Shown here one piece after another: positions 1 through 34,034 of a stretch of 34,034 bases of DNA. The notes beneath the pieces were generated by a model. The model was not told the origin of the DNA, ran no database searches, and saw nothing but the letters and a program-made list of their open reading frames with translations. A program made the translations under genes and the position numbers. Origin of the DNA: a virus. The DNA lies in IMG/VR virus record IMGVR_UViG_3300025086_000009, positions 1-34,034 of that record; one strand, given 5' to 3'. Within the stretch, counting starts at the first letter, position 1. The number at the start of each line of letters is the position of its first letter.

Positions 1-127
1 CAACGAATAAACCAAAAAAAGCATAAGTAATAACAGGCCTGACACTACCTCGTAATGCGTTGACAAAGCCCCCAGCATCGATGGCATCATGTTTATATAA
101 TCCTTCGGTTTCTTTTATTTCTGCTTG
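1..127. repeat. Left copy of 127 bp terminal direct repeat (assembly overlap)
   Basis: These 127 bases are identical to 33908-34034. The holin reading frame runs through both copies and only becomes complete when they are merged. The copies are therefore the overlap of a circular contig, not a gene duplication. 127 is also a k-mer size commonly used by short-read assemblers, which makes an assembly overlap more likely than physical terminal repeats. The unit genome is then 33,907 bp. Confidence 0.95.
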
Positions 128-295
128 CTTGTCGATGATGTTAAGCTTTAGCTCATTGCGCTTAGTCATCAAATCCATTTCAACTTGCATACGCTCTAAG
201 TTGTGTTTGTGATCCTGGCTGGCTTTGAAATAGTTAAGCACCTCTGGCAGAAACGATGTGCCAAAGCCCAGCAGACTTCCTAACAATGTCATCAT
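1..295 (-). CDS. Holin, GTA_holin_3TM-like (N-terminal 98 codons; rest at 33744-34034)
   Basis: This is the first part of a 152-residue membrane protein whose remainder lies at the right end of the window. The start is the first of two adjacent ATG codons (293-295). It overlaps the TGA of the EF-hand gene and has GGAG eight bases upstream. The N-terminus (about residues 3-20) is hydrophobic. A charged helical stretch follows (about 25-68), and then the sequence RPVITYAFFGLFV opens a membrane segment that continues across the join. This layout resembles the phage and gene-transfer-agent holin family GTA_holin_3TM (recalled, not searched). Such holins permeabilise the inner membrane to release endolysin. 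It lies upstream of a second membrane protein and the endolysin in the same transcriptional direction, as expected of a lysis cassette. Confidence 0.8.
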   Translation of the reverse strand, partial: MMTLLGSLLGFGTSFLPEVLNYFKASQDHKHNLERMQVEMDLMTKRNELKLNIIDKQAEIKETEGLYKHDAIDAGGFVNALRGSVRPVITYAFFGLFV

Positions 296-642
296 TGTTC
301 AGTCTCCATTTGCATTGTTGATTTTTTATTGTCAGCTTTTGCGCTGTATGCATTGAAGCCCATAAAAGCGGCAACGACACCTGATGCGGCAATAACATAC
401 ACACTTGCTATATCTGTAATAAGACTTGCAGCCTTGTCGAAACCAAGCACAGAAGCCAGTAAAATAATAAACGGATAGATCAACATTCCAGCTAATGCGA
501 AACCAGTAAACCGTCTTTCTGCGTTTCTTTTCAGATCTCTATCGATCATTTCTAATCTACGATCTTCTAGAGCAAGCTTGTTCCATTCACTTGGCTCGAT
601 TACTCCGTTTCCGTTTGTGTCTGCTTTTTTGAATTCGTTCAT
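292..642 (-). CDS. Small membrane protein with N-terminal EF-hand loop
   Basis: This 116-residue protein has two parts. Residues 8-19 (DTNGNGVIEPSE) form a canonical 12-residue EF-hand calcium loop, with D, N, N at positions 1, 3, 5, Gly at 6, Ile at 8 and Glu at 12. After a charged helix come two hydrophobic segments, about residues 46-66 and 77-98, and a polar tail. The start has AGGAG seven bases upstream. Its TGA overlaps the holin ATG, so the two are probably translationally coupled. The topology (two membrane segments next to a holin) suggests a role in lysis, such as an accessory holin or antiholin, but that is inference. A single EF-hand may bind Ca2+ weakly or serve only as a fold element. 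Confidence 0.8.
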   Translation of the reverse strand: MNEFKKADTNGNGVIEPSEWNKLALEDRRLEMIDRDLKRNAERRFTGFALAGMLIYPFIILLASVLGFDKAASLITDIASVYVIAASGVVAAFMGFNAYSAKADNKKSTMQMETEQ

Positions 643-769
643 TTATTCTCCTTGCAGTATGCAATGCTATGGAACGTTCACGAGTGATAACGATCACTTT
701 GCCATCCTGGTCATACAAGATGAAACGACCTTTCCACTCACGTAAAATCAACGCTCTATTTTTATACAC
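587..769 (-). CDS. Small basic protein of unknown function
   Basis: This 60-residue frame starts at GTG. It overlaps the upstream 53-aa gene by 22 bases and the EF-hand gene by 56 bases. The first 40 residues read like a real protein (ILREWKGRFILYDQDGKVIV, then an amphipathic stretch). The last 18, inside the EF-hand gene, are low-complexity Arg/Lys. It fills what would otherwise be a 105-base gap in a tightly packed operon. There is no clear Shine-Dalgarno sequence. I do not recognise the family; the long downstream overlap is the main reason for doubt. Confidence 0.45.
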   Translation of the reverse strand: MYKNRALILREWKGRFILYDQDGKVIVITRERSIALHTARRINERIQKSRHKRKRSNRAK

Positions 770-909
770 ACCACTTTAGAATTTGCGTTTGTTACCAATA
801 CTTTGGCTTGCGCTTTTGAAGCTTTACATGCCTCTTCTGAGCTGTAACTGCCAACATGGAAATGATCGAACTGCCCAGACACCAGCTGGAGCCACAACAA
901 TACCCACAT
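748..909 (-). CDS. Small 53-aa protein with hydrophobic N-terminus
   Basis: The protein begins MWVLLWLQLVSGQFDHFHVG, followed by SYSSEEACKASKA, a polar middle and the end KVVCIKIER. The ATG overlaps the TAA of the preceding 158-aa gene (TAATG), typical of translational coupling. The short hydrophobic N-terminus could be a signal or anchor. Two cysteines (28 and 48) could pair. Short phage proteins of this look occur in marine podoviruses near lysis genes (recalled). The pattern of aromatic and His residues, Ser/Tyr and then Glu/Asp and Cys also recurs in the 76-aa protein at 31866-32096. Function unknown. Confidence 0.7.
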   Translation of the reverse strand: MWVLLWLQLVSGQFDHFHVGSYSSEEACKASKAQAKVLVTNANSKVVCIKIER

Positions 910-1385
910 TACCAGCGACCCTGTTGCTTGCCCAAGAAATAAAAAAACAAAAAAAGCAAGCCGCCACTTATAACAAAAATTACAGCTCCGATTGCAAAAT
1001 TAATGACAGCATCTACTTGAGCTTGCTTGCGGTATATCTCGTCTTTTCGTTGCTTACGCATTTGTGCCTCGATGGCGAGCACCTCATCCCATTTTTTCGG
1101 GCCGTAGTGCCAAGATATGTAATCTTTTAGCTCGCTCCTCATTCGAGCGAGTTCTTCTTTTTTTGACCATATAAGGATAGCTTGCTCTTCATCAGATCCC
1201 TTAAAAGTCTTTTGCCACATCGGTGGATTTTTTTGACGCTCCTCTAAGTGATTTAAATCTGCACATGCTTTTCCCCAGGTTGCCAAAGACTGACCCATGT
1301 CGCTTAGATCCTTGGCTGTATCTAGACCAGCACGCAAAGTTTTGTACGCGCCAGCAGCGAGCATTGTAATACTAACAGGATCCAT
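909..1385 (-). CDS. Phage protein with C-terminal membrane anchor, unknown function
   Basis: The protein has 158 residues. The N-terminus (MDPVSITMLAAGAYKTLRAG) is Ala/Gly-rich and amphipathic. The middle (about 45-125) is charged and helical with WHYGPKKWDEV. One strong membrane segment lies near residues 128-152 and ends KQQGRW. Proteins of this plan sit between tail fibre and lysin genes in marine podovirus genomes (recalled), usually annotated as hypothetical. The membrane anchor and the neighbouring 65-aa anchored coiled coil fit a lysis-associated or virion-entry role, but nothing in the sequence decides this. The gene begins 19 bases after the 65-aa gene and overlaps the next start. 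Confidence 0.8.
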   Translation of the reverse strand: MDPVSITMLAAGAYKTLRAGLDTAKDLSDMGQSLATWGKACADLNHLEERQKNPPMWQKTFKGSDEEQAILIWSKKEELARMRSELKDYISWHYGPKKWDEVLAIEAQMRKQRKDEIYRKQAQVDAVINFAIGAVIFVISGGLLFLFFYFLGKQQGRW

Positions 1386-1404
1386 GTGAGTGTGCCTTGG
1401 TGAA

Positions 1405-1602
1405 CTAGCCTAAGAAGTTCATACGTAATAAGAGCAGTAAGCTTGCTCCAGTGATTGCGATTAGTATCATCTCTAAACGCTTAATCCTCTGCTGCAAGTC
1501 TTTTACTGTAAGCGTAATAGTAGTCTTAATTTCGACAACATCTTTCTCGACTTGATCGATACGCGAATGTGCTTGAGAAAGTGTACGTGTTCGTTTGTCC
1601 AT
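1405..1602 (-). CDS. Coiled-coil protein with C-terminal membrane segment
   Basis: This 65-residue protein is charged and heptad-like up to about residue 43 (SRIDQVEKDVVEIKT then DLQQRIKRLEM). It then has a single hydrophobic segment, about 45-60 (LIAITGASLLLLL), and a short end, RMNFLG. A coiled coil with one anchor is common among small phage lysis proteins, including class II holin-like and spanin-like ones; which applies here cannot be told. It lies between the tail assembly chaperone and the 158-aa membrane protein, all in one leftward operon. Confidence 0.7.
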   Translation of the reverse strand: MDKRTRTLSQAHSRIDQVEKDVVEIKTTITLTVKDLQQRIKRLEMILIAITGASLLLLLRMNFLG

Positions 1603-1611
1603 GCTCTATCC

Positions 1612-2124
1612 TTACGGTGCTATAGGCCAGTCTTCGTCAGCGAGGTTCGGCCATTCATCTAGATCTGTAATGTTGCGGAGTTCGGATCTATAAACCGCCC
1701 ACTGTGTTTTAACATCGTTAGCCAACGGACTGTCATTTACTTGCGTCCAATCAGTATCAGCTAGAAGCTTGTTACGTGTAACTCTGTGACCTTCGGCTAC
1801 TCTTGCATCTAGCGTAGCTTGATACGCAGCCTCATGTTCTGCCTTTGTGGTTTTCTTACCATCTTCATCTGTGGTATCAGCAAACATATCCTTTGCTACA
1901 TACTTCTCTACCCAGTTCCCGTTGCTGTCTTGCTCAACACCATCCCTCGCGCTGTACTGGTATGCGCCAAGTGTAGCGGCTGGGCTTGCGAGTACTGGGT
2001 CTATGTTCATACTGTCACAAACGTTAGCGCCCCAGACACGAGGCAATGCCATTTGCGGAAATGCTGCTCTCCATTGCCCTTGCGATTTAACTTCGCCTGT
2101 TGTTCTTTCACGATATTCTGACAT
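1612..2124 (-). CDS. Phage tail assembly chaperone-like protein
   Basis: This 170-residue protein ends with a domain typical of the phage tail assembly chaperone family (Phage_tail_APC/XkdW-like, recalled). The core reads TRNKLLADTDWTQVNDSPL, then KTQWAVYRSELRNITD, then WPNLADEDWPIAP. In relatives this domain often lies just downstream of the fibre gene and probably helps fold or attach fibres. The N-terminal part carries a linker rich in Lys, Glu and Thr. The gene follows the second fibre-like protein by 27 bases, consistent with a fibre chaperone. Confidence 0.75.
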   Translation of the reverse strand: MSEYRERTTGEVKSQGQWRAAFPQMALPRVWGANVCDSMNIDPVLASPAATLGAYQYSARDGVEQDSNGNWVEKYVAKDMFADTTDEDGKKTTKAEHEAAYQATLDARVAEGHRVTRNKLLADTDWTQVNDSPLANDVKTQWAVYRSELRNITDLDEWPNLADEDWPIAP

Positions 2125-2151
2125 CAGTTGATACTCCTTTCGTCAGTTGAT

Positions 2152-4074
2152 TTATGCGATTGCGTAGAAGAGGTATGTACCATTTAATTGATTTACAAAT
2201 GAGTCAGAAGTTGCTAACTGAAAACCTGAATTGTGTGGGTTGATAACTTGTCCTGTTGTTTCTGAGGCAGTTGTACTTAACTCAAGAGTTTTGTCATCAC
2301 CTGCCGTTATTCCTCTTACTGTATCGTAAACACTCCAATCTGATGTTTGGTCTATACGTTTAATTAAAACAAACCTAGCACCACTACTAAATCCACAGTC
2401 TACAATTGGGCCTGTTGCACTGCCGTTTCCAGTATATGTTCCTATTTTAGATACACCTGCTGCAGTAGCGAAAAGGATAGCTATAAAAGTTTCTCCACTA
2501 CCATTTACATCATTGTCATCGCCAAGTGTAAAAACAGATGAAGTTGGAGAAGTGTCATTCCAATAAGCAAGAAAGTCTCCTGTCTTCCTATCATCGTTTA
2601 ATACTAATCTGTCTGTATTATCCCCATAGTACACACCCCAATTAACTGCACCACTTGTTCGTTTTATCCACATCATTTCAGGTGGAACGCCAAGATTATG
2701 AGCTACAGTTCTTACGCTTCCTGTCCCTGCATAAATAACTACGTCACAAAACGATGGAGCACGTTTCCAGTTCCAATTTATAAAAGTACTATCAATTCCT
2801 GTCCATGTATACCAACCATTTTGAAAATCCCAATCAACATAAGAATTAGAAGATGCGCCAACATCTGAATATAGTCGTATTCGGTTTTCTCCTAAAAGCC
2901 TAGCACTTGTAACATCTTGGGCAGTACCAGTTATTTTTTTAGATATTCCAAAATCAACTACATGACTTGTTTTAATAGAAGGTGTGCCAGACCCATCGCC
3001 AAGCACAGGTGTAAAAACCTTAGTCGCATCATCTGGTACAGCTAGTGGGCCACGTCTGATTGCCATGTAGATGAAAGTCTCACCAGAACCATAGTTGATC
3101 TCAAAGCCTGTTGGCGTAATCTTTGTGGTAGTACCAGTTGTCGCCTCTGCTGAATTTAAATTCGCTTGTAAAAAATGTAAACCAGAGAAGTCTGCTAATA
3201 GTCCACGCATAGTGTCAAACAAGTACCAATTATCTGAATTAGTGGCTGATTTTATAAGTAAAAACTGCGGCTCAAATCCTAGATTAATAGTTGCCGGTGC
3301 TGCCCCAGTAAACGAACCACACTTGATAATATCTTGGTCACCATCAGGGCCGAACCCACCGTCAGAATTGTTGTGTGCAAATAGGTAGGCTACGAAGGTT
3401 GCTCCATTAATATTAGTGTAAGTACCATATCCATCTATGTATTCGGGTCTAAAGTCAGTTGCAGTAAAACCACTCGACAAACCACTACTCTTTGTACCTA
3501 TAATGCCAGTGCTGTTAAAACCAAAAGTACTACTAGATTGCCTATAACCTCTATCTCCATCAGAGTACAAAGGACTCATAAGCCAAGGGCCAGCGGCATC
3601 TGTTCTTTTCATCACAATATGCCCAGGCACTGCGCCTAAATTATGATTTACTCGTTGTGAACCACTTCCGTTTGAAGTCCACGTCACAACATCAAAAAAC
3701 TTAGGGGCTTTCCGAAATGTCCAAGAGACCATATCATAAGTGTTAAGATTATAATTATCTGCCGTACCAATTGTAAAACCATCAGAATTAAAAGCTGTTA
3801 AACCTTGTGCCTCTGTTCCCTCTGCTGCGTCAGCCTGACTTTCAAGTTTTTTTGTTACGCCTCTTTCAGTATCCACTAAACGATGAGCAAAACCTGCTTC
3901 TCTCATTTTAAACCAAACTAAACCACCCTCACTGCTGAGGTCAATTCCGTTAGTAATACTACGTGCAGTGCCATTGCCTTCCCATAAATTAGTGCTGAAC
4001 ACCTCGTCTACATCAAGACCAGCGCCTCCACCTTGACCAGCCGCTGCCTTTAATAATTTAGTTGAAATGTTCAT
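2152..4074 (-). CDS. Tail fibre / receptor-binding structural protein with repeated modules
   Basis: The protein has 640 residues. The N-terminus MNISTKLLKAAAGQGGGAG is a Gly/Ala-rich linker. The body repeats a module recognisable by phrases such as VVTWTSNGSGSQRVNHNLGA, VIYAGTGSVRTVAHNLGVPP, IVMKRTDAAGPW and MWIKRTSGAVNW, then SGETFIYMAI and SGETFIAILFA. Similar beta-rich repeats are seen in fibre-like proteins of marine phages (recalled; DUF7483-like). It starts at the final base of the T7-like fibre gene (4074 shared), so the two are coupled. It is probably the distal fibre or host-recognition subunit carried by the upstream fibre protein. It is the gene most likely to vary between related phages. 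Confidence 0.75.
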   Translation of the reverse strand: MNISTKLLKAAAGQGGGAGLDVDEVFSTNLWEGNGTARSITNGIDLSSEGGLVWFKMREAGFAHRLVDTERGVTKKLESQADAAEGTEAQGLTAFNSDGFTIGTADNYNLNTYDMVSWTFRKAPKFFDVVTWTSNGSGSQRVNHNLGAVPGHIVMKRTDAAGPWLMSPLYSDGDRGYRQSSSTFGFNSTGIIGTKSSGLSSGFTATDFRPEYIDGYGTYTNINGATFVAYLFAHNNSDGGFGPDGDQDIIKCGSFTGAAPATINLGFEPQFLLIKSATNSDNWYLFDTMRGLLADFSGLHFLQANLNSAEATTGTTTKITPTGFEINYGSGETFIYMAIRRGPLAVPDDATKVFTPVLGDGSGTPSIKTSHVVDFGISKKITGTAQDVTSARLLGENRIRLYSDVGASSNSYVDWDFQNGWYTWTGIDSTFINWNWKRAPSFCDVVIYAGTGSVRTVAHNLGVPPEMMWIKRTSGAVNWGVYYGDNTDRLVLNDDRKTGDFLAYWNDTSPTSSVFTLGDDNDVNGSGETFIAILFATAAGVSKIGTYTGNGSATGPIVDCGFSSGARFVLIKRIDQTSDWSVYDTVRGITAGDDKTLELSTTASETTGQVINPHNSGFQLATSDSFVNQLNGTYLFYAIA

Positions 4075-6152
4075 TACTTAATATCCTGACCAGCCACCAA
4101 CAGATTGTAGATTGTGCCACCGTCTGTGGTAAAAATCACAAACGTATCAATCGCATTTGCGGTAGCCGTGAGCGTAGGAGCAGCACCACCCACAAAGTCT
4201 ACAGTACCGGGAAAAGTCACAGTGTAACCTGATCCAGACGCATCCTGTTTTATCTTCAGTACAAAGCTTGATACCTTTCCGCTAGCCGCTGGATTGCTAA
4301 ACGTATAAGTTACATTCTCAGTTAGCGTGTGCTCAAACACATTGCCATCACGTAGGTTTAGCGTAGCCGCATTAGAGCTAGATGTAACAGAAGTACTTTC
4401 CTCGATTGTGCCATTGTCAAAACCAACCACGCCGTTGGCATCAGTTGTTACGAAAGCACTTGCGTTTGTAGTGCCAAGAGCATTGGGTAGCTTCACAGTA
4501 TAGCTTGCTGATGCGCTATGCGGTGCAGACTGTATTGTAATGCCGTGGCTGTTGTTTTCACAATTAAGAACAATTGAGCCTTGGTTTGTATTACCCTTGA
4601 CAACAACGCGACCAGTACCATTAGGCGCTAGCTCTAAATCTGCGTTAGAAGTTGTAATAATATCCTGACCGTTCATATCAAGGTTACCACCTAGTTGCGG
4701 TGAGGTATCGCTTGATACGTCAGCTATGCCTGGTGATATGCCAACCCAAGCAGATCCGTTGTAGTATTTTAACAAGTTGCTAGAGCTGTTATATGCTAGA
4801 TCACCCTCGTCTAGTGAACTAGTCGGATCTGAGCTACCAACGCGATAGCGTTCTGCAAAACTATTTACACCAGATATATTGGTAGCGACTGTCGTAATAT
4901 TGCTGTTAGCTCCGGCAACGGTTGTAACATTGGCAGATATACCAGCAACTGTTGATATGTTTGCAGATATACCAGCGACTGTGTTTACGTTGCTTATTGC
5001 ACCAGCCACAGTGTTTACATTTGATATACCACCAGCAACAGCACCAATATCAGTACCATCTGCCGCAACAGTTGTTACATCACTTGCAATGCCAGCGACT
5101 GTTGTAACATTACTTGCTACACCAGCAACTGTATTTATGTTTGATGAATTAGCTGCAACTGCGTTAATGTTTGTTTGGTTTGATGCAGCAACAGTAATGG
5201 TTATAAACGCAGAACCATTAAAAACTTTCATCTCACCATCTGTCGTATTAAAGTATAGCGCTCCTGTTATTAGTGCATCACCGTCATTGTCAGTTGATGG
5301 GTCACTGGACTTAGCACCTAAGTACCTATCGTCAAGATTGTCAAAACTTGCAGCTGCATTTGTGGCTGACGTTGCAGCCTCACTAGCCTTTGTCGTTGCC
5401 GTCGTTGCGCTTGTTGCTGCCTCGCTTGCCTTTGTCGTTGCGGTAGTTGCAGACGCAGCCGCAGCAGTTGCGGATGTTGTTGCAGATGCAGCATCCACTA
5501 ACAAATCCCATTTTGCACTGTCAGTGTTTGTTGTAAGAGGCTGTGAACCAGAGCTGGTATGCGCTGTGTTCGCTATAAAGATATTGTTTGTGCTTGTATC
5601 TTTTACAATGTCTCGCACCACGTAGCTCGTAGATGCACCCCAGTTCCCTTTAAATATACCAATCGCTTGCGTAATGCTGACGTTACCAGAACCATCAAAA
5701 GCAAAGATTTTGTTTGCTCGATCTGTTGCAGAGATCGTAAACTCAGAACCAGTTAGTGTGTTTGTACGTGATGCCTTAATCGCACGACTAAGTTCCTCTT
5801 CGTGCTTTTGTGTCATAAACACAACTTTGTCTAACGCCTCTTCTAGGCTTTCTGCCGGGAAGGGATCATTGGCAACGAGGTCTAGACCTTGTGTCAGTGG
5901 TTGCTCACGTATGATAACAACAGTTACTCCACTTGCCGGAGCAGTACCAAACACGACATTACCACCAGAGGCAGAGCCTACCCCCGACACTGTGTAGTGT
6001 GTCGTTATGGTTTGTGTTGTTTCAGTACCATCTGCTGCCCTGAGAATGACAGTAAGATCGTCTTGATCAAAAATCTTAAACGTGTATGCAAACGTTGTAA
6101 GTGAGCCATTACCAGAATAACTGACTTTGTTTGTGCTGCTAGATACTGTCAT
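4074..6152 (-). CDS. T7-like tail fibre protein
   Basis: The protein has 692 residues. Residues 1 to about 130 match the T7 gp17 N-terminal (Phage_T7_tail) pattern: an SYSGNGSLTTFAYTFKIF opening, LTVILR, TTHYTVSG, GGNVVFGTAP, then IIREQPLTQGLDLV and ESLEEALDKVV. This part anchors the fibre to the tail. Next come an Ala/Thr/Ser repeat region (about 220-270) and a run of TVAGIxxNVxTVAG repeats (about 335-420), probably a trimeric fibrous shaft. The C-terminal part contains AERYRVGSSDPTSSLDEGDL and a beta-rich tip. It overlaps the internal virion gene by 4 bases and the next fibre gene by one. Confidence 0.9.
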   Translation of the reverse strand: MTVSSSTNKVSYSGNGSLTTFAYTFKIFDQDDLTVILRAADGTETTQTITTHYTVSGVGSASGGNVVFGTAPASGVTVVIIREQPLTQGLDLVANDPFPAESLEEALDKVVFMTQKHEEELSRAIKASRTNTLTGSEFTISATDRANKIFAFDGSGNVSITQAIGIFKGNWGASTSYVVRDIVKDTSTNNIFIANTAHTSSGSQPLTTNTDSAKWDLLVDAASATTSATAAAASATTATTKASEAATSATTATTKASEAATSATNAAASFDNLDDRYLGAKSSDPSTDNDGDALITGALYFNTTDGEMKVFNGSAFITITVAASNQTNINAVAANSSNINTVAGVASNVTTVAGIASDVTTVAADGTDIGAVAGGISNVNTVAGAISNVNTVAGISANISTVAGISANVTTVAGANSNITTVATNISGVNSFAERYRVGSSDPTSSLDEGDLAYNSSSNLLKYYNGSAWVGISPGIADVSSDTSPQLGGNLDMNGQDIITTSNADLELAPNGTGRVVVKGNTNQGSIVLNCENNSHGITIQSAPHSASASYTVKLPNALGTTNASAFVTTDANGVVGFDNGTIEESTSVTSSSNAATLNLRDGNVFEHTLTENVTYTFSNPAASGKVSSFVLKIKQDASGSGYTVTFPGTVDFVGGAAPTLTATANAIDTFVIFTTDGGTIYNLLVAGQDIK

Positions 6153-9100
6153 CTATTTTCTCGCTTTCGTCTTTCTTGATCTTTTAGTCGTTGCATTTGA
6201 ACGTCCTCATAAGCTTGCTTTAAATTTGCAAATCTCAAGTTGCCCTCGCTGTCAGTTTCTTGAAAAAGATCTTGTATTGATGCGTCATAAAACATCGTTT
6301 GTAATTTTCTTATTTTGTCTATTTTTCCAGCGTTGCTTAATGATGCGTAGCCGCTAGAAAAATCTGTTAGGTTTGCCCCTTCAGCTGTTTTTACTTCGCC
6401 AGTTGTCAGCATTGTTAATGCTTCACGAAAGCTTAAGAACGAATTGCCTAGCATTGGAACTGGCATTCGTTTGTCGTTTTTTGCTATGCGTGTCCAATCA
6501 GATTGCGCTCCAAACGTCAGCGGTATGCCAGCTAAATCCTCTTTATTTGACAGAGGCCATTTACCTGTTTCACCATAAAGCAATACCAGCTCTTCTTCTG
6601 ACGCAGACATTTCTTGTCCTGGCTCTATTCGTATACCAAGTATTCTATTTCTAATTGCAGCAATTGGATTGTTAGCAATAGACAAAGAAGCTGACTGTAT
6701 AGGCTGACCTAGAGTGTCATAAAGAACTGCGTTGGTATCGTACTGGTTAGCAAACGCACTATCCATATCTGAGTATGAATAGATTGATGATAATAATTTA
6801 TCTAACGTTGAATCTTTAACAGTGCCAATTTTATCTACATCTTTGGGGTCACCTTCTGGGGTAGTACCATAAATATAATTACCATCTTTATCTTTTCTGT
6901 AACGTTCTTCTTTTGTGTAATATTCAACATCTTGCCGTGGCTTTACTACATTTGGATCGCCACCAAACAAACCTAAATCATACAATCCACGCTGCAAACC
7001 ACTGAGTGGATTTGGCACAAAACCTGGATAGGCTGCGCTTTGCGGATATGATCTTATTAAATTTTCTAAACCTTCGCCTCGCATTGTATCTGCAATGTCA
7101 GCAATACCTTTAAGCATTGGCAGCTCAGACATATAGTCAGCCGCTGCACCAGAAATAATAGCAGCATGGTTCATTAATATTTTTGCGTTGTTTTCGCCAG
7201 GTGGCAGTTCTGATGCTTTTTGTGCGTAGTCAGCTGACAAGCCAAGAATAGCGCCTATCGGCTCAAACCCACCGTATGGAATATAAATAAGTTCTCCGTT
7301 TGGCCTACCGTACTGATCATACAGCGGCATATCTTTTGGAAACCCTTCGCCTCTTATAACAAAACTGTATGGTTGCCAGCCTGGTGGCAATGCTTCTCTA
7401 GCTGCTTTGTTACGTGGCCTAGATCCTGTTATTCTTCCCTCAACTGCTTGCTGAGAAAAGTAATACATAACTGCTGAACTCATTGTTGCACGACCAGCCG
7501 CTAACTGTCTTTCTCTTGCAGACTTACCACCCCCAGCAAACTCTGGTGCTAGTGTTTTGTAAAAACCAAACGGTGAGTTTTCGAGCACACGAAACATTGA
7601 GTTAGTTGGCGCTGTTGCAAACGGCAAAACAAACCGACCAAGAAAATTATTTTGTATTGCACCAGTGAGCTTGCCTAGTTTGCCCAGGTCAGATTGCATT
7701 GTATCGTACAATGCTCTTTCTTCTATAACCTCATCGACTGCTTTTGGATCGAGCAACAACATGCCAGCTTCTGCAAGCGCTTCTTCATCTGTTTTGCCTT
7801 GCATGATAAGATCGCCATATCTGCGACTTACAGCTGTGTAGAGCTCGCCTCTTGATGACATAACCTTAAAAAATTCGTCAGCGCCTAATAGCAACCGAAA
7901 CGGCAACCGCACACCTTTGCCAGCATACGATAATGATTTTGCAAAAAACGTTTCTTCTACCTGACCAACAGGATTATAAATTTCTAAATCATATCGGTTT
8001 TTACCACCGCTTGGCATTTCCGTTCTGAACGCTAATGCACCAGCGCTAAAAGCATCACCAAAACTGTCGTACCATCCTTTTATGCGTAATAATGCATCAC
8101 GCATATACACTTGATCTGGATCAACCGTAATACCGCGAATAGCAGCTTGCTTTCTAAATGCAGCACCAAACGCACCAGCTAAGAGCTCAGACGGTATTTG
8201 ATACAACATGTATGAGCCAGTACCTAAAATGTTTTTTAACTGCGTTGCTGGGTTTGACAGCAAGCCTGTCATGTATGCCTGGTGGATGACTTCTTTTGTT
8301 TTTGCGTAGTAAGCTTTTAACGAAAACCTATTGATACCACCTATCGGATCTTCGCTTTCAGCAAGCAAACCAAAACGCTCTACAAGCTCAAGCGCTGTTT
8401 CTTTACCGCCACTTTCTTGCAGTATGCGCTCTGCATTCGTTGCTAAGAATTTAGCACTGTCTTCACTGCCTACCTCTACATTAAATATGTTAAGTGTGCG
8501 AGCTGCTTCTGTTTGGTTGCCTTTTGTTTGTAGTTGAATACCAGCTTGTAATGTAAGCAATCTGCGAAACTCAAACAAATCTTGAGCTGACACCTCAACG
8601 TCATTCGCCATATCTGCTTTTATCTTTTTATAAATATCGAGCATTCGCTCAGTGTTAAGTACAAGCAGTTGTCTAGCGGCTAATGTTTTTGCTGCATTAA
8701 AAGAGCCATCACCAATTTTTCTAGATAACAATTCTTTGGTAAAACCAAGCTCGTCTTCTGCTAATATTTTTGCTGCGTCTGTTATTGTTTCGTTTTGCGT
8801 AATAACACCGCGTTTAACTAAATCTATTTCATCGGCAAAATCTTCTGATAAGACTTCTATTGCCTGGTGTACATCTTCGCCTGTTAGCATTCTAGCAGTG
8901 TTAAAATCACCACCGTTTTTTATGCCCTTAATATCTGCCTTCATTGCCTCTAGACGTTCTAAAACTGACTTCGTTCTATCGCCATCGAGCAAGTTGTCAG
9001 GCCGTACACCAGCATTCTTTTGCTGTTTTGTAATTACAGTCTTTGCTTTTGCTTTTACAGTTTCCGCTACTTTTTCTGCGTTAGCAGCTTCTTCTGTGGC

Positions 9101-9517
9101 GAACTGTTTTGCTTCTTCTAACAGCTTTTCATCTGGCACTGGAAATGCCGAATACCCACGCTTTTTAAATTCTGCTAATGACTCTGGATCCTCCAGCACC
9201 TGAGGAGCTACTTGCCTTTGCACTCTTTTGTAAGAATAGAGAGGGCTTGATGCTTCTGCTAACGGAACTGTCGCTGGTTCTGGTGGACGCCCTACTGGTA
9301 CGTCCGTTATGTTTTTTTGTGCAGCATCTGGATTAACAGGCTGCTCTGGAATTTTTACTGGATTAGGTAGTTTATTAAAAAGTTTATTTAATTTGCCAAT
9401 AGCAGCAACTTGTTGGTTTTGCGCTGGATCCGTAGCAAACTCTGTAGGCGAGCCAGCAGCATCAATTTCTGCACGTTGTGTTTGCTCTTCAGCTAAGTCT
9501 TGTGGATTTACTGCCAT
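6149..9517 (-). CDS. Large internal virion / DNA-ejection protein (gp16-like position)
   Basis: The protein has 1122 residues and occupies the place of T7 gp16, the largest ejection protein, just upstream of the fibre gene. The N-terminal 130 residues are Pro/Ala/Glu-rich and disordered-looking. The rest is mostly helical. The region LGRFVLPFATAPTNSMFRV (about residue 645) resembles a segment I recall from large polyvalent proteins of phages (LPD38-like). The neighbouring segment around 420-440 is hydrophobic (YMTGLLSNPATQLKNIL). No lysozyme or transglycosylase motif was found, so unlike T7 gp16 it may lack wall-degrading activity. A hairpin with a T-run (9530-9551) lies 13 bases upstream of its ATG. 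Confidence 0.7.
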   Translation of the reverse strand: MAVNPQDLAEEQTQRAEIDAAGSPTEFATDPAQNQQVAAIGKLNKLFNKLPNPVKIPEQPVNPDAAQKNITDVPVGRPPEPATVPLAEASSPLYSYKRVQRQVAPQVLEDPESLAEFKKRGYSAFPVPDEKLLEEAKQFATEEAANAEKVAETVKAKAKTVITKQQKNAGVRPDNLLDGDRTKSVLERLEAMKADIKGIKNGGDFNTARMLTGEDVHQAIEVLSEDFADEIDLVKRGVITQNETITDAAKILAEDELGFTKELLSRKIGDGSFNAAKTLAARQLLVLNTERMLDIYKKIKADMANDVEVSAQDLFEFRRLLTLQAGIQLQTKGNQTEAARTLNIFNVEVGSEDSAKFLATNAERILQESGGKETALELVERFGLLAESEDPIGGINRFSLKAYYAKTKEVIHQAYMTGLLSNPATQLKNILGTGSYMLYQIPSELLAGAFGAAFRKQAAIRGITVDPDQVYMRDALLRIKGWYDSFGDAFSAGALAFRTEMPSGGKNRYDLEIYNPVGQVEETFFAKSLSYAGKGVRLPFRLLLGADEFFKVMSSRGELYTAVSRRYGDLIMQGKTDEEALAEAGMLLLDPKAVDEVIEERALYDTMQSDLGKLGKLTGAIQNNFLGRFVLPFATAPTNSMFRVLENSPFGFYKTLAPEFAGGGKSARERQLAAGRATMSSAVMYYFSQQAVEGRITGSRPRNKAAREALPPGWQPYSFVIRGEGFPKDMPLYDQYGRPNGELIYIPYGGFEPIGAILGLSADYAQKASELPPGENNAKILMNHAAIISGAAADYMSELPMLKGIADIADTMRGEGLENLIRSYPQSAAYPGFVPNPLSGLQRGLYDLGLFGGDPNVVKPRQDVEYYTKEERYRKDKDGNYIYGTTPEGDPKDVDKIGTVKDSTLDKLLSSIYSYSDMDSAFANQYDTNAVLYDTLGQPIQSASLSIANNPIAAIRNRILGIRIEPGQEMSASEEELVLLYGETGKWPLSNKEDLAGIPLTFGAQSDWTRIAKNDKRMPVPMLGNSFLSFREALTMLTTGEVKTAEGANLTDFSSGYASLSNAGKIDKIRKLQTMFYDASIQDLFQETDSEGNLRFANLKQAYEDVQMQRLKDQERRKRENR

Positions 9518-9529
9518 GATGCCTCACGC

Positions 9530-9551
9530 AAAAAAGGCCGCATAAGCGACC
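9530..9551 (-). terminator. Intrinsic terminator-like hairpin before the 1122-aa gene
   Basis: On the minus strand GGTCGC-TTAT-GCGGCC forms a 6 bp stem (one G-T pair) followed directly by six T. It lies between the stop of the 57-aa gene and the ATG of the large ejection gene. It would lower expression of the distal fibre/lysis genes relative to the capsid genes by partial termination, or stabilise an upstream 3' end. Confidence 0.65.
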
Positions 9552-9579
9552 TATAAGTAGTTTGAAATTTAAAGTGTGT

Positions 9580-9753
9580 TTACTGTTCTTTTGTATCAGC
9601 CTGACGTTTCATCATACCGACAACATATTTTTGTTGTACGGTTTCACCAGACTTGTTTGCTGCAATCTGATCGCGCAGAAACTGCAACTCTGGTGCGCCT
9701 TTGCCATATTTTTCTTCAGCTCTAATCAGCCTTCGTTCCAAGGATTGCGTCAT
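9580..9753 (-). CDS. Small 57-aa protein between ejection-protein genes
   Basis: The protein begins MTQSLERRLIRAEEKYGKGA, continues ELQFLRDQIAANKSG and VQQKYVVGMMKRQ, and ends ADTKEQ. The frame overlaps the end of the 1049-aa gene by 32 bases. AGGAAGGG lies just upstream and fits the ATG at 9751-9753; an ATG six bases earlier (9757-9759) would add two residues. It is charged and probably all-helical. It is too short for standard ORF thresholds but fills an otherwise empty 204-base gap. Function unknown; its place suggests a minor virion or assembly component. Confidence 0.7.
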   Translation of the reverse strand: MTQSLERRLIRAEEKYGKGAPELQFLRDQIAANKSGETVQQKYVVGMMKRQADTKEQ

Positions 9754-12700
9754 AGCCATCCCTTCCTATTACGTTAGTTTCATTATGCGTAACTATAGCA
9801 GTACTTATATCGGTGTTTTGACGCATTAAGTCAATAATAATGTCATCATAAATTTCTTCAATCTCATCTAACTTAGCTGCCTTTTCTGCTGCTGACATTG
9901 CATTCCAGGCATCTGCGCCCATGTCAAACTCTGGTATATATTGAAACCTAATACCAGTTAATCCGGCAATAGCTTCTTCGTTCATACCAGCTTGTCTGCT
10001 AGGCTGATCTGCTACTCTTGCATCTGTGATAAATGTAAATCCATCAACGTTGTATTTCGTCAGCTCGTCAGACAGATCTCTTGCATAGTCTGCATCTTGT
10101 CTATTTCTAAAATATATTTCTACACCAGGACGGCTATCAGCTGTACGTTCTGGCACAATCTTAGAAATAAATGCCGCATCTTGGTCAGCATCTTTTGCGA
10201 CCTCAACCATACGCTTAGTAACACCGCTTGGGTCAAAGTTTTCGCGCACAACGAATTCAGCATTAAAAGCACGTTCATCTGACTGCATAAAACGTCCGTA
10301 TGTATTATTTACCTGATACATCACAACGCTTTGATCTTGTTTAGCTGGCTCGCCTAAACGTGCTGCTACGTTAGCTTGCTCAACATTTGTCGGTCTTGCG
10401 CCAGGACGCTCAACACTAATGCCTAGAACATATCTTGCTACTGGTGCAGCTGCTGCGTTCACTTCTTCTTGCGCTGCAAGTTTTGCCGCTGTGTCAGCTT
10501 CTTGCGCTTGTTTAACTCTAGCAGCGTATTGCTCATCCGTTTCTTTTTTAAGTTTATTAGGTGGCTTGAATTTTTTATTTAGTATCTCGCGGTTATTTTT
10601 AATGGCACTTTGATCAGCTGCGCCAGCTAATGATGCTTCAAAATCTAAGGATCCACCTTCACCAGCTTTTGATGTCCAGCCTTTGTTTGTCCATATTTCT
10701 TTTTCTAAGAACCACAGAACAGCTTGCAAATCATCTGCACCCATTTCGCCAATATCAGGCGCTACGTTTTTAATAAAACCTTTTTTATTAATTTCATCTA
10801 CCGCATCTTGGATTACACGTTGTCCAAAACCGAATTCAGCACCTACTTTAGGATCTGCTAGTGTACTTCCCACCATGTGTTTACCGCTTACGCCTTTTTC
10901 TACGGGTGGCGGCAATCGTTTTTGACCAGACATTCTGCGTAGAAAACGCGCTGCCCATACATCAACAGTTGCTGCATTTGTGTAACCTATAAGGTTACCA
11001 GTAAAGTTTGGCGTTTTTGGTGAGCCTTTGGCAGATCTAAATAAATCTAAAAGCGCTCGTGTAGAGGCTGGGCTGTTTGCATTAAACAGAGATCCACTTG
11101 CTTTGGTTATTAGCTTGAATGGACTGTTTGGATCGTTGTGCATTTGCCCTAACTTAATAGGGCTTGTATCACCTTTCGCTAACATCTCTTCATACATGCG
11201 TATTTCGTTATCAAACTCGCCACGAGAAAACCTACGCATAATCTCAACAGCGTTATCAAAGTTTTGCGTTACGCCTGTTTGCGCTGATGTTGTTCCTAGC
11301 AAATCAGCAAACAAATCTCCTAGACCACCAAACTCCTGGCGCATACGAGCACGCATGGCTCGATACCAGTTAGCTTGTTCTATTATTGCTTTTGCAGCTG
11401 GATCCCCTTGTGCCGCTCGATTAGCAAGGTTTTTAATCTCATTAACAGTTTTACGTTTAATTGTATTTTGCCATTTTATCGGATCGACATTTTCTGGCGG
11501 TATATGAAAGTTATACGGAACTTCTTTGTATGTAACTTCGACTTTGTCTTTTTTCTGCTTAACGTTGGCTACTTCCATGCCTTCTTGCAACCAGCCATCT
11601 TTTGCTGGGTAATTATTTTTTTGTGCTGCTACTTGCGATTGCACTGCTGTAGAAGTTTGCTCATCAGGAAAAGCTGTGTTGATAATGTTTTTTTCTGGCT
11701 CTCTTACAAGCTTGCCAATCATGCTAATCATTCGATTAGTAACAGGCGTTATAGGGTTGCTAAAAAGAGTGTTACCCTCTTCTGCTATTCTTAGATCGGC
11801 AGCTTCGCCAGCTTGCGTTAATGTAGACCGTAATATCGGTATGCTTTTCTTAATAGCTTTGCCGACAACCATACCAACGCCAGTAGCTTCTGCTATGCCA
11901 GCTAATACAAGTAATGCACCGAATGATCGATCTGCTACGCTACCACTGTTGACACCTTGTTTAAATAACCGCGCACCCTCTTGGATATCCATAACGCCAG
12001 CTGTTACAAAATCACCTACACCGATACCAAATGTTGTTTCGTCACCAAAAAACATGCCAGACAATGATCTAGATTCGTTTTTTATACGTGGCCTTTGTGC
12101 TTCTAACTGTCTTTGTATATTATCTTCTGTAAAGCCTTGCGCTCGTAAATCTTCAGCTAAGCTATCTTCAGCAAGCTCAATAAGGTACTGCGTAAGTTCT
12201 ACTCTGCCAGTTTCTCTTATTGTCGGATCGTACTCACCGAGGACAGATCCACCATTTCGTAAAATATTTTCTATTTCTTGTTCTGATAACGGCTCCGTGC
12301 GAAAAACTTCGTTAGGCATGTTATCTTGCGCTTCATTGCCAAATACTGCTGCTGTAACTTCTGGAGAATATCCAGCTGCCAACAAATCTTGCGTTGTTGC
12401 TACACCTCTTGTATTTAAAAAATCAGCATACTCCATTGCGCTTTCTATAGATGCGCCTGGAGTATCCATAGGTTGATCTGTGTTTTCTTGCATGGTTGGC
12501 TGGGCTGGTGCATCGGTTTGTAGATTTGCAACCATATTAGCTGGAGCGTCTTTAAATGGTAACATTGGTTCTGCTACACGTTCTAGCGCATTGGCTGGTG
12601 CATCTTGAAATGGCAGAATTGGTTGGTTTTCTTGTACTCTTTCAAGTGCGTTTTGTGGCGCATCTTTAAATGGTATTACTGGCTCTTCACCGACCTTAAT

Positions 12701-12871
12701 GTATCCACCGTTTTCCATTTGAGCCAACACATCATTTCTATTTGTGTTTGGGTTAAATCGTCTGGGAGAATGCGGAAAGCTTTGCATACCAAGGTTAGCT
12801 TGTTTGATTTCAAAGGCATCGATGTACTTGCCCATTTCATCATCGACGCTGTAATTATTGAGATCGCTCAT
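9722..12871 (-). CDS. Large internal virion protein with PF(K/Q)DAP repeats
   Basis: The protein has 1049 residues and lies between a gp15-like and a gp16-like gene, so it is probably part of the ejected core. Near the N-terminus a 13-residue motif repeats three times: PFKDAPQNALERV (67-79), PFQDAPANALERV (87-99) and PFKDAPANMVANL (105-117). Residues about 285-340 include an Ala/Gly/Val-rich stretch (LLVLAGIAEATGVGMVVG) that could insert in a membrane. The C-terminal 200 residues contain RPGVEIYFRNRQDADYARDL and VDGFTFITDAR, which look like a folded domain I cannot name. No catalytic motif is evident. Confidence 0.65.
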   Translation of the reverse strand: MSDLNNYSVDDEMGKYIDAFEIKQANLGMQSFPHSPRRFNPNTNRNDVLAQMENGGYIKVGEEPVIPFKDAPQNALERVQENQPILPFQDAPANALERVAEPMLPFKDAPANMVANLQTDAPAQPTMQENTDQPMDTPGASIESAMEYADFLNTRGVATTQDLLAAGYSPEVTAAVFGNEAQDNMPNEVFRTEPLSEQEIENILRNGGSVLGEYDPTIRETGRVELTQYLIELAEDSLAEDLRAQGFTEDNIQRQLEAQRPRIKNESRSLSGMFFGDETTFGIGVGDFVTAGVMDIQEGARLFKQGVNSGSVADRSFGALLVLAGIAEATGVGMVVGKAIKKSIPILRSTLTQAGEAADLRIAEEGNTLFSNPITPVTNRMISMIGKLVREPEKNIINTAFPDEQTSTAVQSQVAAQKNNYPAKDGWLQEGMEVANVKQKKDKVEVTYKEVPYNFHIPPENVDPIKWQNTIKRKTVNEIKNLANRAAQGDPAAKAIIEQANWYRAMRARMRQEFGGLGDLFADLLGTTSAQTGVTQNFDNAVEIMRRFSRGEFDNEIRMYEEMLAKGDTSPIKLGQMHNDPNSPFKLITKASGSLFNANSPASTRALLDLFRSAKGSPKTPNFTGNLIGYTNAATVDVWAARFLRRMSGQKRLPPPVEKGVSGKHMVGSTLADPKVGAEFGFGQRVIQDAVDEINKKGFIKNVAPDIGEMGADDLQAVLWFLEKEIWTNKGWTSKAGEGGSLDFEASLAGAADQSAIKNNREILNKKFKPPNKLKKETDEQYAARVKQAQEADTAAKLAAQEEVNAAAAPVARYVLGISVERPGARPTNVEQANVAARLGEPAKQDQSVVMYQVNNTYGRFMQSDERAFNAEFVVRENFDPSGVTKRMVEVAKDADQDAAFISKIVPERTADSRPGVEIYFRNRQDADYARDLSDELTKYNVDGFTFITDARVADQPSRQAGMNEEAIAGLTGIRFQYIPEFDMGADAWNAMSAAEKAAKLDEIEEIYDDIIIDLMRQNTDISTAIVTHNETNVIGRDGYDAILGTKAD
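12521..12673 (-). repeat. Three tandem-like 13-residue repeats in the ejection protein
   Basis: This coding stretch holds three copies of a Pro-Phe-(Lys/Gln)-Asp-Ala-Pro unit spaced 20 and 18 residues apart, within a proline-rich, probably disordered N-terminal arm. Confidence 0.8.
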
Positions 12872-14679
12872 TCAAAAAACCCTCTAACGACAAACGTGTT
12901 TAACCTGCCTTGCAAATAAATGTACCTTCCCTCTACTAATCTTTGGGTTTCTGCTGGTAGGCTTAAAAACTTTTCCTCTAAGTCTGCCATAGGATTTGCG
13001 CTTGTGCTTGAGATTGAGCCAGCAAAATTAACGTTAGCGTTTACTTCTTCTAAAAAGTTACCGAACAACGGAAGCAAAGCTCTTTTTACGTTTTGTTTTT
13101 CAACGTTCAGTAATTCATCTGCTTTCGCTATTATTGAGTTATAATCTGTAAGCTCGCTCCCTTCTTCAAAAACCAACCTTCGCAGTTGTGCAATCACAGA
13201 ATTTGTACTTTGCATGGACACACGTTCTTCGCCTGTCATTTGATCTTTATCAACAAAATTCAGTTCAGCTTTAACAAACGCAATAACGTCATTTAATGCT
13301 GTTCTAGTTTCTGCTTCTTGATCTGTGTTAATCTGTTCAAAGTCACCAGCAAACTTAACGTAAGTATCTCGCGTTAAACGATATGAATTGTCTTCTAAAT
13401 ATTTTGTATCTGCGTCATCACCGATTACTAACATACTTAATTTATCAACAACGTTTGGATCATCTACTGATGAAAAGAAACTGTTTGTTTGTAAAATTTT
13501 TGTTTCTAAGTCTTGTTGTTCTGAAAGAGACAGCTGATTGTTTGCAGTCAAAAAATCTAACAGCATATCTTGAAATTGCTCGCCACCGATAGTGCCATCA
13601 TTTTGACTTACATCTGCAAGTTTTGCTTTAAAAGTATCTGTAAATATAAGATCGTATTTTTTTTCGAGCTCTGCTACGTTTTGCCTTCTGCCATTTGTAA
13701 GATCTGCTGAGAAAGCTAGTAACTTTAGATTTGTAAACTGATCCTTAATTAAATCATCAGTTTCTTTTATTTGTTTTGCTAAATACGTTTCAAACTTATT
13801 TGCTTTGGTCAAAGTTGCTGCCAGTGCAGATCTGGCTTCGTTTCTATCTACGCTGCCTAATACAATCTTTGTCCAATCGCTGTTTGGCAGCTCAAGCTCT
13901 TTTATTCTTTGATCTCGTTTTGCAAGTTCAGCCTCATCCTCAACACCAGTATATTCATCTAAAATATCCAGGTAGACTTTAAGACCGTAAACATAATCTG
14001 GATTATTAGCAGCATAGCCATCAACAACGTTTTTCATTATGTCGTTTATTGTGTCTCTTCCAAGCGCCTCGATAAGCTGTGGAGCCATGTAACCTGATTT
14101 AACAGATTGGTTCAGCATTGCTCCTATCTCAGCAGACTCTTCGTTGAATAACGTAAAATCAACAAATGGATTAGAATACTTATCTATGTATTGCTGGTTT
14201 CGTGACTCTATAGATGCCTTTGCTCGTGCCTCTATCGCTGTGTCTAGTTTGTCTTTTAACTGAAACCGTAAAGATATTTCATTTTGCGTAAACTGCTGAT
14301 CAAAGTATGCAAGCTCTGCATCTGTTTGCGTAACCTTGCCACGCATTTCTGCTTTTATTTTTGCAACGGCATCGAACCAGCGACCAGTTTTGTTATCCAT
14401 ATTGATAATATCAAACGGATTTTTATCGTTTTCTAGTTGATCAACAAGCGATAACAAACCTTCTTTTGCACCGAATATAGCCTCGTTACGCTTTGTTTCA
14501 TTAATCATTTTCTGACGTTGAACAGCGTATTCATTAACTTGTTGCAGCGCAGCATTAAAAACGTTTGCCTTGCCCTCTATGGCATTAACAAGAGGTTGTG
14601 CTCGCATTCTCGCAGTCATAGGTCTGCCAGGTGCTTCCGTAGTCATTTGCACGTTAGATCTAAAGCGAGGTATTCTCAT
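12868..14679 (-). CDS. Internal virion protein, gp15-like
   Basis: This 603-residue protein is almost entirely charged and helical, with no membrane segment. The opening residues (MRIPRFRSNVQMTTEAPGRP) are basic and followed by long helices rich in Gln, Glu and Lys. It lies directly after the gp14-like gene, with one base between, and overlaps the next gene by 4 bases, matching the gp14-gp15-gp16 order of T7. By analogy it forms part of the internal core and the ejection channel across the envelope. The assignment rests on position and composition; sequence similarity to T7 gp15 is not visible by eye. Confidence 0.65.
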   Translation of the reverse strand: MRIPRFRSNVQMTTEAPGRPMTARMRAQPLVNAIEGKANVFNAALQQVNEYAVQRQKMINETKRNEAIFGAKEGLLSLVDQLENDKNPFDIINMDNKTGRWFDAVAKIKAEMRGKVTQTDAELAYFDQQFTQNEISLRFQLKDKLDTAIEARAKASIESRNQQYIDKYSNPFVDFTLFNEESAEIGAMLNQSVKSGYMAPQLIEALGRDTINDIMKNVVDGYAANNPDYVYGLKVYLDILDEYTGVEDEAELAKRDQRIKELELPNSDWTKIVLGSVDRNEARSALAATLTKANKFETYLAKQIKETDDLIKDQFTNLKLLAFSADLTNGRRQNVAELEKKYDLIFTDTFKAKLADVSQNDGTIGGEQFQDMLLDFLTANNQLSLSEQQDLETKILQTNSFFSSVDDPNVVDKLSMLVIGDDADTKYLEDNSYRLTRDTYVKFAGDFEQINTDQEAETRTALNDVIAFVKAELNFVDKDQMTGEERVSMQSTNSVIAQLRRLVFEEGSELTDYNSIIAKADELLNVEKQNVKRALLPLFGNFLEEVNANVNFAGSISSTSANPMADLEEKFLSLPAETQRLVEGRYIYLQGRLNTFVVRGFFE

Positions 14680-14680
14680 G

Positions 14681-15211
14681 TTATGCTATTCCAAATGCGT
14701 TGCGATTTTCGTATCCAAATCGAGCCGCTTGACCAAAGCTCTGTATCATACTTGCCGTACCAGCAGACTTAGCAGCAGCAGCCTGATAGCCACCTTCCAT
14801 GCGCGATAACTTAGCGCGTAGTCGTGCATCTTCTTTGGCGTCTTCCATTTGCATAATGCGGTTCGAAACGTTGAAATCTTCTTTTGCCTGAACAACTTCA
14901 AACTCCCTGGCAAACTGTCTAGATACACTCATAGGAGTGCCTCTTGAAACATCGATGCCAGCGCCAGCGTATTGATTTACAACAGTGCCAAGAACCTCTG
15001 TGCTAAATCGATATCGAGCCTCTTGCTCATCTAACGCTCGCACACGCCTGGTTACTTCGATTTGTTTATCTATTAAACCAACGTTACGCTCTTCCATTTG
15101 AGCGTTAAATTCACCAACTGCCCTATGTGCAGCAGCTGCGTCATCACCAGCTTTTTTCTGTCTTACACCGCTGGATATGCCTAATGCTAATGTCGCTAAT
15201 TCAAAAAACAT
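14681..15211 (-). CDS. Internal virion protein, gp14-like
   Basis: This 176-residue protein opens with a short hydrophobic stretch (MFFELATLALGISSG). A helical, Arg/Glu-rich body follows (QMEERNVGLIDKQIEVTRRV) with the phrase YAGAGIDVSRGTPMSV, common in gp14-like ejection proteins of marine podoviruses (recalled). The end is Ala/Ser/Gly-rich. In T7, gp14 inserts in the outer membrane as the first ejected pore protein. The short hydrophobic N-terminus and Ala-rich end fit that role, but the assignment is by pattern and position after tail tubular B. Confidence 0.7.
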   Translation of the reverse strand: MFFELATLALGISSGVRQKKAGDDAAAAHRAVGEFNAQMEERNVGLIDKQIEVTRRVRALDEQEARYRFSTEVLGTVVNQYAGAGIDVSRGTPMSVSRQFAREFEVVQAKEDFNVSNRIMQMEDAKEDARLRAKLSRMEGGYQAAAAKSAGTASMIQSFGQAARFGYENRNAFGIA

Positions 15212-15221
15212 ATATTACCTA

Positions 15222-17231
15222 TCATACATCGTGTGTGTTCATGCGCGGATAAAGCGCTAATACTGTCATTGGCAGTGGCTGGGTTTGCTGCACGTAAATG
15301 CGGTCACCTTCCTCAAAACCACCCGGAAATTCTATTTCTTTGTCTCCAGTAAAGAGCGGCACAGCGGTATCCATGTCCATGCTGCTATCGCGGAAAAATA
15401 TTCTATCTGCATTGTCCGCGTCTGTGCCAACCTCTGCACCAACCGTTTCGTGAAAGCGCAGTGTTACATCATGGATCCGTTTTGGTTTGCCCTGACTTGT
15501 GCCATCGCTCGATCCTGATTCAATGCGTAGCGTTTGCATTTTGCTCGTATAACTTAGACCCACCGCACCGCTGGTAATTGCAAAGTCTAACGCAATCGCG
15601 CCTGACGATACTGTTTTGTCGGGATGTGTTGCACCATTTGCCAGCACTGATGTTGCTGCCCCTTCCAGATGAAATAATCCTGACAGGCTTGTTGTAGAAC
15701 TGCCCGAATATGCCAGCCCACTATCTACAAAAAACGCAGCCGTTGTATCGCTGCCGAAATCAAATGTTTTCATCACTTCGACGTATTGTTTCGTCTGTCC
15801 GTTTATCGTTCGTTTGACGATCATATACAGCTCATCCTCACCACTATCAGTTGGCAGTGAGATAATGCTTTCTACTTGCGCCTGACCGCTACCAAACGCA
15901 CCGCCAATGACATGCTTGTGCCAGGCTACAATCTCTTCCTCGCGTCTATACGTTAGACCCAGCAAAGTACCGTCATTGCGCCTTGCCCACACGATGCTCT
16001 CAGGCTCTTGCTGGAAGGCAAACTCTTTTATGCCACCTTCGGTCAAATGCTCGGCTAAGACCGTTATGTCAGGCGCTGTATAGCCGCCTACGTCTACTTC
16101 ACCGACATATTTAAACTCACGCACCTTACGTGCTCCGCGCTGGGCAAAGAGCGTGACATCTGCCACCTGAACAACTTCTGCATTGACGCAACCGTAGTTG
16201 CTGTATTTACGAATAACAGTAGAAGTTGGCGTGACCGGGCTACCGTTTGTTGTCGTAAGCACGTATTCGCCACCAGACGTACCAATATTGAGAATCCTGG
16301 TAGCAGATAGATACCTAATTGCGTTTACCTTGTTCGATGCAATGGTGTAAATCAATGCATCGTTATCGCCAGTGCCTGTTGTAAAATTCGTATAGTCTGC
16401 GTTTTTGCTAAAGAACAACGTTTGCGGATTATTGTTTGTTGCTGCAAAGACAAGCCGTTGTTCAAAAAATGTTACAACGCTCGGATGATTATCTGTACCA
16501 ACCAGGCTAGGCGTTGTGTTTTCCGTAAAGCTTGGAGTTGCAAACGTCCAGTTGTTGTGATCGGATCTTGTGAGCGTTCGTACTGCGTGTGAGGGATGCA
16601 CGAGGTACATAACATCTGCTGATTGTGCAAACCTGACATCATTTATCTGCGCTGACGTATAGGGCGTTGCTTTTTCGTATATTTTATCAACGGTTACCCC
16701 AGACCCTGTGTAGGTTGTGAAATTTGTTGTGTTTATGGCAACACCAAATAAATCCGTTAGCGTAAATGTGTTGGTTGTTTTATTTGCAACGAGATAGTTT
16801 CTGGACGTTAGTTCGGTCATATTACCGCCACTGTTTGACAGAAAAACCTCATCGCCATTACTTAGACCATGCGAGTTAGCTGTTAAAACACCCGGACTTG
16901 CTTTTGATATTGCCGTGACCGATGCTGCACTGCCAGTAAGCACTTGCAGACCGTTGCGAAAAACGCGCATGTATTGATCGCCAAACTCCAGCGCATAAGT
17001 GTCTGACGTTTTGAACTCAAACGGTATTAGCCTTGTGACGTTTGAACTATTTTTAACTTCGCCTAAAAACTCTGTACCCGGCCGCCTGGTAACACCGCCA
17101 TGCGGCTGCACAATCATATTTGTTAGATCTGCCAGACCTTCACGATATTTTTCAATCGTAACTCTTCCCTCCAGACGCGGAGATATTTCCCCGGCTGTAA
17201 AGGTAGACAGTGCTGGTGCAGATCGCGCCAT
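15222..17231 (-). CDS. Tail tubular protein B-like / tail nozzle protein
   Basis: This 669-residue protein begins with the characteristic phrase FTAGEISPRLEGRVTIEKYR, followed by VQPHGGVTRRPGTEFLG, typical of the tail nozzle or stabilisation protein of short-tailed phages. It is beta-rich throughout. It follows the tail tubular A gene without a gap (17231/17232), the usual A-B order. It would form the distal tail tube that plugs DNA exit before ejection and carries the fibres. Length is somewhat shorter than T7 gp12 (794 residues). Confidence 0.85.
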   Translation of the reverse strand: MARSAPALSTFTAGEISPRLEGRVTIEKYREGLADLTNMIVQPHGGVTRRPGTEFLGEVKNSSNVTRLIPFEFKTSDTYALEFGDQYMRVFRNGLQVLTGSAASVTAISKASPGVLTANSHGLSNGDEVFLSNSGGNMTELTSRNYLVANKTTNTFTLTDLFGVAINTTNFTTYTGSGVTVDKIYEKATPYTSAQINDVRFAQSADVMYLVHPSHAVRTLTRSDHNNWTFATPSFTENTTPSLVGTDNHPSVVTFFEQRLVFAATNNNPQTLFFSKNADYTNFTTGTGDNDALIYTIASNKVNAIRYLSATRILNIGTSGGEYVLTTTNGSPVTPTSTVIRKYSNYGCVNAEVVQVADVTLFAQRGARKVREFKYVGEVDVGGYTAPDITVLAEHLTEGGIKEFAFQQEPESIVWARRNDGTLLGLTYRREEEIVAWHKHVIGGAFGSGQAQVESIISLPTDSGEDELYMIVKRTINGQTKQYVEVMKTFDFGSDTTAAFFVDSGLAYSGSSTTSLSGLFHLEGAATSVLANGATHPDKTVSSGAIALDFAITSGAVGLSYTSKMQTLRIESGSSDGTSQGKPKRIHDVTLRFHETVGAEVGTDADNADRIFFRDSSMDMDTAVPLFTGDKEIEFPGGFEEGDRIYVQQTQPLPMTVLALYPRMNTHDV

Positions 17232-17837
17232 TTATGTTCTCGCTTGTAAAAAGTCACTGGCCTCGATCTTCTGAGGCGCACCTTCGGTTGCATCTACAAA
17301 TTTTGCAGAGCGTAATTTATCTGAGTATTCTGCTGCCATAATCTGTTTTACTGTATTGCTTCCAGTGATTGCATAGGCCAGCTCAAACGCCAGGGCTGCT
17401 GCAAGCGTTTCTACAAGCCCAGCGTCATATTCTTGCGGATCTGTCACACGGCCGATGTAGCGTATTTTTGCAATACCCTCATCTGTCACAAGCTTACGAC
17501 CTTCAATTACAAAAACAGGGCCACCCGAGTTGCTCGTCATATTGTCATAGGGAAACGTCAGCGTACCGTTACTAAACTCCAACACGCGCAAGCAGAACGG
17601 ATCTGTTGGCAGTGCAAATTGATTTGCATAGTCAAATGCCGGGCTATCGCTTTCTTTGGCAAGCTCAACCCTTTTGATCAGACAGTTCCACGGATGCTGT
17701 CGAAAGACCATGTCACGCACTGAATCATACCTTTGATTAACCAGTCGCGCTGGCTTGCTGTTTTCATCAAACGTAGAGATGTTGTTCGCACCCAGCGAGT
17801 TTAGCGCAAAGTTTGCAATGTCTACAGTAGAAGTCAT
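17232..17837 (-). CDS. Tail tubular protein A-like / adaptor
   Basis: This 201-residue protein has the family phrases VDIANFALNSLGANNIST, then RYDSVRDMVFRQHPWNC and RVELA near residues 35-60, and the C-terminal helical region LVETLAAALAFELAYAITGS. These fit T7 gp11-type adaptors, which form the dodecameric ring between portal and nozzle. It precedes tail tubular B directly and is separated from the decoration-type gene by a strong terminator, so it is probably expressed at a lower level than the capsid genes. Confidence 0.85.
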   Translation of the reverse strand: MTSTVDIANFALNSLGANNISTFDENSKPARLVNQRYDSVRDMVFRQHPWNCLIKRVELAKESDSPAFDYANQFALPTDPFCLRVLEFSNGTLTFPYDNMTSNSGGPVFVIEGRKLVTDEGIAKIRYIGRVTDPQEYDAGLVETLAAALAFELAYAITGSNTVKQIMAAEYSDKLRSAKFVDATEGAPQKIEASDFLQART

Positions 17838-17850
17838 GTGTTAATCCCAT

Positions 17851-17879
17851 AAAAAAAGGGGGGCGCTTTCGCGCCCCTC
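17851..17879 (-). terminator. Strong intrinsic terminator after capsid/decoration genes
   Basis: On the minus strand GGGGCGC-GAAA-GCGCCCC makes a 7 bp GC stem with a GNRA-type tetraloop, extendable to about 9 bp, followed by CC and seven T. It lies right after the stop of the 153-aa gene and before the tail tubular A ATG. It would end most transcripts after the two most abundant head proteins, leaving read-through for the tail genes. Confidence 0.9.
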
Positions 17880-17882
17880 TAA

Positions 17883-18344
17883 TTAATCAACCACGTATTT
17901 TATGGTTAGCTCAATAGTACCAGTGCCAGCAGCACCGCCCATTGTCACTGTGATTGCAACACCATTACCGTTGGTATCTGTCTCTGTGCCTGAGCCTAGA
18001 GCCAGTGTTGCCAGGATGTCTACCTTTTGCGCTGACGTAGATGCAGCCGCTGCTTTATACGCTGCTGCTGACGCGCTAACCGCGCTACCAGCTGCATTTG
18101 TATGTGCAGCAAACCCTACAGACAAGGTTGTAGATGAACCCATTGCATCATGTGCAAGTGATCCCTCTAGCAATCTTGCGCCATCGGGCAAGATAAACAT
18201 CTCGATAACATCACCAGATGCAAGTGAGGATGCCTCAAAAGTGCCGTGAGCCACACGGATACGACCGCCCAGCTCATTAGCTTTGTTCATCACGGCTGGT
18301 GTTGCTCGTGAATTAGTTCGTTGTGTCGAAAAAACTGTTGCCAT
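17883..18344 (-). CDS. Head decoration or minor structural protein
   Basis: This 153-residue protein is rich in Ala, Gly, Ser and Thr and probably all-beta. The pattern GGRIRVAHGTFEASSLASGD, then VIEMFILPDGARLLEG, recurs in proteins directly downstream of major capsid genes in marine podoviruses (recalled). It follows the capsid gene by 12 bases and is closed off by the terminator at 17851-17879. It is thus cotranscribed with the capsid gene and presumably abundant. A decoration or capsid-stabilising role is likely but inferred. Confidence 0.65.
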   Translation of the reverse strand: MATVFSTQRTNSRATPAVMNKANELGGRIRVAHGTFEASSLASGDVIEMFILPDGARLLEGSLAHDAMGSSTTLSVGFAAHTNAAGSAVSASAAAYKAAAASTSAQKVDILATLALGSGTETDTNGNGVAITVTMGGAAGTGTIELTIKYVVD

Positions 18345-18356
18345 TGATTAATCTCC

Positions 18357-19220
18357 TTATGACTCAGTGCAAGCAATTTCGACTACCTTCACCTCTTCCA
18401 TGCGTGTAGCACCAAGAGTTTGACAGTAGTAAACTTGCGTTGCGTAGGATTTATCGGCACGTTCATCGATCTTAGCCATAGGCTCTTTGCCTACTGCCAT
18501 TTTCACACCGTCTTGAGCAAAGCAGATAACCTGGCGGTTACTGTCGCTGTCCTGTGTCAAACGATTGGATGTGATAAAATTAAATCCCATAAAAGAATTT
18601 ATTTCACCTTGTGCCAACGCTTTGACGGTGTTGAAGTCGGATGACTTGACCTCTGTTGTGTTCAACAAGTCAGAGACTTGTTTTGGTGAAACAACGATTG
18701 TGCGCGGTATTGATGGATCTACAGATGCAGCATCCAGCGTTTCTTTTGCGCTCAATAGTTTTGCCACAGTCAGACCAGCTGATCCATGCGCGATTTTCTG
18801 ACCTGATGGTAGTGCCGTTGATGTACTACCGTCCTTGCCAGTTTGCGCTGTACCAAGTGCCGCTGCAATGATCTCATCGTCCATTGCCCGACCCATCGCA
18901 GCAGCTGCCGCTCTGCCATAGGTTGATGTCGGATCAATAAGCAAACGAACTTTATCTTGCTCATCGATCAGGTCAGCCCATTCATAGTCAGACATGGTTA
19001 CCATGCGTCTGGTATGTGGTGTTTCAACCAGTGGTGTATCGGCATGGCGGCTGGTTTTCTTTACCGCTGCTGATGACCCTACCTGGTCAAAGAAAGCTTT
19101 CTCGCCATTCACGCTTTCCACATCTACTGCATCACGCAGCAGCGATCCCATTTGCTGACTAAGCATCTGGATATTCGCGGAAAACTGATTGACAAAAGCT
19201 GTAGTTATTTGAGTAGACAT
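18357..19220 (-). CDS. Major capsid protein
   Basis: This 287-residue protein opens MSTQITTAFVNQFSANIQML. It contains RMVTMSDYEWADLIDEQDKV and a helical AAAAAMGRAMDDEIIAAALG stretch, a pattern I associate with the Phage_capsid_2 type of HK97-fold coat proteins. It ends KVVEIACTES. Scaffold lies immediately upstream and a decoration-type gene downstream, as expected. The ribosome binding site is very strong (AAGGAGAG six bases before ATG) and a 139-base structured leader precedes it, both fitting high expression. There is no N-terminal prohead-protease region, so assembly probably relies on the separate scaffold. Confidence 0.9.
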   Translation of the reverse strand: MSTQITTAFVNQFSANIQMLSQQMGSLLRDAVDVESVNGEKAFFDQVGSSAAVKKTSRHADTPLVETPHTRRMVTMSDYEWADLIDEQDKVRLLIDPTSTYGRAAAAAMGRAMDDEIIAAALGTAQTGKDGSTSTALPSGQKIAHGSAGLTVAKLLSAKETLDAASVDPSIPRTIVVSPKQVSDLLNTTEVKSSDFNTVKALAQGEINSFMGFNFITSNRLTQDSDSNRQVICFAQDGVKMAVGKEPMAKIDERADKSYATQVYYCQTLGATRMEEVKVVEIACTES

Positions 19221-19359
19221 ACGTCTCTCCTTTACAGTTTCAGTTTCAATTTAGGATTGCTGCGCTTGGTTATCTCTTGCGAGGCCACGCTTACTGCTTA
19301 AGGCAGTCACTCTGCATGTCACACATGCTTGGCGTGTGGGTCTTTCGATTATCCACGTA
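19221..19359 (-). other. Structured 139-base leader of the capsid gene
   Basis: No gene was found here. The minus strand carries two small hairpins: GCATGT-GTG-ACATGC (19314-19328) and a 5 bp stem ACTGC/GCAGT (19293-19307). A strong Shine-Dalgarno sequence follows just before the capsid ATG. Neither hairpin is followed by a T-run, so they are not ordinary terminators. They may mark an RNA processing point or protect the 5' end of capsid mRNA. No convincing promoter was seen. Confidence 0.5.
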
Positions 19360-20181
19360 TCACGATGCTGCTTGAAAAAGTTCTTGGACTTTCTGCACAT
19401 AGGCATCATGTTCTGGGTGCGTGGCATCCGTGTACGGAGTGCCAGGACGCATTATTTCTTTAAGTTCCTGATTGGCTTGCTCTGGTGTCATAATAAGCTC
19501 TGACGTTTCCCCGACAAGGTTGTCTTCGCCCATTTGCTCACCGAGTGCTGCAAACATTTTTATGATCTCTGGATGATCGCCAAGTTGCCGACCATCTGCC
19601 ATCGTTTCTGTAAAAAACTCGTTTTCTTCTATATTGCCGAGCAATGTATTTGCTGCTGACTGCGCCAGCTTAATACGTTGATCTGTCGCTTGCCCCCACT
19701 CTTCGCGTAGGCTTGCAACACCTTCATCGAAGGCTGCTTCGGCTCTGGCTTCTGCGTCTTGCTCCATCGCAGCATTTTCGTTCATAAAATACGCTGCAAT
19801 CTTGTCAAATTGCTTTGGCGATAGACCAGCCTCAAACACAGCCTGTCTAAAACTGTTTGCCTGTTCATCGCTTAGAACATTTGCAAAATCTGCAACATAG
19901 GCAGCGGTGTCTTGCGGCCGTCCTGTTTCGGCATAAAAGTTTGTCCACTGCTCATCCGTCCAGCTTTCCTGTGGCTTGCCGATGTTTTCTGCGCCAATCA
20001 TTGACCGCGCATGGACATATGATTTTGCCAACGACCCGGCGTCTGTAAAGTTTTTTAAACTGGGATTGCTTCGCAAATCTTCTGGTAGGCTATCTAAAAA
20101 ATTAACTGGTGCTGCGCTTTCTGCGACAGCTTCCGTTGCGACTTCTTGAGATCCAGTGTCTTGGGTTGCCTCTTCGCTCAT
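19360..20181 (-). CDS. Capsid assembly scaffolding protein
   Basis: This 273-residue protein is acidic and helical. It has a disordered Glu/Thr/Ala N-terminus, then NFLDSLPEDLRSNPSLKNFT and AGSLAKSYVHARSMIG (typical of podovirus scaffolds), followed by WTDEQWTNFYAETGRP. The middle and end are Glu/Ala/Gln-rich. It lies between portal and capsid genes, where T7 gp9 is. It guides capsid shell assembly and is lost from the mature head. Its start overlaps the end of the Bbp19-like gene by 4 bases. Confidence 0.9.
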   Translation of the reverse strand: MSEEATQDTGSQEVATEAVAESAAPVNFLDSLPEDLRSNPSLKNFTDAGSLAKSYVHARSMIGAENIGKPQESWTDEQWTNFYAETGRPQDTAAYVADFANVLSDEQANSFRQAVFEAGLSPKQFDKIAAYFMNENAAMEQDAEARAEAAFDEGVASLREEWGQATDQRIKLAQSAANTLLGNIEENEFFTETMADGRQLGDHPEIIKMFAALGEQMGEDNLVGETSELIMTPEQANQELKEIMRPGTPYTDATHPEHDAYVQKVQELFQAAS

Positions 20182-20384
20182 TCGGGTTCCTTCCCTTCGG
20201 TCAGCATACGGACAATCAGCAGCACTGCTGCGCGCTGACCTTCATTAAATGCACTATTGTATGGATTGTCCGAATACGTGGTTGTCTCAAAGCCGAACCG
20301 TGCCTTGAGGTCACTAAGTACGATCTCGCCATCGTCCGTATTAAATGTTTTACGATAGGCGAGCTTTAAATCTTCTACTTTCAT
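20178..20384 (-). CDS. Bbp19-like small phage protein
   Basis: This 68-residue protein reads KLAYRKTFNTDDGEIVLSDL, then FGFETTTYSDNPYNSAFNEG and QRAAVLLIVRML. The pattern (Gly/Glu then VLxDL, Asp-Pro-Tyr, EGxR, hydrophobic helix) matches the Bbp19 family found between portal and scaffold genes of many podoviruses (recalled). Function is not known; position suggests a head-assembly role. It overlaps the portal stop by one base and the scaffold start by 4. Confidence 0.75.
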   Translation of the reverse strand: MKVEDLKLAYRKTFNTDDGEIVLSDLKARFGFETTTYSDNPYNSAFNEGQRAAVLLIVRMLTEGKEPE

Positions 20385-21997
20385 TACTCTAGGTTTTCTA
20401 CTGGTACACTACCAGCCGCCTTGATAAATGGCGCTATTTTGTTTGCAGCTTCAGCGCTTTGCATCTGCTCTTGCACTGCCTGTTGTTGTTGTGCTGCCTC
20501 TGCCTGTTGCTGTCGCAGTTCGGCAACTTCATCATTACCGCGTATAACTCTGGCTGGTAGCCCAGCGGTCTCTACGAGGTACTGCACCATCTTATCACCG
20601 TCCAAGTAGTCGGTAACTGGTGCTACCTGGCTGACTTGCAGCAATATCTCAAACCCACGGAGCATGGCTTGTAGATCTGTAAGTTTTTGCGCTTTCGCTA
20701 GGGGGCTAACGTATTCAATATCAATGTCCTGACCTTGTAGCTCCTCAGGTGCTGGTGGGAGGAGGCCAGACCTGAGAAGCAATGCAAAGGAACGCGATAT
20801 AAGAGGCTGGAGCAATTCAGCTTGCATCCGTCCTAAAACAGGGCCAAGCAACCTCATTTTTTCTTCGTTTCTCTGCAACACTTCTGTCGCTGTCATATTC
20901 TGACCCTGACCCAAAAGCAGCTGGTCTACATAGAATGCTTGACGTATTGCACCACGCCTTTGCTCTTCCATGTTCAGCCCTAGTGGGTTGTTGGCTCCGA
21001 TTTGCAGCGGCTCAAGTCTATCTCTCGTTCCTGATCTGAAAAAGTTTAGTGCGCCCGGTGAGGTGCGTACTGTACCTAAAAAACCATCGTCTGGAACCAT
21101 CAATGGTGGATCGATTTGTTTTTGTGCAGCCTTTATTGTTGTCTCCGACATTTTGTTGAGCATCTTAACGTCAGGCAGTGCGGTCATTGCCGGACTACGC
21201 CCATAGGTACTAACGCTATCTTTTACAAAACGCGGTGACATAAACGGCATTTCGTCAAAGCCACTTTCACTAAGCAGCTCACGACTTTCTGCCATATAAT
21301 ATACAGACGCTACTGGTTTATTTTTTGCAAATGCACCAGTAGCTTCTGCACGGGGAAAAACAGCATGGATTAGCTCATGTTCTTTATACGGATCGTTATC
21401 AACATCTTTTTCTACAATCTTCGGCATTGTCGCGTCAGGAAACTGCATTTTAATAGATCGCGCGGTTAGTTTGAACTTTCGATAGATCGTATCAACACGG
21501 CCTTGCCCATCTTCTGATATATATATTTCTGCAATGTGCCGACACGCAAACCTTAGTCCGTCTGCGTCCATATCAACAAAAAAGCTGCCAGTGCCAAAAA
21601 CCACCAGGTCATAATACAGCTCGTGTATTTCCTGTTGAAAATTACTTCTATTAAAGTGCTGATACATCTGATCGGTTGATATTTCCAACCATTCATTTGC
21701 TGCATCGTCTCGTTGCAATGCCGGGTTGCGATACCGCATGGAAAACCACGGAGTGCTAGGGCTTGTTAGCATACCATGCAAGCTCGATGCCAACAGCTCT
21801 ACGGCATGTATTGCCGTACCATCGAATATAAGTTCTGTTCTTTTATCACCTTGCGTCCGTTTTTTGACAATGTCAGCTTTTCTGGGCAGCATAAAATCAG
21901 CTAGTTGCTGCCAGTGCTGTTCCCAGTTACTGCGCTGATTCTGTAGCGTTTTATAGCGCCTGTCTAATTGTGCAACGAGAGGTGTAACTTCAGCCAT
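20384..21997 (-). CDS. Portal / head-tail connector protein (T7 gp8-like)
   Basis: This 537-residue protein begins LVAQLDRRYKTLQNQRSNWE, then WQQLADFMLPRKADI, RTELIFDGTAIHAVELLASS and LHGMLTSPSTPWF, the classic start of T7-type head-tail connectors. The C-terminal region is Gln/Ala-rich (ELRQQQAEAAQQQQAV), also common. Length matches T7 gp8 (536). Twelve copies would form the channel through which terminase packages DNA. It is coupled by TAATG to the 72-aa gene upstream. Confidence 0.93.
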   Translation of the reverse strand: MAEVTPLVAQLDRRYKTLQNQRSNWEQHWQQLADFMLPRKADIVKKRTQGDKRTELIFDGTAIHAVELLASSLHGMLTSPSTPWFSMRYRNPALQRDDAANEWLEISTDQMYQHFNRSNFQQEIHELYYDLVVFGTGSFFVDMDADGLRFACRHIAEIYISEDGQGRVDTIYRKFKLTARSIKMQFPDATMPKIVEKDVDNDPYKEHELIHAVFPRAEATGAFAKNKPVASVYYMAESRELLSESGFDEMPFMSPRFVKDSVSTYGRSPAMTALPDVKMLNKMSETTIKAAQKQIDPPLMVPDDGFLGTVRTSPGALNFFRSGTRDRLEPLQIGANNPLGLNMEEQRRGAIRQAFYVDQLLLGQGQNMTATEVLQRNEEKMRLLGPVLGRMQAELLQPLISRSFALLLRSGLLPPAPEELQGQDIDIEYVSPLAKAQKLTDLQAMLRGFEILLQVSQVAPVTDYLDGDKMVQYLVETAGLPARVIRGNDEVAELRQQQAEAAQQQQAVQEQMQSAEAANKIAPFIKAAGSVPVENLE

Positions 21998-22215
21998 TAA
22001 GACATTCCATAACTATTCATTATTGTGCGTTTCGGACGAAGTTTCGGATCACGCACACCACTGAGCGCCCTTCCTTGCGTACGTCCGGCCATTTTCTGCT
22101 GCGCTCTTTCCAGCGGATCAACAGTCATCTGCCCCATCATTTGCGCTGGCTGTGCAGCAGTGCCACCCATAATACCAGCAACGTTGGTGAGCTTTTTTTT
22201 ATTACTTAACAACAT
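21997..22215 (-). CDS. Small protein with C-terminal IMNSYG tag
   Basis: This 72-residue protein is basic and Met/Gln/Gly-rich (GIMGGTAAQPAQMMGQMT). It ends in KLRPKRTIMNSYGMS. That ending matches the tails of three tiny proteins near the endolysin (IMSNYG or IMSGYG). The gene overlaps the portal start (TAATG) and follows the 209-aa gene by one base. The family is not recognised. It may be a minor virion or packaging factor, as it lies between terminase and portal. Confidence 0.75.
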   Translation of the reverse strand: MLLSNKKKLTNVAGIMGGTAAQPAQMMGQMTVDPLERAQQKMAGRTQGRALSGVRDPKLRPKRTIMNSYGMS

Positions 22216-22216
22216 A

Positions 22217-22846
22217 TCAAGCGCCTATCAGAGTTCTGCGTCTGCGAAACAAATCTGCCTCTTCATCCTCATCGGTCAACAAACCCTGAGGCGTTGTTTT
22301 AATATTAGACAATGTACCTTTGGTCATCATGCTGATCGCATCATCTTCTGCCTCACCAACAGATGTGGTCAACGCAGATGCCTGGTTTTGTTCCTGACCA
22401 GCCGCTGTCGCAACAGATGTTGCCGTATTATCAAAGTAGTTTGAAATATTATCTGTATTATCAAATGTTTGATTAGATATATTTTCTACATTCGTAAGCG
22501 CTGTATTTGTGGTTTCGTCTAACGTAGTAGGGTTTGTATTTGTTTCTGTATTTTGTGTTACGTTTGTAACTTCTTCCGTTGGCTTAGTTTCCGTTGTGTC
22601 ATTATTTTTACTACGATCTCTGCGCTTATCACGCCTACGCTTCATATCAGCTAATGCTTGTTGTGATGCTGCTTTACGTCCAGGCAAACGAGAATAATAA
22701 TCTGCGTCTTTTCGTTTTACGCCAGTGTCCATTAAAACGTCATCGACTATTTTTCTGCCACGACTTTTGTTTGTTCCTGGCGGTCTAGCACCTGGACTTT
22801 TGCGATTACGAAAACTCTCTCGCAATCGTTTAAAAAAATTACGCAT
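22217..22846 (-). CDS. Low-complexity protein between terminase and portal
   Basis: The protein has 209 residues. The N-terminus is strongly basic (MRNFFKRLRESFRNRKSPGA and a second Arg/Lys block at 72-80), as in nucleic-acid-binding or membrane-binding peptides. The centre (about 82-150) is Thr/Asn/Glu-rich and probably disordered. The end (KTTPQGLLTDEDEEADLFRR then RRTLIGA) is short and conserved-looking; similar ends occur in marine phage proteins (recalled). Function unknown. Head location or packaging support would fit the neighbours. Confidence 0.7.
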   Translation of the reverse strand: MRNFFKRLRESFRNRKSPGARPPGTNKSRGRKIVDDVLMDTGVKRKDADYYSRLPGRKAASQQALADMKRRRDKRRDRSKNNDTTETKPTEEVTNVTQNTETNTNPTTLDETTNTALTNVENISNQTFDNTDNISNYFDNTATSVATAAGQEQNQASALTTSVGEAEDDAISMMTKGTLSNIKTTPQGLLTDEDEEADLFRRRRTLIGA

Positions 22847-22855
22847 ACTTATCTC

Positions 22856-24130
22856 CTACGCTGCAAACGGATTATAACCGTTGTCAGCATCCCTTTGAGC
22901 TGGACGTAAATTGTCCGACACAGCCCTAATACCCACCGCCAAATACCGATAAGCATCCGCGCTATGCGAACTCCAATCATGTACAGGGGTGTTCCTAAAA
23001 GAACGTAAACGCTCATTATAAGCCCGGTGATACTGCCTAAGAGCCTCAAGACCAGGCTTGCACAACTCTGCATCAAACCAGCAACGAGGGAGTAACATTT
23101 TCGCAGCATGGATCCCATCCTCTAACGGCAATTTCGGAACAACCCTAAAATTAATCCCCAGGTCATAAGCAGCCTCTCGCCTACTCTTCCCAGTACTTAA
23201 TTCTCTCACCTCGATGTCGTGCGGTGCATGATGCATCGAATATAAATATTCTTTTTGTTGCAGCACCTTTGCATAATGCGGCAAGCCCTCTCCTCTATTC
23301 TCATAATAATCGATTACATGCACAGCTCGCCCAACTTGCTGTACAAACCAGATCACCGTGCTATCGCCCACACCCAGATCCCAAAAAGTTTCTACCCTTA
23401 CAGATGGATCATACGGAACTGAAGTTATGCGCCCCATCTCATGGAGCTCTTGTAACTCTTTTCCATAAACAGCACCGGGTACATTCGCTACCCAGCTACA
23501 CTCATACTCCTGTGCATACTGGTCAGGGCTCATCATACTCGATGCAGCCTCTAACTCCTCATCATCCAGTATTCCTGTTTCACTTGCCTTGAATAAAGCC
23601 GTGTGCCAATCGCCTTGCCTCTCAGCAGCATCATACAATTCATAAAACGCATTGTGACCCCTTGGCGTACCAATAAACAACGCCCATCCCTTACGATCAC
23701 TTAGCGCTGGCCTGATGATCTCCGGAAATAAACTCTCCGGCATATCAGCCATCTCATCCAAACAAGTACCGTCCTGGTATATCCCACGCAGACTATCAGG
23801 GTTCTCAGCACCCAACAGCTGTATCCTAGCGCCATTCGGTAAGTCACACCGCAATTCAGTCTCGTGAAACCTCACCATCGGTATCGCTCCAGCGAACTGC
23901 TTCAGATAATCCCAAGCAACCGCCTTCGCCTGACGATATGTCGGTGCAATGTAACTAAACCTTGGATTAGGCTTGTCACACAATATAGCAGCCCTTAACA
24001 AGTGATTGATCGCCATCACTGTCTTGCCAAACCTACGGTGGCATACAACTACACCCCAGCGTTTCTTAGCTAACGCCTGGTGCAATTGGTTTTGCAGAGG
24101 TCTTGGTGAATAAGGTATCTCGATGTGCAT
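22856..24130 (-). CDS. Terminase large subunit
   Basis: The protein packages DNA into the head using an ATPase and a nuclease domain. From the chosen ATG it has 424 residues: Walker A CHRRFGKT (30-37), Walker B CLDEMAD with the acidic pair at 125-126, coupling motif IGTPRG (153-158), and nuclease acidic residues in WDLGVGD (D251) and HDWSSHSADAYRY (D392). A GTG 51 bases upstream (24179-24181) would add 17 residues, but family members usually begin close to the PxxLQ-like segment, so the ATG is preferred. Neither start has a good Shine-Dalgarno sequence. A 263-base gap separates it from the small subunit, larger than any other gap among the head genes. Confidence 0.93.
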   Translation of the reverse strand: MHIEIPYSPRPLQNQLHQALAKKRWGVVVCHRRFGKTVMAINHLLRAAILCDKPNPRFSYIAPTYRQAKAVAWDYLKQFAGAIPMVRFHETELRCDLPNGARIQLLGAENPDSLRGIYQDGTCLDEMADMPESLFPEIIRPALSDRKGWALFIGTPRGHNAFYELYDAAERQGDWHTALFKASETGILDDEELEAASSMMSPDQYAQEYECSWVANVPGAVYGKELQELHEMGRITSVPYDPSVRVETFWDLGVGDSTVIWFVQQVGRAVHVIDYYENRGEGLPHYAKVLQQKEYLYSMHHAPHDIEVRELSTGKSRREAAYDLGINFRVVPKLPLEDGIHAAKMLLPRCWFDAELCKPGLEALRQYHRAYNERLRSFRNTPVHDWSSHSADAYRYLAVGIRAVSDNLRPAQRDADNGYNPFAA

Positions 24131-24393
24131 GTGTGTCAGTGTCTTGTGTAGGTGTATTACATGTATAGAAGTAGCGCCCACTTTTTCGGGGGGTGGGGGT
24201 CTGCCCCTAGCAAAATTATAGGGTCATCGGGTGTGCAACCCGACTACATTACTTGTAATTACAATAGGTTAGCTATGCCGCATCACAAATGCATCACAAA
24301 CAACAGGCATATCAAAAACAAAATCAAATCTTGGAGGGTATGCTTGCCTTGTACGCGCGACCCCTGTCACAGCCTATGCACTACACACACAAA
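24131..24393 (-). other. Untranslated stretch between terminase genes; hairpins and repeats
   Basis: No gene is supported here. The stretch holds TCGGGT-5-ACCCGA (24227-24243), GGGG-4-CCCC (24196-24207), a G-rich plus strand near 24186-24199, and two copies of GCATCACAA (24280-24288, 24291-24299). The same 9-mer recurs around attP. Packaging sites often lie near terminase genes, so a cos or pac site is possible, but it is not shown by the sequence alone. Confidence 0.45.
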
Positions 24394-24807
24394 TCAGCTA
24401 GCTTCCGCAGTGACATCACCACCTGACCACGTCAATGTTATCTGTCCAGTCTGTTGCTTATCCTCTGCCTTGTCACGTAACCCCAGTGGCTGCATCTGAC
24501 GTATGTGCTTGTCCATATGATCAGCCTGTAGCCTACGCCTCTGTACCTCTGCCATAGCCAGCTTTGGATCATCAGGTAAGGCTGCTTCCACCAAGTCTAG
24601 TATTTGATCACGCATGACTTCGCATTGAAGAGATCGAGCATTACGATATTGTGTGTATGCATCCTCATCTTCCTGGACATAACGCAGTATTGTACGCCAA
24701 GAAGGTAAGTGATCGTTCTCGTTACAAATGCGAGTAAGGCTTACACCTTCCGCTATTGCTTCGCAGATGATGACCATTTGCTCTTTTGTTACATTACGTT
24801 TTGGCAT
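24394..24807 (-). CDS. Terminase small subunit
   Basis: The 137-residue protein begins with a helix-turn-helix-like region (EQMVIICEAIAEGVSLTRIC then SWRTILRYVQEDEDAYTQYR), followed by NARSLQCEVMRDQILDLVE and a stretch with MAEVQRRRLQADHMDKHIR. This is the standard plan of phage small terminases that recognise the packaging site and recruit the large subunit. It lies just upstream of the large subunit. A terminator-like hairpin with nine T ends ten bases before its ATG, so expression probably depends on read-through or antitermination. Confidence 0.85.
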   Translation of the reverse strand: MPKRNVTKEQMVIICEAIAEGVSLTRICNENDHLPSWRTILRYVQEDEDAYTQYRNARSLQCEVMRDQILDLVEAALPDDPKLAMAEVQRRRLQADHMDKHIRQMQPLGLRDKAEDKQQTGQITLTWSGGDVTAEAS

Positions 24808-24816
24808 TGTGTACCT

Positions 24817-24893
24817 AAAAAAAAAGACCTGACTAGACTGGTTTTACAGTTTGAGACAGCATAAGCGCCAGTTGATTATGAATCTAGCCAGGT
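24817..24893 (-). terminator. Intrinsic terminator with long stem before small terminase
   Basis: The arms 24881-24893 and 24827-24839 pair over 13 bp (two G-T pairs) around a 41-base loop, directly followed by C and nine T on the minus strand. The loop is large for a terminator, so an inner fold is likely. Confidence 0.6.
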
Positions 24894-24963
24894 AAGTTAG
24901 TTGTTGAGGTATGGAATATACAGGCATTCCAGTTGTCGTGCTGACAGCTCGAACCGTTTTCTC

Positions 24964-24979
24964 GCGACAAGATATGGAG
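24964..24979 (+). repeat. Copy A of GCGACAAG...TGGAG element
   Basis: Plus strand GCGACAAGATATGGAG. It differs by one substitution from 27801-27816 and by one inserted base from 31575-31591 (minus strand), where it contains the ribosome binding sites. Here no gene follows on the plus strand; the useful sense may be the minus-strand transcript, which would be antisense to the other two. Confidence 0.85.
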
Positions 24980-25033
24980 GGAGCTGCCAGCGTTTGACAT
25001 TGATCAAACAATATCTGTCCAATCATATCATAT

Positions 25034-25066
25034 CACATACTATATTTCGTGCATCCATACAAGCAA
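25034..25066 (-). promoter_or_regulatory. Possible leftward promoter for small RNA / terminase
   Basis: Two overlapping readings on the minus strand are TTGCTT-16-TATAGT and TTGTAT-17-TATGTG. The first has the better -10. The -35 region includes GCTTGTAT, one base from the GCTTGTAA found at two other promoters. It lies just after the DUF6362-like stop. Confidence 0.4.
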
Positions 25067-25075
25067 TAGTTTTTT

Positions 25076-25507
25076 TTAACTAAAATACTCTGCAAGGATT
25101 TCGTCATCAGTATACTTTAGCTTTGCCCATAGTCTAACTAGTGCATCCTGGTAGCGTCGTTTGATCTGTCTGCCATCACGCAAACCATGCATACGTGCAA
25201 GCTTCTGCCATTGCGCGCCTCGCTCACGAAAGGCAGCGCTATGGCTAACAGCCCACACCATCTTGCGATCATCTGCGTTCATGTGCTCGATACCAAGGAT
25301 AAGAGCTCTGTCATATTGTGTTACTTGCTTGGGAGACGGTGCTGGATGTTTGGGCTTGAATTCAGAGTAACCATATGCACTCCACTGCTGTGCATACTCA
25401 GGCCATGACCCTAACTTTTGTTTTCGTATTGCTGGTGGGAGCGCACGCTCTGTTTCTGCTGCCTCAAAAAACATATCTGACAGCTGTGCTACGTCAGGGT
25501 TATCCAC
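25076..25507 (-). CDS. DUF6362-like phage protein
   Basis: The start used is GTG at 25505-25507 with GGAG eight bases upstream, giving 143 residues. A GTG at 25546 would add 13 residues but lies inside the operator cluster and lacks a binding site. The sequence has FFEAAETERALPPAIRKQK, AYGYSEFKP, then VWAVSHSAAFRERGAQWQKL and LRDGRQIKRRYQDALVRLW, matching my memory of DUF6362 proteins found near phage terminases. The RxIKRRYxDAL end looks like a DNA-binding helix-turn-helix, so a regulatory or packaging-site role is possible. The operators just upstream suggest it is a controlled gene at the boundary of early and late regions. Confidence 0.75.
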   Translation of the reverse strand: MDNPDVAQLSDMFFEAAETERALPPAIRKQKLGSWPEYAQQWSAYGYSEFKPKHPAPSPKQVTQYDRALILGIEHMNADDRKMVWAVSHSAAFRERGAQWQKLARMHGLRDGRQIKRRYQDALVRLWAKLKYTDDEILAEYFS

Positions 25508-25543
25508 AAGGTTTGCTCCGAAAAAAATATGATTGCCTATATA

Positions 25544-25565
25544 CACTTAGTGTAATCACTTAGTG
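25544..25565. promoter_or_regulatory. Operator copy 1, two CACTTAGTG half-repeats
   Basis: CACTTAGTG occurs at 25544-25552 and 25557-25565, thirteen bases apart. Each is a near-perfect dyad (CACT-N-AGTG). The 20-mer CTTAGTGTAATCACTTAGTG is repeated exactly at 25637-25656. It sits directly upstream of the DUF6362-like start. Confidence 0.75.
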
Positions 25566-25594
25566 ATAACTCTTTGTGTGTTTGTCGCGTTTGC

Positions 25595-25619
25595 AAATGA
25601 GCTATATGGATGCTCATTT
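25595..25619. promoter_or_regulatory. Perfect 8 bp inverted repeat between operators
   Basis: AAATGAGC-9-GCTCATTT lies almost midway between the two CACTTAGTG operators. The symmetric spacing suggests a second protein-binding site or part of an origin-like array. Confidence 0.7.
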
Positions 25620-25634
25620 ACAACGCTGTGTAAA

Positions 25635-25656
25635 CTCTTAGTGTAATCACTTAGTG
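25635..25656. promoter_or_regulatory. Operator copy 2, CTCTTAGTG + CACTTAGTG
   Basis: Same arrangement as copy 1, with one base changed in the first half-repeat. Copy starts are 91 bp apart, which could allow looping by a bound repressor. Confidence 0.75.
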
Positions 25657-25705
25657 TATACTGTGTTGCGACTGCGTCGATTATAAGAACGTGATTCAAA
25701 ACAGG

Positions 25706-25906
25706 TCAATCCCCTATTTTTCCACAAACGTCTAACTTGCTATTTGACGTACGTCTTCGTGTATTTACGTATAAGTTTTTTTTATTCTGCTTCGCCCGGT
25801 TGCTCTTAATCTGCTGCAATGTGGCTAGTGTGTGATCAAAATCATCATCGTCCATCCGCATCATAAACGTAATAATTTTTGATACGTTTCGTGTAGTCTC
25901 AGACAT
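25706..25906 (-). CDS. Small early protein, unknown
   Basis: The 66-residue protein begins MSETTRNVSKIITFMMRMDD and has an acidic helix (DDDDFDHTLATLQQIKS), then a basic, Asn/Lys/Arg-rich tail (NRAKQNKKNLYVNTRRR). It overlaps the preceding gene by 8 bases and is the last gene of the Cro operon before the operator region. The basic tail could bind nucleic acid. I do not recognise the family; the late part of the frame looks less constrained than the start. Confidence 0.55.
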   Translation of the reverse strand: MSETTRNVSKIITFMMRMDDDDFDHTLATLQQIKSNRAKQNKKNLYVNTRRRTSNSKLDVCGKIGD

Positions 25907-26120
25907 TTGTTATCCCCTTCGCTTCGTCCTCTGCCAGGCGTATAACCCAGCTTAACTTTAGTAATTCATCGCCCATGTCTTCAGTCACAGCGCCACTAAA
26001 CAACACCTTGTTGTATTTGTTTTCCACAGCCTCACTTGGCCTTACTGACCAGGTAGCATCGCCATCCTTCACACTAACCGTGAACAGCATATGCCCCACT
26101 GTGACTTGGCGGTTCATCAT
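25899..26120 (-). CDS. Small early protein, unknown
   Basis: The 73-residue frame reads TVGHMLFTVSVKDGDATWSV, then RPSEAVENKYNKVLFSG and DELLKLSWVIRLAEDEAKG. It looks like a small alpha/beta fold. The annotated start overlaps the upstream zinc-binding gene by 47 bases; an internal ATG at 26088-26090 would reduce this to 17. Neither has a clear Shine-Dalgarno sequence. Function unknown; it belongs to the leftward early operon after Cro. Confidence 0.6.
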   Translation of the reverse strand: MMNRQVTVGHMLFTVSVKDGDATWSVRPSEAVENKYNKVLFSGAVTEDMGDELLKLSWVIRLAEDEAKGITNV

Positions 26121-26304
26121 TCAGTACCGCATCTTCGAGCAAGCTTACCTTGCCTGACCCACCGCACACCTCACATGGAACCATCTGGACGTACTCACCG
26201 TTGTTGAATTCCGTAGGCCAATGCACGTAGTAAGTCATTTCTCTTTCTCCGTAGCCTCGACAACGTGAACACCTGACCAGTATCACATCGTCATCAGGCA
26301 TCAC
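26074..26304 (-). CDS. DnaJ-type zinc-ribbon mini-protein
   Basis: The 76-residue protein has two CxxCxGxG-type knuckles, CSRCRGYG (Cys12, Cys15) and CEVCGGSG (Cys44, Cys47), separated by 28 residues. These would coordinate one Zn2+ as in the cysteine-rich domain of DnaJ. There is no J domain. Such short zinc proteins are common in phage early regions and may act as adaptors or transcription modifiers; the target is unknown. It overlaps the nuclease gene by 4 bases, so the two are coupled. Confidence 0.8.
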   Translation of the reverse strand: MMPDDDVILVRCSRCRGYGEREMTYYVHWPTEFNNGEYVQMVPCEVCGGSGKVSLLEDAVLNDEPPSHSGAYAVHG

Positions 26305-26684
26305 TTTACCTTTAGCTTTACCAATGGCGTCAAGAACGCTGTAACGTCCTCGATGCTCTTACACAAAGCCCAAGCAAAACCAGCCTCTATAATCTGATCT
26401 CGCATACGCCTCTGGTTTTCGTTCATTACACCGCGCTTCGCTTTGAGCTCGATAAAGATTGCTTCGTTGTTGCCGCTCTTGGTTGCAGTAGAAGGACAAA
26501 ACAATTCCAGGTCAGGCCAGCCATACTTCGTACCCATTTTCTTTAGCCTGTTAATGTAGTTGATATGTCTACGCCCCTCGTTTGGACTGTGGTGGTAAAC
26601 ACACCCATCAGGCAGCGCTACATCAAGCCAGGAAGCAACCTGGCGCTGTAGATCGTCCTCAGTCACGACGCAGATAGAAGTCAT
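26301..26684 (-). CDS. VRR-NUC family nuclease
   Basis: The 127-residue protein has the PD-(D/E)XK core of VRR-NUC nucleases: HHSPNEGRR (31-39), MGTKYGWPDLELF with D58, and IFIELKAKRG with E79 and K81, followed by NQRRMRDQI and FAWALCKSIEDV. Stand-alone VRR-NUC proteins in phages are thought to cut branched DNA such as Holliday junctions. This could process recombination intermediates made by the exonuclease and ERF protein. The start overlaps the Cro-like gene by 26 bases; a GTG at residue 7 would shorten it to a more typical beginning (TEDDLQRQVASWL). Confidence 0.85.
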   Translation of the reverse strand: MTSICVVTEDDLQRQVASWLDVALPDGCVYHHSPNEGRRHINYINRLKKMGTKYGWPDLELFCPSTATKSGNNEAIFIELKAKRGVMNENQRRMRDQIIEAGFAWALCKSIEDVTAFLTPLVKLKVK

Positions 26685-26871
26685 TTGGCATCACTGCGCT
26701 ATTTGTTTTTATGACAATGCGCTCCATAAATTCTTGATTAGGTATAAGCCTTGATTTATCATCAAAACTTAAACACCAGCGACGAGCCACTGCTGCATGA
26801 CTTGCACCTAGCTGCCTTGCCAGTTCTGAATAGCTCCAGTTATTTTGCTTTCTATAATCGTCAAGTGTCAT
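26659..26871 (-). CDS. Cro-like helix-turn-helix regulator
   Basis: The 70-residue protein contains a helix-turn-helix, WSYSELARQLGASHAAVARR (about 12-31), and little else, as in Cro repressors. It is the first gene of the leftward operon. AAGGA lies before the ATG and the transcript from the predicted promoter would have a leader of only about 13 bases. It is divergent from the XRE repressor gene, so the two probably form the lysis-lysogeny switch. The cro role is inferred from layout. Confidence 0.75.
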   Translation of the reverse strand: MTLDDYRKQNNWSYSELARQLGASHAAVARRWCLSFDDKSRLIPNQEFMERIVIKTNSAVMPNDFYLRRD

Positions 26872-26890
26872 AGCAATCCTTACTGCAAGA

Positions 26891-26919
26891 ATTGTAAAAA
26901 ACTTGACTTAGATTTACAA
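26891..26919 (-). promoter_or_regulatory. Leftward early promoter (Cro operon)
   Basis: Minus strand TTGTAA (26914-26919), 17 bases, TACAAT (26891-26896). This is close to the sigma70 consensus. The -35 is part of GCTTGTAA, shared with the integrase promoter, and the -10 overlaps CAATTCTTG (26886-26894). Confidence 0.75.
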
Positions 26920-26931
26920 GCCAATTAATTG
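26903..26931 (+). promoter_or_regulatory. Possible rightward promoter overlapping the leftward one
   Basis: TTGACT (26903-26908), 17 bases, TAATTG. The spacer contains TTACAAGC. It overlaps the leftward promoter face to face, so a single bound repressor could affect both. Confidence 0.45.
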
Positions 26932-26941
26932 TAGTATCGAT

Positions 26942-26971
26942 TTGACCATTTGCGACAAGGTAAGATATTAT
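26942..26971 (+). promoter_or_regulatory. Possible repressor-maintenance promoter
   Basis: TTGACC (26942-26947), 18 bases, TATTAT (26966-26971). The spacer contains GCGACAAG (26952-26959). It lies 41 bases before the repressor ATG and also covers an upstream ATG at 26970, arguing against that start. Confidence 0.5.
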
Positions 26972-27011
26972 GCAAGCAACCATTTACAACTTGTTTAGAG
27001 AAGTAGCTATT

Positions 27012-27713
27012 ATGCCAAATAATCTCGACGCAATCATCCGCGCCAGCGGCATGAATAAAAAGCAAGTTGCGAAAGCAGCTGGCATGACCCCAGAAACACT
27101 TAGCCGACATATTCATGGCAAAGTACAAATGACGTTAGAGAATGCTGAGAGGTATGCAGAGATCCTTGGTGTATCTGTTCAAAAGATAATGTTTGTTAAT
27201 CCACCAACGCCCATCGTTGGAGAAGCAATTTTACAAGCAGACGATATTATTGTTAGAAATTTTCTAACTAAGTGGACGCGAGGTGTGCAAATCAGATCTT
27301 ATTTAGGCGATGATATATGCGCTGTTAAATATACAGCAGAGCCTGGTTATAAAGGTTATTGGTACGAATATACAGATGCTCTTTGTTTTTATCTAAAGAA
27401 ACCAATACTAGAACATTTTGTTGATAGAGGTTGTGTGCAAAACTCAAGCTTAGTCATGCTAGAAGATGAAATTAAGCTACCTAATCAAGAGCCAACGCGA
27501 CTACTTGCTGGCGTGGTATACCCAGAGCCAGGTAACCTTTATACCATAGACAGTCCTAAAAATGGTATAAACCTACGAGGACTGAAACTTGTATGGGGTA
27601 CACCATATATATCTGCATTGTTTAGACCAGATCTGCGTGGCGTTACTTATGTTGACATCGAATGTGAACACTCTGACTGTAAGGAATGCAACAATTCTTA
27701 CAGCAATTCTTGA
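27012..27713 (+). CDS. XRE-family repressor (CI-like)
   Basis: From ATG at 27012 (GAGAAG upstream) the protein has 233 residues. Residues 1-60 form an XRE helix-turn-helix: IIRASGMNKKQVAKAAGMTP and TLSRHIHGKVQM. The C-terminal part (LLAGVVYPEPGNLYTIDS, then LRGLKLVWGTPYISALFRPD) is not a recognisable S24 peptidase. I see no clear Ser/Lys pair, so RecA-driven self-cleavage is doubtful. The end has CEHSDCKEC (C-x4-C-x2-C), which could bind metal or respond to oxidation. It is divergent from Cro and precedes the early recombination operon, so it is the best candidate for the lysogeny repressor. Confidence 0.8.
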   Translation: MPNNLDAIIRASGMNKKQVAKAAGMTPETLSRHIHGKVQMTLENAERYAEILGVSVQKIMFVNPPTPIVGEAILQADDIIVRNFLTKWTRGVQIRSYLGDDICAVKYTAEPGYKGYWYEYTDALCFYLKKPILEHFVDRGCVQNSSLVMLEDEIKLPNQEPTRLLAGVVYPEPGNLYTIDSPKNGINLRGLKLVWGTPYISALFRPDLRGVTYVDIECEHSDCKECNNSYSNS

Positions 27714-27770
27714 CCGATAGTATCCAACTCTATATTCTTTTTCTTACGCATTATAAAATCAATTCTTGAC
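27692..27770. repeat. Three CAATTCTT repeats after the repressor gene
   Basis: CAATTCTT occurs at 27692-27699, CAATTCTTGAC at 27704-27714 and again at 27760-27770. The last includes the -35 of the exonuclease promoter. A fourth copy (reverse orientation, 26886-26894) covers the -10 of the Cro promoter. These may be operators of the repressor or Cro. Confidence 0.5.
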
Positions 27771-27795
27771 ATCGTTTTTACAAGCTGATTATTTA
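27766..27795 (+). promoter_or_regulatory. Promoter of the recombination operon
   Basis: TTGACA (27766-27771), 18 bases, TATTTA (27790-27795). The -35 is perfect. TTACAAGC (27778-27785) lies in the spacer, as in the promoter at 26903. Transcription would begin near the GCGACAAG element, leaving a leader of only about 20 bases. Confidence 0.65.
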
Positions 27796-27800
27796 ATCGT

Positions 27801-27816
27801 GCGACAAGAAATGGAG
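27801..27816 (+). promoter_or_regulatory. Copy C of GCGACAAG...TGGAG element: exonuclease ribosome binding site
   Basis: GCGACAAGAAATGGAG, whose GGAG is the Shine-Dalgarno sequence six bases before the exonuclease ATG. Nearly the whole predicted leader consists of this element. It is complementary in 15 of 16 positions to the minus strand at 24964-24979. Confidence 0.75.
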
Positions 27817-27822
27817 TGACTG

Positions 27823-28794
27823 ATGTTTGACATCCCACAATGGGCTGTTCGACATGACTACTTTCACCATTCTAACCCTCGTTCGGGAGACAGGGCTAAG
27901 AAGTTATTTGAGAAAGTGCATGTTAGACCAGCCCTAAAAAAAGCGTTTGATACGCTAAAAGATATTGAGGCACATGAAACCGATTTAGCTAATGCTAGGC
28001 TCACGATTGATATCTTTAAGAACAATCGTGGGTCAGCTAAAATGGCTGCTGGTAGAGCTGTGCAAGATGGTACTGATTTATGCCTAATCCCTGATGGAGA
28101 ATTTGGACAGACACTGAGCTTGCAAGAAGCGCAGCTGATAGCCAAAGAAAACCTAACAGCATACATACCTAAGAACTACGACCAAACGGTTGAGGCAAAC
28201 GATAAAGAGCAACTAGAGAAATGCCTGGAAGAAATAGATGCCGTTGTAGAGAACGCTGTGTTCGGCCTTAGAGAAGCTATGGCGCGTGACAATAGGTACA
28301 TTGGTGAGATCGAGCTTCTTGAGGCGCTCCCAGGCAACGTTCTACCACACAACACACTGCCAGACTACGGACGTAGAGGTGATCTAAAAACCAAATGGTC
28401 TGGATCTCCGTATTTTAATAAAAAAGGTGAACGTACTTGGAAAACTGGATACCTACCAAAAACCCTCTCTGGAATGTGGGATATGAACAACGTCTACCAG
28501 GCAGCTGGCTTCTATGCTCTTAACGGTAAACAACCACCGTTCTTGGTCTATGCAAATGCTTCTGACTACCGTGTGTTTGATCAAACTAATTCACCAGAGC
28601 TTACGCCTGATTTTCTAGATGACGTAGTGCGAGACATATCAATACAGCACAAGGTAACAGAGAACATACTGCGTGCAGCTGAAACAAAAGAAGAGCTGCT
28701 TGGCTTGGTATCACCAGATTGGGAACATTTTTTTTGGAAGAGTAGCAGTCCAGCGTATATCCGCGAGGCTAAGAAATTATGGGGGATGGAGTGA
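27823..28794 (+). CDS. RecB-like PD-(D/E)XK exonuclease
   Basis: The protein has 323 residues. Motifs fit RecB-type nucleases: AGRAVQDGTDLC (76-87), then GEIELLEALPG and PDYGRRGDLKTKW with D187 and K189, then VYQAAGFYAL with Q226 and Y231 (QxxxxY motif). It is the first gene of the early operon and directly precedes an ERF annealing protein. Such a pair works like lambda Exo/Beta: the exonuclease makes single-stranded tails and the annealing protein pairs them. The start codon is preceded by GGAG at six bases. Substrate and polarity cannot be read from the sequence. Confidence 0.75.
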   Translation: MFDIPQWAVRHDYFHHSNPRSGDRAKKLFEKVHVRPALKKAFDTLKDIEAHETDLANARLTIDIFKNNRGSAKMAAGRAVQDGTDLCLIPDGEFGQTLSLQEAQLIAKENLTAYIPKNYDQTVEANDKEQLEKCLEEIDAVVENAVFGLREAMARDNRYIGEIELLEALPGNVLPHNTLPDYGRRGDLKTKWSGSPYFNKKGERTWKTGYLPKTLSGMWDMNNVYQAAGFYALNGKQPPFLVYANASDYRVFDQTNSPELTPDFLDDVVRDISIQHKVTENILRAAETKEELLGLVSPDWEHFFWKSSSPAYIREAKKLWGME

Positions 28795-29465
28795 GCAACA
28801 AAGACGCAATAGCTGCACTAGCAAAAGCGCAGTCACAAATGAAAACACCGCACAAGGATGCAACTAATCCGCACTTCAGAAACAGATATGCAAGTCTGAA
28901 GTCATGTATCAAAGCAATAAAGCCAGCTCTTAATGACAATGGGTTTGCACTTATCCAGGCTGCTGGCAAAGATGACCAAGGTCACTACATACAGACTACC
29001 TTTGAGCATACCAGCGGTGGTTTGTTTAGCAGTAAGTTTTATATGGAGCCGGAAAAGAAAGGTATGCAAGGGCTAGGATCGGCTGCTACCTACGCCAAGC
29101 GCTATGGCTTGCTAGGGCTTGCTGGCATTGAGCCTGACGAGGATGCTGACGATGATGGTAATGCAGCAGATGAAAAACCAGCTACGCCTAAACCAAAACC
29201 ACAGCAAAAGAAACCTGATCCAGAAGCAACTCACGATGCAGCTGTACGTGAGGAGCAAAACAGTGCGTCTACTTCACCGCAACAACTTAAAGAAATGATA
29301 GAGAATAAGATTAAGTTAGCTTCAGCTACATGGCAGTTAAAAGAAATGACAAAAAAACACGGCAAGGATTTTAACACCATAAAGCAACACGATGCAAAAA
29401 TGGGTGCTGAACTAAACGCATACTTTAAAACAAGATTTGAACAACTGAACACTGGGGAAAGATAA
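28779..29465 (+). CDS. erf: ERF-family single-strand annealing protein
   Basis: The 228-residue protein has the ERF core: ALAKAQSQMKTPHKDATNPH, then FRNRYASLKSCIKAIKPAL and the signature GLGSAATYAKRYGLLGLAGI followed by EDADDDGN. A charged linker (about 128-165, Pro/Lys/Gln-rich) leads to a C-terminal helical part. It anneals complementary single strands in phage recombination and probably circularises or repairs the genome. The start overlaps the exonuclease stop by 16 bases; GTG at 28791, overlapping the stop as GTGA with a G-rich stretch upstream, is an equally good start. Confidence 0.9.
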   Translation: MGDGVSNKDAIAALAKAQSQMKTPHKDATNPHFRNRYASLKSCIKAIKPALNDNGFALIQAAGKDDQGHYIQTTFEHTSGGLFSSKFYMEPEKKGMQGLGSAATYAKRYGLLGLAGIEPDEDADDDGNAADEKPATPKPKPQQKKPDPEATHDAAVREEQNSASTSPQQLKEMIENKIKLASATWQLKEMTKKHGKDFNTIKQHDAKMGAELNAYFKTRFEQLNTGER

Positions 29466-29818
29466 TGAAAATTGATAAAAGCATACCAGTACCACCAGGC
29501 AACGGAAATGGTAGAAGTGGTAAATACTCTGAAACTGCAAGACAAATGGAAATAGGCGATAGCGTTGGTGGGTTAGATATAAAAAATAGATTAGGATTAA
29601 TTAATGCTTTGAAAAGCGCATACCAAAGAAAAGAATTCGTAGTAGTAAATGCTAATCGTAGAAGAGAATTTAGGGTTATGAACAAAGTTTATCGTTCTAT
29701 GATTCAAGATGATGGAACTTACAGAGTTTGGAGAGTTGATATGCCGACAAAGTATGCAGAGTTTAAAATTGAACAAATACAAGATTATCACATGCAGAAA
29801 ACAGGAAACGAAAAATAA
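29465..29818 (+). CDS. Small recombination-operon protein (DUF7303-like)
   Basis: The 117-residue protein begins MKIDKSIPVPPGNGNGRSGK, then ARQMEIGDSVGGLD, and later TYRVWRVDMPTK. The pattern (IPVP, Gly-rich basic stretch, MEIGDS, RVWR) is one I recall from small phage proteins annotated as DUF7303. These are often near replication or recombination genes and are possibly DNA-binding. The basic Gly/Arg N-terminus fits nucleic-acid contact. It overlaps ERF by one base and the next gene by one base. Confidence 0.6.
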   Translation: MKIDKSIPVPPGNGNGRSGKYSETARQMEIGDSVGGLDIKNRLGLINALKSAYQRKEFVVVNANRRREFRVMNKVYRSMIQDDGTYRVWRVDMPTKYAEFKIEQIQDYHMQKTGNEK

Positions 29819-30216
29819 TGCCACATTTTGGAAAGAGTAACCACCAATTCAGAACAAGCTTAGATAGTACAAAACAATATCGTATTACTGCTTGGCTAAG
29901 TTTTAAACAAACCTGGAATGATGCAGAAAAAAGGTTTGAAAGAAACACACCAGAAGAAATAAGTGTGTGTCGTAAGTTGTATGAACAGCTCGCGCAGCAT
30001 CCCGGTCTACAGTTGCAGCTTAACATTGATGAAAGAATACGTGACGTAGACGATGTTAAACAATTTCCACGAGCTGCTATTGTAAATTTATATGTGAGCA
30101 ACATGCAAAAACCAGAGTATCAACAGCCAACAGCTGCTGTAGAAACGTCATTAGATCTAGATGATGAAATACCTTTTGGTAATGATGCTGATGATGAATT
30201 CGTGGGGTTTGAGTGA
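29818..30216 (+). CDS. Possible single-stranded-DNA-binding protein
   Basis: The 132-residue protein has a polar N-terminal domain (YRITAWLSFKQTWNDAEKRF, then PRAAIVNLYVSNMQ). Its acidic tail contains DLDDEIPFGNDADDEF. The phrase DDEIPF resembles the C-terminal tip of bacterial SSB (DDDIPF), which recruits partner proteins, although here about 14 residues follow it. Position after exonuclease, ERF and a DUF7303-like gene supports an SSB-like role. An OB fold cannot be confirmed by eye, so this is an inference from tail and context. Confidence 0.5.
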   Translation: MPHFGKSNHQFRTSLDSTKQYRITAWLSFKQTWNDAEKRFERNTPEEISVCRKLYEQLAQHPGLQLQLNIDERIRDVDDVKQFPRAAIVNLYVSNMQKPEYQQPTAAVETSLDLDDEIPFGNDADDEFVGFE

Positions 30217-30446
30217 TGACAGACAAACATCTACTTAGCGTTAAAGACGCTGCACAATTTCTGTTTGGTGATTACGACAGAACGCATCAAGATCGCACCA
30301 GGCGATTAATAAATCAGCTTAAAGTTAAACAAATTGTTATAGGTAAAAGAACATTTGTTGTTAAAAATGAGTTAGCTGACAAGCTGGAGATTAACTTGTC
30401 AGCTGAACCTAGCGATAAGGTAGTGCAACTAAAAGATCGCGGATAG
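30213..30446 (+). CDS. Excisionase-like DNA-binding protein
   Basis: The 77-residue protein has a winged-helix excisionase pattern: LLSVKDAAQFLFGDYDRTHQ, then TRRLINQLKVKQIVIGKRTF. Similar AlpA/Xis-like proteins direct the integrase to excise the prophage. It is the last gene of the rightward early operon and faces the integrase: its last 18 bases overlap the integrase 3' end on the other strand. This makes excisionase and integrase transcripts antisense to each other. It overlaps the preceding gene by 4 bases. Confidence 0.7.
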   Translation: MMTDKHLLSVKDAAQFLFGDYDRTHQDRTRRLINQLKVKQIVIGKRTFVVKNELADKLEINLSAEPSDKVVQLKDRG

Positions 30447-31568
30447 CTTATCTACAGCAGCTGCATTGTCAGCGTCTGACTCTAACCAGTGACCGTATAT
30501 GCCTTGTGTAACACGGATGTCGCTGTGACCCATATATGTTTTTACACGCCACAGATCGTCAGGGTACGCTTGGAGAAGCTTAGATGCATAGTAGTGTCTA
30601 AGCTCATGCCAAGTAATAGGTGCAACACCAGCGCGTCTACAAGCGTCCTTGATGCGCTTTAGATACTTCGCTGATGTAACTGGGTGATTAAACTCTGTGC
30701 CAAAGACAAGCGTGTCAGGATCGTTTGGTCTACCTTGCTGTATGTACAGCTCTTTGAGTTGTGCAAGTACATCGCGTGTTAGCGGTATTGTACGCAACCC
30801 GGAGTAAGTTTTAGGATCTTTAACATTAGTAGTTTTGTGTTCGATAGCGCGATCAACAACCACCTTGCCACCGTCTAGATCTACTTGCCCCCAAGTCATT
30901 GCGCGTTGCTCGCCCTGACGCACACCAGTAGTTGATGCAAACCTGGCAAAGAACTGCCATCGAGGACACAGCTGAGATATAATGCTGTTGATGACATCAG
31001 TTGCAATGCGCTGCGCTTTAGTCTCGCCAGCACTGCTTTGTATTTCACCTTTGCGCTTCACACCATCAAATGGATTAGTTTCTCTACAACCCTCAATGAT
31101 AGCGTAGTTGATCATCATGCCTATTGAGCCACAAATGTTTGTGACAGTTTTGACTTTGCGACCAACTTTAAGCTGATCCATAATCTGGTGTGCGACCATA
31201 CCCTTTGTAAGATTTGCAACACGCATGTCAGCAACGGACATACCATCGACAACGCAATCTAAAAAACACTCTACGTGTCTAACTTTTTCCTGGTGGTAAC
31301 TTTTTGATTGCTCGCCAGCACGATATTCTTTTTCAACTTGTGCAATGTAATTTTTTCCAAGCTCGTAGAATGACCACTTCCAGGCATCACTAGATTTATT
31401 AGTGTCTGATGTTTCTTTCACAAGTGCATCGATAGCAGCTTGTGCTTGCTCACGTGTTTGATAAAATTGTTGTGATCCGTTCTGTAATTCAGATCGCGTA
31501 TCGACACACCAAGAAGCCCAACCTTTTTTTGCTCTTGATGCGTATCTTTTAGGTGAAACTTGTAACAT
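30429..31568 (-). CDS. int: Tyrosine-recombinase integrase
   Basis: From ATG at 31568 (GGAG six bases upstream) the protein has 379 residues. An upstream ATG at 31580 lies inside the ribosome binding element and is less likely. Catalytic residues are in place: R217 (TGVRQGE), K253 (DPKTYSG), H321 and R324 (HELRHYY), H348 (MGHSD) and Y358 (IYGHW). The N-terminal 60 residues include an arm-binding-type segment (RYASRAKKGWASW). It integrates the phage at the attP core 160 bases upstream, matching a tRNA 3' end. It is transcribed from its own promoter and meets the excisionase gene head-on. Confidence 0.93.
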   Translation of the reverse strand: MLQVSPKRYASRAKKGWASWCVDTRSELQNGSQQFYQTREQAQAAIDALVKETSDTNKSSDAWKWSFYELGKNYIAQVEKEYRAGEQSKSYHQEKVRHVECFLDCVVDGMSVADMRVANLTKGMVAHQIMDQLKVGRKVKTVTNICGSIGMMINYAIIEGCRETNPFDGVKRKGEIQSSAGETKAQRIATDVINSIISQLCPRWQFFARFASTTGVRQGEQRAMTWGQVDLDGGKVVVDRAIEHKTTNVKDPKTYSGLRTIPLTRDVLAQLKELYIQQGRPNDPDTLVFGTEFNHPVTSAKYLKRIKDACRRAGVAPITWHELRHYYASKLLQAYPDDLWRVKTYMGHSDIRVTQGIYGHWLESDADNAAAVDKLSAIF

Positions 31569-31574
31569 AATAAT

Positions 31575-31591
31575 CTCCATATTCTTGTCGC
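31575..31591 (-). promoter_or_regulatory. Copy D of GCGACAAG...TGGAG element: integrase ribosome binding site
   Basis: Minus strand GCGACAAGAATATGGAG, with GGAG six bases before the integrase ATG, the same spacing as for the exonuclease. It is complementary to the minus strand at 24964-24979 over 16 bases with one bulged base. Confidence 0.75.
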
Positions 31592-31602
31592 TTTATATGA
31601 AG

Positions 31603-31631
31603 AATATATGATTTTATTGGCTAAATTACAA
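31603..31631 (-). promoter_or_regulatory. Integrase promoter
   Basis: Minus strand TTGTAA (31626-31631), 17 bases, TATATT (31603-31608). The -35 lies in GCTTGTAA, exactly as in the Cro promoter, so both may answer to the same regulator. Confidence 0.7.
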
Positions 31632-31659
31632 GCGTTACCCGCGACCCCCCCTAACCTTT

Positions 31660-31680
31660 TTGTGATGCAGCTTGTGATGC
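31660..31680 (+). repeat. Two TTGTGATGC repeats beside attP
   Basis: TTGTGATGC at 31660-31668 and 31672-31680, twelve bases apart. They are candidate arm-type integrase or accessory-factor sites. The same pair, eleven bases apart, occurs in reverse orientation at 24280-24299. Confidence 0.6.
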
Positions 31681-31727
31681 GAGCACCCCCAAAAGCGGTT
31701 AAGTTATTGATTTATATAGGAAAGTAG

Positions 31728-31752
31728 TGGCGCGGTTGACGGGGCTCGAACC
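31728..31752 (-). other. attP: attP core: 25-base copy of a tRNA 3' end (probably tRNA-Asp)
   Basis: Minus strand 31752 to 31728 reads as a tRNA 3' end: G53, T-loop TTCGAGC, stem strand CCCGT, acceptor strand CAACCGC, discriminator G and CCA. The bases upstream (TCAG) would not pair properly with CCCGT, so similarity stops at the T-stem, as in an att core. G73 and the CCCGT stem match bacterial tRNA-Asp (E. coli has TTCGAGT-CCCGT and G73); the predicted acceptor is GCGGTTG. Integration would restore the host tRNA. It lies upstream of int, the normal place for attP. Confidence 0.75.
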
Positions 31753-31845
31753 TGACAAATAGCTGTTTACATTGCATTTTTCTACAGTTTTTGCGCCATC
31801 TTGCACCACTTCGCGCATAGGTGTGCATAGGCGTGTGTGATGGAA

Positions 31846-31864
31846 TTGTGATGCTGCATCACAA
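31846..31864. repeat. 19 bp perfect palindrome TTGTGATGC-T-GCATCACAA
   Basis: Two inverted copies of the TTGTGATGC motif, just after the stop of the 76-aa gene. As RNA it can fold with a 7 bp stem and GCAGC loop, but no T-run follows. It could be a protein-binding site flanking attP or the 3' end of the late transcript. Confidence 0.7.
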
Positions 31865-31865
31865 A

Positions 31866-32096
31866 TTACGAATCAAAATCAGGCTCTGGTCTAGGCTTTG
31901 GTTTAGGCATACTAGACACTCGATGTGTCTGTTCACACTTCATAAGTATCACACCATAACGCGCTTGCATAACGTCACGCAAATCTGTCTCCATAACAGC
32001 CACACAATCATCGTAACTTTCAAACATTATGATGTGTTGGTATGCGTTGTCTTGGATGCCGTAGGTCAGCCACAAGATCGTCCAGAACTTTATCAT
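31866..32096 (-). CDS. Small protein at end of late operon
   Basis: The 76-residue protein begins MIKFWTILWLTYGIQDNAYQ, then HIIMFESYDDCVAVMETDL and ARYGVILMKCEQT, and ends in a Pro/Lys/Arg tail (MPKPKPRPEPDF). Hydrophobic N-terminus, aromatic/His segment, acidic patch with Cys and a late Cys resemble the 53-aa protein at 748-909, suggesting distant relation. Function unknown. It is the last gene before attP and overlaps the 68-aa gene by 4 bases. Confidence 0.7.
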   Translation of the reverse strand: MIKFWTILWLTYGIQDNAYQHIIMFESYDDCVAVMETDLRDVMQARYGVILMKCEQTHRVSSMPKPKPRPEPDFDS

Positions 32097-32299
32097 GTTT
32101 TCTTGTTAGCGTTTATGCGTGAGATCCGTTTGCCTTTGCGAACTGCATCAGCCTTTGAGCTCGCGCCCCAATCACGCAACGCCATAAGCAGAGGTGTCGG
32201 CTTGCCATCTTTTTTTTCTGCGCCAGCCATCTTACCCATTCTTTGTAAGAAGGCAGCTCGTCTACCACTGTTGCCAGATTTTTCTGGTGATCTTGCCAT
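32093..32299 (-). CDS. Small basic protein, unknown
   Basis: The 68-residue protein is very basic (MARSPEKSGNSGRRAAFLQR, then SKADAVRKGKRISRI) and has a central PTPLLMALRDWGASS. Its composition suggests nucleic-acid or virion association. It lies in the tiny-gene cluster after the endolysin. No strong Shine-Dalgarno sequence; five bases separate it from the upstream TAG, so re-initiation is likely. Confidence 0.7.
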   Translation of the reverse strand: MARSPEKSGNSGRRAAFLQRMGKMAGAEKKDGKPTPLLMALRDWGASSKADAVRKGKRISRINANKKT

Positions 32300-32304
32300 A
32301 GAAA

Positions 32305-32463
32305 CTACGCTGTTTTCTTTTTAGGTTTCTTGGCAGTCTTTGCAGCATCTTTAAAATTTTGTGCTGTAGGCGCACCAGCAGATCCTACCTTACGCATCTT
32401 TTCGCCAGAACCAGCTGCAATGCGTTTGCGTTTTTTATGAATGTTTTCGTATAGACCTGGCAT
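32305..32463 (-). CDS. 52-aa basic protein (MPGLYENIHKKR type)
   Basis: The protein begins MPGLYENIHKKRKRIAAGSG, then EKMRKVGSAGAPTAQNF, and ends in a Lys-rich tail. This sequence type (IHxKRxRIAAGSGEKMR) recurs as a tiny conserved protein of podoviruses (recalled). AAGGAG lies six bases before the ATG and the start overlaps the previous stop as TGATG. It is too short for common ORF cut-offs. Function unknown; the conserved GSGEKMR suggests a definite role, perhaps structural. Confidence 0.8.
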   Translation of the reverse strand: MPGLYENIHKKRKRIAAGSGEKMRKVGSAGAPTAQNFKDAAKTAKKPKKKTA

Positions 32464-32624
32464 CAGGCGCTCCTTCCGTAGTTGCTCATTATGTTTTTCT
32501 TTTTAGTCGGCTTCTTTTTAAGCGCAGCAAAATCAGCACCAGTTATTTCATCCATTGGTGCAGCAGCTGATGCAATCTTCATTTGCTTTGGCGAAAGCTT
32601 TTTAGTCATTTTCATTCCCGGCAT
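32463..32624 (-). CDS. 53-aa protein with IMSNYG tag
   Basis: The protein begins MPGMKMTKKLSPKQMKIASA and ends KKKNIMSNYGRSA. The start has AAGGGA upstream and overlaps the previous TAA. The last codons (TAC GGA AGG AGC) also supply the Shine-Dalgarno sequence of the next gene. Its tail is shared with the 58-aa, 20-aa and 72-aa proteins. Function unknown. Confidence 0.8.
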   Translation of the reverse strand: MPGMKMTKKLSPKQMKIASAAAPMDEITGADFAALKKKPTKKKNIMSNYGRSA

Positions 32625-32800
32625 TACTTTCCCTTTCCGTAATTTGACATAATATTTTTTTTCTTAGGTTTACTGTGAGTAAGCACCTGACTGCTTTTAG
32701 AATGCTTGGCTCCAGTGTGCAGTGTACCGTCAGGCATTTTATGCGTTGCGCCTTTGTACAGTTTGCCGGACGGTAAATAGTGAGGTTTACCAGCTGCCAT
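32624..32800 (-). CDS. 58-aa protein with IMSNYG tag
   Basis: The protein reads MAAGKPHYLPSGKLYKGATH, then KMPDGTLHTGAKHSKSS, and ends PKKKNIMSNYGKGK. The His/Lys/Gly-rich MPDGTLHTGxxHxKSS segment is one I recall from small proteins of marine phages. It is coupled on both sides by TAATG overlaps. The final codons form a GGAAAGGGAAAG ribosome binding site for the next gene. Function unknown. Confidence 0.8.
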   Translation of the reverse strand: MAAGKPHYLPSGKLYKGATHKMPDGTLHTGAKHSKSSQVLTHSKPKKKNIMSNYGKGK

Positions 32801-32862
32801 TAGTACCCACCCTTACCGTACCCTGACATGATTGTTTTCTTAGGCTTTGGTTTCTTTTTCAT
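32800..32862 (-). CDS. 20-aa micropeptide consisting almost only of the IMSGYG tag
   Basis: The peptide starts MKKKPKPKK and ends TIMSGYGKGGY. It has an excellent ribosome binding site (AAAGGAGCTGACT before ATG), which uses the stop codon region of the endolysin gene, and its TAA overlaps the next ATG. It could be a true peptide or a leader that couples endolysin and downstream translation. The match of its tail to three other proteins argues for a real product. Confidence 0.65.
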   Translation of the reverse strand: MKKKPKPKKTIMSGYGKGGY

Positions 32863-32873
32863 AGTCAGCTCCT

Positions 32874-33482
32874 TTATTGTAACCACTTGTAAATTTTCTT
32901 AGTTTCTTTTTCTCGATGCTTCAGACCGTTGTAACCACCGTTGATACGCTTAGTCAGACGCTTGATTGTGTCATCGTTTACGCCCTCGTCACAAATATCC
33001 CACAGCTTGTTACGCTTAAAAAACCAGATGGCACTTTCCATTGGATAGTCAGTTGCAACCAAGTCAGGGTTTGTCATTACATCTGGTAAGTTCATGTCAG
33101 CTGCAAACTGTGAATAGTTGTTCTTGCCAGTACACTGTAGGAAGCCCCTACCGCGCCATAAATAACCTTGCCCCTCGTTGCCCATACGATCCCCATAAAC
33201 AACGTCAGCAAGCGCCTGAGGGTTTCTAGCGCAGCTCTCAGCATCACGCTCAGTCTTGAAGTATTTACCAAACACTTTCAGTATAGCTTCGGTTGAATAA
33301 TTTAGGTTTTCTTGTGTGTACTTAAACGTGCCTGACTCATGTACAAGCTGACCTAAGAAGTGAGCGCCGCGCTCTGCATTGAGAACGTAATGATTAGTAA
33401 TAGCTTTAGCAGTCATCGGCCCAAACGCACCATCAGGATTTGCCCCGATCTTTGTTTGCAACGCCTTCAGTGCATCACTCAT
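32874..33482 (-). CDS. Endolysin, GH19 chitinase-like
   Basis: The 202-residue protein starts with a short region containing GANPDGAFGPMTAKAI, a peptidoglycan-binding-like pattern. It then has the GH19 fold: FLGQLVHESGTFKY with the catalytic Glu, TEAILKVFGKYF, and YLWRGRGFLQCTGKNNYSQF. It cuts the peptidoglycan glycan chain. It follows the anchored 90-aa protein (overlap 8 bases) and the holin, so holin, accessory protein and lysin are in order. There is no signal peptide, so release depends on the holin. Confidence 0.9.
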   Translation of the reverse strand: MSDALKALQTKIGANPDGAFGPMTAKAITNHYVLNAERGAHFLGQLVHESGTFKYTQENLNYSTEAILKVFGKYFKTERDAESCARNPQALADVVYGDRMGNEGQGYLWRGRGFLQCTGKNNYSQFAADMNLPDVMTNPDLVATDYPMESAIWFFKRNKLWDICDEGVNDDTIKRLTKRINGGYNGLKHREKETKKIYKWLQ

Positions 33483-33747
33483 TGTTCTTCTCCACTGGTT
33501 TCATTCCCCATTGCCGGGTGTAACCAAACTCCTCATAGGCAGCTGCCCATCTGTTTTCAGTAAAAGTTGCAAATGAAATGAGCTTGTCAGTATCTGCGTA
33601 CAGCTGATCGACCCACTCTGTGTTGTCTGCTACTTGCTTTTCCAAGTGCTCTATTCTGTGTGCTTGTTTGCTTACCCACCACACGCCAGCAACAATCTGA
33701 GCCACCATAGCTATCACAAGCGCCAATGGTACTTTGAGATCGCTCAT
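33475..33747 (-). CDS. Membrane-anchored coiled-coil protein (spanin- or holin-like)
   Basis: The 90-residue protein has an N-terminal membrane segment (about 5-25, VPLALVIAMVAQIVAGVWWV), then a coiled coil (HRIEHLEKQVADNTEWVDQL) and a polar end. This resembles i-spanins and some small holins. It starts inside the holin stop (ATGA) and overlaps the endolysin start. No separate outer-membrane spanin lipoprotein was found. Confidence 0.75.
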   Translation of the reverse strand: MSDLKVPLALVIAMVAQIVAGVWWVSKQAHRIEHLEKQVADNTEWVDQLYADTDKLISFATFTENRWAAAYEEFGYTRQWGMKPVEKNNE

Positions 33748-34034
33748 TTCTTAACTCCGTAATATTTGCTCACGGCTCGATTACCAAACCAGAAAGACAT
33801 AATAGCTGCGAACAGCCCTTGTGTTTCTGGCGTCCACATCAATGGGATCGCATCTTGCCAGTTGCCACCCTCGTTTATGACCTTCATCATAACGACTACT
33901 TGAACGGCAACGAATAAACCAAAAAAAGCATAAGTAATAACAGGCCTGACACTACCTCGTAATGCGTTGACAAAGCCCCCAGCATCGATGGCATCATGTT
34001 TATATAATCCTTCGGTTTCTTTTATTTCTGCTTG
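33744..34034 (-). CDS. Holin, GTA_holin_3TM-like (C-terminal part; start at 1-295)
   Basis: This is the rest of the holin begun at 295. Across the join it reads VAVQVVVMMKVINEGG, then WTPETQGLFAAIMSFWFGNR and ends SKYYGVKK. There are two membrane segments in this half of the protein (about residues 87-107 and 127-142). The TGA at 33744-33746 overlaps the ATG of the 90-aa gene. After removing one repeat copy the gene is 459 bases, 152 residues. Confidence 0.8.
   Translation of the reverse strand, partial: QAEIKETEGLYKHDAIDAGGFVNALRGSVRPVITYAFFGLFVAVQVVVMMKVINEGGNWQDAIPLMWTPETQGLFAAIMSFWFGNRAVSKYYGVKK
33908..34034. repeat. Right copy of 127 bp terminal direct repeat
   Basis: Identical to 1-127. 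Remove one copy to obtain the circular unit. Confidence 0.95.

Follow-up and report, generated by a model that had tools for sequence, protein, structure and literature searches.

In the present study, we analysed a 34,034-base stretch of DNA from a temperate phage (IMG/VR record IMGVR_UViG_3300025086_000009, positions 1-34,034; here called the window), and the best reading of the gap before its terminase genes, which we consider probable from sequence comparison, is that it encodes a trans-acting small RNA, the leader of the late operon, which silences lysogeny and early genes. This reading is carried by a promoter, a terminator, two covarying helices, an antisense match over two target features and co-change of the loop with its targets in relatives. 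The structured non-coding leader RNA would begin at the leftward late promoter and end at an intrinsic terminator before the gene for the terminase small subunit (terS). Once transcribed, its hairpin loop would pair in trans, in the cell, with the leaders of the integrase (int), the CI-like repressor (rep) and, in the window's clade, the gene in the exonuclease position (exo). The pairing would span the right half of the repressor operator, as transcribed into the leader, together with the Shine-Dalgarno (SD) sequence, and because it lies over the SD, ribosome binding should be blocked. Firing of the late promoter would damp integration, repressor synthesis and early recombination together by translational silencing, and readthrough of the terminator would yield the late mRNA, perhaps via the adjacent DUF6362 protein.

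Genome setting

The minus strand carries a late operon with the small and large terminase subunits and a head-tail connector, and then DUF6362. The terS gene (24394..24807, minus strand; Pfam Sf6_terminase, E 6e-21) is the first gene past the RNA terminator, and the gene of the DUF6362 / phrog_6836 protein (25076..25546, minus strand; Pfam PF19889, E 1.5e-11) adjoins the late promoter. By its position, the DUF6362 protein is a candidate late regulator. Its AlphaFold model (pLDDT 79.5) gave no PDB fold match at E <1, and there was no sequence match among solved structures, so that it could not be recognised as a Q protein or as any other known fold. Several close relatives have a stop within the 5' extension of the frame 25076-25546, so the true start is placed near 25507.

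In the immunity region, a small Cro-like HTH protein (26659..26871, minus strand; HTH matches weak, under the cut-offs) lies back to back with the CI-like repressor (26970..27713, plus strand; Pfam HTH_26, E 2e-8). The repressor is 34-100% identical among relatives whose neighbour genes are 75-100% identical, a pattern that points to swapped immunity modules. The exo-position gene (27823..28794) and Erf follow on the plus strand. A first-pass annotation had called this gene an exonuclease; the label follows only from the position before Erf, and Pfam and PHROGs searches gave no match for 27823-28794, which is 35-98% conserved in viral contigs. The tyrosine integrase is encoded on the minus strand (30429..31568; Pfam Phage_integrase, E 3e-22). 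Beside it, the plus-strand sequence gcgcggttgacggggctcgaacc at 31730-31765 corresponds on the minus strand to the 3' part of a tRNA; the same stretch also lies beside the integrase in the contig L101, and it is likely the attP core of a phage that integrates into a tRNA gene. In addition, several small proteins at 20384-22215 and 32305-32800 end in a repeated tail of the (NIM)(N)SNYG/NSYGMS-like kind, which continues into the start codon that follows.

The portal protein is 58-60% identical to the portals of Pelagibacter phages, and our guess for the host is a marine alphaproteobacterium. Among cultured phages there was no close relative; DUF6362 was absent from them, and no related DNA was found over 24394-30446. 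Scans of bacterial genomes with exo and DUF6362 gave no integrated relative.

A probable structured RNA in the gap before terS

The gap (24,808-25,075) is kept in every relative aligned, these being a graded series from scans of viral contigs. In the 22 aligned gap sequences, window included, the region from promoter through terminator is conserved with small indels. In many relatives the indels are not multiples of three, which rules out small coding genes in the gap (24844-25026 minus, 24901-25083 plus) and agrees with the first-pass annotation, in which the gap had no gene. Rfam gave no match over the window at the gathering score, and over 24700-25100 there was no match even at E up to 1.

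The late promoter (25022..25066, minus strand; conserved in relatives) consists of a CTTG..TGGATGCACGAAATATAGTA block and a TATGAT -10. A promoter had been proposed at 25034-25066; that region is conserved, but the better -10 lies further on, at 25022-25027, where relatives have TATACT or TATAAT. With the -10 at this place the 5' end of the RNA falls near 25015. A CTTGnnnGAATGCACGAAATGTAGTA-like block with a TATAAT-like -10 is kept even in relatives with just 55-65% identity in DUF6362. The promoter lacks a good -35 and probably depends on an activator or an antiterminator. By sequence, the conserved late promoter start and the terminator before the first late gene make this a candidate late leader of the pR'-tR' type.

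The proposed RNA of about 200 nt (24817..25015, minus strand; 5' end placed from the -10) would thus extend from promoter to terminator and contain two covarying helices. Hairpin 1 has its 5' arm at 24981..24991 and its 3' arm at 24940..24950 (minus strand; MFE and alifold), with 10 consensus pairs, two of them changed on both sides. The terminator hairpin (24828..24894, minus strand) has arms at 24882-24894 and 24828-24840, with 12 pairs in alignment A2 and none broken, and is followed by nine U (24825-24817), of which U5 or longer is kept in relatives. The stem and nine T reported before the terminase gene are real features of the sequence and conserved. The consensus structure of 17 sequences consists of the 10-bp hairpin and the 12-bp terminator helix; over these 22 pairs, 100% of cells are paired and 4/22 pairs have changed on both sides. 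Slid controls gave no two-sided pair changes, the covariation score was reached by 0/500 shuffles, and the gap sequence of the window folds at z -4.0 against shuffles.

The pairing element CUCCAUAUCUUGUCGC (24964..24979, minus strand) lies in the loop of hairpin 1. Its CUCC and UUGUCGC are invariant across the 17 sequences, and the linker between them (4-6 nt) varies in length and sequence. An extra small stem is predicted inside the loop. It leaves UCGC unpaired, or UCG alone in the window lineage, so pairing may begin there; the remainder of the element is partly paired in the prediction, with only a few bases clearly open. In L086, L093, L099, L112, L118, L156 and others, a ACCUCCCUG-like anti-SD stretch lies between the hairpin and the terminator before terS. 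This stretch is present in most distant relatives, even those without the hairpin loop motif, and is possibly a second, older pairing site.

Proposed target leaders of exo, int and rep

The minus strand at 24964-24979 reads CTCCATATCTTGTCGC, and complementary elements were found where the first-pass annotation had placed them, at 27801-27816 (one mismatch) and 31575-31591 (one bulged base). With up to 3 mismatches allowed, the window holds 3 matches where 0.22 would be expected, and 0/100 shuffles reached 3. The exact GCGACAAG is present at just 4 sites in 34 kb, all in regulatory gaps: 24964 (the gap), 26952-26959 (rep leader), 27801 (exo leader) and 31584 on the minus strand (int leader). 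Chance likeness combined with shared purine-rich ribosome binding sites is very improbable: GGAG is widespread as an SD, and the SD accounts for four of the matched bases, but the number of matches, the confinement of GCGACAAG to four regulatory sites, the conservation and the preference for cognate targets all argue against it.

The exo-leader target GCGACAAGAAATGGAG (27801..27816, plus strand) and the int-leader target GCGACAAGAATATGGAG (31575..31591, minus strand) both include the SD, with GGAG six bases 5' of the ATG. This spacing had been noticed before, and for the integrase it holds with the ATG at 31568, not with the ORF-caller start at 31580. In the close clade, exo and int leaders have the form GCGACAAG-A/AT/AAT-ATGGAG. 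A prediction of RNA pairing against both leaders, proposed as a check in the first-pass annotation, came out in favour of pairing: the duplex with the whole exo leader has -50.0 kcal/mol and was equalled by 0/200 shuffled RNAs, and the int leader gave 3/200. Apart from itself, the gap element finds its best match anywhere in the window in the exo leader, and this match continues through the start codon; exo is a target in the window's clade only.

The repressor had been missed as a target. Its leader has GCGACAAGGTA (26952..26962, plus strand), 11 bp with one G-U, over AAGG, the likely SD. The sequence GCGACAAGG is found in 17/20 of the rep leaders listed, window included, and the remaining 3/20 have CGACAAGG, GCGACAAAG or, in one case, a start that is misplaced by more than 17 codons. 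Since nearly every close-clade relative has the element in the leader of its CI-like repressor, we take rep as a third likely target. When the 41 leaders of the window are ranked by the preference of the loop, exo comes first, int second and rep fourth.

In the shuffled-RNA test rep gave 4/200 in the window. In relatives, the int pairing gave 0/200 in both L012 and L035 and 0/400 in L105 and L156; L160 rep gave 0/400, and int and rep of L103 gave 1/400 each. The rep pairing is weak by energy in several close relatives (L012 12/200, L035 35/200, L008 31/200) and in L105 (35/400). The rep of L085 was left out of these tests, because the sequence picked there was simply the repressor leader in antisense. 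The int leaders of L088, L092, L101 and L105 contain an inverted repeat (CTCTCCAAAA-TTGCTAT / ATAGCGACAACTTTTTTGGAGA), which could fold over the leader's own SD if transcription begins upstream.

Loop and target changes in relatives

Covarying changes in related phages had been named as a further check, and they were found in three clades: that of the window (W) and two distant ones, clade C (L093, L099, L103, L105 and L160) and clade E (L156). In clade C the loop reads GUUCUCC..GUUGUCGC, also as GUUCUCC..GGUUGUCGC, against GCGACAA..GGAGAAC in the int and rep leaders, and the additional AAC of GGAGAAC is matched by the loop. The loop UCCUCCAUUGAUGCUACAA of clade E stands against the int leader UUGUAGCGUCA..AAUGGAGGA, in which the operator half and the SD flank are both altered along with the loop. 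Within clade W, matched changes of the exo leader were seen in L016 and in the L005/L033 lineage, where the gap of L005 is cut off and is represented by that of L033, whose DUF6362 sequence is identical. Permuted pairs of loop and target were as good as the cognate ones in 0/20000 permutations for rep, 46/20000 for int and 143/20000 for exo, in tests which, like the shuffles, ignore the relatedness of the contigs. GCGACAA occurs in a leader of 20/22 contigs with the loop motif (setting aside the motif contig L190, whose match is outside a leader) and of 0/20 without it, a contrast that we down-weight to few independent events because the contigs with a TTGTCGC loop and GCGACAA target mostly form one clade of the terS tree.

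The co-change is not without exceptions. The rep of L024 and the exo of L026 no longer have the exact target, and a single mismatch is present in the int of L085. For the phages L086, L091, L152 and L154, the loop leads one to expect UGUAGCGUCA, AACGACAAAG and UGUAGCGACAAGG in int leaders; UGUAGCGUCA, predicted beforehand from the loop of L086, is absent from the int leader of its nearest sibling L087 (int 92% identical), and among the siblings of L086, L091 and L154 no contig with both the RNA and the int leader was found. Furthermore, a list of 49 contigs obtained by pattern matching was rejected as partly chance: 26/39 new loci were without any of the genes, and 1/39 had a distant integrase only.

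A leader RNA without targets in trans, serving only termination and antitermination of the late operon as in the pR'-tR' region of lambda, is the alternative that survives best, and we regard it as unlikely. The antisense match would then be the relic of a duplicated leader. Consistent with this, the order DUF6362, promoter, short leader, terminator, terS is conserved also where the antisense loop is missing, and the gap element resembles the exo leader past the element itself, as a duplicate would. However, the invariant parts of the loop are those antisense to the operator half and the SD, and loop and targets shift in step in clades C and E and within W. These observations argue for an RNA that would act in trans. 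The first-pass proposal of such an RNA over the SDs of int and exo gains from the structure, the promoter, the terminator and the co-change; it did not include the repressor, nor the placement of the pairing part in a hairpin loop.

The putative repressor operator

In relatives, GCGACAA is seen to form the right half of a DNA operator, TTGAC-N7-GWCAA. Full dyads are present in rep leaders, in many int leaders and, in most relatives, upstream of the late promoter. In the window, the putative operator TTGACCATTTGCGACAA in the repressor leader (26942..26958, plus strand) is an exact dyad with both half-sites and recurs in relatives. A search of the whole window gave 7 operator-like dyads against 4.9 expected, and with no excess a lone dyad outside leaders is weak evidence.

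The first-pass annotation had named a DNA operator as the rival view, namely that the gap element is a site for a CI/Cro-type protein controlling late transcription, like the sites in rep and int leaders. By sequence, the idea held good for rep and many int leaders, but for the gap copy it is quite improbable. In 15 distinct gap copies, only 0-2 of 5 bases agree with the left half TTGAC, as chance would give; with the left half missing in 15/15, an operator at this place was rejected. In addition, the match reaches into GGAG, beyond the operator, the gap copy is antisense and within the loop of a covarying RNA hairpin, and in many relatives a proper dyad is found at another place, on the upstream side of the late promoter. 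The target letters themselves are half of an operator dyad, so RNA and operator are not exclusive of each other.

With an operator downstream of the start sites of repressor-controlled genes, their mRNAs would carry the half-site beside the SD. We put forward, with about even confidence, the broader idea that the trans-acting late-leader RNA reads the operator of the repressor as RNA: the antisense of the half-site would be a common seed against the operator-controlled lysogeny genes at late onset, and operators and seed would co-evolve in a broad range of uncultured marine phages. The proposed RNA, if real, would place a lysis-lysogeny switch of the post-transcriptional kind within the late leader itself, and it would answer how temperate phages cease making lysogeny proteins after late onset. 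It would also explain the shift of the half-site in leaders from the symmetric GTCAA toward GACAA, and give a role to terminated late leaders of the lambda 6S kind.

Comparison with known systems

No phage small RNA acting on an integrase, and no report on DUF6362, was found in the literature searched, which is no proof of novelty. The small RNA StxS comes from the late PR'-tR' leader of Stx phage and silences stx1B by binding its ribosome binding site in trans; it also targets the host rpoS, and it is produced in lysogeny and undergoes RNase E processing with Hfq (PMC7873438). The RNA predicted here would likewise be the leader of a phage late promoter, end at a terminator and bind ribosome binding sites, a likeness in position and proposed mode of action. 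Unlike StxS, with its toxin gene and host rpoS, it would probably act on genes of the phage itself, namely the integrase, the repressor and the exo-position gene. The lambda 6S RNA, the pR'-tR' leader, is Hfq-dependent, and in a review its function is given as unexplored and no target is assigned (PMC12197685). It resembles the present case as a short terminated leader of the late operon adjoining the gene of a late regulator, for which DUF6362 is the candidate here; the difference is that targets are proposed here.

P22 sar, P1/P7 c4 and lambda OOP pair with translation start regions and control ant or cII (PMC12197685). They share with the proposed RNA the antisense control of a phage regulator; however, the genes of sar and OOP lie close to the target, while here an RNA from a distant locus would act on several unlinked leaders that share an operator half. 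In the sib retroregulation of lambda, int is lowered post-transcriptionally during lytic growth, in cis, from the 3' side and by RNase III. Both systems would lower the integrase after transcription, and the proposed RNA would do so in trans at the 5' leader. Alphaproteobacterial small RNAs carry anti-SD loops, for example CUCCUCCC motifs. The C/U-rich anti-SD stretch in the loop is of the same kind, and CCUCCC is present in the leaders of many relatives; unlike in those RNAs, the anti-SD part is here joined to a target-specific part antisense to the operator. What would be new in the present case is the use of the phage's own lysogeny genes as targets, together with a seed made of an operator half plus anti-SD.
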